Shown one piece after another: positions 1 through 64,000 of a stretch of DNA of 64,000 nt. Source of the DNA: Sulfurospirillum halorespirans DSM 13726 (GTDB lineage: Bacteria > Campylobacterota > Campylobacteria > Campylobacterales > Sulfurospirillaceae). Location: contig NZ_CP017111.1 in assembly GCF_001723605.1 (NCBI RefSeq), forward strand, positions 434,001 through 498,000, in the 5' to 3' direction. The position numbers were made by a program, and so were the translations under genes. The notes below the pieces were generated by a model. That model ran no database searches. It had not been told where the DNA came from and worked only from the letters and a program-made list of their open reading frames with translations. Every line of letters starts with the position of its first letter. The stretch's first letter is position 1.

Positions 1-1
1 A

Positions 2-448
2 CCGCATGATCATTTGATCGTCTCAGAATTAAGTCGTATTGGACGAAGCGTGGTGAATGTAGTCACTATTGTAAATCAACTCATTGCAAAGAAAGTCAAT
101 ATCCATATCCTAAAAGAGCATCTTCTGATTGAGCCAGATATGCAAAATCCTTTCACTGACTTTCAAATCAATATCTTCTCCTCCTTTGCCCAACTAGAGA
201 GGGATTTAATTAGCCAACGTACCAAAGAGGCATTACAAGCTAGAAAAGAAAAAGGCATTAAGTTAGGAAAACCTAAAGGCACGATTCAAAATAGTATCTA
301 CGATAAAGACCAAGCCAAGATCAAAGAGCTTTATGATTTAGGTGTCACTCTTACCAATATCTCTAAAAAGCATTTGGGATATGGCACCATTAAAAGCTTG
401 AGCGAATATGTCAAAAATAAGCTAAATAGGAAGGGAAACCATGAGTAA
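2..448 (+). CDS. Serine recombinase (resolvase/invertase family), 5' end outside the window
   Basis: Site-specific serine recombinase that would cut and rejoin DNA for resolution, inversion or transposition. The reading frame is open to the window edge, so the N-terminal part with the catalytic serine is not visible. What remains begins with the conserved arginine region DHLIVSELSRIGRS, continues through the long helix (FAQLERDLISQRTKEALQ) and ends with a small C-terminal domain around IKELYDLGVTLTNISKK that probably binds DNA. The TTG at position 14 is not the true start because the family motif continues upstream of it. The stop overlaps the next gene by 8 bp (ATGAGTAA). It belongs to an AT-rich mobile segment. 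Family is clear; the element it served is not. Confidence 0.85.
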   Translation, partial: PHDHLIVSELSRIGRSVVNVVTIVNQLIAKKVNIHILKEHLLIEPDMQNPFTDFQINIFSSFAQLERDLISQRTKEALQARKEKGIKLGKPKGTIQNSIYDKDQAKIKELYDLGVTLTNISKKHLGYGTIKSLSEYVKNKLNRKGNHE

Positions 449-671
449 TGATCAAGTCTTAACTGTTATGTCCGATGAATTTAGAGCCTCTTATGCTTTT
501 TATGAAGGTTATGATGATATGGTGATTCATAAATCATCCAGACAAATTTTCAAAATTAACTTTGTCCATGGCATGGCACAACTTGTTCCTGTATCGAATG
601 AAACTGCTATGAACACAATAGAATCCGATATGCAGCCATTTGTTGCAATGTTGAAAAAACAAGGGTTTTAG
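441..671 (+). CDS. Small hypothetical protein coupled to the recombinase gene
   Basis: A 76-residue protein that I do not recognise. Its ATG lies inside the last codons of the recombinase gene, preceded by an AGGAAGGG ribosome site, so the two are probably translated together. It has no membrane segment, signal peptide or cysteine cluster. The sequence is mixed, with an aromatic patch near the start (YAFYEGYDD) and a helix-like C-terminus. The coupling suggests an accessory role in the mobile element, but nothing in the sequence shows what it does. Confidence 0.6.
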   Translation: MSNDQVLTVMSDEFRASYAFYEGYDDMVIHKSSRQIFKINFVHGMAQLVPVSNETAMNTIESDMQPFVAMLKKQGF

Positions 672-714
672 ATTTTAGAGTAGAACCAAGAAATCGTTAA
701 AATATGATCATACG

Positions 715-1419
715 CTATGTATGAAAAACTCCGCGATGAGCTTTAATAACCATTGGGCTCATTGTCCTTTCAAGCAAAATCAGGACTGTATCTGTTTGTT
801 CAATTAATAGTTGACATTCACTTTCTGTAAAATCACTATCAATAAGTTCTGTAATATCTTGTTTAATTTTTTCCGTAAATGCTGGTTGATTTTTCCAAGA
901 AAATGTTTTGAAATTTTGGATAGTTTCAATAATAAATTGTTTTGCATTTTGAATAGTAGTATTAGGTTGATTTTTGGCAACTGATATTATTTGAAAAACG
1001 TAATACAAAAAAAGAAATGGTCGCTGCCTTACATGACTACCTAATGAAAAAGCATCTAGTAATTTGACAAAAGTGCCTTCTTTGATAATGCCTTTTACTC
1101 TTTTAAGAAGTGCTTCTATTAGAATTTCACGTAATTTTTGAGCTAATTCATCTTGAGAAAATAATGAAGATAAATCATTTAAAAGATAACCATTTTCAAT
1201 AGAAATCTGGGGAGTGGCAGATAATAAGTGAGGTTCTTGGCCAAAAAAAAGAAACGTTGGATTCGCATTAAGCGTTTCACAATACTTTTTAATTACTGAT
1301 GAAGATGGCGCAATGGACTGAGATTCATATTTTGCCAATGTCGCTTGTTGAATTTCTAATTTTTCAAAAGCTTCTTTTTGTGAAATTCCAAGTCTATCTC
1401 TAAATTCTTTAAAAAACAT
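715..1419 (-). CDS. XRE-family HTH transcriptional regulator (cI-like)
   Basis: A 234-residue protein with an N-terminal XRE/cro-cI helix-turn-helix (residues about 1-60: FRDRLGISQKEAFEKLEI, then QQATLAKYESQSIAPSSS, the usual recognition helix and following turn). The remaining 170 residues are helical and match no family I know; there is no S24 peptidase motif, so it is not an obvious self-cleaving repressor. It is divergent from the replisome-organiser gene at 1567. The 147 bp between them carry two similar dyads (1437-1456 and 1508-1525), so it probably represses itself and the replication gene, as in a phage or plasmid switch. Confidence 0.75.
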   Translation of the reverse strand: MFFKEFRDRLGISQKEAFEKLEIQQATLAKYESQSIAPSSSVIKKYCETLNANPTFLFFGQEPHLLSATPQISIENGYLLNDLSSLFSQDELAQKLREILIEALLKRVKGIIKEGTFVKLLDAFSLGSHVRQRPFLFLYYVFQIISVAKNQPNTTIQNAKQFIIETIQNFKTFSWKNQPAFTEKIKQDITELIDSDFTESECQLLIEQTDTVLILLERTMSPMVIKAHRGVFHT

Positions 1420-1436
1420 ATAGCAATTCCTTAAAA

Positions 1437-1456
1437 TTATGTTTTATACAACATAA
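1437..1456. promoter_or_regulatory. Operator-like dyad 1 for the XRE regulator
   Basis: A perfect inverted repeat, TTATGTT-TTATAC-AACATAA (7-6-7), lies 18 bp upstream of the XRE regulator start. A related dyad occurs about 70 bp further on near the replisome gene. Assignment to the regulator is inferred from position and from the repeated half-site. Confidence 0.5.
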
Positions 1457-1507
1457 TAAGTTAATTATAACATATTTTAAGATAAATATAAAATTCAAGT
1501 TGTATAA

Positions 1508-1525
1508 TATGTCATATAAAACATA
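1508..1525. promoter_or_regulatory. Operator-like dyad 2 for the XRE regulator
   Basis: TATGTCATATAAAACATA. Read on the minus strand, TATGTTTTATATGACATA matches dyad 1 over most positions, with half-sites TATGT and ACATA. It lies about 40 bp upstream of the gene at 1567, where a bound repressor could block that promoter. Confidence 0.45.
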
Positions 1526-1566
1526 ATATGACAAAAAATATATGATTATGGAGTTCAATCACTGCA

Positions 1567-2307
1567 ATGATGAAAAAATACTTTTGGTTAAAATTAAAAA
1601 ATGATTTTTTTGATCGAGAAGAAATTAAACTTATTGAAGCCATGCCAAATGGGAAAGACTACATAATTTTCTATATGAAACTTCTTTTAAAAAGTATAGA
1701 AAATAATGGAAAACTCTTTTTTAGAAACACTATACCATATAGTGCAGAGATGCTTGCAAATGTGACAAATACAAATATCGATACTGTCAAAGTATCTGTT
1801 GACATATTTTTAAAATTTGAATTGATGGAAAAATGGGATGATGGCACACTATTCATGGTAGAAACTCAAAATATGATAGGCAGTGAATCAAAGTGGGCGA
1901 GCTATAAGAGGATAGAGCGGCAGAAAAAAACAGAAATTGGACATTGTCAAAAAATGTCAAAAGAAATTCCAATAGAGCTAGATATAGAATTAGAGAAAAA
2001 TATAGAATCCTCTCTCTTCTTCTCTCCTACAAATGAAATAGAGAGGATAGATTTTAAATCTTTCAAAAAAAAGTTACTAAATTCTTTTCCTCAGTATGAG
2101 TTTAAATTAAAACAGTTAGATGATGCCAATTTCCTTAGTACTCATCAAGGTTTTTGTTTAAAAAATGGTTATATCTATAATCTTCAAACAAAGAGGCTTT
2201 GTGATTCAACTGAAAGTTTTAAAATTTGGGAATATTTATATAGCGTTAGAAGTGCTGTTTTTGAACAAGCATTTATCCAAAACAACCAAAGAGCACATCA
2301 TGAATAA
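1567..2307 (+). CDS. Phage-type replisome organiser, N-terminal domain protein
   Basis: A 246-residue protein. Residues about 3-120 match the replisome-organiser N-terminal family found in phage and plasmid replication proteins: KYFWLKLKNDFFDREEIKLI, then GKDYIIFYMKLLLKSIENNG, then PYSAEMLANVTNTNIDTVK, a winged-helix DNA-binding fold. The C-terminal half is lysine-rich and unrelated to anything I recognise. It probably binds an origin and loads the helicase of a mobile element. Its start is a double ATG (1567/1570) and either could be used. The stop overlaps the next start by 8 bp. Codons are AT-rich compared with the genes after 4.3 kb. Confidence 0.75.
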   Translation: MMKKYFWLKLKNDFFDREEIKLIEAMPNGKDYIIFYMKLLLKSIENNGKLFFRNTIPYSAEMLANVTNTNIDTVKVSVDIFLKFELMEKWDDGTLFMVETQNMIGSESKWASYKRIERQKKTEIGHCQKMSKEIPIELDIELEKNIESSLFFSPTNEIERIDFKSFKKKLLNSFPQYEFKLKQLDDANFLSTHQGFCLKNGYIYNLQTKRLCDSTESFKIWEYLYSVRSAVFEQAFIQNNQRAHHE

Positions 2308-2491
2308 TAATTACCAAATAGAAAAAGAATTTTTCCGCCCAAAAGAGGCAGCACAGTTTCTTAGTATTGGTCTATCAACCTTATGGTTGCATGTAAAAAA
2401 CCAGAAAATTAAAACCTTGAAACCAACGCCGAGAACGACTATAATTACACGTAAAGAGCTATTGTCTTTTCTTTACAGTAATGCTTTATAG
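2300..2491 (+). CDS. Excisionase-like small HTH protein
   Basis: A 63-residue MerR/excisionase-like DNA-binding protein: FFRPKEAAQFLSIGLSTLWL forms the helix-turn-helix, followed by the wing KTLKPTPRTTIITRKELLSF. Such proteins direct excision of integrated elements or regulate their genes. I chose the ATG at 2300, inside the stop of the upstream gene (ATGAATAA overlap), because the domain begins just after it. A longer upstream extension in this frame would run through the replisome gene and is unlikely to be translated. Confidence 0.7.
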   Translation: MNNNYQIEKEFFRPKEAAQFLSIGLSTLWLHVKNQKIKTLKPTPRTTIITRKELLSFLYSNAL

Positions 2492-2736
2492 TAGTTATTT
2501 TAGTAGTCATTACTTGATTTATTATTCAATAGAATTCCTAAATATACGAGTTTTGTTGAATAAGTATTAATCCAGCATTCGCCACTCTTTTTTCTAACAA
2601 CCTCCCAAAAAGTCTACAAATAGCGATGAAATCGATAAATTAAATTATTTGTTCATTTAAGCCAATCTAATATAATTTAGTATCAACTAAGCCTCGAAGT
2701 AGTAACGTAAGTAGTAATTTTTCATAATTTTTACCC

Positions 2737-2805
2737 ATGGTCATAAAACTCCTAAAAGACTTACAAATACGCAATGCCAAGCTATCAGACGAAGTGCAAT
2801 TTTAG
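2737..2805 (+). pseudogene. Possible remnant of a tyrosine recombinase (integrase) N-terminus
   Basis: A 22-codon frame reads MVIKLLKDLQIRNAKLSDEV and then two residues to a stop. The stretch LQIRNAKLSDE resembles the start of P4-type integrases (LTDTxIRNAKPxDK). The rest of an integrase is not present. It may be a scar of integration or a chance match. Confidence 0.25.
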
Positions 2806-3084
2806 ACATGATAGATTTATTCTAACACCTAAAATAGGAGTATATCTCTGAAAATAATTGCCTAATTTTGCCATTCTCACGACATTTAATACGTATAAAA
2901 TATTCTTTTACTACTCTTCCAAAGATACTTCTATTTAAAATTATATCAATGTTTTATACAGAGTTTTTTGTTTTAATAAAATTAAACTTTTGCAAAAAAT
3001 ATTTTGTAAAAGTTATAAAGTTGTATAAGTAATTTATATCCATATTTTAGGGATATTTGTATAATAATTTAGGAGATTATATAT

Positions 3085-3113
3085 TTGACAATTCGGCAGA
3101 TATTGCCTATAAT
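3085..3113 (+). promoter_or_regulatory. Consensus sigma-70 promoter with operator in the spacer
   Basis: TTGACA (3085-3090), a 17-bp spacer and TATAAT (3108-3113): all twelve hexamer bases match consensus. The spacer contains GGCAGATATTGCC (3095-3107), a dyad with GGCA/TGCC arms. The same sequence recurs downstream at 3128-3142. A repressor bound here would shut the promoter, as expected for an autoregulated toxin-antitoxin operon. Confidence 0.75.
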
Positions 3114-3127
3114 TACGTTATAAGAAA

Positions 3128-3142
3128 CGGCAGATATTGCCG
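3128..3142. promoter_or_regulatory. Second copy of the GGCAGATATTGCC operator
   Basis: CGGCAGATATTGCCG lies between the -10 box and the ribosome site of the HTH gene. It is identical over 13 bp to the operator in the promoter spacer, and the two centres are 34 bp apart, about three helical turns, which would allow cooperative binding. Confidence 0.6.
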
Positions 3143-3165
3143 AAAAGTAATAAAAGGAGTTTTTT

Positions 3166-3651
3166 ATGACACAGACACAAATGGTAAAGCTTCTTGGTGT
3201 CTCTGATAGAACTTTAAGAAGCTGGAAAACAAACCGAAATAGCCTTTATACATTACTTGATCGATTGGATTTTAATCAATCAGAAGAGTTACTTTCTCAA
3301 AAAGACAATATGCATGTTAAAAAACTTTTAGAAAATCAAGAGTATTTTCAAGAGTATAGATCGTTTGAAAAAGAGCTCTTTAAGTTTTTGGTTTCAAAAT
3401 TTGATACGAATGTACTCAAAAAAATGGCAAAAGACACTGCGCTTTCAAAAGAAGCACGAGCAAGAAGTGCATACTTGTATACTTTTTTAACAAAAAAACC
3501 TCTCAAACTAAGCTTTTCATTGAATAAAAAAGTAGGTCTATACCATGGAAGAAAGCAAGAATCTGGGGATGGCTTGGCAGACTATTATGGACTCTTAAGC
3601 GGGGTAGATGCCAACAGGTTTAATCAATACAAAACAAAAGGGAACAATTGA
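3166..3651 (+). CDS. HTH antitoxin-like protein of a two-gene module
   Basis: A 161-residue protein starting at ATG 3166 behind a strong AAAGGAG site. Residues about 3-22 form a helix-turn-helix (QMVKLLGVSDRTLRSWKTNR). The rest is helical and basic and I do not know its family. It is followed immediately by a nucleotidyltransferase-fold gene (TGATG junction), and two identical operators flank the start of transcription. This is the layout of an antitoxin that binds DNA and represses its own operon. Function is inferred from context only. Confidence 0.65.
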   Translation: MTQTQMVKLLGVSDRTLRSWKTNRNSLYTLLDRLDFNQSEELLSQKDNMHVKKLLENQEYFQEYRSFEKELFKFLVSKFDTNVLKKMAKDTALSKEARARSAYLYTFLTKKPLKLSFSLNKKVGLYHGRKQESGDGLADYYGLLSGVDANRFNQYKTKGNN

Positions 3652-4217
3652 TGAATACTTCGCTCGAAGATGCCGTAAGAGAAATGATGCAAAAAATTAG
3701 TAAAAATATACGGGGAACAAGTAAAAAAGTGCCCGTCAATGTGTATATAACTGGTGGAATTGCAATTCATTTTCATACTGCCACTAGAGTGTCAAAAGAT
3801 TTGGATGCGATTATTGATCAAAACATCAATATTCCCAGTAAATTAACGGTACTTTGGCAAAATGAAAATGGTGAATTTGAAGAACTGGCATATGATTATA
3901 ACTACAGCCCAACGCTTGGACTTATGCATGAAGATTATGATAGAAGGGCCATATTCAAGTTTAACATCGATGATAAGCTCAATGTTTATATTTTAGATCC
4001 AGTAGATTTAATCATTTCAAAATTATCACGATTTGGAGAGCAAGACCAAGAAGATATCCAAAGAATTATACAAAATGACCTTGTCAATAAAAATCAACTT
4101 GAAGAATTAGCTAATGATGCTATCAAAATAGCAAGTGTAGGTAGACCCGAAACCTTTAAATTACATCTTGCGTTGACACTTGAAATGTTTGATGAAATAA
4201 CCGGAAATGTTCAGTAA
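3651..4217 (+). CDS. Nucleotidyltransferase-fold protein (DUF6036/AbiEii-like), probable toxin
   Basis: A 188-residue protein with a minimal nucleotidyltransferase signature at residues about 30-55: VNVYITGGIAIHFHTATR followed by KDLDAII, the GG-x-A...R..KDLD pattern of DUF6036/AbiEii-like proteins. A later segment, VYILDPVDLIISKLSRF, matches the usual D-P-x-D-L-x-x-x-K-L of the family. Such proteins act as toxins that modify tRNA or other targets when the partner is lost. The start at ATG 3651 overlaps the upstream stop by one base; a TTG three bases earlier is possible. It is the last gene of the AT-rich, palindrome-free segment. Confidence 0.65.
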   Translation: MNTSLEDAVREMMQKISKNIRGTSKKVPVNVYITGGIAIHFHTATRVSKDLDAIIDQNINIPSKLTVLWQNENGEFEELAYDYNYSPTLGLMHEDYDRRAIFKFNIDDKLNVYILDPVDLIISKLSRFGEQDQEDIQRIIQNDLVNKNQLEELANDAIKIASVGRPETFKLHLALTLEMFDEITGNVQ

Positions 4218-4329
4218 ATCACTTTATATTGCTCAATAGAGGCTCTCTCCTTGCACAATCTTAAACGAAGCGCTTAGGCTTTTAAAAGAATCTTGGCCCT
4301 TCGTCTGACACACTCACACAAATCTTTGC

Positions 4330-4335
4330 TATAAT
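4330..4335 (+). promoter_or_regulatory. -10 box of the sbcDC promoter
   Basis: TATAAT in the context TTTGCTATAAT, 28 bp upstream of the sbcD start. A weak -35 (CTGACA, 19 bp away) precedes it; promoters in Campylobacterota often lack a good -35. Confidence 0.45.
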
Positions 4336-4362
4336 CGGAAGAAATAATCACAAAGAAGCACC

Positions 4363-5481
4363 GTGAAACTGATTCATTTTTCGGACACGCATTTAGGCTT
4401 TAACGATTTAGATGTCATCAATGAGCTCGGTATCAACCAACGAGAGGCTGATTTTTACGATGCGTTTACGCAAGTCATTGAGCAAATCAAAGCAATAAAA
4501 CCTGACTACATCATCCACACAGGCGATCTTTTTCACCGTCCATCTCCTAGTAACCGAGCCATCACCTTTGCTCTTGAACAATTTAAAATCATCGAAGCAC
4601 TTAATATCCCGTTCATTATGATAGCGGGTAATCACTCCACACCTCGCACTAATTTAAGTTCCCCAATACTCAAGATATTTGAAAACTTTAAAAATGTTTA
4701 TGTTTCATACAATCAAGAGTATAAAAAGATAGAGTTCGACGATGTCATTTTTCACACCTTACCTCACATGCACGATGAGACAAAAGCACTTTCTCAAATC
4801 GAGCTTTGCGAAGCAAATATTGATACAACCAAACGCAACATCATGATGCTTCACTGTTCTGTAGGTGCGCACTATCTGATGGCTGAGTTTGGCGAGTGGG
4901 TGTATCCGCACGATAAAGAAAGCCTTTTTTCTAAAGTGGATTATGTCGCTCTTGGGCATTGGCATGGGTTTGGAAAAGTGGGCAAGCATGAAAATGTTTA
5001 CTATGCAGGCTCAACCGAGCGCACCAGTTTAAACGACAAACGAAACTCCAAAGGGTTTCTTGAAGTTACACTGGATGAGGCTTTACATGTAAACTACCAT
5101 GAGATACAAATTCGCCCGATTAAAACCTACGAGATTGACTGTGAAGACTACGAGCACTCAGTTGAGTCTTTACATGTAAACGATACAAAAGACGCTCTTG
5201 TCGAAGTCAAATTGACTCATCTTACCCCGTTGCAGTCCATCGACATCCAAACACGTGACATCAAAAATCTCTTTGGCGAAGCTTTACATGTAAGCATCAA
5301 ACGAGAGTTCAAACAAACCAACGGTGAAGCCACACTAAACGACATCGAAGCACTCTCTTTGGAAGCGTATTTTTTAGAACACATCAAAGAAGAGAGTCAG
5401 CCTGAAGAGTTTGAGCGACTCAAAGGCAAAATCCAAGGCTTATTTAGTGCCTACGAAGAGGTGAGCGATGATACTCTCTAA
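4363..5481 (+). CDS. sbcD: Exonuclease SbcD (Mre11-type nuclease subunit)
   Basis: A 372-residue metallophosphoesterase nuclease, partner of SbcC. The SbcCD complex cuts DNA hairpins and degrades ends, clearing palindromes and blocked ends. The motifs are intact: SDTHLG (residues 7-12), HTGDLFHR (52-59), GNH (89-91), LHCS (163-166) and GHWH (198-201). GTG is the start, behind AAAGAAG. The 3' end overlaps sbcC by 14 bp. The gene carries three exact copies of the dispersed palindrome (5083, 5170, 5284), each read as Leu-His-Val in the C-terminal capping region, away from the active site. Confidence 0.93.
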   Translation: MKLIHFSDTHLGFNDLDVINELGINQREADFYDAFTQVIEQIKAIKPDYIIHTGDLFHRPSPSNRAITFALEQFKIIEALNIPFIMIAGNHSTPRTNLSSPILKIFENFKNVYVSYNQEYKKIEFDDVIFHTLPHMHDETKALSQIELCEANIDTTKRNIMMLHCSVGAHYLMAEFGEWVYPHDKESLFSKVDYVALGHWHGFGKVGKHENVYYAGSTERTSLNDKRNSKGFLEVTLDEALHVNYHEIQIRPIKTYEIDCEDYEHSVESLHVNDTKDALVEVKLTHLTPLQSIDIQTRDIKNLFGEALHVSIKREFKQTNGEATLNDIEALSLEAYFLEHIKEESQPEEFERLKGKIQGLFSAYEEVSDDTL

Positions 5482-7837
5482 ACTTCACCTTGAAAACTTC
5501 AAACGCTACACCTCCTTTGATATCGAGTTTGGCGAGGGGCTGATCGGCATCATCGGTAAAAATGGCAGTGGCAAATCGACCCTTTTTGAAGCGATACTTT
5601 TCGCGCTTTACGGTGAGCTTCGAAATAAAAAATTTAAAGAAGTCATACGAAACGCCAGTGCGAGTGATAAAGATGCTGTTTTGGTTGAGCTTGATTTTGA
5701 GTTTGAAGGCATGGCGTACAAAGTCACGCGAGAGTTTCGCGGAAAAGCGCTCAATGCCAATGCTAAACTGTATAAAAATGGCGAGCTTACAACCAGTGGC
5801 GCGAGAGAAGTTACCGTGGCAATTACCAAACTCACAAAGATGAGCAAAGAGGCATTTTTGCATACACTTTTCGCTTCTCAAAAAGAACTTACCAGCCTCA
5901 GCACGCTTAAAAATGAAGATCGAAAAAAGATGATACGTAAACTTCTTGGGCTTGAAAAGATAGACTTTGTGGAAAATGAACTCATCGAAAAAAGCAGGGA
6001 ACTCAAACGTGACATCGTCGCAAGTGCCGAGTTTTTATTAGGCGAAGAAGAACTAAAGAGCAAAAGAGCTCTTATAAAAGAGACTACCGCCATAAAGCAA
6101 GCGTTTGAAAAAGAGGTCAAAACCAAATCCACGGAACTAGAAACTACCAAAAAACAAGAGTTACATGTAAAGCAAGAACTCGAACTCTTTGTCAAAACAA
6201 AAGAGCAAAAACAAAAGCTCATCAGCGAACTCTCCCTCATCAAAAACTCTATAACTTCAAACTTAGCCACTGGGGCCAAACTCACCGAAGAGCTCAAAAA
6301 CCTAGAAACAAAAGCCAAAGAACTTAAAAGTTTAAGCACCGTTAAAAAAGAGTACGAAGCCTTACATGTAAAGCTCAAAGACCACGAAAATCTCAAAAAT
6401 ATACAGCTCAAAAAAGAGGGCTTGGAAAAAGAGCAAACCCAGTTGCGTGCCCAGTACACCAAAGCCAAAGCAGACATCGCAACTTTGGAAGAGCAAACCA
6501 AACCGTATGAGACACTTTTAGGGCAAAAAAAAGAAAATGAAGCTTTACATGTAAAGATAAAAACGGAACTTTCTGCGAAGCAAACAGAGCAAAAACAACT
6601 CCAAAATGAACTCTCAGCCGAACAGCGAGTTGTATCTGACACACAACAAAAGATAGCCAAGATACAAAGCTTAGGTCGAGAATCAAACTGCCCGACATGT
6701 ACAAGGCAACTGCTTGATGAGTACGACAATGTCATCGCATCCCTAAACGACATCGTGCAAAAGACGCAAAGCCAAAAGATAGACAAAACCAAAGAAAAAC
6801 TTGACATCCTCACCAAACAGATAAATGAACTCGAAATTCAAAAAGAGCAAACGCAAAAAGCCTTACATGTAAACGAAACGGCTCTAAGTTTGATAGTAAG
6901 CAAGCAAAAAGATTTAGCAAACGCCAAAGAGCATTTTACAAAGGTCAGTGAACAAGGCAAACGCAACAAAGAAGAACTTGACACACTCTCAAAACACGCT
7001 TACGATGAAGCTTTACATGTAAGCCTACAAAAAAGCTTTTTGGAGTTAAAACCAAAGTATGAAACCGTTCTAAGTCTTGAAACAGAACTCAAACGAGAGC
7101 AGGGCGTGAGAGAGGATCTCGCACTTACATGTAAGAGTGCAGAAGCTTTACATGTAAAGGCTAAAGAGAAAGAATTGGAAGTTGCAAAAACACTGTACGA
7201 TGAGCCAAAACACACCGCAAAACAAAGCGAATACGACGAACTGCAAAAGCAAAAAGAGAAACAATACAGCGTTATTTCAGAGCTCAAAGAGAAAATAGCC
7301 AAAAATGAGGGCGAGGTAAAAACCTTGCAAAACGCTCTGGAAAATAACGACATACAACTTAAAAAAGTACAGAGTAAAAAAGACGATTTGCAAGACTACG
7401 AGAAAATCAAACTAAGCCTTAGCGAGTTTAAAACAAAACTCAACTCAAAAATCGCCCCACGCATCTCACAAATCGCCTCGCAGATGTACGCCACCATCAC
7501 CAAAGGCAAATACCAATACATCGAAGTGAACAACGACTTTGATTTTTTCATTTACGATGAGGGCAAATGCTACCCCATAGAACGCTTCAGCGGCGGCGAG
7601 ATAGACCTTGCCAACTTAGTGCTTCGCATTGCCATCTCCAAAACACTGAGTGAACTCAGTGGTGCAAGTAGTGTGGGATTTTTAGCATTCGATGAAGTCT
7701 TCGGAAGCCAAGACGAAACCAGACGTATGGAAATCCTAGAAGCGTTTCATACCATAAAAGAACAGTACAGACAGATATTTTTAATAAGCCATGAGATGGA
7801 GATAAAAGAGATGTTTGAGAGAGTTGTGGAGTTGTAA
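5468..7837 (+). CDS. sbcC: Exonuclease SbcC (Rad50-type SMC ATPase)
   Basis: A 789-residue SMC-like ATPase that clamps DNA for SbcD. It has Walker A GKNGSGKS (residues 30-37), a long coiled coil, the zinc hook CPTC (408-411), the signature SGGE (708-711) and Walker B FLAFDEV (D742, E743). ATG 5468 lies inside the end of sbcD, so translation is coupled. It is shorter than the E. coli protein (about 1050 residues), as is common for short-coil forms. Seven exact TTACATGTAA palindromes lie in the coiled-coil part (6161, 6362, 6545, 6863, 7013, 7125, 7148), six read as Leu-His-Val and one as Thr-Cys-Lys. This is the densest cluster in the window. Confidence 0.93.
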   Translation: MILSKLHLENFKRYTSFDIEFGEGLIGIIGKNGSGKSTLFEAILFALYGELRNKKFKEVIRNASASDKDAVLVELDFEFEGMAYKVTREFRGKALNANAKLYKNGELTTSGAREVTVAITKLTKMSKEAFLHTLFASQKELTSLSTLKNEDRKKMIRKLLGLEKIDFVENELIEKSRELKRDIVASAEFLLGEEELKSKRALIKETTAIKQAFEKEVKTKSTELETTKKQELHVKQELELFVKTKEQKQKLISELSLIKNSITSNLATGAKLTEELKNLETKAKELKSLSTVKKEYEALHVKLKDHENLKNIQLKKEGLEKEQTQLRAQYTKAKADIATLEEQTKPYETLLGQKKENEALHVKIKTELSAKQTEQKQLQNELSAEQRVVSDTQQKIAKIQSLGRESNCPTCTRQLLDEYDNVIASLNDIVQKTQSQKIDKTKEKLDILTKQINELEIQKEQTQKALHVNETALSLIVSKQKDLANAKEHFTKVSEQGKRNKEELDTLSKHAYDEALHVSLQKSFLELKPKYETVLSLETELKREQGVREDLALTCKSAEALHVKAKEKELEVAKTLYDEPKHTAKQSEYDELQKQKEKQYSVISELKEKIAKNEGEVKTLQNALENNDIQLKKVQSKKDDLQDYEKIKLSLSEFKTKLNSKIAPRISQIASQMYATITKGKYQYIEVNNDFDFFIYDEGKCYPIERFSGGEIDLANLVLRIAISKTLSELSGASSVGFLAFDEVFGSQDETRRMEILEAFHTIKEQYRQIFLISHEMEIKEMFERVVEL

Positions 7838-7965
7838 AAATAAATAATAAAAATTATGATTTAGGTTTAGCATTTCATTAAATTTAAGAAGAGGTCCTTG
7901 CTAAAAGTATTTATTAATGGATTAATTGAAAAAAAATAAATGTATAAGAAAGAAAAGGTTTGAGT

Positions 7966-9105
7966 ATGAGAAAAGCTATTCCAGACAATATTCAAAGAAA
8001 ACTTTATGCAGAGTCAATGGGAAGATGTATGAATCCAAGTTGTGAAAAAGAGTTATTGTTGACTAATGGTGATATAGCAGAAAAGGCTCACATTACTCCC
8101 CATAGTGATACTGCAGATAATTCTTTTGAAAATTTAATACTCTTATGTCCAAATTGCCATACGAATTTTGATAAAAACTCAGCTTTTACTGAAAATGAAG
8201 TTAGAATGTGGAAAGAGGAGAGACGAAAACAGTTATCACAAATTTTTGCACAAAAGTTTAATACGTTTGAAAAACTTGAGGAAGCTGTTAAACCTATTCT
8301 TGAAGAAAATAAAACGATATACGAAAACTATTATTTGAAAGGAAACCCTAAACTATGGAAAAAATTTGAAGAAAAGATATTGCTTAATAATCAAAGATTA
8401 AAGCTTCTGCTAAGTAGAAATAGAAATTTATTTCAAAAGCATGATGAGGAAATATATTCAAATTTAGCCACCATAGACCAATTAGTTCAACATATTGATG
8501 AGTTTTACGACACCAGAGAAGATAATGAAAAAATAAGAACCGTATTATTTCCTGAAGAAGTTAATTCAATATTTGGATTAGAACCTTGTCATGAAGGTAT
8601 GATACCTTCCGTAGAAGCATTAGAGTGTTTAATTGGTAGCCTACAAAAAGATAATAAATTTATTGAAATTACCTTAGGTATTGAAGACCCATTTATAGTA
8701 TACAAAGAACGAGATAACTTTGTTTTGTTGTCATTAAGTGATACTCCAAGAATAAGACAAATGTATTTTGTACATAAATGCTTTAAAAAAGTTGGAATAA
8801 GGCTTGACAGTCTCAATTTTGCATTAAAGTATTTAGATAATAACCATATTTCATTTACAATTGAAAATTTAGAAAATTTATCGAATGTAATTGTAAAAGA
8901 GAAGCCTTTTAAATTTATTTATGAATATTGTTTAAGTAAAGAAAAACTGATTTCACTAGCACCTCAAAAAGGTTTGATTATAGTCAATTTGCACAATTGG
9001 AATAGTGGAGGTTGTATTTCTACTGAAGCATATCAACAAGCAGAAATAATGGATGTAACACTATTGACTTTGGATAATTTTTATAGGTATGTTCATAACC
9101 TTTAA
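7966..9105 (+). CDS. HNH endonuclease-domain protein, possible defence effector
   Basis: A 379-residue protein. Residues 10-70 form a zinc-type HNH nuclease: C21 and C26, AHITPHSD (His42 and His46), then LILLCPNCH with C61, C64 and H65. The following 300 residues are unknown: a helical stretch, then alternating strands and helices ending in a motif around LLTLDNFYRYV. HNH proteins with extra domains are common in restriction and anti-phage systems. ATG 7966 has an AAGG site 7 bp upstream. The gene is far more AT-rich than sbcC and the DUF2779 gene and lacks the dispersed palindrome, which points to recent insertion. It is followed at once by a nucleotidyltransferase gene. Confidence 0.75.
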   Translation: MRKAIPDNIQRKLYAESMGRCMNPSCEKELLLTNGDIAEKAHITPHSDTADNSFENLILLCPNCHTNFDKNSAFTENEVRMWKEERRKQLSQIFAQKFNTFEKLEEAVKPILEENKTIYENYYLKGNPKLWKKFEEKILLNNQRLKLLLSRNRNLFQKHDEEIYSNLATIDQLVQHIDEFYDTREDNEKIRTVLFPEEVNSIFGLEPCHEGMIPSVEALECLIGSLQKDNKFIEITLGIEDPFIVYKERDNFVLLSLSDTPRIRQMYFVHKCFKKVGIRLDSLNFALKYLDNNHISFTIENLENLSNVIVKEKPFKFIYEYCLSKEKLISLAPQKGLIIVNLHNWNSGGCISTEAYQQAEIMDVTLLTLDNFYRYVHNL

Positions 9106-9106
9106 G

Positions 9107-9397
9107 ATGAATAGAATAATCTATTTAATATCTAAACATATTGATATATTTGAGTTATTTACGGAAGTCTATATCTTTGGTTCTGTAGTTAAAAATAATA
9201 AGTTTCCAAATGATATTGATTTATTACTTGTATATAGAATTTATTCTGAAGAGATTGAGGGTAAAAAAAATATGATAGAACAATTTCTAAAAAACTTATT
9301 TGAACTAGAGATAGATATTACAATTTTAAGTGAGAAAGAACTAGAACAAACTAAGTTTCTAGAAAAACTTGATTCTGTATATGAGAGGATAAAATAA
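9107..9397 (+). CDS. Small nucleotidyltransferase-domain protein
   Basis: A 96-residue protein with the minimal nucleotidyltransferase motif VYIFGSVVKNNKFPNDIDLL (GS-x-DxD) and a later EIDITIL, which supplies the third acidic residue. Proteins of this size are often the transferase half of toxin-antitoxin or defence pairs that modify a partner. The ATG at 9107 starts one base after the HNH stop; an in-frame ATG at 9089 overlapping the HNH gene is also possible. No HEPN partner is visible. With the HNH gene it forms a two-gene AT-rich cassette. Confidence 0.7.
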   Translation: MNRIIYLISKHIDIFELFTEVYIFGSVVKNNKFPNDIDLLLVYRIYSEEIEGKKNMIEQFLKNLFELEIDITILSEKELEQTKFLEKLDSVYERIK

Positions 9398-9441
9398 TGA
9401 AAAGTAAAGATAAGTTAAATATAGAAAATAAAAATGAGTAA
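9397..9441 (+). other. 14-codon open frame at the cassette edge
   Basis: ATG overlaps the nucleotidyltransferase stop (TAATG) and reads 14 lysine- and asparagine-rich codons to TAA, 3 bp before the next gene. It may be the stub of a third cassette gene cut off at the insertion boundary, or chance. There is no independent support. Confidence 0.2.
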
Positions 9442-9444
9442 ATT

Positions 9445-10932
9445 GTGACCCTCTCAAAATCCCTCTACACCCGAGCCATTCAATGCCCAAAATCTCCTTG
9501 GCTGAAAAAGTATAAGCCAGAGGTTTTAACCCCTCCTGATGCTAGTGCCAAAGCGCGGTTTGAGACGGGTAACATCGTGGGGGATTTGGCGTGTGAATTG
9601 TTTCCTGATGGGCGTGAGATTCCTTTTGACGCGCACGATTTTAAAAGCATGGCGAGGTTGACCCAAGCGTATCTTGATGAGGGTGTCGAAAACATCTACG
9701 AGGCAACGTTTATTTACGAGGGCATCGTGGTGATGGTGGACATCGTGCGCCAAACATCTCTTGGCTTAGAGCTGTATGAAGTGAAGAGTTCCACCGATGT
9801 GAAGCCTATCTATCTGCATGATGTTTCCATTCAGCTGTATGTTTTAGAAGCCCTTGGGTTTAAGGTTGGGGCGTGTCATGTGGTGCATATCAACTCAGGC
9901 TATGTGCGAGAAGAAGCGTTGGAGCTTGAAAAGCTTTTTGTGGTGGTCGATGTTACAGGTGAGGTGCGAGAGTTGCAAGGTGCTATTCCCGCAAGACTTG
10001 AAGCGTTTGAGGCGTATCTGGACGATAAAATCCATGAGCCAAACATCGATATCGGAAAACAGTGCAATGACCCTTACGAATGCGATGCAAAGGCGTATTG
10101 TTGGAAGGTTCAGCGAAATATCCCAGAGTACAGCATCTTTAACATCTTCAATCTTGGCAGTAAAAAACAACAAGAGCTTTATGCACAAAACATCGTGGCG
10201 ATTGAAGACATACCCGAAGATTTTGCGATGACACCCATCCAATGGCAAAAAGTCGATAACTGGAGAAAGCAACACACGTTCATCGACCATGAAGCGATTG
10301 CCGAGTTTTTAGAAACACTCACCTATCCCATCTATCATCTTGACTTTGAGACCTTTCAACAAGCCATGCCTTTGTGGAGCGGTGTCAGCCCTTATAAACA
10401 GATACCGTTTCAATACTCTTTACATGTAGAACACCGTGATGGCACTTTAGAGCATAAAGCATTTTTAGCAGAGTCAGGAAGTGACCCAAGACGTGCTTTG
10501 GCGGAGAAATTGGTCGAAGACATACCTTTACATGTAAACATTTTGACATACAATATGAGCTTTGAAAAAGGCGTCATCGCCTCACTTGCGCAGCTGTTTC
10601 CAGATTTACATGTAAAGCTTATGCACCTACACGACACCATCAAAGATTTGATGCTTCCATTCCAAAAAGGACACTACGTCACCCCAAGTATGCAAGGCAG
10701 TTACTCCATCAAATACGTCCTTCCTGCCCTTGTGCCTGAAATGGAATTAGCCTATAAAAAACTTGAGGGCATTCAAAACGGCGGTGATGCTATGAACGCC
10801 TTTGCATCTTTACATGTAAAGCGTTTGGAAGAGCAAATGAAAGTACGTGAGCAGTTGTTAAAGTACTGTGAACTCGATACTTTGGCTATGGTGAAGGTGT
10901 TGGGGAAATTAAAAGAGGCGAAAGCAACGTAA
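9445..10932 (+). CDS. DUF2779 nuclease: Cas4-like PD-(D/E)XK plus DEDD-type exonuclease domain
   Basis: A 495-residue protein. The N-terminal half resembles Cas4/RecB-type nucleases: a conserved cysteine at residue 14, VDIVRQ then LYEVKSST (the D...ExK active-site pattern), and a cysteine group CNDPYECDAKAYC that could close an iron-sulphur cluster. The C-terminal half is DUF2779, beginning IYHLDFETFQ, typical of a DEDD exonuclease fold, with a late CELDTLAMV. It probably degrades DNA. GTG 9445 has a poor ribosome site, perhaps because the cassette inserted directly upstream. Three exact dispersed palindromes (10528, 10606, 10810) and one near match (10430) lie in the C-terminal half, all read as Leu-His-Val. 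Confidence 0.75.
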   Translation: MTLSKSLYTRAIQCPKSPWLKKYKPEVLTPPDASAKARFETGNIVGDLACELFPDGREIPFDAHDFKSMARLTQAYLDEGVENIYEATFIYEGIVVMVDIVRQTSLGLELYEVKSSTDVKPIYLHDVSIQLYVLEALGFKVGACHVVHINSGYVREEALELEKLFVVVDVTGEVRELQGAIPARLEAFEAYLDDKIHEPNIDIGKQCNDPYECDAKAYCWKVQRNIPEYSIFNIFNLGSKKQQELYAQNIVAIEDIPEDFAMTPIQWQKVDNWRKQHTFIDHEAIAEFLETLTYPIYHLDFETFQQAMPLWSGVSPYKQIPFQYSLHVEHRDGTLEHKAFLAESGSDPRRALAEKLVEDIPLHVNILTYNMSFEKGVIASLAQLFPDLHVKLMHLHDTIKDLMLPFQKGHYVTPSMQGSYSIKYVLPALVPEMELAYKKLEGIQNGGDAMNAFASLHVKRLEEQMKVREQLLKYCELDTLAMVKVLGKLKEAKAT

Positions 10933-10962
10933 ATGACTTTTTGTGCGTCAGTAAACCTAAAG

Positions 10963-10986
10963 ATAACGCATGATTTTTAGCGTTAT
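10963..10986 (+). terminator. Possible terminator after the DUF2779 gene
   Basis: ATAACGC/GCGTTAT stem of 7 bp with a 10-base T-rich loop, 30 bp after the stop. A second dyad, AATAAGCTTATT followed by Ts, lies at 11006-11017. Neither is strong alone. Confidence 0.35.
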
Positions 10987-11079
10987 TGGCGTTACTCTCA
11001 ACAAGAATAAGCTTATTTTTTAACACACTGACACACAACAAAGCTGTTATACTATCGTAGGAAATTTTAAAGGAAGTGC

Positions 11080-12042
11080 ATGCGTGTAGGAATTATTGGT
11101 GTGGGCGGTGTTGGGGTTGAATTGGTCAATTATCTTCTCACCTTAGGCAGTATGAGCGAAATTGTCTTGGTCAATCGCAACAAAGAAAAGGCGATGGGCG
11201 AAGTGGCGGATTTTTCGTATGTTGAGTCGTTTACCTATGCACGTAACACACATTTGCACAGTGGCGATTATGTGGATTGTGCGCACTGCGATGTCATCGT
11301 CATTACCGCAGGAGCGCAACTTAAGGGGAACCAAACACGCGATGAGCTTTTACATGAAAATGCCACGTTAATACGAGAGATTGTGCATGAGCTCTCTACC
11401 TACGCGCCGCAAGCGATCATCATCATGGTGACCAATCCTGTGGATGTGCTGACCCACATTGCGTACAAAGAGGGGCTTTACCCTAGGGAGCGACTTATCA
11501 GTGCGGGAACGCTGGTGGACACGGCGCGTTTTATGAAGATCGTGAGTAAAAAAGTGGGGATTGACCCTAAAAATATCAACGGGTATGTTTTGGGTGAACA
11601 TGGCAAGGGAAGCACGCTTCCGTGGAGTATTTGCAATATTTGTGGGCTGGATGTCGATACGTTTTGTGAGCTCAATGGCTTGCCATTGCTTGATCGCGCG
11701 CAGATTTACCAAGATGTGATCAATGCTGGATTTGAGATATTTTACAAAAAAGGCAATACCAATCACAGCACCGCCGCAAGCGTTTTTCGCATCATTCGCG
11801 CCATCGCCAACGATGAACACTCCGTCCTTCCGCTTGGTGTTTACTTAGAAGGTGAGTACGGACTAAGCGATGTGGTGCTCAATGTTCCCGTTGTCGTGAC
11901 GCGAAAAGGTGCAACTAAAATCCTCAATTACAAACTGCTTCCCGAAGAGCTTGAAGCATTACATGTAAGCGCGAAAACGATGCAAAAAATGGCGCAAGAG
12001 GTGCTTACAAATTCATCGCTTTCAGTTGCGCCTCGCTCATAG
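11080..12042 (+). CDS. ldh: L-lactate dehydrogenase-type oxidoreductase
   Basis: A 320-residue member of the lactate/malate dehydrogenase family, interconverting pyruvate and L-lactate with NAD(H). It has the nucleotide motif GVGGVG (residues 7-12), catalytic His174 in GEHGKGS, and the Asp147/Arg150 pair in LVDTARF. The residue at the specificity position is Gln80 (TAGAQLKGNQTR), as in lactate rather than malate dehydrogenases, which have Arg. The residue after the second strand is Asn32 (VLVNRN) where the family usually has Asp, so cofactor preference could be relaxed. It starts behind AAAGGAAG. Its 3' end overlaps the convergent MORN gene by 38 bp and carries one palindrome (11959). Confidence 0.82.
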   Translation: MRVGIIGVGGVGVELVNYLLTLGSMSEIVLVNRNKEKAMGEVADFSYVESFTYARNTHLHSGDYVDCAHCDVIVITAGAQLKGNQTRDELLHENATLIREIVHELSTYAPQAIIIMVTNPVDVLTHIAYKEGLYPRERLISAGTLVDTARFMKIVSKKVGIDPKNINGYVLGEHGKGSTLPWSICNICGLDVDTFCELNGLPLLDRAQIYQDVINAGFEIFYKKGNTNHSTAASVFRIIRAIANDEHSVLPLGVYLEGEYGLSDVVLNVPVVVTRKGATKILNYKLLPEELEALHVSAKTMQKMAQEVLTNSSLSVAPRS

Positions 12043-12568
12043 GCGTTTTAGCCCCTTTTTCATCGTATTGGAAGCCACTAACGGGGCTGCTGTTTTTAAA
12101 TTCGATTTCATTGGTCAGTTTTCCAGATTCGTAATAGAGTTTGGAGATGCCCTCTGCTTTGTTCTCATGAAACGGCGTTTCACTTTGCAGTTTGCCTGAT
12201 GGATAGTAAATCTTTGCGATGCCCTCAGCCTTGTCATTGATAAAAGGCGTTTCACTTTGCACTGTACCAGATTTGAAGTAGCTTTTTCTTAAGCCTTCCA
12301 CGACGTCATTTTTAAACGGTGTTTCGCCTTGCAGTTCACCTGATTCGTAGTAGGTTTTGCCTACTCCTTCGCGTTTGCCCTCTTTGAAGGGTGTTTCACC
12401 GCGTAATTTGCCTGAGTCATAGTAAAATTTTCCTGTGCCATTGGCGAGCGCGTGGGTTTTGACCTCGATTAAAACACCATCGTGTCTCTCTTCCAAATCG
12501 CCGTATTCGTAAATCTTCTCAGCGCCATAAAGCGTTATGCTCAAAAGCAATATCAGTAACCATTTCAT
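12005..12568 (-). CDS. Exported MORN/YwqK-type repeat protein
   Basis: A 187-residue protein with a signal peptide (MKWLLILLLSITLYG, cut near AEK) and about five 23-residue repeats of the type YYESGKLQSETPFKNDKAEG, the MORN-2/YwqK pattern. Such proteins form extended beta-sheets; some are called antitoxins, but no toxin partner is visible. The start at 12568 is chosen because the signal peptide begins there and AGGAATC lies just upstream; a longer frame from 12598 would put charged residues before it. It is convergent with ldh, with a 38-bp overlap of coding ends. Confidence 0.7.
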   Translation of the reverse strand: MKWLLILLLSITLYGAEKIYEYGDLEERHDGVLIEVKTHALANGTGKFYYDSGKLRGETPFKEGKREGVGKTYYESGELQGETPFKNDVVEGLRKSYFKSGTVQSETPFINDKAEGIAKIYYPSGKLQSETPFHENKAEGISKLYYESGKLTNEIEFKNSSPVSGFQYDEKGAKTPMSEAQLKAMNL

Positions 12569-12613
12569 TTTTAGATTCCTTCTAAATTTTTCGCGCATAG
12601 TAGCATATTAGAT

Positions 12614-14974
12614 TTAACAGCGCCACTTCCATTCGAGAATTTCTGGCATATCTTGCCCATAGGTTTCGATGTAGGTTTTATGCTCGCGGAGTTTTTCGCG
12701 CATTTTCTCTTTTACTGCTTCGGCAAAAGGCTGCATTTTAGGGACGCGATCCATCACGTCCATGACCAGATGAAATCGATCCATATCGTTTAAAACGACC
12801 ATATCAAAGGGCGTTGTGGTCGTTCCCTCTTCTTTGTACCCTCTTACATGTAAATGCTCATGATTCGCTCTTCGGTACGCCAAACGGTGAATCAACCACG
12901 GATAACCATGATACGCAAAAAACACAGGCGTATCTTTGGGGAAGAGCGCATTAAACGCTTCATGGCTAAGTCCGTGCGGGTGCTCTTCACTGGGTTGCAA
13001 GCACATCAAGTCCACGACATTGATAAGGCGAATGCTAAGATTGGGCACAAGGGTGCGTAAAATGCTCACCGCCGCTAAGCTCTCCAAGGTTGGCACATCG
13101 CCACAACATGCCATCACCACATCGGGCTCGCTTCCTTTATCACTGCTTGCCCACTGCCAAATTCCCATCCCTTTTTCGCAGTGCGCAATGGCTTCTTCTA
13201 TGTTAAGCCACTGTAGTTCAGGTTGTTTGCCTGCAACGATGACATTGATGGCGTCGCGACTTTTAAGACAATGTTCCCCAACCCATAAAAGCGTGTTGGC
13301 ATCGGGTGGAAAATAGACATTGACGATATGCGCTTTTTTGTTCACGACGACATCGATAAATCCTGGGTCTTGGTGTGAAAAACCGTTGTGATCTTGCCTC
13401 CAAACATGCGAAGTCAGAAGATAATTGAGTGAAGCAATAGGTTTACGCCATGGGATTTCACGGCTCGTGACCTTAAGCCATTTAGCGTGTTGATTAAACA
13501 TCGAGTCGATGATATGGATAAATGCTTCGTAGCATGAGAAAAAGCCATGCCTACCTGTGAGTAGATAACCTTCTAACCAACCTTGGCAGGTGTGTTCGGA
13601 GAGAATTTCCATAACACGACCGTCTTGTGCGAGGTGATCATCAGTGTCGTCATGTTCTGCCATCCAAACGCGATTGGTCACTTCAAAAAGGGCACCTAAG
13701 CGGTTTGATGCTGTTTCATCGGGGCCAAAGACGCGAAAAGTGTGCATATTGTGGCGCATCACATCGCGAAGAAACGTACCTAAAACGCGTGTGGATTCAG
13801 CGATAGATTGCCCATGAGATTGAACGTCCACCGCATAGGTTTTAAAATCAGGCAGATGCAAAGCTTCTAAAAGCGCCCCGCCGTTGGTGTGAGGGTTTGC
13901 CCCCATGCGTTTTTCGCCTTGGGGTGCAAGCGAAGCGAGTTCAGGGATGAGTTTGCCATTTTTATCAAAGAGCTCTTCGGGCTTGTAACTTTTCATCCAG
14001 TTTTCAAGAATCGTGATGTGTTCAGGCTTTGTATCCAGCTCAGAGAGTGGCACTTGGTGGGAACGCCATGAGCCTTCGGTTTTGAGTCCATCGACCTCTT
14101 TGGGACCGCTCCAACCTTTAGGACTGCGCAAGATGATCATCGGCCAAAAAGGTCGTTTCGTGTTTCCATTAACTCTGGCTTCATGCCAAATGGTTTTAAT
14201 TTTAGTGACAATGAGATCTAAGGTCTCTGCCATTTTTTGATGCATTAGCTCAGGTTCATCGCCTTCAACAAAATAGGGCTCATAGCCATATCCGATGAAA
14301 AGTTTTTCAAGCTCATCGTGCGAGATGCGCGCAAGAACCGTTGGATTGGCGATCTTATACCCGTTGAGGTGGAGAATGGGAAGCACGGCACCATCGCGTT
14401 TGGGGTCTAAAAATTTGTTCGAGTGCCACGCGGTCGCCAAGGGCCCTGTTTCGGCTTCACCATCGCCTACCACGCAACATGCGATAAGCTCTGGATTGTC
14501 AAAGACCGCTCCATAAGCGTGTGAGAGCGCGTAACCCAGTTCGCCTCCTTCGTGGATGGAACCGGGCGTTTGGGGTGCTACGTGGCTTGGAATGCCTCCA
14601 GGGAAGGAGAACTGTTTGAAGAGTTTTTGCATGCCAGCTTCACCTTGTGAGATGTCGGGATAGACTTCGCTGTAGGTTCCTTCCAAATAGGTGTTGGCAA
14701 CGACCGCGGGGCCGCCGTGTCCAGGGCCTGCGATGAAAAGCATGTTGAGGTTATCTTTAAGGATTATTCGATTCATGTGCGCGTAGATAAAATTCAGCCC
14801 CGGCGTCGTGCCCCAGTGCCCTAAAAGGCGAGGTTTGATCTGCTCTAAAGAGAGAGGTTTTGTGAGCAAGGGATTTTCAAGTAGGTAAATTTGCCCCACA
14901 GAAAGGTAGTTCGCCGCACGCCAATAAGCGTGAATCTGTTTAAGTTCGTCTGGTGAAAGTGGTTGATGTTTCAT
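12614..14974 (-). CDS. xfp: Xylulose-5-phosphate/fructose-6-phosphate phosphoketolase
   Basis: A 786-residue thiamine-diphosphate enzyme that splits xylulose 5-phosphate (and often fructose 6-phosphate) to acetyl phosphate and a shorter sugar phosphate. The length equals the family norm. Recognisable parts are the N-terminal [33 protein letters not shown], the cofactor-binding region [13 protein letters not shown], and PDETASNRL in the middle. AAAGGAG precedes ATG 14974. One palindrome lies near the 3' end (12844, Leu-His-Val). No acetate kinase or phosphotransacetylase is in the window. With ldh close by, it suggests a phosphoketolase route to acetate and lactate or a way to use pentoses; this is inference. 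Confidence 0.92.
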
Positions 14975-15183
14975 GAAACTCCTTTAAGCTGAGTCATTCG
15001 TATGCTACTTCAATTTTACTTAAAAAAGATGCGTTTAAAAGCTTACATGTAAAGAGTAGACTTCGTGCCTAACCCATCACCTCGTTTTTCCAATAATGAT
15101 GTAAAAAGTCTGTTAAAAAACAACTTTACAGTAGCGTAAACTATGCTACAATTTGCGCTTATTTTACATGTAAAAGGTTGCGT
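14975..15183. other. Divergent intergenic region with two dispersed palindromes
   Basis: 209 bp between the divergent xfp and the gene at 15184. It contains palindrome copies at 15043-15052 and 15164-15173, the second only 10 bp before the downstream start. A promoter for the downstream gene is likely at 15125-15152. Confidence 0.5.
15125..15152 (+). promoter_or_regulatory. Candidate promoter for the gene at 15184
   Basis: TTTACA (15125-15130), 16-bp spacer, TACAAT (15147-15152). It lies 31 bp before the start codon, with a dispersed palindrome between the -10 box and the start. Confidence 0.4.
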
Positions 15184-16098
15184 ATGGGAATTAGCATTAA
15201 AAAGCTTGAAGCGTTGGTAGATCAGGTTGTTTTACCATTTGAGAGATTGATTATTGAAGACTCAAGGCTTGCTCGCTATCTGTCCGATCCGGATGTTGCA
15301 AAAGTGCATAATTTAGCCATTGCTAAACTGAGTATTTACATTTATGCTGATATTAAACACGCGTATGAATACGTCCAAGAAGCGGCGCAAAAACATAAGC
15401 TCAAAGAGATCCCCATTGACAATTTGCGAGAGTTTTATTCGCTTTATTTTGTGCTTTGCCGTGAATGGAATCAAAAACATTTAGAAACCGAAGATCGTTT
15501 TGGAAAAAACTTAGAGGTGATAGAGCAGTTTGTGTATGACTCTTTTTCAAAAGAAGATCAGAGCAAAGAAGACTTTTTTATCTACGACTCGCCCACGACA
15601 GCGCAAAACATGGCAAAGATGCATTACCACGATGATACAAAAATCAGTGCCGTTGCTTTTTGCTCGGAGGGTAGCATCGATGAGTTGGATATTCAAGATA
15701 TTTTAGAGAGCTGTGATGAACTCGCCGAAGTGGTGCAAGACTACAATCTTGAATACAATAAAGCCTATTTTTTAGGAGTAAAAGAGCGTTTTGACTCCTA
15801 TGCAGCGATTTTGGAAAAAAATACAGAGTTTCGCGATCTAGGCTACAGCTTAGCAAAGCTCTCTTTATCGTTGGAAGAGCATCTGGATTCTTTAACCGCT
15901 CATGTCAATAAAAAGAAAATTTTGATGATTTTAAATGCGATCGTTGAAGATCTCATTGGGTGGACGGAAGCGGTTTTAAAAGAGAAAACAGCGGTGGATA
16001 TTCACTACTTGGATGCGTCACTTTTTTCAAGCATTATTCAGTTTGAAATGATGTTGACACCAACAAATGAAGAGGAAAATTCTTTGGAGTTTTTCTAA
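15184..16098 (+). CDS. Conserved helical protein of unknown function
   Basis: A 304-residue acidic, mostly helical protein without signal peptide or membrane segment. I do not recognise the family. Three blocks can be seen: an N-terminal helical domain (about 1-130), a short acidic linker around DDTKISAVAF, and a C-terminal helical domain ending in EENSLEFF. ATG 15184 is preferred over a TTG two codons upstream. The ribosome site AAAAGG is formed by the right end of the palindrome at 15164, so here the repeat also supplies the translation signal. It has its own promoter and stands alone. Confidence 0.6.
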   Translation: MGISIKKLEALVDQVVLPFERLIIEDSRLARYLSDPDVAKVHNLAIAKLSIYIYADIKHAYEYVQEAAQKHKLKEIPIDNLREFYSLYFVLCREWNQKHLETEDRFGKNLEVIEQFVYDSFSKEDQSKEDFFIYDSPTTAQNMAKMHYHDDTKISAVAFCSEGSIDELDIQDILESCDELAEVVQDYNLEYNKAYFLGVKERFDSYAAILEKNTEFRDLGYSLAKLSLSLEEHLDSLTAHVNKKKILMILNAIVEDLIGWTEAVLKEKTAVDIHYLDASLFSSIIQFEMMLTPTNEEENSLEFF

Positions 16099-16178
16099 TG
16101 TTAACAGAGCTTTTGCTCAATTTTTGACACGCTTTCAAAGCAGAAAGCTCATATTTTATTTTATCGTAAGGATTTTTG

Positions 16179-16949
16179 ATGCTTTTAGCCATGACCCATT
16201 TGCCTTCACCTAAGTTGCAAGAGTGCGAACTCACGTTTGTACAAAGCGAGCCTATTTCCCTTGAAAAAGCGACCCTTCAACATGTCGCCTACGGTGCGAT
16301 GTTAGAGCGCTGTGGTGCCAAAGTGATGGTTTTAGATGAAAATTTAGCGTACCCCGATAGCGTGTTTGTGGAAGATCCGATCATTGTTTTTGACGAGGTG
16401 GCGGTGCTGACTTCAATGGGCGTAGAATCGCGCAGGGTTGAAAGTGCATCGATGGAAAAGGTTTTTTCCAAATACCGCAATGTGGAGCGTATCGTTTTAC
16501 CTGCTCAAATTGAAGGTGGCGATGTGCTCAAAGTCGGTAAAAAAATCTTTGTTGGTGAATCGCCTCGTACCAATCAAGAGGGCATTTCCGCACTTGAAGC
16601 GATCATCAAACCCTTTGGTTATGAGGTGATTTCGGTGAGTGTTACGGGGTGTTTGCACCTCAAAACAGGCGTGACAGCACTGGATGATCAAACGGTTTTG
16701 ATCAATTCAAACTGGCTGGATGCGGACGTCTTTCATGGCTTTACGAAAGTTGAAGTACCAGAAGACGAGCCTTTTGGGGCAAATGTACTCAAAATCGGTG
16801 AAATTCTCTGTATGAATGAAGCGTTTCCTGAGAGCATTAGCCTTGTCAAATCATTAGGATACAAGGTTGAAACGGTCAATATCAGCGAGTTTGTCAAAGC
16901 CGAAGCGGGTCTTACGTGTATGAGCGTACTCTTTACATGTAAAGATTAA
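16179..16949 (+). CDS. DDAH-type amidinohydrolase (dimethylargininase family)
   Basis: A 256-residue member of the amidinotransferase superfamily that hydrolyses methylated arginines or related guanidines to citrulline-like products. It shows FVEDP near residue 65, EGGDVLK, catalytic His160 in CLHLKTGVT and the catalytic Cys247 in AGLTCMSV close to the end. Length fits DDAH (about 255). ATG 16179 follows TAAGGA. The last codons, FTCKD, come from a dispersed palindrome (16933), so the C-terminus runs slightly past the usual end after the catalytic cysteine. It is convergent with the VOC gene, with a 4-bp overlap. Confidence 0.82.
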   Translation: MLLAMTHLPSPKLQECELTFVQSEPISLEKATLQHVAYGAMLERCGAKVMVLDENLAYPDSVFVEDPIIVFDEVAVLTSMGVESRRVESASMEKVFSKYRNVERIVLPAQIEGGDVLKVGKKIFVGESPRTNQEGISALEAIIKPFGYEVISVSVTGCLHLKTGVTALDDQTVLINSNWLDADVFHGFTKVEVPEDEPFGANVLKIGEILCMNEAFPESISLVKSLGYKVETVNISEFVKAEAGLTCMSVLFTCKD

Positions 16950-17335
16950 AAAGCGACCAATTCGTTGGCGACTTCGATGAGATTTCCATCGGGGTCGCGA
17001 AAATAAACCGATAAAAGATCACTCCTTGCGCCAGTGCGCTTTACGGGGCCTTCAATGCAGACAACGCCACACTGGTGCAGATGCTCTAAGAACTGAGAAA
17101 TAGGCATTTGCGTGATCAAACACAAATCGGCTGAGCCTGCCATTGGATGTGTCGCTTTGGGTTTGAACTCATGTCCGACTTCATGCAAATTGATTTTGCT
17201 ATGCCCAAATTTGAGTGCTTTTCGACCTTTGAAGGTGATCTCATCCATCTGCAAAACCGCGGTATAAAAAGCACAACTTTGTTCAATACTTGCAACCGTC
17301 AAAACAAGATGATCAAGATGTGAAATAAGCGACAT
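16946..17335 (-). CDS. VOC-family (glyoxalase/dioxygenase fold) protein
   Basis: A 129-residue single-domain vicinal-oxygen-chelate protein. Metal ligands are plausible at His8 (ISHLDHLVLTV), His51 or a neighbour (INLHEVG) and the C-terminal Glu in YFRDPDGNLIEVANEL, which is the family's most typical stretch. The substrate cannot be told from sequence; lactoylglutathione lyase-like proteins and virulence-associated VOC proteins look alike at this length. Its 3' end overlaps the DDAH gene by 4 bp (convergent). Confidence 0.8.
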   Translation of the reverse strand: MSLISHLDHLVLTVASIEQSCAFYTAVLQMDEITFKGRKALKFGHSKINLHEVGHEFKPKATHPMAGSADLCLITQMPISQFLEHLHQCGVVCIEGPVKRTGARSDLLSVYFRDPDGNLIEVANELVAF

Positions 17336-17350
17336 AGCTTTCCTTTGAGA

Positions 17351-17385
17351 AAGAGGAGGGTGTTAACTCCTCTTTTACATGTAAA
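17351..17385 (-). terminator. Hairpin terminator joined to a dispersed palindrome
   Basis: Stem AAGAGGAG (17351-17358) / CTCCTCTT (17367-17374) with an 8-base loop. The right arm runs directly into TTTACATGTAAA (17374-17385). It lies just downstream of the DJ-1 gene on the minus strand. Confidence 0.6.
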
Positions 17386-17388
17386 GAT

Positions 17389-17967
17389 TTAAAGCGTGAT
17401 TTTCGTTCCTAAAACGACTAGAAATTTAGCGATCCATTGCGGATGCGCAGGCCATGCAGGAGCGGTGACAAGATTGCCATCGACCGTAGCTTCAGTCACT
17501 TCGATGTTAGCATACGTTCCGCCCGCTTTCGTGACTTCAGGTGCGCATGCAGGGTAGGCTGAACAACTTTTTCCTCCTAGTACATCAGCGGCTGCAAGCA
17601 GTTGAGCCCCGTGGCAAATCGCTGCGATGGGTTTGTTGGTTTTGGCAAAATGGCGTACCATCTCTAGCACTTTTTCATTGAGCCTCAAATATTCAGGAGC
17701 GCGACCTCCCGGTACTACAAGCGCATCAAACTCTTCGGCTTTGATGGCGTCAAATGTGCCATTAAGTGTAAAATTGTGACCCGGTTTTTCACTGTAGGTC
17801 TGGTCTCCCTCAAAATCATGAATCGCTGTGCGGATAAACTCACCCGCTTTTTTGTTCGGGCAAACAGCGATCACCGTGTGACCCACTGCCCCTAACGCTT
17901 GAAAAGGCACCATAACTTCGTAATCTTCTACATAGTCTCCGACGATAAACAGAATTTTTTTTGCCAT
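17389..17967 (-). CDS. DJ-1/PfpI-family protein
   Basis: A 192-residue class-I glutamine amidotransferase-like protein. The nucleophile Cys118 lies in the elbow AAICHGAQ and the conserved Glu15 in DYVEDYEV. Family members act as proteases/deglycases or general stress proteins; the exact activity is unsettled even for studied members. Two ATGs are adjacent; the second (17967) has better spacing from AAAGGAG. It lies upstream of a VOC gene on the same strand, with a terminator and a palindrome between them, so the two are probably separate transcripts. Confidence 0.85.
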
Positions 17968-18028
17968 CATGACTCCTTTTAAAATGGTGTTATGTTTGAT
18001 TATAGCCCGTAAAGATTATAAAATCAAA

Positions 18029-19918
18029 TTATTTGTAAGCCTTCTCGTAAACCAAAGGATAGTTTAACAGTGGCAAATATTCGCCATCATACGACGCATC
18101 GTTTTCATCGATCAACGTCTCCACAATGCCCGCACCTTCCGTCAATGTTGCCTCTTTTTCGATGGGGCGATCGGTAATAATCTCGCCTATGTGATATGGC
18201 GTGCCATCAAGGTGCGTGTACGCCTCTTTGCCCTCTCTAAAATAACGATACGTAAAAGGCGTTTGGGCAAACACATCTTTTCCCAAGGTAAAGCGTTGTG
18301 TTGCAACCACTTTTCGGTAACCAATAGCCCCATTTAAAGCCTCTGTTTCGGTGGGGTAAAGCAACCTTGGATGAATAAATCCCTCTTTGGTCAGGTACGC
18401 TTTTGCTTCCACAAATTCATTCATCAGCTTTACATGTAAACGTTGTTGCTCCACTAAAGTGCTAGGATTTATCAAATCCAAAGTGCGCCAGTTATCGCTA
18501 TAGCCGTGCTCTTTGGTGATGCTCTCTCTTAAAAAAGCTTCCATACTTTCAGGCATAACGCCGTACAGATTCGCTCCAACAACATGCTTTAAAAAGTATC
18601 CAAATTCGCCCTGATGTGCTTTGCGGTTGAGTGGGTCGCCTCTTCTTGAAGTTGCTTTGCCCTCTTTGAGCGTGTAGGCGAGATAATCCATCTCAACCCA
18701 GCCAAGCTTTTCGGGAAACTTACGAGGAAATGCCCACGTCGAATCAATCGTATTGCTACTTCCAGAGGTAAACGAGGAGGGCTCGAAACCGTAGTTATCG
18801 CTATGACACCCCACACATTGCATCAGCTCTTCACCTTTTTGTGCGCGCAAATGCCCCTTGGCATCTTCGATGAAACCCGCCAATATCCAGCCAGCACCGT
18901 TATTAATCCACCCTTGTTTTTCGTTAAGATACAAGGGTGCATTTTCCTCTTTTTCCGCCGCTTCACCGGGGTAATACATACGCGTTTTGACCATATAGCG
19001 TATCTCTTTCACCCGAGTAGCGCGCGTGCCATTTTTGCGAAGATCGACATAATGCAAAGGATGGGCAAACTCGGTATAGAGTGGGTAAAGTCCACGGTGA
19101 ACTTCGACCTCTTTTGCTTTACCGAAGTAGATTTTGGGGTCATTTGGTTCAAGTCTGTCGGTAATGGCACGCTCCAAAAGGTCAAGATTTTGAGCATAAA
19201 TGGTTTCACTCCACGCCCCTTTTTCATCTTGCATAAAAACTTTAGGTAAACGAATGTAAATGCCAGAAACACTGCCACTCATCGGTGTGAAAATACCATA
19301 AGGCATAAAATTGATGGCACGCCAACCCGTCATATCTGCAAACACGGCGCGTGTTTTAGCTTTAGTTCGCACAAAACCATCCTCTTTGGCAGGAAGATCG
19401 GAGGGGCTTAGATCAGGAAAGAGTCGCCAAACGGAGTCGTCGTCACCATTTTCCCATCCCACTTTTCCGCCTCGTTTGGCATAGGCTTCGCTCCAATTGT
19501 CTTCTTCCAAATAGTTAAGCATTTGGGTTTCATCAAAACGGTTAGGACTTTGTTGATACTCTGCTTCTAATTTTTCAGGAAAAAGCGTGTTTTCCCAAGG
19601 ATTGATGCTGGGTGATTTGGTTTGCTGGGTTGCAGGGGCAAAACTGTAGGTGGTTTGCAGATTACCCGTAATGCTTGAAAGTCCTGCTTGGGGGTTGTTG
19701 TTGCCAAGACGTGCGCGAGCAGGGGCATTGGTGTGACAGAACATACAGGCGTTTTGAGTTCCACCACTCGTTTCGATGTAGCACTGCGCAGGGATGTTCG
19801 CATACGGATTAGCAAACGTGGTTCGACTGACAAATTCACCTTTCAATGAGCCGCCAAAGCTCACGACGGAGCTAAGGCAGAGTGTGAAAAGGAGGCGATT
19901 AAAGCCCTGGGATACCAT
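18029..19918 (-). CDS. Exported diheme c-type cytochrome of unknown function
   Basis: A 629-residue periplasmic protein with a signal peptide (LLFTLCLSSVVSFGGS) and two haem-attachment sites: CMFCH (residues 58-62) and CVGCH (368-372). The long region between and after them contains no other motif I know. The start overlaps the end of the PhoX-like gene by 20 bp, so the two are translationally coupled and probably work together, for example with the cytochrome taking electrons from the partner or a shared substrate. One palindrome (18430) is read as Leu-His-Val. It could be a dehydrogenase-type or peroxidase-type protein, but neither is shown. Confidence 0.75.
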   Translation of the reverse strand: MVSQGFNRLLFTLCLSSVVSFGGSLKGEFVSRTTFANPYANIPAQCYIETSGGTQNACMFCHTNAPARARLGNNNPQAGLSSITGNLQTTYSFAPATQQTKSPSINPWENTLFPEKLEAEYQQSPNRFDETQMLNYLEEDNWSEAYAKRGGKVGWENGDDDSVWRLFPDLSPSDLPAKEDGFVRTKAKTRAVFADMTGWRAINFMPYGIFTPMSGSVSGIYIRLPKVFMQDEKGAWSETIYAQNLDLLERAITDRLEPNDPKIYFGKAKEVEVHRGLYPLYTEFAHPLHYVDLRKNGTRATRVKEIRYMVKTRMYYPGEAAEKEENAPLYLNEKQGWINNGAGWILAGFIEDAKGHLRAQKGEELMQCVGCHSDNYGFEPSSFTSGSSNTIDSTWAFPRKFPEKLGWVEMDYLAYTLKEGKATSRRGDPLNRKAHQGEFGYFLKHVVGANLYGVMPESMEAFLRESITKEHGYSDNWRTLDLINPSTLVEQQRLHVKLMNEFVEAKAYLTKEGFIHPRLLYPTETEALNGAIGYRKVVATQRFTLGKDVFAQTPFTYRYFREGKEAYTHLDGTPYHIGEIITDRPIEKEATLTEGAGIVETLIDENDASYDGEYLPLLNYPLVYEKAYK

Positions 19919-21740
19919 AAATATACCCTACAGGCGCTTGGAATTTATCGATTTTTGGAGCAACTTTGCTTTGAAGGTCTTTATCCATCGTTTTGATAAA
20001 ATCACCTTGGTGTTGCGCATTGCTCATGATGTAGGCAAAGCCGTTCATATTTTCAACCACTTGAAGTCCTGTGGATTCTGCACCTGCGGGTGTGGAGAGG
20101 ATACGAGAGAGCTTTTTCGTGTCGACATTGTACGCCCAAACGAAGTTATTGACATGCGTTCCGCTGTCTTCACCGATGAAAAGCGTACGAGCGCGTGAAG
20201 AGTAAAAGAGATTGTCTGTATTGGCAATTTTATCGACGGCACAGGTATTTCCAAGTGCATCGGTTGCGATCTCTTCACCCAAAAGTGCGGAAGGTACAGA
20301 CATGTTTGTAGGCACAAAATCACTTGCTATTAATTCGCCTTTGCTGTCTTTTATGTTGGAAGCAAGGCCTACTTCGTAGGTTCCACCACAGCGATTTTTA
20401 GCGACTTTGATGTCATCTTTGGCAAAGCTTGCATCTTTTGCCATTCCTTTTTCGATGTAGGACATGGCGATGTAGAGTTTTTTATCTTCTTTATTAAACG
20501 CTACCCCTTCCATTTTGTTAAATTCGGTTGTAGCGCCTAAGTATGCTGCGTAACGACGTGTCTCTAAAAAAGCTGCTGCGCGCTCCATATTGGGTTTAAG
20601 TTTAAGGTACTCGATCTCAGAGTGTCCTGCTTTGACTGCTTTAAAGCCTTCATGTTTTTTTGGGTCGAATTCAGCAGGTGCGTAGGCTTCAAAGATGTCA
20701 TTGAAGGTAAGTTTTTCTTTCCAACGAGAAACCTCTTCAGAACTTGCATGCCCTAGTTTGATCCAACTCAGTTTGGCTTGTCCGCCATCCTTGGCTCCAT
20801 CTTCATTGGTTTGAGACCAAATGGCGGCATAGAGTGTGCCGTTATCCAAATCTTTGGCGCCATCCCCTACGTACATGTAAAGCCCCACTTGCGCTCCATC
20901 ATCGCCAAAAAACGCTGTTTTTTCATCGCTCATGATTTTTGCCATCTCCCATGTTCCACGCCCCATAGCGTAGTGTTTGGTGACATTGGTTTTGCTGTTC
21001 TCTTTTACCGCAACTTCGGTGATGTAACCATAGTCGTAAGCTTTGGCTTGTTGTTTGCCTTCAAAATAAAGCTCGCTCATGGCTTTAAGCCCTTTTTGCG
21101 CCTTTTTGTACTCTTTGCCACTGGCGGCGGTAAAGTAAAGATCATAATCCTCTTCGCTTCCTAAGTGGGTATTCCAAGGTGTTTGTGACCCAGCACAGGG
21201 AATCCAGATGCCGCCTACTTTGGAGAAATCAATCGGATACTGATCGAAGGCTTTAAGCTTGCCATTTTTCGCATCTTGTTTGATGGTGGTGAGTGTCATG
21301 CTCATAGGAGCTCTTTCATACCACGTCTCTGATTTCTCAGCTGAAGAGCCATCGCTTAAAATCCAGTCGTATTCGTAGTGTGTGACAAGGTAGAGTGAGC
21401 CATTGACATTTAAAAGTGAGTTGCTATCAGGTGTCTCTGCGATGAGCGGTTTTCCAAAAGGGTCCATCAATGGTTTCATTGACATGGAGTAGAGTTGTCC
21501 TGCTGGGTTTTTGCTCGTTCCGACTTTATCTTTAACACCAAAAAGTGTTTCATACGAAAGTGCTCTTTCGATTTTTCCACCGTTTGCAGTGTGGATGATG
21601 ACTTTGGCTTCCGAGTACGCTTTTGCCATTTTTTCAGGTGTGCTTGGCGCGTCCATACCTATAAATTCAACTACGCTTCCTGCGCATAAGCTTGAAGCGA
21701 CCAATGAGAGCGATACACAGAGTGTTTTAAGAGATTTCAC
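19899..21740 (-). CDS. PhoX-like (DUF839) secreted phosphatase-family protein
   Basis: A 613-residue beta-propeller protein of the PhoX/DUF839 family. Family members hydrolyse phosphate esters with Ca and Fe ions. A hallmark is present: PCAGSQTPWNTHLGSEEDY, matching the family's C-x-G-x-T-PW-x-T-x-x-x-x-EE. Later come SSRARTLFIGEDSGTHVNN and AGAESTGLQ. The N-terminus is a Sec-type signal peptide (SLKTLCVSLSLVASSLCAG) rather than the Tat type common in PhoX. I chose GTG 21740, which has GGAGG at the right distance; an upstream TTG would lie in that site. It is coupled to the diheme cytochrome gene, unusual for a simple phosphatase. Confidence 0.8.
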   Translation of the reverse strand: MKSLKTLCVSLSLVASSLCAGSVVEFIGMDAPSTPEKMAKAYSEAKVIIHTANGGKIERALSYETLFGVKDKVGTSKNPAGQLYSMSMKPLMDPFGKPLIAETPDSNSLLNVNGSLYLVTHYEYDWILSDGSSAEKSETWYERAPMSMTLTTIKQDAKNGKLKAFDQYPIDFSKVGGIWIPCAGSQTPWNTHLGSEEDYDLYFTAASGKEYKKAQKGLKAMSELYFEGKQQAKAYDYGYITEVAVKENSKTNVTKHYAMGRGTWEMAKIMSDEKTAFFGDDGAQVGLYMYVGDGAKDLDNGTLYAAIWSQTNEDGAKDGGQAKLSWIKLGHASSEEVSRWKEKLTFNDIFEAYAPAEFDPKKHEGFKAVKAGHSEIEYLKLKPNMERAAAFLETRRYAAYLGATTEFNKMEGVAFNKEDKKLYIAMSYIEKGMAKDASFAKDDIKVAKNRCGGTYEVGLASNIKDSKGELIASDFVPTNMSVPSALLGEEIATDALGNTCAVDKIANTDNLFYSSRARTLFIGEDSGTHVNNFVWAYNVDTKKLSRILSTPAGAESTGLQVVENMNGFAYIMSNAQHQGDFIKTMDKDLQSKVAPKIDKFQAPVGYIYGIPGL

Positions 21741-21764
21741 GAAAGCCTCCAAATAAGATTTTGA

Positions 21765-21777
21765 TACGATAATCGTA
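21765..21777. promoter_or_regulatory. Dyad in the PhoX-like gene leader
   Basis: TACGAT-A-ATCGTA, a perfect 6-1-6 inverted repeat 25 bp upstream of the start codon. It could be an operator or overlap the -10 region. Confidence 0.3.
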
Positions 21778-21787
21778 GGCTAGAAGA

Positions 21788-21806
21788 GTTACAAATGTGT
21801 TACAAA
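21788..21806 (-). promoter_or_regulatory. Direct repeat resembling a Pho box
   Basis: GTTACAAA-TGT-GTTACAAA: two identical 8-bp units with an 11-bp period, upstream of the PhoX-like gene. Response regulators of the PhoB type bind such 11-bp-spaced direct repeats. Assignment is inference from spacing and from the neighbouring gene. Confidence 0.4.
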
Positions 21807-21894
21807 CTTTAAAAAATAGTGTTAAATCAATAATGCCCTAGATTGCTTGAAGAAAGGTGCTCTACAATAGAGAAAATATACCTAAGGAGAAAAT

Positions 21895-22635
21895 ATGAAA
21901 AAGTTTTTAGTGGCTACAATAATGTTATGCCTTGCAACATGGGGCTTTGCTAAAGAGGGTTTTGTCACGTATGTGGTCGATGGAAAAATGTATGAGGGTT
22001 ACTATAGCACCCCCTCAGATGAGGCGCCCCTTGTTTTTATTATTCACGACTGGGATGGACTGAATGAGTACGAGATGACACGCGCAAAGATGCTCAATGA
22101 TCTAGGTTATGGTGCATTTGCGATAGACCTTTTTGGCAAAGGCGTCAAACCTGTTACGATTGATGAAAAAAAAGCACTGACCAACGCGCTTTACAAGGAC
22201 AGGGCTAAGATGCGAAAGCTTCTGGATGCGAGTTACCAAGCGGCTAGAAAAGAGGGTGCAAACGTGGCAAATTCTATAGGAATTGGTTACTGTTTTGGCG
22301 GCGCAGCACTTTTGGAGATGGCACGCATGGGAACCTCACTCAAAGGGTTTGTCAGTTTTCATGGAGGTTTAGCAACGCCTGCTGGAGAAGACTACACGCA
22401 AACAAAAGGCTTTGTGCTTATATTGCACGGATCAGCCGATGAGAGCGTGAGTTTAGATGAATTTGCAGGACTCGCCAAAGAGCTTGAAAAAACAGGCATC
22501 AAGCATGAGATGATCACCTACAGTGGCGCTCCTCACGCATTTACCGTTTTTGGAACCGATCGTTATAGAGAAGCAGCTGATAAAAAATCGTGGAGAAGAT
22601 TGGTCGAATTTGTCGATGAAACACTCTCAAAATAG
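21895..22635 (+). CDS. Exported dienelactone hydrolase-family protein
   Basis: A 246-residue alpha/beta hydrolase with a signal peptide (KKFLVATIMLCLATWGFA). The DLH triad is visible: Cys nucleophile in GIGYCFGGA, Asp in HGSADESV and His in GAPHAFTVFG. These enzymes open lactone rings or act as general esterases; export to the periplasm suggests a scavenging esterase. It starts at ATG 21895 behind AAGGAG. It stands alone and is divergent from the PhoX-like gene. Confidence 0.83.
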   Translation: MKKFLVATIMLCLATWGFAKEGFVTYVVDGKMYEGYYSTPSDEAPLVFIIHDWDGLNEYEMTRAKMLNDLGYGAFAIDLFGKGVKPVTIDEKKALTNALYKDRAKMRKLLDASYQAARKEGANVANSIGIGYCFGGAALLEMARMGTSLKGFVSFHGGLATPAGEDYTQTKGFVLILHGSADESVSLDEFAGLAKELEKTGIKHEMITYSGAPHAFTVFGTDRYREAADKKSWRRLVEFVDETLSK

Positions 22636-22656
22636 GGTATGTTTTTTGCTTGTACC

Positions 22657-22668
22657 TTTACATGTAAA
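22657..22668. repeat. Dispersed palindrome overlapping a ribosome-binding site
   Basis: TTTACATGTAAA followed directly by AGGAG: its last bases form the AAAAGGAG site of the gene at 22680. Exact copy of the window-wide element. Confidence 0.85.
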
Positions 22669-22679
22669 AGGAGTTTTCC

Positions 22680-23042
22680 ATGGATAACAGACTATTTGAA
22701 ATCGACCCGTACGCAGGGGTGAGTTACGGACTTTACAATTCGCTCAAAGGCGAAGAGGGGAGTTTTGAGGACTTTTTGCTTCACTATGACTCCACAGGTG
22801 CGAGTGAAGGCGATAGCTCATGGCTGACCGATTTGATCAACCAAGATACGCTGAACGCTCTCTCCTCTACCACGGTGCTTGAAGCGATGAATACGCTGGG
22901 TGTAAGTGCGCTTGATTTTGGCAATTCTACGACCTATTTTGACTCTCAAGTTTACGCGGCTAAAATGCAGTTGATGCAAGCTTTTAGCCAGCGTGACGAC
23001 TATGAAGAGATGAAACCTTTATTGGATCAGTTGATGAGTTAA
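22680..23042 (+). CDS. Small protein of unknown function
   Basis: A 120-residue acidic soluble protein that I do not recognise. It has no signal peptide and no cysteine. The composition is rich in Asp, Ser and Leu, and the C-terminal third (AAKMQLMQAFSQRDDYEEMK) looks helical. ATG 22680 is well placed behind AAAAGGAG. Its stop overlaps that of the convergent gene by 4 bp. Confidence 0.55.
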   Translation: MDNRLFEIDPYAGVSYGLYNSLKGEEGSFEDFLLHYDSTGASEGDSSWLTDLINQDTLNALSSTTVLEAMNTLGVSALDFGNSTTYFDSQVYAAKMQLMQAFSQRDDYEEMKPLLDQLMS

Positions 23043-23392
23043 CGGCAAACGTAGGTGATGATGTCTGATTGAATCGAGCCAATCACTGGTTTTACCCATG
23101 GTTTGGGATTATCCGTTGAGATCGCTTTAGCCGATTTGATACTATTGCCCAATTCGCGAATCACTCGTGATGGACAGTTGACTTCAACTTTGATGTAAAG
23201 CGTGGTGTCGTAACTCAAACGCTTGAGCGTCACATTGAAAAGCGTTGTTTTTTTGCTCTCTTCAAGAATGTAGTATTTGTAGATGTCTTTTTGCACGGTA
23301 CGCGGCACTTCTACTTCACTTTTATTCGCACCAAAACAGTTCACTGCGAGTGTGAGTGCTGCTATCATTCCAAAAAATTTTTGAATTTTCAT
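23039..23392 (-). CDS. Small exported protein of unknown function
   Basis: A 117-residue protein with a signal peptide (KFFGMIAALTLAVNCFGA) and a mature part of about 95 residues that looks beta-rich (LFNVTLKRLSYDTTLYIKVEV). Two cysteines in the mature part (VNCPS and the last-but-one residue) could form a disulphide. I do not know the family. AGGAGATCC before the ATG supports the start. It is convergent with the gene at 22680, with a 4-bp overlap. Confidence 0.55.
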   Translation of the reverse strand: MKIQKFFGMIAALTLAVNCFGANKSEVEVPRTVQKDIYKYYILEESKKTTLFNVTLKRLSYDTTLYIKVEVNCPSRVIRELGNSIKSAKAISTDNPKPWVKPVIGSIQSDIITYVCR

Positions 23393-23698
23393 GTGGATCT
23401 CCTAATGTCAATCTATGAGTTATTCTATCAAAAGCAGGCTCAAACTGGCTTAAGCGAAATTTTCTATTATTAGAGTTCTACAAGAACTCTGCAACACGCT
23501 TTTAGAGCAAAGCTGTAAAAGCTACGTTAACACTGGGTTTTCTTCGGCAGAAAGCCCACGCACCTTTGGCGCTTTCCCTTCTTGTAAAACTTAATGTGCA
23601 AGAACTCTATTAAAGCGTCACTATTTCATTATTTATGATCTTTTTAGATACAATTAAAAAATTTACAGTGGTATTAGGTTTGCAAGAGGGGGCTTTGC
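23393..23698. other. 306-bp spacer carrying a structured repeat
   Basis: No gene is apparent. It holds an inverted repeat AGAGTTCT-ACA-AGAACTCT (23472-23490), one copy of the 82-bp repeat (23494-23575), and a second CAAGAACTCT at 23599-23608, so the repeat is flanked by 10-bp direct repeats. A promoter for the GGDEF/EAL gene should lie in the last 80 bp. Confidence 0.6.
23494..23575 (+). repeat. 82-bp structured repeat, copy 1
   Basis: 74 of 82 bases match the reverse complement of 28071-28152. It contains a hairpin CTTTTAGAGC-AAA-GCTGTAAAAG (one mismatch) and a second weaker dyad, GCACC/GGCGC. It is flanked by CAAGAACTCT on both sides (23481-23490 and 23599-23608), which could be a target duplication. 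Confidence 0.8.
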
Positions 23699-25003
23699 AT
23701 GGCGAATAGTAGCGAAAAAGAGCAAGATCAAAAAGAAAAAATCAAACACCTTTCCAAAGAGCTTCGCGCCGTGCAGAAAAATCTTGTGGAGCAGTTTTAC
23801 ACCGACCCACTCACGCGCCTTCCGAACCTCTATAAATTGCGCCATGACCTCGAAGAGATTAGTGATTTTACACTGATTATCGCCAACATCGACAACTTCA
23901 AACTGCTCAATGATTTTTACGGGTTTGTTGTGGGTGATTTTATCTTAGAATCTTTTGCAAAAAGCCTTAAAACCGAACTTCAAGATGTAAGCGTTTACCG
24001 CATGGCAGGCGATGAATTTGCCATTTTACTCCATGAACGCATGAGTTTTTACCTCTTGAAAAATTACCTTACCTATCTCTCCCGTCAACTCACCCATCTG
24101 AAGTACGCTTACGCGCAAACGGAGATTTACGTTGACTGCACGCTTTCATCCAGTGCTAGTTTTTCACACAGTGACATCTTTTCCAAAGTGAGTATGGCGC
24201 TCAAATATGCCAAAAGAGAACAGCTCAAGTTTTGGATTTTTGAAGATACAATGAACTTCTCGCAAGAGTACGAAAGCAATCTCAAATACGCCACTAAAGT
24301 GCGTAAAGCCATTATGGATTTCTCAGGCATCGTGCCTTATTTCCAACCCATCATCGACAACAAAACCGATGAAATCATCAAGTTTGAAGCACTTTCTCGT
24401 TTGGTCGATGAAGAGGGCGTCATCCACTCACCGCACAATTTTATTCCAATCGCGAAGATGATTAAAGTCTACGATAAAATCACGATGGCGATCATCGACA
24501 AAAGCTTCAAAGTGTTTGAAACGCATCCGTTTGACTTTAGCATCAACCTCTCGTTTGAGGACATCATCAACGAAGAGATTTACGACTTTATCATCCGAAA
24601 ACTGCGCGATTCCAACATGGGGCATCGCGTCACGTTTGAACTTTTAGAGTCTGAACGGGTCAACGACTTCAACAAAGTCATGCACTTTTTCAATGAAATC
24701 AAGCGCTACGGTGCCAAAGTCGCGATCGATGATTTTGGAAGCGGATTTTCCAACTTCTCCTACATCATCAAGCTCAATCCCGATTTTATCAAGATCGATG
24801 GCAGTCTCATCAAAGACATCGACAAAGATAAAAATGCCCAAATCGTCGTTGAAACCATTGTCGACTTCTCCAAAAAAATGGGCATCAAAACCGTCGCAGA
24901 ATTCGTCCACTCCAGCACGGTTCTCTCCACGGTCAAACAGCTTGGCATCGACTACTCGCAGGGCTATTTCATCGACATGCCATCCCCTCAAATCGATCTG
25001 TAA
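23699..25003 (+). CDS. GGDEF/EAL-domain cyclic-di-GMP protein
   Basis: A 434-residue cytoplasmic protein with a short N-terminal coiled coil (residues 5-35), a GGDEF domain (about 35-185) and an EAL domain (about 200-430). The GGDEF motif reads AGDEF (about 104-108), a variant that can still be active. The EAL motif (KFEALSRL, 230-232), DDFGSG and AEFV are intact, so it is more likely a phosphodiesterase, or a dual enzyme, that sets cyclic-di-GMP levels. There is no membrane or sensory domain. It follows the structured repeat; its stop is 18 bp from that of the convergent gene, a gap filled largely by a palindrome. Confidence 0.88.
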   Translation: MANSSEKEQDQKEKIKHLSKELRAVQKNLVEQFYTDPLTRLPNLYKLRHDLEEISDFTLIIANIDNFKLLNDFYGFVVGDFILESFAKSLKTELQDVSVYRMAGDEFAILLHERMSFYLLKNYLTYLSRQLTHLKYAYAQTEIYVDCTLSSSASFSHSDIFSKVSMALKYAKREQLKFWIFEDTMNFSQEYESNLKYATKVRKAIMDFSGIVPYFQPIIDNKTDEIIKFEALSRLVDEEGVIHSPHNFIPIAKMIKVYDKITMAIIDKSFKVFETHPFDFSINLSFEDIINEEIYDFIIRKLRDSNMGHRVTFELLESERVNDFNKVMHFFNEIKRYGAKVAIDDFGSGFSNFSYIIKLNPDFIKIDGSLIKDIDKDKNAQIVVETIVDFSKKMGIKTVAEFVHSSTVLSTVKQLGIDYSQGYFIDMPSPQIDL

Positions 25004-25008
25004 CATCG

Positions 25009-25018
25009 TTACATGTAA
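25009..25018. repeat. Dispersed palindrome between convergent stops
   Basis: TTACATGTAA takes up ten of the 18 bases between the stop of the GGDEF/EAL gene and that of the zinc-ribbon gene. Confidence 0.85.
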
Positions 25019-25021
25019 AGG

Positions 25022-25372
25022 CTAAGCCACTTCCGTATCCCACAAAATACTCACGCCGTATTCGGGATCGGGAATGACGTACTTAAAGTATTCGCTCGTC
25101 CCCTTGCGCCCATGCAAACGCACCGCAATTTGCCCCTCTTTTAAAAGCTGCTTCATCTCATACTCGCTGAGGCTTCGTTTATTCCAGCGTAAAAAGGTGT
25201 TAGAGTAAACCCGAAACCGACACGAAGAAGTGGCACTAAAAACATAATCATCGTTGATGTCACGCTCTTTTGTTGCATGCTCACACGTATAAAGATTGAC
25301 CTTTTGACCTTGAATGGTAAGCTTTTGCGAGATCACATTACCACCGCAATACGGGCATTTGCCAAGAATCAT
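25022..25372 (-). CDS. Zinc-ribbon protein resembling topoisomerase C-terminal fingers
   Basis: A 116-residue protein. The start CPYCGGNVI, followed by LYTCEH and SSCRFRV, forms a four-cysteine ribbon like those at the C-terminus of type IA topoisomerases. The second half (KRSLSEYEMKQLLKEGQ, then LHGRKG) also follows that family's pattern after the finger. As a stand-alone protein it may bind single-stranded DNA or a nucleic-acid enzyme. Function is inferred from the fold only. Confidence 0.6.
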   Translation of the reverse strand: MILGKCPYCGGNVISQKLTIQGQKVNLYTCEHATKERDINDDYVFSATSSCRFRVYSNTFLRWNKRSLSEYEMKQLLKEGQIAVRLHGRKGTSEYFKYVIPDPEYGVSILWDTEVA

Positions 25373-25480
25373 GATGCACCTCAGTTTTGATTTATGGGGT
25401 TATGGTAGCAAAGTGGGAAGTGATAGGTTGAAAATATTTCAGAATGAAAGAAAAGGAAGAGACAATCTCTTCCTTTGATG

Positions 25481-25885
25481 TTAAAAAATTGGAACGTTAT
25501 ATTTTTTCATACACGCTGTTAATTTTTCTAAGTATTCAGGATTATTTTCACCAGTCGCTGGTGGAACACGTAAATTGCAACATAAAACGGATAGCGTCGC
25601 ATTGTCTTTTGTTGTTGCAGTTAATGATTCAGGTACATAAGCTAGGAATCCTGAGTCCTTGTAGAGTTTATCGATCTCATCATGGGTTAATGAATAAATA
25701 ATGCCACTCGCTTTACTGTTTTCATCTCTTAACAACGTTGCCAACTTCCCAATTCTGAGTTTATAACCTTTTACTGTGGCAATTCTGGGATTTCGAGGTG
25801 TTACCTCTTTGCTAGTGAGGATTTCTGGATCCATATATAACCCATAAAAAAAGACTTCGTGTAGTCTATGTCCTGAATTGTCCAT
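25481..25885 (-). CDS. Gamma-glutamylcyclotransferase-like (AIG2 family) protein
   Basis: A 134-residue protein with the family's start VFFYGLYMDPEIL, the substrate-binding loop that recognises gamma-glutamyl groups, and GIIYSLTHDEIDKLYKDSGF, where the catalytic Glu usually sits just before the helix. Family members release 5-oxoproline from gamma-glutamyl compounds. The sequence diverges from studied enzymes, so substrate is open. A region on the other strand opens 85 codons but lacks any family pattern and is not coding. Confidence 0.72.
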   Translation of the reverse strand: MDNSGHRLHEVFFYGLYMDPEILTSKEVTPRNPRIATVKGYKLRIGKLATLLRDENSKASGIIYSLTHDEIDKLYKDSGFLAYVPESLTATTKDNATLSVLCCNLRVPPATGENNPEYLEKLTACMKKYNVPIF

Positions 25886-25936
25886 GTGTAAATTCCTTTA
25901 TAAATAGTTTTTTTCAGATTACATTTTGTAGTTACT

Positions 25937-26359
25937 TTACAAAAACCTCTCCACAAAACGATCCAAATCTTCATCGCTCATTGCTCCACTCACACGCTCG
26001 ACCTCTTCGCCATTTTTAAAAACAATCAGCGTTGGAATAGAACGAATTTTAAAACGTGAAGCCAAAAATTGTTCGGCTTCGGTGTCGACTTTGGCAAAAA
26101 GAACACGAAGCGGATAGGCGCGTGCGGCTTGTTGAAATGTAGGGGCGAAGGCTTTGCACGGGGCACACCACGGTGCCCAAAAGTCGACGATGACGGGAAC
26201 ATCGGTGTTGCCTAGGACGGCTTCAAGAATGTCGCTGGTGAGAGCAATGGGGTGTGGGTCGAGCAGGGACGTTTGGCATTTGCCGCAGTTTGCTTTTTTG
26301 TAGACTTCGAGTTTTGGGACATTATTGGTAGCCAAACAGTTGGGACAGATGACTTTCAT
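25937..26359 (-). CDS. trxC: Thioredoxin 2 (zinc-finger thioredoxin)
   Basis: A 140-residue thioredoxin. An N-terminal zinc finger (CPNC at residues 5-8 and CGKC at 25-28) precedes a thioredoxin domain with the active site WCAPC (64-68), cis-proline in RSIPTL and the usual VDFWAPWC lead-in. It reduces disulphides in the cytoplasm, and members of this type are often raised under oxidative stress. It lies 3 bp downstream of the D-glutamate-cyclase-type gene on the same strand and is probably co-transcribed with it. Confidence 0.92.
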   Translation of the reverse strand: MKVICPNCLATNNVPKLEVYKKANCGKCQTSLLDPHPIALTSDILEAVLGNTDVPVIVDFWAPWCAPCKAFAPTFQQAARAYPLRVLFAKVDTEAEQFLASRFKIRSIPTLIVFKNGEEVERVSGAMSDEDLDRFVERFL

Positions 26360-26362
26360 GAT

Positions 26363-27199
26363 TTATCCTTGTGTTGCGTATGCTTTTAAGGCACTGAGTA
26401 TTTCAGGTTCTATCGACCACTCTTTGCCATCTACCGACATCACCGATTCGCGTTTGATGCCATCAACCGAGCCTTTGGCGACGATAAATTCAAGGTATTT
26501 TTCAACCTCTTCAAAGCTGGGTAAAACGTTTACATGTAAAACCTTTTCAAGCTCGGCGATAAAGCCATATCCTCCCCAGTTGGAAACCGATGCGATCATC
26601 GGGTAGTCGCAGGGAATGACGCAGTAGTCGTAGAAAAATTCTTTATCTTTGAGAACATCCGCAAAGCTTCCCATGCCGACTTCATTGCCGCCATCGCCGA
26701 TGCCAAAGCTTGGAGCGGTTTTGCTTCCTAGTTTGAAAAGCTCATCGACAGGCGCGGTAAATTCTTTGATGTCTACGCCGCGTGAGTTCAGGTAACTTCC
26801 TTCATGGTTTTGCCCGCAACGTTCGATGGAGAGGTGCGCTATGGGTTTGTAGGTATCTAAAAGCATCTCGTATTCTTGGTGGCTTAGTCCCTCAAGTGGA
26901 ATGTAGAGGGTTTTAATATCAAAAAAGTAGTCTTCACAAAAATGATCGGTTACAATCACAGGGGTGTAGCCCAATTTTTCAAAGGCTTTTGCTAAAAAGT
27001 ATGCTCCTAAAGGGCCATCGGTTTCAGCAAAACCTGCAACGTAAAAACCGGTGTAGATGAAAATAACACCTTTATTCAGTTTTAAAAAAGCTTGAACAGC
27101 ATTTTTGGTGTGTTCATTGGGAAAGTGAGCCTGAATTTTATCCATATGACGTGTAGAGTGTTGAAGAACGATCTCTTCAATGGTATGAAAATTGCGCAT
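26363..27199 (-). CDS. DUF4392-family protein (D-glutamate cyclase C-terminal type)
   Basis: A 278-residue protein. The glycine-rich GIGDGGNEVGMG is the hallmark of DUF4392, the C-terminal domain of the mammalian D-glutamate cyclase DGLUCY. FYVAGFAETDGPLGAYFLA and LSIERCGQNHEGSYLNSRG also fit the family. It is divergent from a DUF1445 gene (27287), which matches the N-terminal half of the same mammalian protein, so the two bacterial genes together equal the fused enzyme. It probably converts D-glutamate and 5-oxo-D-proline. One palindrome (26530) encodes Leu-His-Val. trxC follows 3 bp later. Confidence 0.82.
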   Translation of the reverse strand: MRNFHTIEEIVLQHSTRHMDKIQAHFPNEHTKNAVQAFLKLNKGVIFIYTGFYVAGFAETDGPLGAYFLAKAFEKLGYTPVIVTDHFCEDYFFDIKTLYIPLEGLSHQEYEMLLDTYKPIAHLSIERCGQNHEGSYLNSRGVDIKEFTAPVDELFKLGSKTAPSFGIGDGGNEVGMGSFADVLKDKEFFYDYCVIPCDYPMIASVSNWGGYGFIAELEKVLHVNVLPSFEEVEKYLEFIVAKGSVDGIKRESVMSVDGKEWSIEPEILSALKAYATQG

Positions 27200-27206
27200 G
27201 AAAGCC

Positions 27207-27218
27207 TTTACATGTAAA
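27207..27218. repeat. Dispersed palindrome in a divergent promoter region
   Basis: TTTACATGTAAA, 8 bp upstream of the DUF4392 start, at the position of its ribosome site on the minus strand. Confidence 0.85.
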
Positions 27219-27233
27219 AAAATATCTCAAAAA

Positions 27234-27258
27234 ATTGTATCTAAAAATTGGATACAAT
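27234..27258. promoter_or_regulatory. Operator-like dyad between the D-glutamate-cyclase-type genes
   Basis: ATTGTATC, 9-bp spacer, GATACAAT: a perfect 8-9-8 inverted repeat in the 87-bp divergent promoter region. It is well placed to control both genes together. The regulator is unknown. Confidence 0.5.
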
Positions 27259-27286
27259 TCGATTAGTTTTTGATTAAAGGATAACC

Positions 27287-28054
27287 ATGTCTCCGAAAGA
27301 GTTACGCGCAAAAATCGCCAAAGGCGAGTTTACCAGACCGACAGCGGGCGAGTGCCCTGGCTACATTCAGATGAATATGGTAGCCCTTCCTAAAGAGTAC
27401 GCGAAACGTTTTGAAGCGTTTGCGAAAGAGAATGCCAAAGCGATTCCAGTGCTTGAGGTGATCCATGAGGGACATCATTCGAGCATTTTAGCTAAAGGTG
27501 CTGACATCTTAAGCGAAATTCCAAAGTACAACATTTTGCGCGATGGCGTTGTGGTCGAAACGGTCACAGACATTACGCCTTATTACCAACCCGATTTGGT
27601 CTTTTTCTTGATTGGGTGTAGTTTTTCGTTTGAGACCGCACTCATTGAAAATGGCATGCCGCTTCGCCATGTTGATCAGCAAAAAAATGTCGCCATGTAC
27701 CGCACCAACATCGCGCTCAAACCCGTTGAAGGCTTTTCAGGCGAGATGGTCGTGAGCATGCGTCCGATCAAAAAAGAGAAGGTGGCGGATGCGTGTGTCG
27801 TGACGAGTCATTTTCCCCGAATGCACGGCTCACCGATACAAGTCGGTTACCCTGAAATGATCGGTATTCAGGAAATTTCAAAGCCTGATTATGGCGATGC
27901 GATTGAGATTAAAGCGGATGAAATTCCATTGTTTTGGCCTTGCGGTGTCACGCCTCAAAATGTCATCACGAGTATGAAACTCCCCTTTGCGATCACCCAC
28001 GCACCAGGGCACATGTTTGTAACGGACAAAAAAGATAGCGAATACTACGAGTAG
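27287..28054 (+). CDS. DUF1445-family D-glutamate cyclase-type protein
   Basis: A 255-residue protein of the DUF1445/putative hydro-lyase family. The stretches RPTAGECPGYIQMNMVALP, FFLIGCSFSFETALIENG, MYRTNIAL and FWPCGVTPQN are the family's conserved blocks, and length fits the usual 255-270. In the mammalian D-glutamate cyclase this domain is fused to DUF4392, whose gene is the divergent neighbour here, strong context for a shared pathway in D-glutamate or 5-oxoproline metabolism. AAAGGATAACC precedes ATG 27287. The 82-bp repeat follows 16 bp after the stop. Confidence 0.85.
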   Translation: MSPKELRAKIAKGEFTRPTAGECPGYIQMNMVALPKEYAKRFEAFAKENAKAIPVLEVIHEGHHSSILAKGADILSEIPKYNILRDGVVVETVTDITPYYQPDLVFFLIGCSFSFETALIENGMPLRHVDQQKNVAMYRTNIALKPVEGFSGEMVVSMRPIKKEKVADACVVTSHFPRMHGSPIQVGYPEMIGIQEISKPDYGDAIEIKADEIPLFWPCGVTPQNVITSMKLPFAITHAPGHMFVTDKKDSEYYE

Positions 28055-28070
28055 AATCCAATAGTGTCGT

Positions 28071-28152
28071 AAAGCACCAAAGGTGCGTGGGCACTCTGCC
28101 GAAGAGAACACAGCGTTAGCGTAGCTTTTAGAGCTTTGCTCTAAAAGCGTGT
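28071..28152 (-). repeat. 82-bp structured repeat, copy 2 (inverted relative to copy 1)
   Basis: Reverse-complement match to 23494-23575 at 74 of 82 bases. Here the hairpin CTTTTAGAGC-TTT-GCTCTAAAAG is perfect (10-bp arms) and a second hairpin, GCACC-AAA-GGTGC, is also perfect. It fills the space between two convergent genes and its last base is the first base of the deacetylase stop codon. It may serve as a terminator there. Confidence 0.8.
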
Positions 28153-29051
28153 CACGGTATAAAAGCTTCCTGTAAAGGGTGAAACTGATAGGTTTTAACC
28201 ACTTCAGGAAGCTTCTTCTCTAAAATCTCAATCCCTTGGGGTTCATTTTTATTGCCATGAATCAGGATGATACTTCCCGTTTTAATTGGTTCATTTTTCG
28301 CTATCCACGCGTTAGCTCCAAGAGGAATCAAAAAGTAGATCTCTCGAAGCTCACGCATCAGTTTTTCATCGGCAATGAGTCCAGGAAAGCGAAAAAAGAC
28401 CGAGGGCGTAATGCCTTCTTCTAACAATGTTTTCTCCACACCTAAAATCTCACTTTTGACATCGGTGTTTACATGTAACATAAAATTATCGCGAATCGGA
28501 AGTTTTGGGTCGTAAAAATGGGTGTGCGAATGGTTCACCCATGTGATCTGCAAAAGGAGATTGTTGACCAGCTCTTTAAACTCTTTCTCATGATGCTCTT
28601 TCCACGCAGAACTCAGCGCAATCGCAATCGGTATTTTACCGTTTTGCTTCGTGAGGTGTGCTATAAAATCGCTCTCATACCCTTTTTTGCTCGAAGGGCA
28701 AAGATCCATGCTGAGGTAAATCGCATTAGGATTTTGTGTGAGGGCGTGGGTCGCTCCACCGTTTACATGTAAAGCGGTTGCTTCTTTTAAACGCTTAGCA
28801 AAAAGACTTCGTTCAAAACGATCATCTAAGGGCAAAAGTTTGGTTGCATCGAGGGCGAGAACTTTCGTTTGTAGAGTTTGCGTGTTTGTGGTAAGGTAAA
28901 AGGTCACGTCACTGAGTTCAAAACGACGGGAAATAAGCCAAAGTACGCCATTTTGCTCGTACTCTTTGACAAAGACTTCGTAGCGCTTTATGTTCTCCAT
29001 TGCTACCAAAGGAAGCCAACAGAGCATCAAAGAGAGAATTAGTCGTAGCAT
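28152..29051 (-). CDS. Exported polysaccharide deacetylase-like protein
   Basis: A 299-residue protein with an N-terminal signal (MLRLILSLMLCWLPLVA) and a NodB-type carbohydrate esterase domain: AIYLSMDLCPSSKKG (motif 1, with the catalytic Asp and metal Asp spaced apart), WVNHSHTHFYD (motif 2, His-x-x-x-His), FFRFPGL (motif 3) and ILIHGN (last His). It would remove acetyl groups from peptidoglycan or a polysaccharide in the periplasm. ATG 29051 is best placed behind AAAGGAG. Two palindromes (28469 and 28763) are read as Leu-His-Val. Confidence 0.8.
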   Translation of the reverse strand: MLRLILSLMLCWLPLVAMENIKRYEVFVKEYEQNGVLWLISRRFELSDVTFYLTTNTQTLQTKVLALDATKLLPLDDRFERSLFAKRLKEATALHVNGGATHALTQNPNAIYLSMDLCPSSKKGYESDFIAHLTKQNGKIPIAIALSSAWKEHHEKEFKELVNNLLLQITWVNHSHTHFYDPKLPIRDNFMLHVNTDVKSEILGVEKTLLEEGITPSVFFRFPGLIADEKLMRELREIYFLIPLGANAWIAKNEPIKTGSIILIHGNKNEPQGIEILEKKLPEVVKTYQFHPLQEAFIP

Positions 29052-29165
29052 GCACACTCCTTTTACAAGAATTTTAGCTCTTTTTTGAAAAAATATGATT
29101 ATAATTTTGTAAATGCGGTGTTTGAAGTTTCAAACGGATTTTGAAGGCCTTTAAAGCCTAATTGT

Positions 29166-29435
29166 ATGAATGAGAATGAGAGAATGACGGTCAACGAAGC
29201 AGTTTTAGAGATGCGTTACAGCGGAATCCCTGAAGAAGACATTGAGGAGATTCTCGAAATTTGCAAAAAAAAGGGGCTTAGTCCTCAAAACATTGACAAC
29301 GAACTAGCAGCCAGAGGCTTGGATAAAGTGTTTGAGTTCGAGTACGATGCCAGTGAGAGTTGGTTTGAAAGTGGAGCAAGTGCTTCAGCGCCAAAAGTCC
29401 CCAATAAACAGGGCACAGAAAAGGAAAAAAAGTAG
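29166..29435 (+). CDS. Small protein of unknown function
   Basis: An 89-residue acidic protein. The first 60 residues form a UBA-like or small helical bundle pattern (TVNEAVLEMRYSGIPEEDIE, then ILEICKKKGLSPQNID), followed by a disordered tail ending in KEKK. I do not recognise the family. The stop is followed at once by the ATG of the SnoaL-like gene, so the two form an operon. Confidence 0.6.
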   Translation: MNENERMTVNEAVLEMRYSGIPEEDIEEILEICKKKGLSPQNIDNELAARGLDKVFEFEYDASESWFESGASASAPKVPNKQGTEKEKK

Positions 29436-29849
29436 ATGGCAAAGCAGATAAGACAGATCATTGAAGAGTACTACGATGTGGTTTGGAACGAGAAAAAACT
29501 CGACCAAGCACAGCGATTTTTAGACCCTTCACTCAATTTTAGAGGCTCGCTCGGTATGCGAGTTGATAGTATCAATGGTTTTTGTGACTACGCCAAAATG
29601 CTTTTTAGCGCCTTCCCAAATCTCTACCATGTGATCGAAGACATCGTCATCGATGGCGATAAAGCCGCCGTAAGACTCGTTTACACCGCAACACACTCTG
29701 GAAAGCTATTTGGGTTTGAGCCTACGGGCAATCGCATCCGCTACTCAGGAGCCTGCTTTTTTAAATTTGAAAATGAAAAAATCGTAGACGCATGGGTCTT
29801 GGGCGATCTTAACGCACTTTACGGACAACTTAACGTCACGAATCATTAA
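29436..29849 (+). CDS. SnoaL-like/ester cyclase family protein
   Basis: A 137-residue NTF2-fold protein. The start (IRQIIEEYYDVVWNEKKLDQ), then FRGSLGMRVDSINGF and the pair HVIEDIVIDGDKAAVRL and TATHSGKLFGFEPTGNRI follow the SnoaL/ester cyclase pattern. Family members bind small hydrophobic molecules, and a few are cyclases. It starts directly after the upstream stop, with AAAGGAAAAA serving as ribosome site. The 3' end overlaps the convergent transporter gene by 4 bp. Confidence 0.75.
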   Translation: MAKQIRQIIEEYYDVVWNEKKLDQAQRFLDPSLNFRGSLGMRVDSINGFCDYAKMLFSAFPNLYHVIEDIVIDGDKAAVRLVYTATHSGKLFGFEPTGNRIRYSGACFFKFENEKIVDAWVLGDLNALYGQLNVTNH

Positions 29850-30706
29850 TTGCGTTTTTTTGCCTCTTTATGTGCCATCATGGAGTGAACGAGTAACGTC
29901 GTTACGATGATGGCGCCTCCGATGAGGGTATTGCTATGCGGTTTTTCATCCATCAGTATCCAGACCCAAAAGGGTGCTAGAACGGGTTCTATAATCGTCA
30001 AAAGTGCCACTTCAACCGAGGGTAAAAACTTGGTGCCAATGCCTATGCAAACCCTTGAAACGGGGGTTAAAAGGGCTCCCATAAACAAAATAATTTTAAA
30101 TGAGTACGGATCAGGAAGCACGATCGAGGCGGTCATTAATGCCAAAAGTGATGCCACCAACCCTCCCGCTCCGACACACGCAAGACGACTCACCTCTTTG
30201 TAACGCTCCAACACAGAAAAGAGCGACGTAAACGAGAGCACGCATAAAAAAGCATAAAAATTGCCAAGCATGTTTCCCAAACCCAGATCGTTAAATAAAA
30301 TAATGCTAAGCCCTATAAAGACAAAAAAGATCGCCCCAAACGTACGGCGTGGCGTTTTTTGTCTGAAAAAGATGAAAGCGATCAAAGCACTCACGAGTGG
30401 CGCGGTACTCAAAATAAACACGGCACTCGCAACACTCGTGTGTTTAACGGCTAAAATAAAAAAGAGGTTGCTTATTCCCATAAAAAAAGCACTGAGCAAA
30501 ATCGGTTTATAATGAACGCGGTACACCTCAAAAAAAGCGCTTTTTTGCTGAATTCCTAGAACGATATGCGTGATCGCAAACATAAAAAGACCAAAATAAA
30601 AGGTGACACTTTGCGCTGGAATAGTCGTCATTTTGATCAAGGGTGACTCAAAACTCATGAGCACCATACCCAAAGAGGTGACGCCAAAGGCTTTTGCGTA
30701 GGTCAT
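29846..30706 (-). CDS. DMT-superfamily (EamA) transporter
   Basis: A 286-residue inner-membrane protein with about ten hydrophobic helices in two EamA repeats. The second repeat ends in the usual IEPVLAPFWVWILMDEKP and GGAIIVTTLL. Family members export metabolites, amino acids or drugs; the substrate cannot be told. It lies 4 bp after the DUF2132 gene on the same strand and probably shares its transcript. Confidence 0.85.
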   Translation of the reverse strand: MTYAKAFGVTSLGMVLMSFESPLIKMTTIPAQSVTFYFGLFMFAITHIVLGIQQKSAFFEVYRVHYKPILLSAFFMGISNLFFILAVKHTSVASAVFILSTAPLVSALIAFIFFRQKTPRRTFGAIFFVFIGLSIILFNDLGLGNMLGNFYAFLCVLSFTSLFSVLERYKEVSRLACVGAGGLVASLLALMTASIVLPDPYSFKIILFMGALLTPVSRVCIGIGTKFLPSVEVALLTIIEPVLAPFWVWILMDEKPHSNTLIGGAIIVTTLLVHSMMAHKEAKKRN

Positions 30707-30710
30707 GGGA

Positions 30711-30944
30711 TTACTTGCTTTGGTTTGTGCGAAAGGTGATGTAGAGTTTTTCGATTTTCGTACGCGCCCAAGGGGTTTTTCGGAAAAATTTTAGGCATGC
30801 GTTGATGCTGGGATTGACATGAAAACAGTTCATACGCATCATCTCATCCAGTTTTTCCCAGCCGTAATGCGCTTGCAGTTCGGTGATAAGTTTTTCAAGC
30901 GTGACGCCGTGAAGTGGATTGTTATTATTTTCGGTCGTGTTCAT
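30711..30944 (-). CDS. VF530/DUF2132-family protein
   Basis: A 77-residue protein that matches DUF2132: NPLHGVTLEKLITELQAHYG, then MNCFHVNPSINACLKFFRKT and PWARTKIEKLY. Structures of this family show a small helical DNA-binding-like fold, but function is not established. It is the first gene of a pair with the DMT transporter. Confidence 0.85.
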   Translation of the reverse strand: MNTTENNNNPLHGVTLEKLITELQAHYGWEKLDEMMRMNCFHVNPSINACLKFFRKTPWARTKIEKLYITFRTNQSK

Positions 30945-30962
30945 TTATTCCTCAAAATTATC

Positions 30963-30993
30963 TTTACATGTAAGGAAAATCCTTACATGTAAA
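30963..30993 (-). terminator. Hairpin formed by two dispersed palindromes
   Basis: Two copies of the palindrome (30964 and 30983) form the arms of a 14-bp stem: TTTACATGTAAGGA, AAA loop, TCCTTACATGTAAA. It lies 5 bp downstream of the SDR gene on the minus strand, where a terminator is expected; no long T-tract follows. Confidence 0.6.
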
Positions 30994-30998
30994 AAGGT

Positions 30999-31754
30999 TT
31001 AGTTGTTGCGTTCGACACTGAGCCCAGCGTAGCTTTGAACGGTTGGCATAATCTCAATGCGGTTGACATTGACGTGTTCTGGAAGTTCTGCAAGCGAGAA
31101 GATCGTATTGGCGATGTCTTCTTTGGAAAGCGGTGTGGTATTGTTATACACAGAGTCCGCTTTGGCTTTGTCGCCTTTAAAGCGTACATCGGAAAATTCC
31201 GTCAGTGAAAAACCTGGCTCAATGTTGGTCACACGCACATGCGTGCCTTTTAGGTCAGTTCTAAGGTTCAACGAAAACTGTTTGACAAACGCTTTGGTCG
31301 CGCCATAGACATTGCCACCCTCGTACGGCCAGCTTCCTGCGGTGGAACCGATGTTAAAGATGTAGCCCGTTTTACGCTCAACCATCACAGGAAGGACGGC
31401 TTTGGTCACGTAGAGCAAGCCTTTGATATTGGTGTCGATCATCTTCTCCCAATCATCCAAGCTCGCTTCGTTTGCGTGCTCTAAACCCAACGCAAGACCC
31501 GCATTATTGACCAAAATATCGATGTTTTTGTACTCGCTAGGAAGTGAGGCGATTGCGTTAAATACCTCTTCTTTTTGCGTGACATCAAAGCAAAGGGGTA
31601 AAATATCGCAGGTAGACAAACGATTTTTCAGCGCTTCAAGTCGCTCTTTGCGACGACCCGTAACAATGACTTTATAGCCAGCTTTCGCAAATTTCTCAGC
31701 GGTTGCTTCTCCAAAGCCAGAAGTTGCTCCCGTAATCAAGACGATTTTTGACAT
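30999..31754 (-). CDS. Short-chain dehydrogenase/reductase (YdfG-like)
   Basis: A 251-residue classical SDR: cofactor motif TGATSGFG (residues about 8-15), VTGRRKERL (an Arg-Arg pair that favours NADP), NNAGLALG and the catalytic pair YGATK with the preceding Ser in NIGSTAGS. It resembles the serine/3-hydroxy acid dehydrogenases of the YdfG group. ATG 31754 is chosen because AAAGGA would be too close to the ATG two codons upstream. A palindrome-built hairpin follows the stop. Confidence 0.85.
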   Translation of the reverse strand: MSKIVLITGATSGFGEATAEKFAKAGYKVIVTGRRKERLEALKNRLSTCDILPLCFDVTQKEEVFNAIASLPSEYKNIDILVNNAGLALGLEHANEASLDDWEKMIDTNIKGLLYVTKAVLPVMVERKTGYIFNIGSTAGSWPYEGGNVYGATKAFVKQFSLNLRTDLKGTHVRVTNIEPGFSLTEFSDVRFKGDKAKADSVYNNTTPLSKEDIANTIFSLAELPEHVNVNRIEIMPTVQSYAGLSVERNN

Positions 31755-32022
31755 GCGCATCCTTTACATATTTTTTACGATTATAGCAAAGTGAGGTGTA
31801 ATGATACCTTTTGTAACTTGCTCAAAAAGTGTATTTCTTCTCGAAATTGCTAAAAATAGCCTTAAAATGGCTCTTTGCAATGAGTAAATTCAAGAAATCA
31901 TACGCTTTGTTTAAAATTTCATCAACAATGTTTGCCACAAAAGTCAAAAAATATATTAAGATTTCTTTGTTGAGTAAAAAGTATTCCTTTTAGTATTCCT
32001 AAATTTTACTAAGGTGCAAAAC

Positions 32023-32247
32023 GTGGCAAAACAGAAATTTGGCAGAGAGATCATTCAGCGTGTGATTGAGAAAAATCAGACCAAAAAACGTGAAATTGCC
32101 CAGTTGACCTTAAAGATTGACGCGAAACTTGACATAGCCCTTACAAAACTTTCTAGCGCTTTAAACATCTCCAAAAACAGACTGATCGAAGACATTTTGA
32201 TGGAGAGTGGCATCATCCAAGAGGTTGAGGAGAACTACTATGAGTAA
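32023..32247 (+). CDS. Small ribbon-helix-helix-like protein
   Basis: A 74-residue basic protein. The C-terminal part (LTLKIDAKLDIALTKLSSAL, then NISKNRLIEDILMESG) fits a ribbon-helix-helix DNA-binding domain. GTG 32023 has AAGG nine bases upstream; another GTG at 32014 overlaps that site. The stop overlaps the next start by 8 bp (ATGAGTAA), so the two are translated together. The pairing of a small RHH protein with an unknown protein recalls toxin-antitoxin operons, but the partner shows no toxin motif. Confidence 0.6.
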   Translation: MAKQKFGREIIQRVIEKNQTKKREIAQLTLKIDAKLDIALTKLSSALNISKNRLIEDILMESGIIQEVEENYYE

Positions 32248-32905
32248 TTTCCCCACACAAACGTTGGTCGTTCAATCCATACTAGAGGGCATCAGCAAAG
32301 CGGCGCACAACTTTCTTTTTTGGACAAACAACCGCCTTTCGCTCTCCAGTGGCCCTCAAAAAATTCTCTCCATACATGTGGCGCAGTCTCTCAGTCTTAT
32401 CGAAAATGCGCCTGAGGTGTTCATTGACGCGACGGTTTCCGATATATTGCGCTGTTCACTGCCAAACCGCAAAGCATTTAAAACCTTTATGGAGAAAAAT
32501 GCGCTCTCCCAAGGCGTTTTTAGCATCACGCTGGATGAGCGCTTTTCGCACCAAAATCATAATGACTCGACATCACGTGTTATCATCACACTCAAAAATG
32601 GCGTTTGCAATGCCAAAGCGGAGTACAGTTACGAGATTGAGCGTTTGTGTAAAATGCTTCAGCGAAAAACAAAAGAGGAAAGCGCACTGGATTATGGCGT
32701 GTTTGCCTTTTACACAGACCTTTCGCCTCAGGCACGTAAAAAATTGACCAAGCGAATACCTGAAATCATCGCCAGTTTTGATGAAGTCGTGAGCCATTTT
32801 CCTTCGCTTCGTGCCAAATGTATTACGACACCGATTCGTGAAGTGGAGAGCGTGGGTGAGTGGATGGCGGGAGCGTATGTGATCGAACCAAACGTTGAAA
32901 GCTAA
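32240..32905 (+). CDS. Unknown protein coupled to the RHH gene
   Basis: A 221-residue soluble protein that I do not recognise. It contains an N-terminal helical part, a beta-rich middle (GVFSITLDERF, then RVIITLKNGVCNAKAEYSYE) and a helical C-terminal third. No catalytic motif or membrane segment is seen. ATG 32240 lies within the upstream stop. The stop codon itself is part of the stem of the terminator that follows. Confidence 0.6.
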   Translation: MSNFPTQTLVVQSILEGISKAAHNFLFWTNNRLSLSSGPQKILSIHVAQSLSLIENAPEVFIDATVSDILRCSLPNRKAFKTFMEKNALSQGVFSITLDERFSHQNHNDSTSRVIITLKNGVCNAKAEYSYEIERLCKMLQRKTKEESALDYGVFAFYTDLSPQARKKLTKRIPEIIASFDEVVSHFPSLRAKCITTPIREVESVGEWMAGAYVIEPNVES

Positions 32906-32947
32906 GCAGAGTTATCTTTACATGTAAAGTGATTCTGCTTAGTTTTT
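32902..32947 (+). terminator. Terminator with a dispersed palindrome nested in its loop
   Basis: Outer stem CTAAGCAGA (32902-32910) / TCTGCTTAG (32934-32942), followed by TTTTT. The loop holds TTTACATGTAAA (32917-32928), which can form an inner stem. Confidence 0.75.
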
Positions 32948-32968
32948 AAAATTTATAAAGGAGTGAGA

Positions 32969-34099
32969 ATGAAGAAAATGTTTCCAAAATTGACAGCCTC
33001 TTTGGCGGTCTGTTCGATGTTAACCAGTGCAAGTTTTGCGGCAGCCGAAGTGATTAAAATCGGTGTGCAAGCACCTATTACAGGGCAATATGCCAATGAG
33101 GGTCAAAGCATCGACAACGGTGTTCGTTTGATCGTTGAGCAACAAAATGCTAGAGGTGGCGTATTAGGTAAAAAGATCGAAGTGGTCACGTGCGATGACC
33201 AAGGTGCGGCGCAACAAGCAGCCATTTGTGCGAAAAAATTGGTGAACGAAGGGGTGAAAGCGGTCATTGGCTCTTACACCTCAGGTGCTACCGAAGCGGC
33301 TCAAACGACCTATAACCGAGCAGGGGTACTTCAAACCAGCGATGGCACGAGTGATTCATTGATCGCACACAAATACTGGACATTTTTTAGAAATTCATTC
33401 CCCAACAGTGCTGAAGCCGAATACACCGCAAAATACTTTGTGGATGGCAAACAGTACAAAAAAATCGTGATTCTCTCCGACTACTCAAGCTACTCAACCG
33501 ACTTAGCGGACGCAACAGTGAAAGCACTCAAAGCGAAAAATGCCAACATCATTTACGAAGGCAAAATCAAATCAGGCACCCAAAACTTTACCGCGACTTT
33601 AACCAAAATCAAATCGATGGACCCTGATGTGATCTACTTTAGCGGTTACTACACCGATGGTGGACTCCTAAGAGCGCAACAAATTCAGCTCGGCATTAAA
33701 GCAGACTTCGTTGGTGGCGACTCCAATGACAATCCTGATTATATGAAACTAGCAGGCGATAGCGCCAAAGGAACACTGCTTATCAATGTTCCCACACCTG
33801 ACATTTTGCCGTATGACATCGCTAAAACGTTCTTAGTTGACTACAAAGCAAAATTCAACATGGCACCAGCATCCATTTGGTCACTGATGAATGTGGACGG
33901 GCTTCGCGCCATTTTACATGTCATGGAGCAAAGTAAATCAGACGATACGAAAGTGATCGCTGAGGGCTTGCATGCACTCAAAGATTTCCCAGGGATTACA
34001 GGTCCTGTGACGTTTAGAGAAGATGGCGAGCGCATTGGTGGTGGTTACATGACCTATGAAGTTCAAGCGGATAAAAGCTATAAGATCGTTTACCAATAA
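32969..34099 (+). CDS. livK: Branched-chain amino acid ABC transporter, periplasmic binding protein
   Basis: A 376-residue type-I periplasmic binding protein for leucine, isoleucine, valine or related amino acids. It has a signal peptide (LTASLAVCSMLTSASFAAA), the start of the mature part IKIGVQAPITGQYANEGQS, and the family segments VTCDDQGAAQQA and VIGSYTSGATEAA. ATG 32969 is chosen because the GTG two codons upstream lies within the AAAGGAG site. It is first in the liv operon; the other four genes follow without terminators. Confidence 0.9.
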   Translation: MKKMFPKLTASLAVCSMLTSASFAAAEVIKIGVQAPITGQYANEGQSIDNGVRLIVEQQNARGGVLGKKIEVVTCDDQGAAQQAAICAKKLVNEGVKAVIGSYTSGATEAAQTTYNRAGVLQTSDGTSDSLIAHKYWTFFRNSFPNSAEAEYTAKYFVDGKQYKKIVILSDYSSYSTDLADATVKALKAKNANIIYEGKIKSGTQNFTATLTKIKSMDPDVIYFSGYYTDGGLLRAQQIQLGIKADFVGGDSNDNPDYMKLAGDSAKGTLLINVPTPDILPYDIAKTFLVDYKAKFNMAPASIWSLMNVDGLRAILHVMEQSKSDDTKVIAEGLHALKDFPGITGPVTFREDGERIGGGYMTYEVQADKSYKIVYQ

Positions 34100-34164
34100 A
34101 ACAGAGTGCATCGCCAAAGAAAATTCTTCTTTGGCGTGCCATTACATTAGGATAAGGTGATCTT

Positions 34165-35067
34165 ATGGATATTTTCTTACAACAAATGGTCAATGGTCTG
34201 ACCATCGGAAGCCTCTACGCGCTCGTAGCTTTGGGTTATACGATGGTGTATGGCGTGATGCGACTGATCAACTTTGCGCACGGTGACCTCGTTGCGTTTT
34301 CAGCATTTATCGGCTTAAGCGTTTATGCCCAAATTTTTGGCGAGAGTATTACCTCTTTGGTGGCGGTAATTACGGTTTTTGTCTTCACAGCGGCTATTGT
34401 TGCTTTCGTGGGTGTGCTTCTTGAGCGTCTTGCATACAGACCTTTACGAACGGCACCACGTTTGAGCGCAGTGGTTTCAGCCCTTGGTGCAGGACTTGTC
34501 ATCCAAAATTCGGTGATGCTGATTTGGGGACCCAATATGAAAATATTTCCCTCCAATCTTTTTCCCTCAACGATTTGGGAGATAGGAGGCATCGTCATTA
34601 CCTTTACGCAAGTGATGATTTTGGGCGTCTCATCGGTTTTGATGGTAGGGCTTTATTTTTTCATTCACCAAACCAAAATTGGCACCGCGATTCGAGCTGT
34701 GGCGATTGACCAAGACGCGGCAAAACTGATGGGCATCAATGTCAACCGCATCATTATGATTATATTCATCATTGGCTCCGCATTGGGCGCTGTGGCTGGA
34801 CTTTTCATCGGCACCTATTACCGTGGCATCACCTTTGACATGGGTTGGATGTACGGGCTGAACGCTTTTGTGGCGGCGATTATGGGAGGCATCGGCAATA
34901 TTCCAGGAGCAATGCTTGGAGGGCTTCTTTTAGGACTTTTTAACGCGATGATCACGGGCTACATTTCGACACAATGGGCAGAGACGTTTACGTTTGTGCT
35001 GCTCATCGGCATTTTGGTGTTACGACCCACAGGCATTTTGGGCGAAACCGTGGCGGAGAAAGTATGA
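34165..35067 (+). CDS. livH: Branched-chain amino acid ABC transporter permease LivH
   Basis: A 300-residue inner-membrane permease with about eight helices. Family landmarks are LTIGSLYALVALGYTMVYGV near the N-terminus, the coupling region RAVAIDQDAAKLMGINVNR and GLNAFVAAIMGGIGNIPGAM. It forms the membrane channel with LivM. The stop overlaps the livM start (ATGA). Confidence 0.92.
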   Translation: MDIFLQQMVNGLTIGSLYALVALGYTMVYGVMRLINFAHGDLVAFSAFIGLSVYAQIFGESITSLVAVITVFVFTAAIVAFVGVLLERLAYRPLRTAPRLSAVVSALGAGLVIQNSVMLIWGPNMKIFPSNLFPSTIWEIGGIVITFTQVMILGVSSVLMVGLYFFIHQTKIGTAIRAVAIDQDAAKLMGINVNRIIMIIFIIGSALGAVAGLFIGTYYRGITFDMGWMYGLNAFVAAIMGGIGNIPGAMLGGLLLGLFNAMITGYISTQWAETFTFVLLIGILVLRPTGILGETVAEKV

Positions 35068-36014
35068 TGAATAAAACCAGTCTAATAGCTTTAGTGCTAC
35101 TTGTTTTTATGGGATTTTTCCCTCTGTTTGTCGACTCGGCATGGTTAGCCGTAGGTACCACCTTTTTGGTTTTTGCCGTTGTGGCACTCTCCCAAGACAT
35201 CATTTTAGGGCGTGCGGGTGTGTTTCACATGGGGCACGCGATGTTCTTTGGCTTGGGCGCTTACACGACAGCTATTTTAAATGTCAACTTCGGACTGCCT
35301 ATCTTAGCAACGTGGGTGCCTGCGGTGTTGGTTCCGATGGTGGTTGCGTTTATCATGGTAGCTCCGATTATTCACCTTCGAGGCGACTACTTGTTGGTGG
35401 CGACCATTGGCTTTAACATTATCTTTATTCAAGTGCTTGAAAATGATGTTTTTGGATTGACAGGAGGGCCAAACGGTCTTTTTGGTATCGATGTTGTAAG
35501 GCTTTTTGGCTATGACTTTAGCTCGCAAACGCATATGTACTATATGGCGTTTATTCTTTTGGGGCTGACGCTGTTGATTATGCGAAACCTTGATAAGAGC
35601 AAATTTGGTCGAGCGATGTTTTACATCCATAAAGATGAGATCGCCGCGCAAAGTATGGGCATTAATGTACGCTACTTTAAACTGTATGCGTTTATTTTAG
35701 GAGCTGGCATCGCGGGAGCGGCGGGAAGTATGTTCTCGGTTCAGTACTCCGCGGTCAGCCCTGAGGCATTTAATGTCACGCAGTCCATTATGTTTTTTAC
35801 AATCGTTTTAGTGGGCGGTTCGGCTTCACTTCCGGGTGTTTTGATTGGAACATTCATCATGTTTGTGCTTCCTGAGATGTTTCGAGAGTTTGAGACGGCG
35901 CGTTATTTGGTCTTTGGAATTGCGATGATTTTGACGATGATCTTACGCCCTCGTGGTATTTGGCCGGTGCGTTTTGGCAACATCCCTGATTTCCTTAAAA
36001 AGGGGGTCAAATGA
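35064..36014 (+). CDS. livM: Branched-chain amino acid ABC transporter permease LivM
   Basis: A 316-residue inner-membrane permease, partner of LivH. Landmarks are LSQDIILGRAGVFHMGHAMF, GDYLLVATIGFNIIF, GPNGLFGI and the coupling loop AAQSMGINVRYFKL. The start overlaps the livH stop by 4 bp; ATG 35064 and the next ATG (35067) are both possible. It ends with a 4-bp overlap with livG. Confidence 0.92.
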   Translation: MMNKTSLIALVLLVFMGFFPLFVDSAWLAVGTTFLVFAVVALSQDIILGRAGVFHMGHAMFFGLGAYTTAILNVNFGLPILATWVPAVLVPMVVAFIMVAPIIHLRGDYLLVATIGFNIIFIQVLENDVFGLTGGPNGLFGIDVVRLFGYDFSSQTHMYYMAFILLGLTLLIMRNLDKSKFGRAMFYIHKDEIAAQSMGINVRYFKLYAFILGAGIAGAAGSMFSVQYSAVSPEAFNVTQSIMFFTIVLVGGSASLPGVLIGTFIMFVLPEMFREFETARYLVFGIAMILTMILRPRGIWPVRFGNIPDFLKKGVK

Positions 36015-36793
36015 GTGACTATCTCTTAGAAATCAGCCACGTGAGCAAGTATTTTCAAGGATTGGTCGCCATTAACGATCTTTCGATGAAGGTGAAAAAA
36101 GGGCAGATTTACGGCATCATCGGCCCTAATGGCGCGGGTAAAACGACGCTGTTTAACTGCATTACGGGTATTTATCGACCTGAAATCGGGCAAATCCTCT
36201 GGAAAGGTAAAGAGATCAAAGGCAGTCATCCGCATAAAATTGCGGAGCTGGGCATCTTGCGCACCTTTCAGACGATTCGTCTCTTTTCTGAGATGAGTGT
36301 GGCAGAAAATATTATGTCGGGTCGTCATATCAAGTCTAAACAGCGCTGGTATAACGGGGTTATTCCCACGCCTGCGTATTATAAAGATGAAAAAGCGAAC
36401 TGGGAAAAAGTCGGCGAGCTGATGGATTTTTTCCATCTTTCGGAGTATGCGACCATTCCCGCAGGCGATCTCTCGTATGGCGTTCAAAGGCGCATTGAGA
36501 TGGCACGCGCGCTTGCGGCTGAGCCAGAGCTTCTCATTCTCGATGAACCTGCCGCAGGACTTAATGAAAATGAGACGTTGGAACTCACCCAAACGATTCG
36601 CAAGATCCAAGCGATGGGAGTGACGATCATGATGATCGAGCACGACATGGAGATGGTGATGAGCCTGTGCGAATACATCACGGTCATTAACTTCGGCGCG
36701 AAGATCAGCGAGGGCGTGCCTTCGTTTATTCAAGACGATCCTGTGGTGATTGAGGCTTACATTGGCAGTGATGAGGATGACGAAGATGAGTGA
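36011..36793 (+). CDS. livG: Branched-chain amino acid ABC transporter ATPase LivG
   Basis: A 260-residue ATPase with Walker A GPNGAGKT (residues 38-45), signature LSYGVQRRIEMARAL (the LSGGQ position reads LSYGV, normal for LivG) and Walker B LLILDEPAAGLN. LivG and LivF form the ATPase pair on the cytoplasmic face. The acidic tail DEDDEDE is longer than in many homologues and overlaps the livF start by 8 bp. Confidence 0.92.
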   Translation: MSDYLLEISHVSKYFQGLVAINDLSMKVKKGQIYGIIGPNGAGKTTLFNCITGIYRPEIGQILWKGKEIKGSHPHKIAELGILRTFQTIRLFSEMSVAENIMSGRHIKSKQRWYNGVIPTPAYYKDEKANWEKVGELMDFFHLSEYATIPAGDLSYGVQRRIEMARALAAEPELLILDEPAAGLNENETLELTQTIRKIQAMGVTIMMIEHDMEMVMSLCEYITVINFGAKISEGVPSFIQDDPVVIEAYIGSDEDDEDE

Positions 36794-37508
36794 AAAATTA
36801 TTAGAGGTCAAAAGCTTACATGTAAACTACGGCGCGATTGAAGCGATTAAAGGCATTGATTTGTACGTCAATAAAGGCGAGGTCGTAACGATCCTTGGTG
36901 CGAATGGGGCAGGAAAAACAACCACACTTCGCACGATCAGCGGGCTGTTGAAGCCGAGTTCTGGAAATATCTTTTTTGATGGCAAAGAGATCACACAACT
37001 GCCTGCGCATGAGATCGTAAGACTGGGCATGAGCCATTCACCAGAAGGTAGGCGTGTTTTTGGCACACTGAGTGTCGAAGAGAATTTGATGATGGGTGCG
37101 TACAGTCTCAAAAAGTTTGATGCTCCGACATTGGAATGGATTTATGAGATTTTGCCACGGCTGAAAGAGCGCAAAAAACAGCTTGCAGGAACACTCAGTG
37201 GTGGTGAACAGCAGATGTTAGCGATTGGGCGAGCGATTATGAGTAAGCCAACGCTTTTGATCTTGGATGAACCCAGTCTTGGGCTTGCTCCTGTTTTGGT
37301 TAAAGTCATCTTTAAAGCGATTAAAGAGATCAGTAAAACGGGTGTTACGGTACTTTTGGTGGAACAAAATGCGAAGGCTGCGCTCAAACTAGCCCATCGT
37401 GGCTATGTGTTGGAGCTTGGGAAAATAACCCACAGCGGAAGCAGTGAGGAGCTACTCAATTCGGAAATGATACAAGAGGCGTACTTGGGCAAGAAAAAAG
37501 AGGCGTAA
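36786..37508 (+). CDS. livF: Branched-chain amino acid ABC transporter ATPase LivF
   Basis: A 240-residue ATPase with Walker A GANGAGKT (residues 38-45), signature LSGGEQQML and Walker B LLILDEPSLGLAP. It starts inside the end of livG. A dispersed palindrome at codons 11-13 encodes Leu-His-Val in LEVKSLHVNYG, exactly where ABC ATPases normally have an alternating L-x-V strand, so it fits without harm. Confidence 0.92.
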   Translation: MSEKLLEVKSLHVNYGAIEAIKGIDLYVNKGEVVTILGANGAGKTTTLRTISGLLKPSSGNIFFDGKEITQLPAHEIVRLGMSHSPEGRRVFGTLSVEENLMMGAYSLKKFDAPTLEWIYEILPRLKERKKQLAGTLSGGEQQMLAIGRAIMSKPTLLILDEPSLGLAPVLVKVIFKAIKEISKTGVTVLLVEQNAKAALKLAHRGYVLELGKITHSGSSEELLNSEMIQEAYLGKKKEA

Positions 37509-37564
37509 CTTCCAACAAAGATGCCCGCCCCGCTAAAAGTGAGCATCTAAGACATGTCTAACCT

Positions 37565-37576
37565 TTTACATGTAAA
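37565..37576. repeat. Dispersed palindrome between livF and putA
   Basis: TTTACATGTAAA in the 120-bp gap. A short dyad AGATGC/GCATCT lies upstream (near 37519-37550), possibly a weak terminator for the liv operon. Confidence 0.8.
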
Positions 37577-37628
37577 GTGAAAGTTACTTAAATTTGATTT
37601 AAATACGAATTAAAGTTGAGGAACATTA

Positions 37629-40600
37629 ATGCAAAAGAATGAAATAATCATCGAACGTGCTATCGCATTGGCAGAAAAATGGCAAAATCGCGCCACGGAG
37701 TTGGTCAGCGATTTTGATCAAAAATTCCACATCAAAATGAACAAAATGCTCAGCCATCCTAAAGACAAGGTCTTTTTGATCGAACTGATGGATCAGAGTT
37801 TTAGAAGTAAAAATCCCGCGCGCGTTGCCAATCAGATTGAGTATCTTTTTGCCAAATACGAAATGGCATCGTTTTTTACGACTTCCGAGCGTTTTTTGGT
37901 CTTTTTATTTCGCAATGCAGGCATTTACTTGCCGCAAATTTCCATCCCACTTTTTATCAGCAATATCAGGGAAGATACCAAAACCGTGGTACTCAAAGGC
38001 GAAGACGATGTGCTCAATGCTCATTTGATCAAACGCAAAAGTGAGGGCACACGCATCAATCTCAATCTCATTGGTGAAGTCGTTTTAGGTGAAGAGGAGG
38101 CGGAAGAGCGCATTGAAAAATACATTAAAGTGCTTGAAAACCCCAATGTGGATTATATCTCCATCAAAATCTCAACGCTCTTTTCGCAGATCAATGCGCT
38201 TGCTTACGAAGAGACGGTGGAAGAGCTCGTGAAACGGTTGAGTCGCATCTACGCGCAAGCGAAAAAATACAGCTTTACCAATGCCAAAGGTGAGCAAACG
38301 AACAAATTTATCAACCTTGATATGGAAGAGTACCGCGATCTTGGTCTGACGTTTAGCGCGTTTACCCAAACGCTTGATCTTCCAGAGTTTCAAGATTTTC
38401 GAGCTGGCATCGTGCTTCAGGCGTATCTGCCTGATTCTCATTTGTGGCAACAAAAGCTCATCGCATGGGCTAAAAAACGGGTTGAAAATGGCGGTGTGCC
38501 GATCAAGATGCGCCTTGTGAAGGGTGCCAATATGGAGATGGAAGAGACCGAAGCAGGGCTTCGCCACTGGGAGTTAGTGACTCACACCCGTAAAATCGAC
38601 ACCGATAGCAACTATAAAGTGATGGGTGAATTTGGCTTACGACCTGAACATGCGCAGTATGTAAATCTTGGCATGGCATCGCACAATCTCTTTGAACTGG
38701 CGCATGGGTATGAGCTCGCCCGTGAATATGGAACGACCGAATTTTTCAGCATGGAGATGTTGGAAGGCATGAGCGAATCTGCGCGTCTTGCGATCAAAGA
38801 GATCAGCGGTGAGGTTATTTTGTACGCACCTACGGCGAAAAAAGAGCAGTTTACCAATGCGATTGCTTATCTTGTAAGACGTTTGGATGAAAATACGGGC
38901 GAGGAGAATTTTATCCGTTACTCGTTTGGTCTTACCGTGGGAAGCCCTGCATGGGAGACTCAAAAACAGAAATTTATCGACGCGTTTGAGAATACACAAA
39001 ACCTTTTCATTGGCGCAAAACGGAACCAAAACAGGCTGAGCGAACAGTGGGACAACTACGAAAGCGGTAGTTTTTTCACGGGTAAATTCCATGGTGAAGC
39101 CGATACGGATTTTATTTTGCCACCCAATAAAGAGTGGGCAAAAAACATTCGTGCTAAGTGGATGAAAAAAGTGAGCGATGAGGTAAGTGTTGCCCCCATT
39201 GTTGTGGGAGGCGAGGCCATTTTGGATCGCGAAGTTAAAACTGCCATCGATAAATCGCAACTTAAAGAGGGCGTGGTGTGTGGCAAATACGCCCTTGCCA
39301 CCAAAGAAGATTTAGAGCGTGCCGTGGAAATTGCCGCTAAAGACGTCGATGGTTGGAGAAGCCTTAGTGCTAGTGAGCGTCAAAAAATCCTTGGTCAAGT
39401 TGCCAATAAAATGCGCGCCAAACGAGGCGATCTCATCGGTGTGGCAGCAGCGGAAGTGGGAAAAGTCTTTTTTGAAACCGATGTGGAAGTGAGCGAAGCG
39501 ATCGACTTTTTGGAGTTTTACGGTCACAGTGCGCGCTATTTTGATGACTTTAAAAATCTTACATGTAAAGGTAAAGGTGTTGGCGTTGTGACGCCCCCGT
39601 GGAACTTTCCAATTGCGATTCCCGTTGGAGGTATCAGTGCTGCGTTAGCGGCAGGTAATTGCGTGATTATCAAGCCTGCCAGCTCGGCGGTGTTGTGTGC
39701 GTATGAACTGTGCCAATGCTTTTGGGAAGCAGGTATCAGCAAAAATACCCTTCAATTTGTACCGTGCGCAGGAAGTTTGGCTGGGGAACATCTTGTTAAA
39801 AATGAAAAAGTTGATTTTGTCATACTAACAGGCGGTGAAGAGACAGCGTACGCAATGCTTAAAAGTCGTCCGAACCTCTTTTTAAGTGCCGAAACGGGTG
39901 GTAAAGATGCAACGATTGTGACTGCAATGAGCGACCGCGAGCAGGCGATCAAAAACGTCATTCACTCCGCCTTTTCCAACAGCGGTCAAAAATGCTCAGC
40001 AACTTCACTCTTGGTTTTAGAAGAAGAGGTGTACAACGATCCACACTTTAAAAAAGGACTCATCGATGCGGCACAGAGTTTACATGTAGGCTCCGTGTGG
40101 GACTTTACCAATCGCCTAGGAACCCTTGCCAATCCCGTTGATGGAGCGTTAAAACAGGCACTTGAAAGCCTTGAAGAGGGCGAAAGTTGGGCATTGGCTC
40201 CTAGCTATGCCGATGAAAACGAGTACATGCTCAAGCCTAGCATCAAATGGGGCGTGAAAGAGAGAAGTTTTTGCCATCATACGGAGCTGTTTGGTCCGGT
40301 GCTTTCGGTGATGTGCGCGAAAGATCTCAAACATGCCATTGAGATCGTTAATGCGACAGGCTATGGATTGACGTCGGGCATCGAGTCGCTGGATGAGCGC
40401 GAAGTGGCGTATTGGAGAAAGCATCTCAAAGCGGGCAATCTGTACATCAACCGCGGCACAACGGGTGCAATCGTAGAACGTCAGCCTTTTGGAGGCTTGG
40501 GAAAATCCGCCGTCGGAAGTGGTCGAAAAGCAGGTATTCACAACTATATTACGCAGTTTATGAACATCGAAGAGGTCGCAGAGCCTCTCCTCAAGCATTC

Positions 40601-41225
40601 CCATCCGCACGCGTTTATTCATCTGATTCATGGTTGGAAAGATGGGTGCGCTAAAGGATTGTACGCAGGATTTAAGGCTGATTTTGAAAAGCTTAGCCTC
40701 GCGGTTGGCAGTTACCTTGAAAATGTTGAAGCGACGTTTAGCCAAGAGCAAGACTTTGCCAAAGTAAGAGGTGAAGACAATCTGTTTAAATACCTCCCCC
40801 TCAAATGCATCGCACTTCGCGTCAGTCAAGACGATGGACTTTTTGATGTCATGAGCCGCATTATGGCTTCCATCATCGCTCAAACCTCTTTACATGTAAG
40901 CATTGAATTTAGTGCGCAGAGTAGTGTCATCGCCTTTTTATATGAAAATCAAGGCATGCTGTTTGGGAAAAATGACACAATGGAACGCGAAGATGAAGCT
41001 ACGTTTGTCAAATGTTTTGGGACCACCGATAAGATTTTCTATGCGAACGCCGCACTCATCTCACCGTTTGTCTATGAAGCAGCCGCCAAAAAAGCGAAGT
41101 GCATCGTAAGAGCAAAACCGCTGATGGAAGGGCGTGTTGAGTTGTTGCACTATTTTGCAGAACAGAGCATTTCCCACAGTTATCATCGTTATGGTAATCT
41201 TGGAGCAAGAGGAATTAAAAAGTAG
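37629..41225 (+). CDS. putA: Bifunctional proline dehydrogenase / delta-1-pyrroline-5-carboxylate dehydrogenase
   Basis: A 1198-residue enzyme that oxidises proline to glutamate in two steps. The N-terminal half is the FAD proline dehydrogenase barrel (VKGANMEMEE and the FSMEMLEGM region). The middle is an aldehyde dehydrogenase with PWNFPIAIPVGG, LSAETGGKD (general base Glu) and NSGQKCSATS (catalytic Cys789). The last 200 residues are a divergent domain of the kind found in long PutA proteins. No N-terminal RHH repressor domain is present, so it is not self-regulating. Two exact palindromes (39559, read Thr-Cys-Lys, and 40890, read Leu-His-Val) and one near match (40080) lie within it. It follows the liv operon, which fits amino-acid use as carbon source. 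Confidence 0.93.
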   Translation: MQKNEIIIERAIALAEKWQNRATELVSDFDQKFHIKMNKMLSHPKDKVFLIELMDQSFRSKNPARVANQIEYLFAKYEMASFFTTSERFLVFLFRNAGIYLPQISIPLFISNIREDTKTVVLKGEDDVLNAHLIKRKSEGTRINLNLIGEVVLGEEEAEERIEKYIKVLENPNVDYISIKISTLFSQINALAYEETVEELVKRLSRIYAQAKKYSFTNAKGEQTNKFINLDMEEYRDLGLTFSAFTQTLDLPEFQDFRAGIVLQAYLPDSHLWQQKLIAWAKKRVENGGVPIKMRLVKGANMEMEETEAGLRHWELVTHTRKIDTDSNYKVMGEFGLRPEHAQYVNLGMASHNLFELAHGYELAREYGTTEFFSMEMLEGMSESARLAIKEISGEVILYAPTAKKEQFTNAIAYLVRRLDENTGEENFIRYSFGLTVGSPAWETQKQKFIDAFENTQNLFIGAKRNQNRLSEQWDNYESGSFFTGKFHGEADTDFILPPNKEWAKNIRAKWMKKVSDEVSVAPIVVGGEAILDREVKTAIDKSQLKEGVVCGKYALATKEDLERAVEIAAKDVDGWRSLSASERQKILGQVANKMRAKRGDLIGVAAAEVGKVFFETDVEVSEAIDFLEFYGHSARYFDDFKNLTCKGKGVGVVTPPWNFPIAIPVGGISAALAAGNCVIIKPASSAVLCAYELCQCFWEAGISKNTLQFVPCAGSLAGEHLVKNEKVDFVILTGGEETAYAMLKSRPNLFLSAETGGKDATIVTAMSDREQAIKNVIHSAFSNSGQKCSATSLLVLEEEVYNDPHFKKGLIDAAQSLHVGSVWDFTNRLGTLANPVDGALKQALESLEEGESWALAPSYADENEYMLKPSIKWGVKERSFCHHTELFGPVLSVMCAKDLKHAIEIVNATGYGLTSGIESLDEREVAYWRKHLKAGNLYINRGTTGAIVERQPFGGLGKSAVGSGRKAGIHNYITQFMNIEEVAEPLLKHSHPHAFIHLIHGWKDGCAKGLYAGFKADFEKLSLAVGSYLENVEATFSQEQDFAKVRGEDNLFKYLPLKCIALRVSQDDGLFDVMSRIMASIIAQTSLHVSIEFSAQSSVIAFLYENQGMLFGKNDTMEREDEATFVKCFGTTDKIFYANAALISPFVYEAAAKKAKCIVRAKPLMEGRVELLHYFAEQSISHSYHRYGNLGARGIKK

Positions 41226-41237
41226 TAGAAATTAAGA

Positions 41238-41263
41238 AAAAGGGGCTATAAAATGCCCCTTTT
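41238..41263. terminator. Bidirectional terminator after putA
   Basis: AAAAGGGGC / GCCCCTTTT arms with an 8-base loop, A-rich on one side and T-rich on the other, between putA and the convergent small gene. Confidence 0.85.
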
Positions 41264-41264
41264 A

Positions 41265-41486
41265 TTATTTAAGTTTTTCGATAATCGTTTGATTGAGCTC
41301 GATAGTCTCTTTGTTTTTAGCGATCTCTTCTTTATTTTTTTCAATACTCTGTTTATTTTTCGTGATCTCTTCGCGGTTTAGATCGATGAGGCGTGTTAGT
41401 TCATCGACGCGTTGCTCGTATTTATTGATAAGGTAGTAAATCACATAAACCAGTACACCAATGACAATCCATTGTAAAATATCCAT
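41265..41486 (-). CDS. Small membrane-anchored coiled-coil protein
   Basis: A 73-residue protein with one N-terminal membrane helix (ILQWIVIGVLVYVIYYLI) followed by a coiled coil with a 7-residue pattern repeated about three times (EEITKNK, EEIAKNK, ETIELNQ). It probably sits in the inner membrane with the coil in the cytoplasm. I do not know its function. AAGGAAGCG precedes the ATG. Confidence 0.65.
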   Translation of the reverse strand: MDILQWIVIGVLVYVIYYLINKYEQRVDELTRLIDLNREEITKNKQSIEKNKEEIAKNKETIELNQTIIEKLK

Positions 41487-41536
41487 AGACGCTTCCTTTA
41501 GTCAAATTTGGTGCTATTGTACCCTTTTAATCCAAA

Positions 41537-42280
41537 TCACGCAATAATCTCAAAAACGTATTCACGCTTGAGTTTTTGCTCCAAAATCTCTTTGATACGC
41601 AGGTTTGTAAATGCAATGGCGCTCAGCTCTTTTTCGTCTTTGGGTTGATGAAGGGCGATTTCGCGTAACACTTGCCCACGGTACGCTTTGGCAAAATGGC
41701 TCACGACTTTTCCCTTTTTGAGAAACTTCATAGTAATGTAAGGACGTTTCAAGGTGTAAAACTTTTCGTAAAAGCCAGCACGCAGATCCAGCACGCATTC
41801 ATCGCCAATCCACGCATCGATGGCATTGCTAAAATGCTCTTTGTAAAAAGTTTCCGTTTTAAACCTAGCCAAGCTTGAGCCTTGGTGGAGTTTGTATTCA
41901 GGGATTAGATCGCCCGCCAAGAGAGGGCCAAAAAGGTTGGAGAAGATCATGACATGTGCTTCAATGTACGCGTGTGCGTTTGCAGTGAGTGTTTCAAAAC
42001 GAAGATGATCATACGCAATACCGCTGTAGCGAAGAATGGCTTTACATGTAAGCGCATCAAAAATAGGTTTACTGGCTTGTGCTAAGATTTTCTGTGTGTC
42101 TTTGATGCCAAAAAGCTGTTGTAAGGTTGGAATGTCTTGGGTCTTTAAAAGAGCTTGGTAGGTTTCTAAAACCTGCAGACGTTTTTCATATAAATAAGGA
42201 AAGATCAAACTCGATTTTTCAAGTTTTCCATGCGTCGTCAGTTCACTTTTGGTCTCACTCGGGGAGAATAATATTTTCAT
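41537..42280 (-). CDS. yaaA: YaaA family protein (peroxide stress, DUF328)
   Basis: A 247-residue YaaA-type protein. The start MKILFSPSETK, then FLKKGKVVSHFAKAYRGQVLR and the last third follow the family. In E. coli, YaaA lowers free iron during peroxide stress and its fold binds DNA. A dispersed palindrome (42042) encodes Thr-Cys-Lys in DALTCKAIL, so the only family-atypical cysteine is due to the repeat. It is divergent from the tRNA-tuf cluster. Confidence 0.85.
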   Translation of the reverse strand: MKILFSPSETKSELTTHGKLEKSSLIFPYLYEKRLQVLETYQALLKTQDIPTLQQLFGIKDTQKILAQASKPIFDALTCKAILRYSGIAYDHLRFETLTANAHAYIEAHVMIFSNLFGPLLAGDLIPEYKLHQGSSLARFKTETFYKEHFSNAIDAWIGDECVLDLRAGFYEKFYTLKRPYITMKFLKKGKVVSHFAKAYRGQVLREIALHQPKDEKELSAIAFTNLRIKEILEQKLKREYVFEIIA

Positions 42281-42348
42281 GTTCAGCCTTTATTGCAAAC
42301 GTAAGCGACCATTTTAGCCAAGATTCCACTAGAAACTGCAAAAAAGTA

Positions 42349-42377
42349 TTGACTTTGGAAATCTTTTGAGATATAAT
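42349..42377 (+). promoter_or_regulatory. Promoter of the tRNA-tuf cluster
   Basis: TTGACT (42349-42354), 17-bp spacer, TATAAT (42372-42377), 20 bp before the first tRNA. Confidence 0.8.
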
Positions 42378-42397
42378 TTCACCTCACAATCAAGGGT

Positions 42398-42473
42398 GCT
42401 GGTGTAGCTCAGTTGGTAGAGCAACTGCCTTGTAAGCAGTAGGTCGGCGGTTCGACTCCGTTCACCAGCTCCA
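42398..42473 (+). tRNA. tRNA-Thr (TGT)
   Basis: 76 nt with a 7-bp acceptor stem GCTGGTG/CACCAGC, anticodon TGT in the loop CTTGTAA, T-arm GTTCGACTCC and an encoded CCA. First in the series Thr-Tyr-Gly-Thr before tuf, the order seen at E. coli tufB. Confidence 0.95.
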
Positions 42474-42526
42474 TTTTTGTTTGTGAAAGACAGTGTTTGA
42501 CCAGCAATGAAATATGGTAAAAATAC

Positions 42527-42611
<85 letters not shown>

Positions 42612-42613
42612 TT

Positions 42614-42690
42614 GCGGGAGTAGCTCAGTTGGCTAGAGCATTAGCCTTCCAAGCTGGGGGTCGCGGGTTCGAGTCCCGTCTCCCGCTCCA
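42614..42690 (+). tRNA. tRNA-Gly (TCC)
   Basis: 77 nt with acceptor GCGGGAG/CTCCCGC, anticodon TCC in the loop CTTCCAA and an encoded CCA. Only 2 bp separate it from tRNA-Tyr. Confidence 0.95.
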
Positions 42691-42834
42691 AGATTTTATA
42701 AGCAAACTGGGAGCTGTTGAATTTCTTCTGCTTTAGGGCACTACAGAACAAGTTCAGTAGTCTTACCTTCCTTCCTTATGAAATCAAATCGTTACTGGTA
42801 TTTCGATACAATATGGTCCACCCTTTTGTAGTCG

Positions 42835-42909
<75 letters not shown>

Positions 42910-42982
42910 TCACTTAAAAAGTTTTTATAACTTTGACAAATTGAAATGTATTAAAAAAACAAAACTCATTACGGAGGAAAAA

Positions 42983-44182
42983 ATGGCAAAAGAAAAGTTC
43001 TCTAGAACCAAGCCACACGTTAACATTGGAACCATCGGTCACGTTGATCATGGTAAAACTACGCTTACAGCTGCGATCTCAGCAGTTCTAGCGACAAAAG
43101 GTCTTTGTGAATTTAAAGATTACGATGGTATTGATAACGCTCCTGAAGAGAGAGAGCGTGGTATTACTATTGCAACTTCTCACATTGAATATGAAACAGA
43201 AAACCGTCACTATGCACACGTAGATTGTCCAGGACATGCTGATTATGTTAAAAACATGATTACAGGTGCTGCTCAAATGGATGGCGCGATTCTTGTTGTT
43301 TCTGCAGCAGATGGTCCTATGCCACAAACGCGTGAGCACATTCTTCTTTCTCGCCAAGTAGGCGTTCCATATATCGTTGTTTTCATGAACAAAGCGGATA
43401 TGGTTGATGATGAAGAACTTCTTGAGCTTGTTGAAATGGAAATCCGTGAACTTCTTTCTGTTTATGACTTCCCAGGTGATGACACTCCAATCATTGCAGG
43501 TTCTGCGCTTAAAGCACTTGAAGAAGCAAAAGTTGGTACTGTTGGTGCATGGGGTCAAAAAATTCTTGATCTTATGGCAGCAGTTGATGATTATATTCCA
43601 AACCCAGTTCGTGAAACGGATAAAGACTTCTTGATGCCAATCGAAGACGTATTCTCAATCTCAGGTCGTGGTACCGTTGTTACTGGTAAAATCGACAGAG
43701 GCGCTGTTAAAATCGGTGAGACTATCGAAATCGTAGGTATCAAAGATACTAAAACAACAACGGTAACCGGTGTTGAAATGTTCCGTAAAGAGATGGAGCG
43801 TGGTGAGGCTGGTGATAACTGCGGTATCTTACTTCGTGGTATCAAAAAAGAAGACGTTGAGCGTGGTATGGTTCTTTGTAAACCAAAATCAATCACTCCA
43901 CACACTGACTTTGAAGCTGAGATCTATGTTCTTTCAAAAGAAGAGGGTGGCCGTCATACTCCATTCTTTAACAACTATAGACCACAATTCTATGTTCGTA
44001 CAACAGACGTAACAGGTTCTATCACATTACCAGAAGGTACTGAGATGGTTATGCCTGGTGATAACGTAAAAATCAAAGTAGCAATGATCGCTCCTATCGC
44101 TCTTGAAGAGGGTACTCGTTTTGCAATCCGTGAGGGTGGTAGAACTGTTGGTGCGGGTGTTGTTTCAACAATCATCAAGTAA
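42983..44182 (+). CDS. tuf: Elongation factor Tu
   Basis: A 399-residue GTPase that brings aminoacyl-tRNA to the ribosome. P-loop GHVDHGKT (residues 19-26), switch [13 protein letters not shown] and NKAD are all intact. ATG 42983 has GGAGG upstream. Codon use is typical of a highly expressed gene. There is no tuf after fusA, so this is the only copy in the window. A 30-bp palindromic terminator follows. Confidence 0.98.
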
Positions 44183-44187
44183 TTTTA

Positions 44188-44217
44188 ACATGTAAAGGGG
44201 TTAACCCCTTTACATGT
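44188..44217 (+). terminator. 30-bp perfect palindrome ending tuf, built from the dispersed element
   Basis: A perfect inverted repeat: arms ACATGTAAAGGGGTT and AACCCCTTTACATGT, 30 bp with no break. The outer arms are dispersed-palindrome sequence; the exact 10-bp copy is at 44210-44219. It lies 6 bp after the tuf stop and may end or process the tuf transcript. Confidence 0.75.
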
Positions 44218-44237
44218 AATCAAGTCAAGGAAATATT

Positions 44238-44396
44238 ATGACCGTTAAAATCGGACTAAAGTGTTCTGAATGTGGTGACATTAATTACACGACAACCAAA
44301 AACAGCAAGACAGTTACTGAAAAAGTTGAACTTAGCAAGTATTGTGCAAGACTGAAAAAACACACGCTTCACAAAGAAGTAAAATTAAAAAGTTAA
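44238..44396 (+). CDS. rpmG: 50S ribosomal protein L33
   Basis: A 52-residue ribosomal protein of the large subunit. It begins [17 protein letters not shown] and has a third cysteine in [10 protein letters not shown], so it is the zinc-binding form (C9, C12 and the later cysteine). ATG 44238 follows CAAGGAAA. It is placed between tuf and tRNA-Trp, a usual site in this group. Confidence 0.95.
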
Positions 44397-44425
44397 GTCT
44401 CTAAACAGACTTAACTTTATCATGT

Positions 44426-44501
44426 AGGGTAGTAGCTCCAACGGTAGAGCGTCGGTCTCCAAAACCGCAGGTTGTGGGTTCGAGTCCCTCCTACCCTGCC
44501 A
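44426..44501 (+). tRNA. tRNA-Trp (CCA)
   Basis: 76 nt with acceptor AGGGTAG/CTACCCT, anticodon CCA in the loop CTCCAAA and an encoded CCA. It lies 17 bp before secE. Confidence 0.95.
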
Positions 44502-44518
44502 CTAGTCGAGGTAATACA

Positions 44519-44698
44519 ATGGAAAAATTAAGAGCTTATTATCATCATTCTAAAGCTGAATTGTCAAAGGTTATATTCCCGATTAAAGAACAGATTCGAA
44601 ATGCTTTCATCTCTGTCTTTGTCGTTGTAACCGTAATTTCACTCTTTTTGGCGCTGATTGATGCTATTATGTCTTTTTCTTTATCTTCTTTAATTTAA
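44519..44698 (+). CDS. secE: Preprotein translocase subunit SecE
   Basis: A 59-residue single-span membrane protein of the Sec channel. The amphipathic helix KAELSKVIFPIKEQIRNAF precedes one membrane segment (VFVVVTVISLFLALIDAIM). ATG 44519 follows GAGGTAATACA. nusG follows after 9 bp. Confidence 0.93.
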   Translation: MEKLRAYYHHSKAELSKVIFPIKEQIRNAFISVFVVVTVISLFLALIDAIMSFSLSSLI

Positions 44699-44707
44699 GG
44701 AGAAAGA

Positions 44708-45238
44708 ATGGCACATAGATGGTATGCAATTCAAACCTATGCAGGTAGCGAGCAAGCAGTCAAAAAAGGTATTATTACTATTGTCAATGATCATGGTATC
44801 GCTGATAAGTTGGAGCAAATCGTTGTTCCAACCGAAGATGTCATCGAAGTTAAGAATGGTAAAAAAAAGATTAGTGAACGAAGTCTCTATCCTGGTTATG
44901 CGTTTGCAAAACTGGATTTAGACACAGCACTTTGGCATCTGATTCAATCTTTGCCAAAAGTCGGAAGATTCATCGGTGAAGCGAAAAAGCCTACACCGTT
45001 GAGTGAAAAAGATATTGCACTGATTTTAGAAAAAGCAGAGAAAAAAGGTGCGCCAAAACCAAAAATCTTCTTTGAAAATGGAGAGAGTGTTAGGATTACA
45101 GAAGGTCCTTTCGCTAACTTTACAGGTTCAGTTGAAGAGTATGATATGGTTCATGGCAAACTCACACTCAATGTTTCAATCTTTGGTCGAAGTACCCCAG
45201 TTGAGATTCTCTATTCTCAAGTTGAAAAAATAGTCTAA
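44708..45238 (+). CDS. nusG: Transcription antitermination factor NusG
   Basis: A 176-residue protein with an N-terminal NGN domain ([19 protein letters not shown], then [10 protein letters not shown]) and a C-terminal KOW domain ([20 protein letters not shown]). It links RNA polymerase to ribosomes and Rho. Confidence 0.97.
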
Positions 45239-45254
45239 GCGTAAAGGAAAAGAA

Positions 45255-45680
45255 ATGGCAAAAAAAGTCATTGGTGAAATTAAATTGCAGATTGAAGCTG
45301 CTAAAGCAAATCCATCACCTCCAGTAGGACCAGCTCTTGGTCAACGTGGTGTGAATATTATGGAGTTTTGTAAAGCGTTTAACGAAAGAACAAAAGAGAT
45401 GGCAGGTTTTAGAATTCCTGTTGTTATTACTGTTTATGCCGATAAAAGTTTTACTTTCGTTACAAAACAACCACCTGCAACAGATCTTATCAAAAAAGCA
45501 GTTGGTCTTAAAAGTGGATCAAGCAACCCTTTAAAAAATAAAGTTGGTACACTTAGCAAAGCTCAAATTCTTGAGATTGTTGAGAAAAAAATTGCTGACC
45601 TTAATACAACAGATCGTGAACAAGCAGCGAAAATTATTTCAGGTTCTGCTAGAAGCATCGGTATTAATATCGTCGATTAA
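45255..45680 (+). CDS. rplK: 50S ribosomal protein L11
   Basis: 141 residues, the usual length. The proline-rich start ([20 protein letters not shown]) and the rRNA-binding C-terminal half ([17 protein letters not shown]) are complete. Confidence 0.98.
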
Positions 45681-45745
45681 GTCTAACCCTTCACCGCCAG
45701 GGTTTTAAATATAAAGGCGGAAGCAAAATTATGCGGAGATAAAGA

Positions 45746-46450
45746 ATGGCAAAGAAAGTAAATAAACGTTTTCAAGAACTTTTGAAAAAAGTTGATAAAG
45801 AGAAAAAATATTCTGTTGATGAAGCCCTTGGCAATATTAAAAACCTCGCATCTGCAAAATTTGATGAAACAATCGAAATAGCACTTAAACTTAACGTTGA
45901 CCCACGTCATGCGGATCAAATGGTAAGAGGTTCTGTTGTTCTTCCTTCAGGTACGGGTAAAACAGTTCGTGTTGCAGTTATTGCAAAAGATGAGAAAGCC
46001 GATGAAGCTAGAGCTGCTGGTGCTGATATTGTTGGTAGTGATGATTTGATTGAAGAAATTCAAGCAGGTCGCATCAACTTTGATGTTTTGATTGCTACAC
46101 CAAACATGATGGGTTTAGTAGGTAAAGTTGGTCGTATTCTTGGACCAAAAGGTATCATGCCAAATCCAAAAACAGGTACTGTAACAATGGACGTTGCTAA
46201 AGCTGTTGAGAATAACAAAGGTGGACAAGTAAACTTCCGTGTTGACAAACAAGGAAATATCCACGCAGGTATTGGTAAAATTAGCTTCACATCTGAGCAA
46301 ATCAGAGAGAACTTTGAAGCATTTATCAAAGCAATCAACAAACATAAACCTGCTGTTGCAAAAGGTAAATATATTAAAAGCGCTGCATTGTCACTTACAA
46401 TGAGCCCATCAATGAACCTTGAAAATCAAGAACTAATCGACCTTAGATAA
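45746..46450 (+). CDS. rplA: 50S ribosomal protein L1
   Basis: 234 residues. [19 protein letters not shown] is the conserved L1 stretch. L1 often represses its own operon by binding mRNA near rplK; a 65-bp gap with paired arms (CCCTTCACCGCCAGGG) lies upstream. Confidence 0.98.
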
Positions 46451-46635
46451 TTATTTACGAGAACATACGCCGCTTATGTGGTTGATGTTCTCGTGCCTTA
46501 AAATTCTCGTTGTAAAACACGGTTTTATGACATCACATGTACGTACTTAATCTTATGATTGGAGAGAGTAGAGGCGCAAGCTTAATTTGAGATCACTCAT
46601 CTCTACTTGAAATCACCAGTTGGAAAGGAGAAAAA
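46451..46635 (+). ncRNA. Ribosomal protein L10 leader
   Basis: 185 bp between rplA and rplJ. It forms a strong hairpin (ACGAGAACAT at 46457-46466 with ATGTTCTCGT at 46485-46494) and a second one near the start of rplJ (GTAGAG...CTCTAC, with an inner GAGAT/ATCTC). Such leaders bind L10-L12 and repress rplJL. Assignment rests on position and folding. Confidence 0.6.
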
Positions 46636-47118
46636 TTGACAAGAACAGAGAAAGCTGAATTTATTAGTTCTCTAACTGAAGAGTTTAAATCTTCCGACGG
46701 TTTAATTGTTTGTGACTATAAAGGTCTTAATGTTAAAGCGATCGAAGCACTTAGAAACAGTGCTAGACCAGAAGTGGTTAATGTTAAAGTTATTAAAAAT
46801 ACTTTAGCATCAATCGCTATGAAAAACGCTGGTATCGAAGGACTTGAACTTAAAGACACCAACATTTTTGTTTGGGGCGCTGACCAGTTAGCCGTAACAA
46901 AAATTGTCGCTACATTCGCTAAAACAAATCCAAATTTTATTATTAAATCTGGTTTTGCTGGTGGTATTGTTGTTGACGCTGCTAAAGTTGAAGCACTTTC
47001 TAAAATGCCATCACGTAATGAGCTTATTGGAATGCTTCTATCAACTTGGATGGCTCCAATTACAAACTTTACCATTGGTCTTGATGCACTTCGTGCTAAA
47101 AAACAAGAGTCTGAATAG
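46636..47118 (+). CDS. rplJ: 50S ribosomal protein L10
   Basis: 160 residues from a TTG start behind AAAGGAG. DYKGLNVKAIEALRNSAR and VIKNTLASIAMK are conserved. It anchors the L12 stalk. A hairpin containing a dispersed palindrome follows the stop. Confidence 0.95.
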   Translation: MTRTEKAEFISSLTEEFKSSDGLIVCDYKGLNVKAIEALRNSARPEVVNVKVIKNTLASIAMKNAGIEGLELKDTNIFVWGADQLAVTKIVATFAKTNPNFIIKSGFAGGIVVDAAKVEALSKMPSRNELIGMLLSTWMAPITNFTIGLDALRAKKQESE

Positions 47119-47126
47119 AGCGTGTT

Positions 47127-47152
47127 TGTAAGGTTTTTAGCCTTACATGTAA
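47127..47152 (+). other. Intercistronic hairpin with a dispersed palindrome (rplJ-rplL)
   Basis: TGTAAGG / CCTTACA arms (47127-47133 and 47141-47147) with a 7-base loop. The right arm is part of a TTACATGTAA copy (47143-47152). There is no T-tract, so it is more likely an mRNA stability or processing element than a terminator. Confidence 0.5.
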
Positions 47153-47257
47153 AGTGCAAGAGTGAAGAAATTATCAGAGTTCTTGCGAAACAATAAAAAG
47201 TTTATGCTTCGAAAAGAGCAAGCTTTATATTAAATTATAATAATCAGGAGATTTGAA

Positions 47258-47632
47258 ATGGCAATTTCAAAACAAGACGTATTAGAGTATATTTCAGGTC
47301 TTAGTGTTCTTGAACTAAGTGAACTAGTCAAAGATTTCGAAGAGAAATTTGGTGTATCTGCAGCTCCTGTTATGGTAGCTGGTGCTGGTGCTGCAGTTGC
47401 AGCAGAAGCAGTTGAAGAGAAAACTGAGTTTGACGTTATCCTTAAAGATGGTGGCGAGAAGAAAATTAACGCTATTAAAGTTGTTAGAGAAATCACAGGT
47501 CTTGGTCTTAAAGAGGCAAAAGACGCTGTTGAGGGTGCACCTACAACTGTTAAAGAGGGTGTATCTAAGCAACTTGCTGAAGAGATCAAAAAGAAACTTG
47601 AAGACGCTGGCGCTGTCGCTGAAATCAAGTAA
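47258..47632 (+). CDS. rplL: 50S ribosomal protein L7/L12
   Basis: 124 residues with an alanine-rich hinge and the conserved C-terminal domain ([10 protein letters not shown], then [15 protein letters not shown]). It forms the stalk that recruits translation factors. AGGAGATTTGAA precedes the start. Confidence 0.98.
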
Positions 47633-47644
47633 TTTTATTACTTT

Positions 47645-47669
47645 AAGAGAAGCCTTGTGCTTCTCTTTT
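47645..47669 (+). terminator. Attenuator-type terminator between rplL and rpoB
   Basis: AAGAGAAGC / GCTTCTCTT stem of 9 bp with a 5-base loop, followed by Ts. It is probably a partial terminator that sets rpoB below rplL. Confidence 0.8.
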
Positions 47670-47729
47670 AAAACTTTTTCCCTGGAAATTAATTATTAGT
47701 CGTTACAACGTCTGTCAAATGATAGATGA

Positions 47730-56460
<8,731 letters not shown>

Positions 56461-56514
56461 AAGCTATTTTTAAATAAAATTAGCACCTATTTTTTACAAA
56501 ATAAAGGAAATAAT

Positions 56515-56892
56515 GTGCCAACCATTAACCAACTCGTCAGAAATGAGAGAAAAAAGGTGATTAAGAAATCAAAATCACCTGCACTTGATAAGTGCCCTCA
56601 AAGAAGAGGCGTTTGTACAAGAGTTTATACGACAACTCCTAAGAAACCAAACTCTGCTTTGAGAAAAGTTGCCAAAGTCAAATTGACCAGCGGTTTTGAA
56701 GTCATTAGCTACATCGGTGGCGAGGGACACAACCTACAAGAACACTCCATTGTATTGGTACGTGGCGGTAGGGTAAAAGATTTACCAGGTGTTAAGTACC
56801 ATATCGTACGTGGTGCGCTTGATACTTCAGGTGTTGCAAAAAGAACGGTGTCTAGAAGTAAATACGGTACAAAAAGACCAAAAGCTAAATAA
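56515..56892 (+). CDS. rpsL: 30S ribosomal protein S12
   Basis: 125 residues from GTG 56515 behind [20 protein letters not shown] and [10 protein letters not shown] carry the conserved lysines at the decoding site, unchanged from the usual sequence. First gene of the str group. Confidence 0.98.
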
Positions 56893-56923
56893 ATTTAACC
56901 ACAGGTGATGTCCTTTGTTTTGA

Positions 56924-57436
<513 letters not shown>

Positions 57437-57445
57437 GATGACGTT

Positions 57446-57471
57446 GGGAGTGTTTACATGTAAACACTCCC
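57446..57471 (+). terminator. 26-bp perfect palindrome between rpsG and fusA with a dispersed element at its centre
   Basis: GGGAGTGTTTACA and its reverse complement TGTAAACACTCCC meet without a gap. The central TTACATGTAA (57454-57463) is the dispersed element. There is no T-tract, so it may stabilise or process mRNA instead of ending transcription. Confidence 0.6.
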
Positions 57472-57515
57472 TCCTTCCTTCGGAACTACACTCCTAATAT
57501 AACAAGGAAATTATA

Positions 57516-59594
57516 ATGGCAAGAAATACCCCTATTGGAATGGTTAGAAACATCGGTATTGCTGCGCACATTGATGCAGGTAAAACCACAACAACAGAAA
57601 GAATCCTTTTTTACACCGGTATCTCTCACAAAATTGGTGAGGTACATGATGGTGCTGCAACAATGGACTGGATGGAGCAAGAGAAAGAGCGAGGTATTAC
57701 CATTACTTCTGCTGCGACAACATGTTCATGGAAAGATCACCAAATTAATATTATCGACACCCCAGGCCACGTTGACTTCACGATTGAAGTTGAGCGTTCT
57801 ATGCGTGTTCTTGATGGCGCTGTAGCTGTATTTTGTGCAGTTGGTGGCGTTCAACCACAATCTGAAACGGTTTGGAGACAAGCGAATCGCTACAAAGTTC
57901 CAAGAATGGTATTTGTTAATAAAATGGACCGCGTTGGTGCAGATTTCTATAACGTTGAAGCACAAATTAAAAATCGTTTAAAAGCAAACCCAGTACCTAT
58001 TCAAATTCCTATTGGTGCAGAAGAAAACTTTAAAGGTGTGATTGATCTCGTAGAGATGAAAGCACTTGTTTGGGATGATGACGCGGCTATGGGTTCAAAC
58101 TACCAAGTCGTTGAAATTCCAGCAGACCTAATGGATAAAGCAACTGAATATCGAGAGAGAATGGTTGAAGCTGTTTCTGAGACCAGTGATGAGTTGATGG
58201 AAAAATACCTTGGTGGCGAAGTGCTTACCAATGTTGAAATTAAAGCAGGTATTAAAGCGGGATGTCTAGCAATGACATTTATCCCTATGATTTGTGGAAC
58301 AGCCTTTAAAAACAAAGGTGTTCAACCCCTTCTTGACGCGGTTATTGATTATATGCCAGCTCCTACGGAAGTACACGCAATTAAAGGCGAGTATGAAGAT
58401 GGACATGAGTGTGTTGTTGATTCAACCGATGAGGGTGAATTTGCTGCACTTGCATTTAAAATTATGACCGATCCTTTCGTTGGTCAATTGACCTTCGTTC
58501 GTGTTTACCGTGGTTCATTGGAAAGCGGAAGTTATGCGTACAATACCACCAAAGATAAAAAAGAGAGAATTGGTCGTTTGCTAAAAATGCATGCGAACAA
58601 AAGAGAAGAGATCAAAGTCCTTCACTCAGGTGAAATCGGTGCGGTTGTAGGTCTTAAAGACACACTAACGGGTGATACACTTGCAAGTGAAAAAGATCCT
58701 GTCATTTTAGAGCGAATGGTGTTTCCAGACCCTGTTATCTCTGTTGCCGTTGAGCCTAAAACCAAAGCGGATCAAGAGAAAATGGGTATTGCACTTCAAA
58801 AATTGGCTCAAGAAGATCCAAGCTTTAGAGTTGAAACCGATGAAGAGAGTGGTCAAACGATCATTTCTGGTATGGGTGAGCTTCACTTAGAGATTCTTGT
58901 TGATCGTATGCTTAGAGAGTTTAAAGTAAGTGCTGAAGTTGGACAACCTCAAGTTGCTTACCGTGAAACGATTCGTGCTTCCGTTAATCAAGAGTATAAA
59001 TACGCAAAACAATCAGGTGGTCGTGGACAATACGGTCACGTTTACCTCAAAATTGAACCTCAAGATGCGGGTAAGGGTTATGAATTTGTTAACGATATCA
59101 AAGGTGGAGCGATTCCAAAAGAGTTTATTCCTGCCGTTGATAAAGGTATCAAAGAAGCACTTGGTGCGGGTGTACTTGCGGGTTATAAAGTGGAAGACAT
59201 TAAAGTTACCCTTTATGATGGAAGTTACCATGATGTTGACTCCTCTGAGATGGCATTTAAACTCGCTGCTTCTATGGGCTTTAAAGAGGGTTGTCGTAAG
59301 GCAAAACCGGTTATTCTTGAGCCTATCATGAAAGTGGAAGTTGAAACACCTGAGGACTTTATGGGTGATGTTATCGGCGATCTTAACCGTCGTCGTGGAC
59401 AAATTAACTCAATGGATGATAGAAGTGGTAACAAAATTGTTAACGCATTCTGCCCATTGGCTGAAATGTTCGGTTACTCTACGGATCTTAGAAGTCAAAC
59501 TCAAGGTCGTGCTTCTTACTCTATGGAATTCGATCATTATGATGAAGTACCTAGAAACGTTGCCGAAGAGATTATCAAAAAACGTAACGGTTAA
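57516..59594 (+). CDS. fusA: Elongation factor G
   Basis: 692 residues. P-loop [27 protein letters not shown] and [10 protein letters not shown] are intact. It moves tRNAs through the ribosome. No palindrome occurs inside the gene; one is part of the terminator after it. Confidence 0.98.
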
Positions 59595-59598
59595 TGAG

Positions 59599-59630
59599 TT
59601 TACATGTAAAGAGTCTTCGGACTCTTTACA
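59599..59630 (+). terminator. fusA terminator overlapping a dispersed palindrome
   Basis: Stem TGTAAAGAGTC (59605-59615), TTCG loop, GACTCTTTACA (59620-59630). The left arm begins inside TTTACATGTAAA (59599-59610). A C-run and then Ts follow. Confidence 0.8.
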
Positions 59631-59767
59631 CCCCTTTTTCTGCCAAAATCTCCCAAACACACTCTTTTCTCAATCCATTAAAAATGATGTTTTTATTCAG
59701 AACGATCAATGAATAAATCGCTATAATCGTGTGTTTTGGATTTGAACACTTTTATAAAGGTTACAAT

Positions 59768-60727
59768 GTGATAGACATAAAACATCTCAGCAAATCTTTT
59801 AATGATCAAAAAGTTTTAGATGACATCAGTTTACATGTAAACGCAGGTGAAATATTTGCCATCGTTGGACACAGTGGTGCTGGCAAATCAACACTGCTTC
59901 GTTGCATCAACGGGCTTGAACGCTTTAGCGATGGCGATCTTATGGTGTTAGACAAAGAGGTTAAAATCCTCAATGAGCGCGGTCTTAGTGAACTAAGAAG
60001 TCAAATTGGTATGATTTTTCAAAATTTTTCGTTACTCAATCAAAAAAATGTCTATGAAAACATTGCACTTCCTATGAAAGTGTGGGGTTACAGCAAAGAA
60101 GCCATTCAAAAAAGAGTCGATGAACTCCTCAATCTTGTGGGACTGGAGAGTAAAAAATTTGTCTATCCCAAAGAGCTCAGCGGTGGTCAAAAACAGCGTG
60201 TTGCGATTGCCAGAGCACTTACACTCAATCCCAAAATCCTTCTCAGCGATGAAGCCACATCTGCACTTGATCCCAATACCACCAAATCCATTTTAGAGCT
60301 TCTACAAGAGATCAACATTAAACTGGGCGTTACGATCATCATTGTCACGCATGAAATGGACGTTGTCAAAAGAGTCGCATCGCGTGCGTTGCTTTTGGAA
60401 GATGGAAAAGTGATTGGGCTTGGTCGGATTGAAGATCTTTTTTTAAGACCCGATGAAAAGATGATGCGATTTCTTGGTGAAGATGAAGAGCTCCCAACAA
60501 AAGGTGTGAATATAAGGCTTTTCTTCCCCAGTAATGTCTCGTATCAGCCCATCGTAACTCAGATGGCGCGCGAGCTTAATATCAATTTTAATATCGTCTG
60601 GGGAAAGCTTGAAAAGCTCAATGATCATGTCGTTGGCTCGCTTGTTATCAATATAGACGAACAAAGCGCAAGCACAATTACCCACTATTTGCACGAAAAA
60701 ACGGAAGTCATTTGGGAGGCACTCTAA
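59768..60727 (+). CDS. metN: Methionine ABC transporter ATPase MetN
   Basis: 319 residues: ATPase with Walker A GHSGAGKS (34-41), signature LSGGQKQRVAIARAL, Walker B ILLSDEATSALDP, and a C-terminal NIL domain (about 240-319) that senses methionine. GTG 59768 follows AAAGG; upstream residues in the same frame lack a ribosome site. A palindrome (59831) encodes Leu-His-Val in the strand before the P-loop (ISLHVNAGE). Confidence 0.93.
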   Translation: MIDIKHLSKSFNDQKVLDDISLHVNAGEIFAIVGHSGAGKSTLLRCINGLERFSDGDLMVLDKEVKILNERGLSELRSQIGMIFQNFSLLNQKNVYENIALPMKVWGYSKEAIQKRVDELLNLVGLESKKFVYPKELSGGQKQRVAIARALTLNPKILLSDEATSALDPNTTKSILELLQEINIKLGVTIIIVTHEMDVVKRVASRALLLEDGKVIGLGRIEDLFLRPDEKMMRFLGEDEELPTKGVNIRLFFPSNVSYQPIVTQMARELNINFNIVWGKLEKLNDHVVGSLVINIDEQSASTITHYLHEKTEVIWEAL

Positions 60728-60728
60728 G

Positions 60729-61409
60729 ATGGAACAGACAATTATAGGCTTTTTTGAAAAATCTTTGGTCATGAAAAGTGTCTTAATCGATGCGCTCATG
60801 GAGACACTCACGATGAGCCTTGTTTCAACGTTTTTGGCAACGTTCATAGGCTTTTTACTAGCGATTGTGCTCATAATCACCGATAAAAATGGCATTTCAC
60901 CCAATCAATACACCTACAAATTTTTAGATGTCACGATCAATATGTTACGCTCATTTCCGTTTATTATCCTCATCATTGTCTTATTTCCCGTGACAAAATT
61001 TTTGGTCGGAAAGCATACGGGAACATTTGCGATGATCGTACCACTCACGATTGGAACAGCCCCTTTTATCGCGCGAATGATCGAAGGCGCTTTTAAAGAG
61101 GTGGATCAAAGTGTCATTGAAGCAGCGCAATCGTTTGGAACGAACAAATTTCAGATTATTTTCCGTGTTCTGCTTCCTGAAGCGTATCCTAGCATTATCT
61201 CTGCGATTACCCTCTCGTTGATCATCATTGTTGGTTTTTCAGCGATGGCAGGAACCGTTGGTGGTGGCGGTCTTGGCGCGGTGGCGATGAATTATGGTTA
61301 CTACCGCTTTGACGCACTGTATATCTTTTGGACGGTTTTTATTTTGATCGTGCTTGTCCAGATTTTTCAAAGTATGGGTGATATTCTCTATAAAATCGTA
61401 AAACATTAA
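60729..61409 (+). CDS. metI: Methionine ABC transporter permease MetI
   Basis: 226 residues with about five membrane helices and the coupling motif EAAQSFGTNKFQIIFRVLLP. It starts one base after the metN stop. GGGGLGAVAMNYGYYRFD is the family's C-terminal signature. Confidence 0.95.
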   Translation: MEQTIIGFFEKSLVMKSVLIDALMETLTMSLVSTFLATFIGFLLAIVLIITDKNGISPNQYTYKFLDVTINMLRSFPFIILIIVLFPVTKFLVGKHTGTFAMIVPLTIGTAPFIARMIEGAFKEVDQSVIEAAQSFGTNKFQIIFRVLLPEAYPSIISAITLSLIIIVGFSAMAGTVGGGGLGAVAMNYGYYRFDALYIFWTVFILIVLVQIFQSMGDILYKIVKH

Positions 61410-61466
61410 TGCTGGGTGAAGTGTGTCATTCAGTCCTTTTTAATGCGAATGACGTTAGGATTTCAT

Positions 61467-61502
61467 AAATGTTTAGTAAACCTCTTTGTTTACTAAACAT
61501 TT
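61467..61502 (+). terminator. Strong hairpin between metI and metQ
   Basis: A 15-bp perfect stem: AAATGTTTAGTAAAC, CTCTTT loop, GTTTACTAAACATTT. AT-rich and without a clean T-tract, it may be a partial terminator or an mRNA-stabilising structure that adjusts metQ against metNI. Confidence 0.6.
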
Positions 61503-61522
61503 AGTTATTTTAAGGAGTACAC

Positions 61523-62344
61523 ATGTATAAACGTTTAGGAGTTCTTTTAGTGGGAGCCGTGCTTGCATTTAGTGGCTGCAGTGGCGATAAAAAAGGTGAA
61601 GACAAAGCCGCTTCAAAAGAAGATAAAAGTGCGAAAACGATTATTGTTGGCGCAACACCCGTGCCACACTCTGAGATATTGGAAATTGCAAAACCTCTTT
61701 TAGCCAAAGAAGGCTATACGCTTGAAATTAAAGTGTTTAATGATTATGTCATTCCCAATAAAGTCACTGACAGTGGTGAGATTGATGCAAACTTTTTTCA
61801 GCATACACCGTATCTTAAGGAGTTTAACAAAAGTCAAGGAACGAAGCTTGTGAGCGTTGGGAATATTCACATTGAACCAATTGGTGTTTACTCTAAAAAG
61901 ATTAAAGCGCTTTCTGAGCTTAAAGAGGGTGATAGTGTTGCAATCCCCAATGACCCAAGTAATGCTGGACGCGCTTTGGATGTTTTAGTAAACGCGGGGC
62001 TTATCAAACTTAAAGATGCTGAGCATAAAACTAAACTGGACATCGTTGAAAATCCAAAAAATCTTACTTTTACAGAGCTCGAAGCGGCGCAACTTCCTCG
62101 TGTGATCGAAGATTTTACAATTGCGGTCATTAACACCAACTACGCTCTTCCTGCAGGACTCAATCCAAGTACCGATGCACTAGCATTGGAGTCTGCCAAT
62201 TCTCCATACGCGAATATTTTAGTCGTCAAAGCGGGTAATGAAAATAGCGACAAAACCAAAGCCCTTCTCAAAGCGGTTCAATCCGATGAAGTGAAGAAAT
62301 TTATCGTTGAAAAATACAAAGGTGCTATTGTTCCTGCTTTCTAA
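61523..62344 (+). CDS. metQ: Methionine-binding lipoprotein MetQ
   Basis: 273 residues. Lipoprotein signal (LGVLLVGAVLAFSGC, cut before the cysteine) followed by a charged linker, then TIIVGATPVPHSEILE, DYVIPNKVTDSGEIDANFFQH and IPNDPSNAGRAL, all typical of MetQ/NlpA. It binds methionine in the periplasm for MetNI. Confidence 0.95.
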   Translation: MYKRLGVLLVGAVLAFSGCSGDKKGEDKAASKEDKSAKTIIVGATPVPHSEILEIAKPLLAKEGYTLEIKVFNDYVIPNKVTDSGEIDANFFQHTPYLKEFNKSQGTKLVSVGNIHIEPIGVYSKKIKALSELKEGDSVAIPNDPSNAGRALDVLVNAGLIKLKDAEHKTKLDIVENPKNLTFTELEAAQLPRVIEDFTIAVINTNYALPAGLNPSTDALALESANSPYANILVVKAGNENSDKTKALLKAVQSDEVKKFIVEKYKGAIVPAF

Positions 62345-62432
62345 TGTAGGGCAGACGCATTTACTCGATCAAGGTGTACTTTCGAGTACACTTTGACTCT
62401 CCTCGTTTTAGGTTTCCTAAGTCTATTTTTGT

Positions 62433-62438
62433 TATAAT
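62433..62438 (+). promoter_or_regulatory. -10 box of the tRNA-Arg promoter
   Basis: TATAAT in TTTGTTATAATCC, 24 bp before the tRNA. Confidence 0.5.
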
Positions 62439-62462
62439 CCCGCCACACCAAATCTCTCAAAT

Positions 62463-62539
62463 GTCCCGATAGCTCAGCAGGATAGAGCATCAAATTCCTA
62501 ATTTGAAGGCCATGCGTTCGAATCGCATTCGGGACACCA
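62463..62539 (+). tRNA. tRNA-Arg (CCT)
   Basis: 77 nt with acceptor GTCCCGA/TCGGGAC, anticodon CCT in the loop TTCCTAA, T-arm GTTCGAATCGC and an encoded CCA. Confidence 0.92.
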
Positions 62540-62716
62540 CCACGTTTTAATTCCTTCTTTAAACTAAACGTTTGATCTTTTCATTCTCAACTCATAAAAA
62601 TTAACGAAACGTTTCAAAAACTACATTATAATTTTCTATATGATTGAATTAAGTGCTACCTAAAACGATTCGTTCTAAAAGAAAATCAATCCGTTATACT
62701 TTTATAGGAGAAAACG

Positions 62717-63169
62717 ATGGATGAAATTGATGTACAGATTCTAAAATTGCTGGAACGCACTGGCAGGCTTTCCCATGAAGAGATTGGAAAGCTGGTTCAT
62801 ATCTCAAGACCTGCTGTGCATCAGCGTGTGGCTAAGCTTGAGAAAAATGGGGTGATTAAAGGGTATCGCGCCATTATTGATTGGCGAATGCTGGAGCAAA
62901 AAATTCAAGTGTTTATCTTTGTCAAAGTGAAATGCCAATCGTTTCAACAGATTACTGCAAAAATTCTCAACATCACCCTAGAGAACGGTGCTATCTTAGA
63001 GTGCCAGCGTTTAGCAGGCGAGTGGTGCATGGTGTTAAAAGTACGCGTGAGTTCTCCGGATGATATTACACGCTTTTTGGATGAGCTTGTAACGTTTTCT
63101 GAAGTGTATGAGACATCGACCACGTTTATTCTCTCAACCCTGCATGAAAACGGCTTTAGTGAACTGTAA
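62717..63169 (+). CDS. Lrp/AsnC-family transcriptional regulator
   Basis: 150 residues: N-terminal winged helix (DEIDVQILKLLERTGRLSHE, then ISRPAVHQRVAKLEKNGVI) and a C-terminal RAM ligand-binding domain (from about residue 65). It probably responds to an amino acid. It lies 20 bp before a DMT transporter gene on the same strand, so it may control that exporter. Confidence 0.88.
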   Translation: MDEIDVQILKLLERTGRLSHEEIGKLVHISRPAVHQRVAKLEKNGVIKGYRAIIDWRMLEQKIQVFIFVKVKCQSFQQITAKILNITLENGAILECQRLAGEWCMVLKVRVSSPDDITRFLDELVTFSEVYETSTTFILSTLHENGFSEL

Positions 63170-63189
63170 AATTGAAGAAGGAAATAAGC

Positions 63190-64000
63190 ATGAATGCTTT
63201 ACATGTAAACGAAAATCTAGCGATAGAATACAAAAAAACCATTATGACTGTCGTGGCATTGCTAAGTGTGTACATTGTCTGGGGCAGTACCTATTTGGGG
63301 ATTAAAATTGCCATCGAAACTTTTCCACCTTTTTTAATGGCGGGGATTCGCTTCCTTATCGCAGGGGCACTTTTGTATGGTTTTGTCGTGGTGAAAGAGA
63401 AAAAGCATCCCAAGCTTATTGAGTGGAGAGATACCACAATCATTGGCACGTTGTTGCTTTTGGGTGGTAATGGGCTTGTCGTGATTGCTGAAAAAACAAT
63501 TCCTTCTTCGATTGCCGCTATTGTGATTGCAACGGTGCCTTTGTGGATGATAGTGATCGCTTGGCTACTGAAAAGTCAAACAAGACCCAACAAAAGTACG
63601 CTTATAGGAACTCTCATCGGCTTTATCGGTGTGGTGATTTTGATGTTTCCCTCGGATCAAGAGCATCTTCACTTTGATACATTTGGGCTATTGTTGACAT
63701 TCTTAGCGGCTATTTTATGGTCATTCGGTTCTATCTATTCTCAAAAAGCAACCTTGCCAACTTCGGTGATGCTCTCAACTGCCATGCAGATGCTTAGCGG
63801 TGGCTTGGTTTTAATGATCACTGCCACGCTCTTTGGCGAATGGCAACAGTTTCATATAGAAACGCTCTCTTCGCGCTCGTTGTTTGCTTTGGCGTATTTG
63901 ATTTTTATCGGCTCTTTGGTGGGCTTTAGTGCCTATGTCTGGCTCTTAAAAAATGTCTCACCCTATCTTGCCTCAACCTATGCCTTTGTCAATCCGATGG
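63190..64000 (+). CDS. DMT-superfamily (EamA) transporter, 3' end outside the window
   Basis: At least 270 residues with about nine hydrophobic helices visible; the frame is open to the window end. SVYIVWGSTYLGIKIAIETF and the repeat-two start resemble YedA/RhaT-type exporters. ATG 63190 follows GAAGGAAATA. Codons 3-7 read Ala-Leu-His-Val-Asn, from a dispersed palindrome (63199) placed right at the N-terminus. With the Lrp gene upstream, amino-acid export is plausible. This is inference. Confidence 0.8.
   Translation, partial: MNALHVNENLAIEYKKTIMTVVALLSVYIVWGSTYLGIKIAIETFPPFLMAGIRFLIAGALLYGFVVVKEKKHPKLIEWRDTTIIGTLLLLGGNGLVVIAEKTIPSSIAAIVIATVPLWMIVIAWLLKSQTRPNKSTLIGTLIGFIGVVILMFPSDQEHLHFDTFGLLLTFLAAILWSFGSIYSQKATLPTSVMLSTAMQMLSGGLVLMITATLFGEWQQFHIETLSSRSLFALAYLIFIGSLVGFSAYVWLLKNVSPYLASTYAFVNPM

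Follow-up and report, generated by a model that had tools for sequence, protein, structure and literature searches.

A family of short, gene-less mobile elements built on an 84-bp hairpin core in Sulfurospirillum halorespirans and other Campylobacterota

Two inverted repeats found in the analysed window (a 64,000-nucleotide stretch of the Sulfurospirillum halorespirans DSM 13726 genome) are copies of one family of short, gene-less mobile elements built on an 84-bp hairpin core. We consider it probable (roughly 70%, for the MITE part and the core part taken together) that this family unites two kinds of mobile element, namely IS5-type MITEs and a REP-like core. The first repeat (copy 1) is well supported as an IS5-family MITE with a structured core, and the second (copy 2) is the core alone (Table 1).

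The initial annotation had described the pair as inverted and identical at 74 of 82 bases, and this was borne out by blastn (copy 2 on the minus strand relative to copy 1, 90% identity over 82 bases), with a match well beyond chance expectation (E = 3e-26 within the own genome). Both repeats keep the 11-bp hairpin, without mismatch in copy 2 (GCTTTTAGAGC-AAA-GCTCTAAAAGC) and with 10 of the 11 pairs intact in copy 1. Both copies are intergenic as stated, with copy 2 providing the final two bases of the neighbouring gene's TGA stop codon (gene at 28152-29057), a codon that reads TAA in relatives with an empty site such as the congener G008 (3,175,729 bp). The inversion envisaged for the 4.6-kb interval between the copies was not seen, the order and orientation of the interval being the same in G008 and G004.

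Table 1. Features of the two repeats (positions in the window unless stated otherwise).
Feature	Position	Strand	Basis or remark
Copy 1, full-length MITE (137 bp), IS5-type terminal inverted repeats around core	23472..23608	+	ends AGAGTTCT...AGAACTCT
Left target-site duplication, ATT	23469..23471	.	flanking sequence
Right target-site duplication, ATT	23609..23611	.	flanking sequence
Left terminal inverted repeat, palindrome AGAGTTCT-ACA-AGAACTCT	23472..23490	+	holds first CAAGAACTCT
Right arm and right terminal inverted repeat	23578..23608	+	holds second CAAGAACTCT
Copy 1 core, 84 bp	23493..23576	+	alignment of copies and covariance model
Copy 1 P2 hairpin	23498..23522	-	covariation; GTAG at foot on minus strand (plus strand: CTAC, 23522-23525)
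Copy 1 conserved junction, ACGTTAACACT	23524..23534	+	core positions 35 and 40 covary
Copy 1 P3 hairpin, loop TCGGC, invariant T.G pair	23534..23558	+	covariation
Copy 1 P4 hairpin, then T-rich sequence	23560..23572	+	covariation
Copy 2 as initially annotated	28071..28152 (genome 462071-462152)	minus relative to copy 1	blastn
Copy 2 inserted segment, ends uncertain by about 2 bases	28058..28153	-	bounded by empty sites; without IS5-type ends
Copy 2 core, 84 bp	28070..28153	-	alignment and covariance model
Copy 2 P2 hairpin, perfect 11 bp	28124..28148	+	sequence; GTAG (28121-28124) at foot on plus strand
Copy 2 P3 hairpin	28088..28112	-	alignment; one T-A pair is A-T in the G004 orthologue
Copy 2 P4 hairpin, GCACC-TTT-GGTGC, then TTTA	28074..28086	-	alignment; covariation

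Further copies are numerous: a covariance model of the 84-bp core recovered 46 strong ones (E below 1e-11) in the window's own genome (G000; 3,029,840 bp in one contig) and between 6 and 68 matches in each of the 24 genomes of the genus (the own genome and 23 congeners); elsewhere in the family and order, matches are few or absent (ten in G039). A search pattern that placed no constraint on the P3 triplets or on any part of P2 matched at least 120 loci in named genomes, almost all of them under Campylobacterota titles (Sulfurospirillum, Sulfuricurvum, Sulfurimonas, Hydrogenimonas, Nitratifractor, Sulfurovum and unclassified Campylobacterales). Viral contigs gave a single match, and phage carriage was thus rejected as the main route of dispersal. 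The comparison of syntenic places in G000 and G008 revealed empty sites in both directions, and some copies were found to stand in tandem clusters. Furthermore, we observed a second repeat family, which has P2 and TACG in common with the core family and a different second half; it also has an empty site (L202), and at two places it is present in G008 where the own genome carries the first family. In the literature searched, no description of the repeat in Sulfurospirillum or Epsilonproteobacteria was found. The proposal that the repeat is a small non-autonomous mobile or REP-type element is supported by the many copies, the empty orthologous sites, the covariation of the stems and the GTAG at the foot of P2; neither of the findings named beforehand as refuting it, a lack of additional copies and a lack of stem conservation, came about.

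The core is composed of the hairpin P2, the junction CTACG-YTAAC-RCT, the hairpin P3 and the small hairpin P4. Forty copies align almost gap-free, and in this alignment (P2 in columns 6-30, P3 in 42-66, P4 in 68-80) 89% of the cells pair. The stems are conserved through covariation between copies: within the own genome two-sided changes are present in 13 of 26 pairs (compared to 7.3 among shuffles and 2 to 5 with the pairing offset), and among Campylobacterota, of the three P3 positions left free, two form a pair in 99% of 123 sequences, the 22 distinct triplet combinations scoring 2.36 as against 1.08 after shuffling (a value reached by 0 of 2000 shuffles). The P2 stems have no common sequence between genera and still pair (half of them over at least 8 pairs, while no shuffled average reached 8). 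The junction is conserved as ACG-YTAAC-RCT, with Y and R covarying (T-A 130, C-G 67, A-T 1, other 12). At positions left free in the pattern, 105 of 122 sequences carry GTAG and 110 carry GYAG at the minus-strand foot of P2, a tag shared with GTAG REPs. Moreover, the two main hairpins favour opposite strands: across 210 cores the minus strand gives the more stable P2 (169 vs 20), chiefly owing to a single A.C position, and the plus strand the more stable P3 (172 vs 37), largely by virtue of the invariant T46.G62 pair. A P4-like hairpin is present in 104 of 122 sequences and is followed by T-rich sequence in 78; a repeated terminator, as first suggested, would be at most a by-product of this hairpin and its T-run, and the copies show no bias in orientation that would match it to an upstream gene.

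Copy 1 bears IS5-type ends and evidently moved with such a transposon. The 10-bp direct repeats CAAGAACTCT (23481-23490 and 23599-23608), at first taken for a transposition footprint, are instead element ends (the former belongs to the left-end palindrome as its inner arm, the latter is the right terminal inverted repeat), and the footprint is ATT. The site is occupied in G008 and G004 and empty in more distant congeners. A clean insertion of the same type at G008:320926 reads AATC-ATT-[AGAGTTC...AAGTCT]-ATT-A, as compared to AATC-ATT-A in the empty site.

A scan of the own genome for the end sequence yielded end pairs 892 bp apart that flank a transposase. This IS is present in four near-identical 907-bp copies, with AAT duplications and two overlapping reading frames (HTH_Tnp_4 and DDE_Tnp_4), both of which match an IS5-family model below the curated whole-protein cut-off. 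As its terminal repeat agrees at only 15/18 positions, it was rejected as the partner in favour of a 916-bp IS of sister species (G008, G017, G023, G015 and G011), which is flanked by AAT, ATT or ACT duplications. The terminal repeat of the 916-bp IS, AGACATCTTGCAAAACTC, agrees at 17/18 positions with the MITE right-end consensus (reverse complement, AGACTTCTTGCAAAACTC) and at 15/18 with the left-end consensus (AGAGTTCTTGCAGAACTC). The 916-bp IS was not found in the own genome, which holds only the approximately 67% identical IS5-family relative, whose terminal repeat is less similar. No match of at least 16/18 to the IS terminal repeat was found on the window's plus strand.

Among 113 Sulfurospirillum copies, 46 have both ends, 24 only the left, 17 only the right and 26 none. 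Identical trinucleotides flank 31 of the 46 two-ended copies (shuffles: mean 14, maximum 22), a count in which orthologous copies enter more than once, and they are mostly ATT (19) and AAT (8), in keeping with an ANT pattern. The full-length copies (approximately 136 bp) contain no ORF and are polymorphic in their insertion between relatives, as is typical of MITEs; their terminal repeats match an autonomous IS and they share its ANT duplication, as expected of the IS5-family kind. Smaller MITEs with the same ends and without the core were also recovered (L416 and L417). We therefore regard many of the Sulfurospirillum copies as MITEs, on account of terminal inverted repeats that match an IS5-family IS (17/18) and of the ANT duplication. 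An IS5 transposase acting in trans would have moved the end-bearing copies, copy 1 included, and these would thus be MITEs carrying the core as cargo.

Copy 2 is present in G000 and G004, and its site is empty, with closed-up flanks, in at least ten genomes (G008, G006, G017, G023, G012, G015, G009, G020, G013 and G001). In comparison with these empty sites the replaced stretch differs by 2 or 3 bases, no duplication is evident around the insertion, and the IS5-type terminal inverted repeats that would mark a MITE are absent from the copy. A second core-only insertion of the same kind is present at G008:2879682, and no consistent duplication was found among the core-only insertions. One could argue that all copies, the core-only ones included, were moved by an IS5-family transposase and that the latter lost their ends later, as the many Sulfurospirillum copies with a decayed or missing end might suggest. 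We consider this unlikely, given that in both copy 2 and G008:2879682 the left edge of the inserted segment coincides, or nearly so, with that of the core and nothing of IS5-type ends is seen there, and that the cores of Sulfuricurvum, Hydrogenimonas and Sulfurimonas are wholly without them. Outside Sulfurospirillum such ends were encountered only in the MAG set RZYK01 and in a soil MAG contig (L350), whose copies resemble the Sulfurospirillum form. As copy 2 and the copies of other genera are devoid of IS5-type ends, the core spreads by another route as well.

The strong covariation of the stems, together with the conserved loops and junction and the frequent P4-like hairpin with its T-rich sequence, could also be read as the signature of a regulatory RNA (a small RNA, or a 3' UTR element ending in P4 and a T-run terminator) whose stems are maintained for the host. 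This explanation gains from one compensatory change in place (T-A to A-T in P3 of copy 2, G000 vs G004), which may equally be a conversion from another copy. On the other hand, the copies occupy different positions in sister species and show no preferred orientation towards neighbouring genes (7 sense, 14 antisense, 12 convergent, 9 divergent), no credible Rfam match was obtained for the window region and 19 related loci at relaxed E-values, and the helices do not all favour one strand, as would be expected of such an RNA, since P2 and P3 prefer opposite ones. Furthermore, orthologous sites lack visible constraint: over 12 pairs of orthologous copies from G000 and G008, divergence is 3.7% in the core, 3.2% in the arms and 4.1% in the flanks (stems 3.3%, unpaired positions 2.5%), with 0 compensatory changes as against 15 that alter a pair. 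We thus hold a regulatory role to be improbable. As the core diverges like its flanks without compensation, no selection on the copies at their sites is visible, the structure seems to be needed for spreading and not at each site, and it is in the spreading lineages that the covariation must have come about; after insertion, a copy decays as neutral DNA does.

The REP-like reading of the core is less certain than the MITE part, being a mechanism proposed by analogy. The only Y1 gene of the own genome adjoins gyrA, and Y1 genes are present in 23 of the 24 genomes of the genus (usually one per genome). Were the core spread by this RAYT-like Y1 protein, it would constitute a classical REP/RAYT system, for which the GTAG foot, the free, variable stem and the restricted loop, all reported determinants of recognition by TnpA-REP (PMC8266576, PMC3733652), would speak together with the near-ubiquity of the gene. 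Several observations oppose it: the linked RAYT that was to be looked for was found near none of the copies, and no core near any Y1 gene, so that neither a cognate linkage nor a REPtron was recovered; across 60 genomes the presence of Y1 and of the core shows no consistent co-occurrence (G052 has cores without any Y1 match, while G029 and G043 have several Y1 genes without cores); the own Y1 gene is framed by an inverted repeat unrelated to the core (AGGGGTCAGGGCTAAACTTTT), which fits the GGGGWSAS TIRYT type (PMC3733652); and its NHYH motif, together with its taxon, fits a subclass described as not associated with REPs (PMC6006769). Based on the unrelated flanking repeat and on the lack of linkage and co-occurrence, we rejected RAYT as the mobiliser and judge such a system to be quite improbable; a REP-like mechanism for the core would thus lack its enzyme.

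The other route of the core may act on single-stranded hairpins, as with REP elements, a suggestion drawn from the GTAG foot, the free-sequence stem and the restricted loop on the favoured strand of P2, and from the preference of P3 for the other strand, in the manner of BIME partners. In comparison with the GTAG REPs and BIMEs (Di Nocera et al. 2013, PMC3733652), the elements are alike in having a hairpin with a GTAG foot, an intergenic location, a high copy number with some tandem clusters, stem subfamilies with complementary changes and a pair of hairpins on opposite strands. They differ in their 84-bp unit, to which a conserved junction, P4 and a further conserved hairpin belong, in having no REPtron, and in stems that are entirely different between genera. 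As that survey records GTAG repeats for epsilon-Proteobacteria and for Sulfurovum NBC37-1, the P2 hairpin may already be partly catalogued.

The IS200/IS605 elements and their non-autonomous derivatives resemble the core in the tetranucleotide at the hairpin foot and in having no obligatory target duplication, and are unlike it in that both of their hairpins act on one strand, whereas here opposite strands are favoured and no Y1 gene is linked. IS5-family MITEs, non-autonomous offshoots of IS5-type insertion sequences that make an ANT duplication (subgroup ISL2), share with the full-length copies the short, gene-less body, the ends that match an IS resident in sister species, the 3-bp ANT duplication and the many polymorphic copies; their point of difference is the interior, which here is not derived from the IS and consists of a covarying core found phylum-wide without the ends. 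The structured MITEs ERIC, BOX, NEMIS and bcr1, compared by description only, are likewise small, dispersed, intergenic and folding. Integron attC sites, suggested by the hairpin shape, were discarded by inspection (GYTAAC does not match the attC boxes, and the copies are dispersed). We tentatively raise the possibility, ourselves rather doubtful of it, that the core represents an ancient class of Campylobacterota mobile elements, distinct from RAYT-dependent REPs and with two hairpins acting on opposite strands, which in Sulfurospirillum an IS5-type MITE took up in its entirety.

Stems that covary across the phylum and not between orthologues allow structure needed for spreading to be separated from structure kept for the host, and the occurrence of the core both alone and inside IS5-type ends provides a naturally occurring example in which one non-autonomous element rides on another. 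With tens of copies per genome and precise empty sites, the elements provide a marker family for genome comparison in Sulfurospirillum, Sulfuricurvum, Sulfurimonas and Hydrogenimonas. Moreover, they raise the concrete question by which enzyme a hairpin core with a GTAG foot is moved where no REPtron exists.

The genome of Sulfurospirillum halorespirans was found to carry a second repeat family (family 2) at about 20 places (loci L193-L211), which has hairpin P2 and the adjoining TACG in common with family 1 and continues with GCCRCTRKGGCRCTRAAGCTTGCC, a hairpin and GGCAGAA. The P2 stems of family 2 vary almost completely in sequence and still retain their pairing. Furthermore, at two intergenic sites we observed a family-1 element in this genome and a family-2 element in that of the sister species (G008); therefore, it seems that either one family replaced the other at common sites or both struck the same spot. 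At another syntenic site, a family-1 MITE (the core within IS5-type terminal inverted repeats) is present in the sister species and absent here, where CTCTATT is still found and the flanks have diverged.

Tandem arrays of the family-1 core (at least 4 units, with a period of ~80-110 bp) were recovered from S. cavolei and from two MAGs, one of Campylobacteraceae and one of Hydrogenimonas, and the sole core match within the viral contig collection (L391, 5684-5779) has a lengthened P4. Core-only copies (those devoid of IS5-type ends) can start with GA directly behind a T, by which they supply the TGA stop codon of the adjoining gene.

The Y1/RAYT-like gene, whose neighbour we presume to be gyrA, is kept in nearly the whole genus together with its own inverted repeat (AGGGGTCAGGGCTAAACTTTT), and is apparently a vertically retained TIRYT.

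Moreover, in the 64-kb window we counted 41 instances of the palindrome TTACATGTAA (0.09 expected on a dinucleotide basis) and 21 of TTTACATGTAAA (0.012 expected on the same basis). The density of TTACATGTAA is ~50 per 100 kb in the stretches of this genome and of its sister species (G008), comparable in S. diekertiae and low in S. cavolei, while Sulfuricurvum, Hydrogenimonas and Sulfurimonas have almost none; the palindrome looks like a genus-level signature motif.

Coordinates of the repeat-related features (G, genomes; C, contigs; L, loci)
Feature	Location	Remark
Core-only start supplying TGA	window 28150-28154; L014; L032	
TTACATGTAA palindrome	window 25009, 26530, 27208, 28469	examples among 41 positions
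Site without family-1 MITE	window 21825-21946	syntenic to G008 MITE site (430625)
Tandem core arrays	G021:C1:664554-664914; L317; L326	
Family-2 copies	L203 1072-1148; L194 1077-1150	examples
Y1/RAYT-like gene	L041 1394-2237	genome 393.3-394.2 kb; single copy
Family 1 versus family 2	G000:C1:499001 (L010); 2959653 (L017)	G000, the window's own genome
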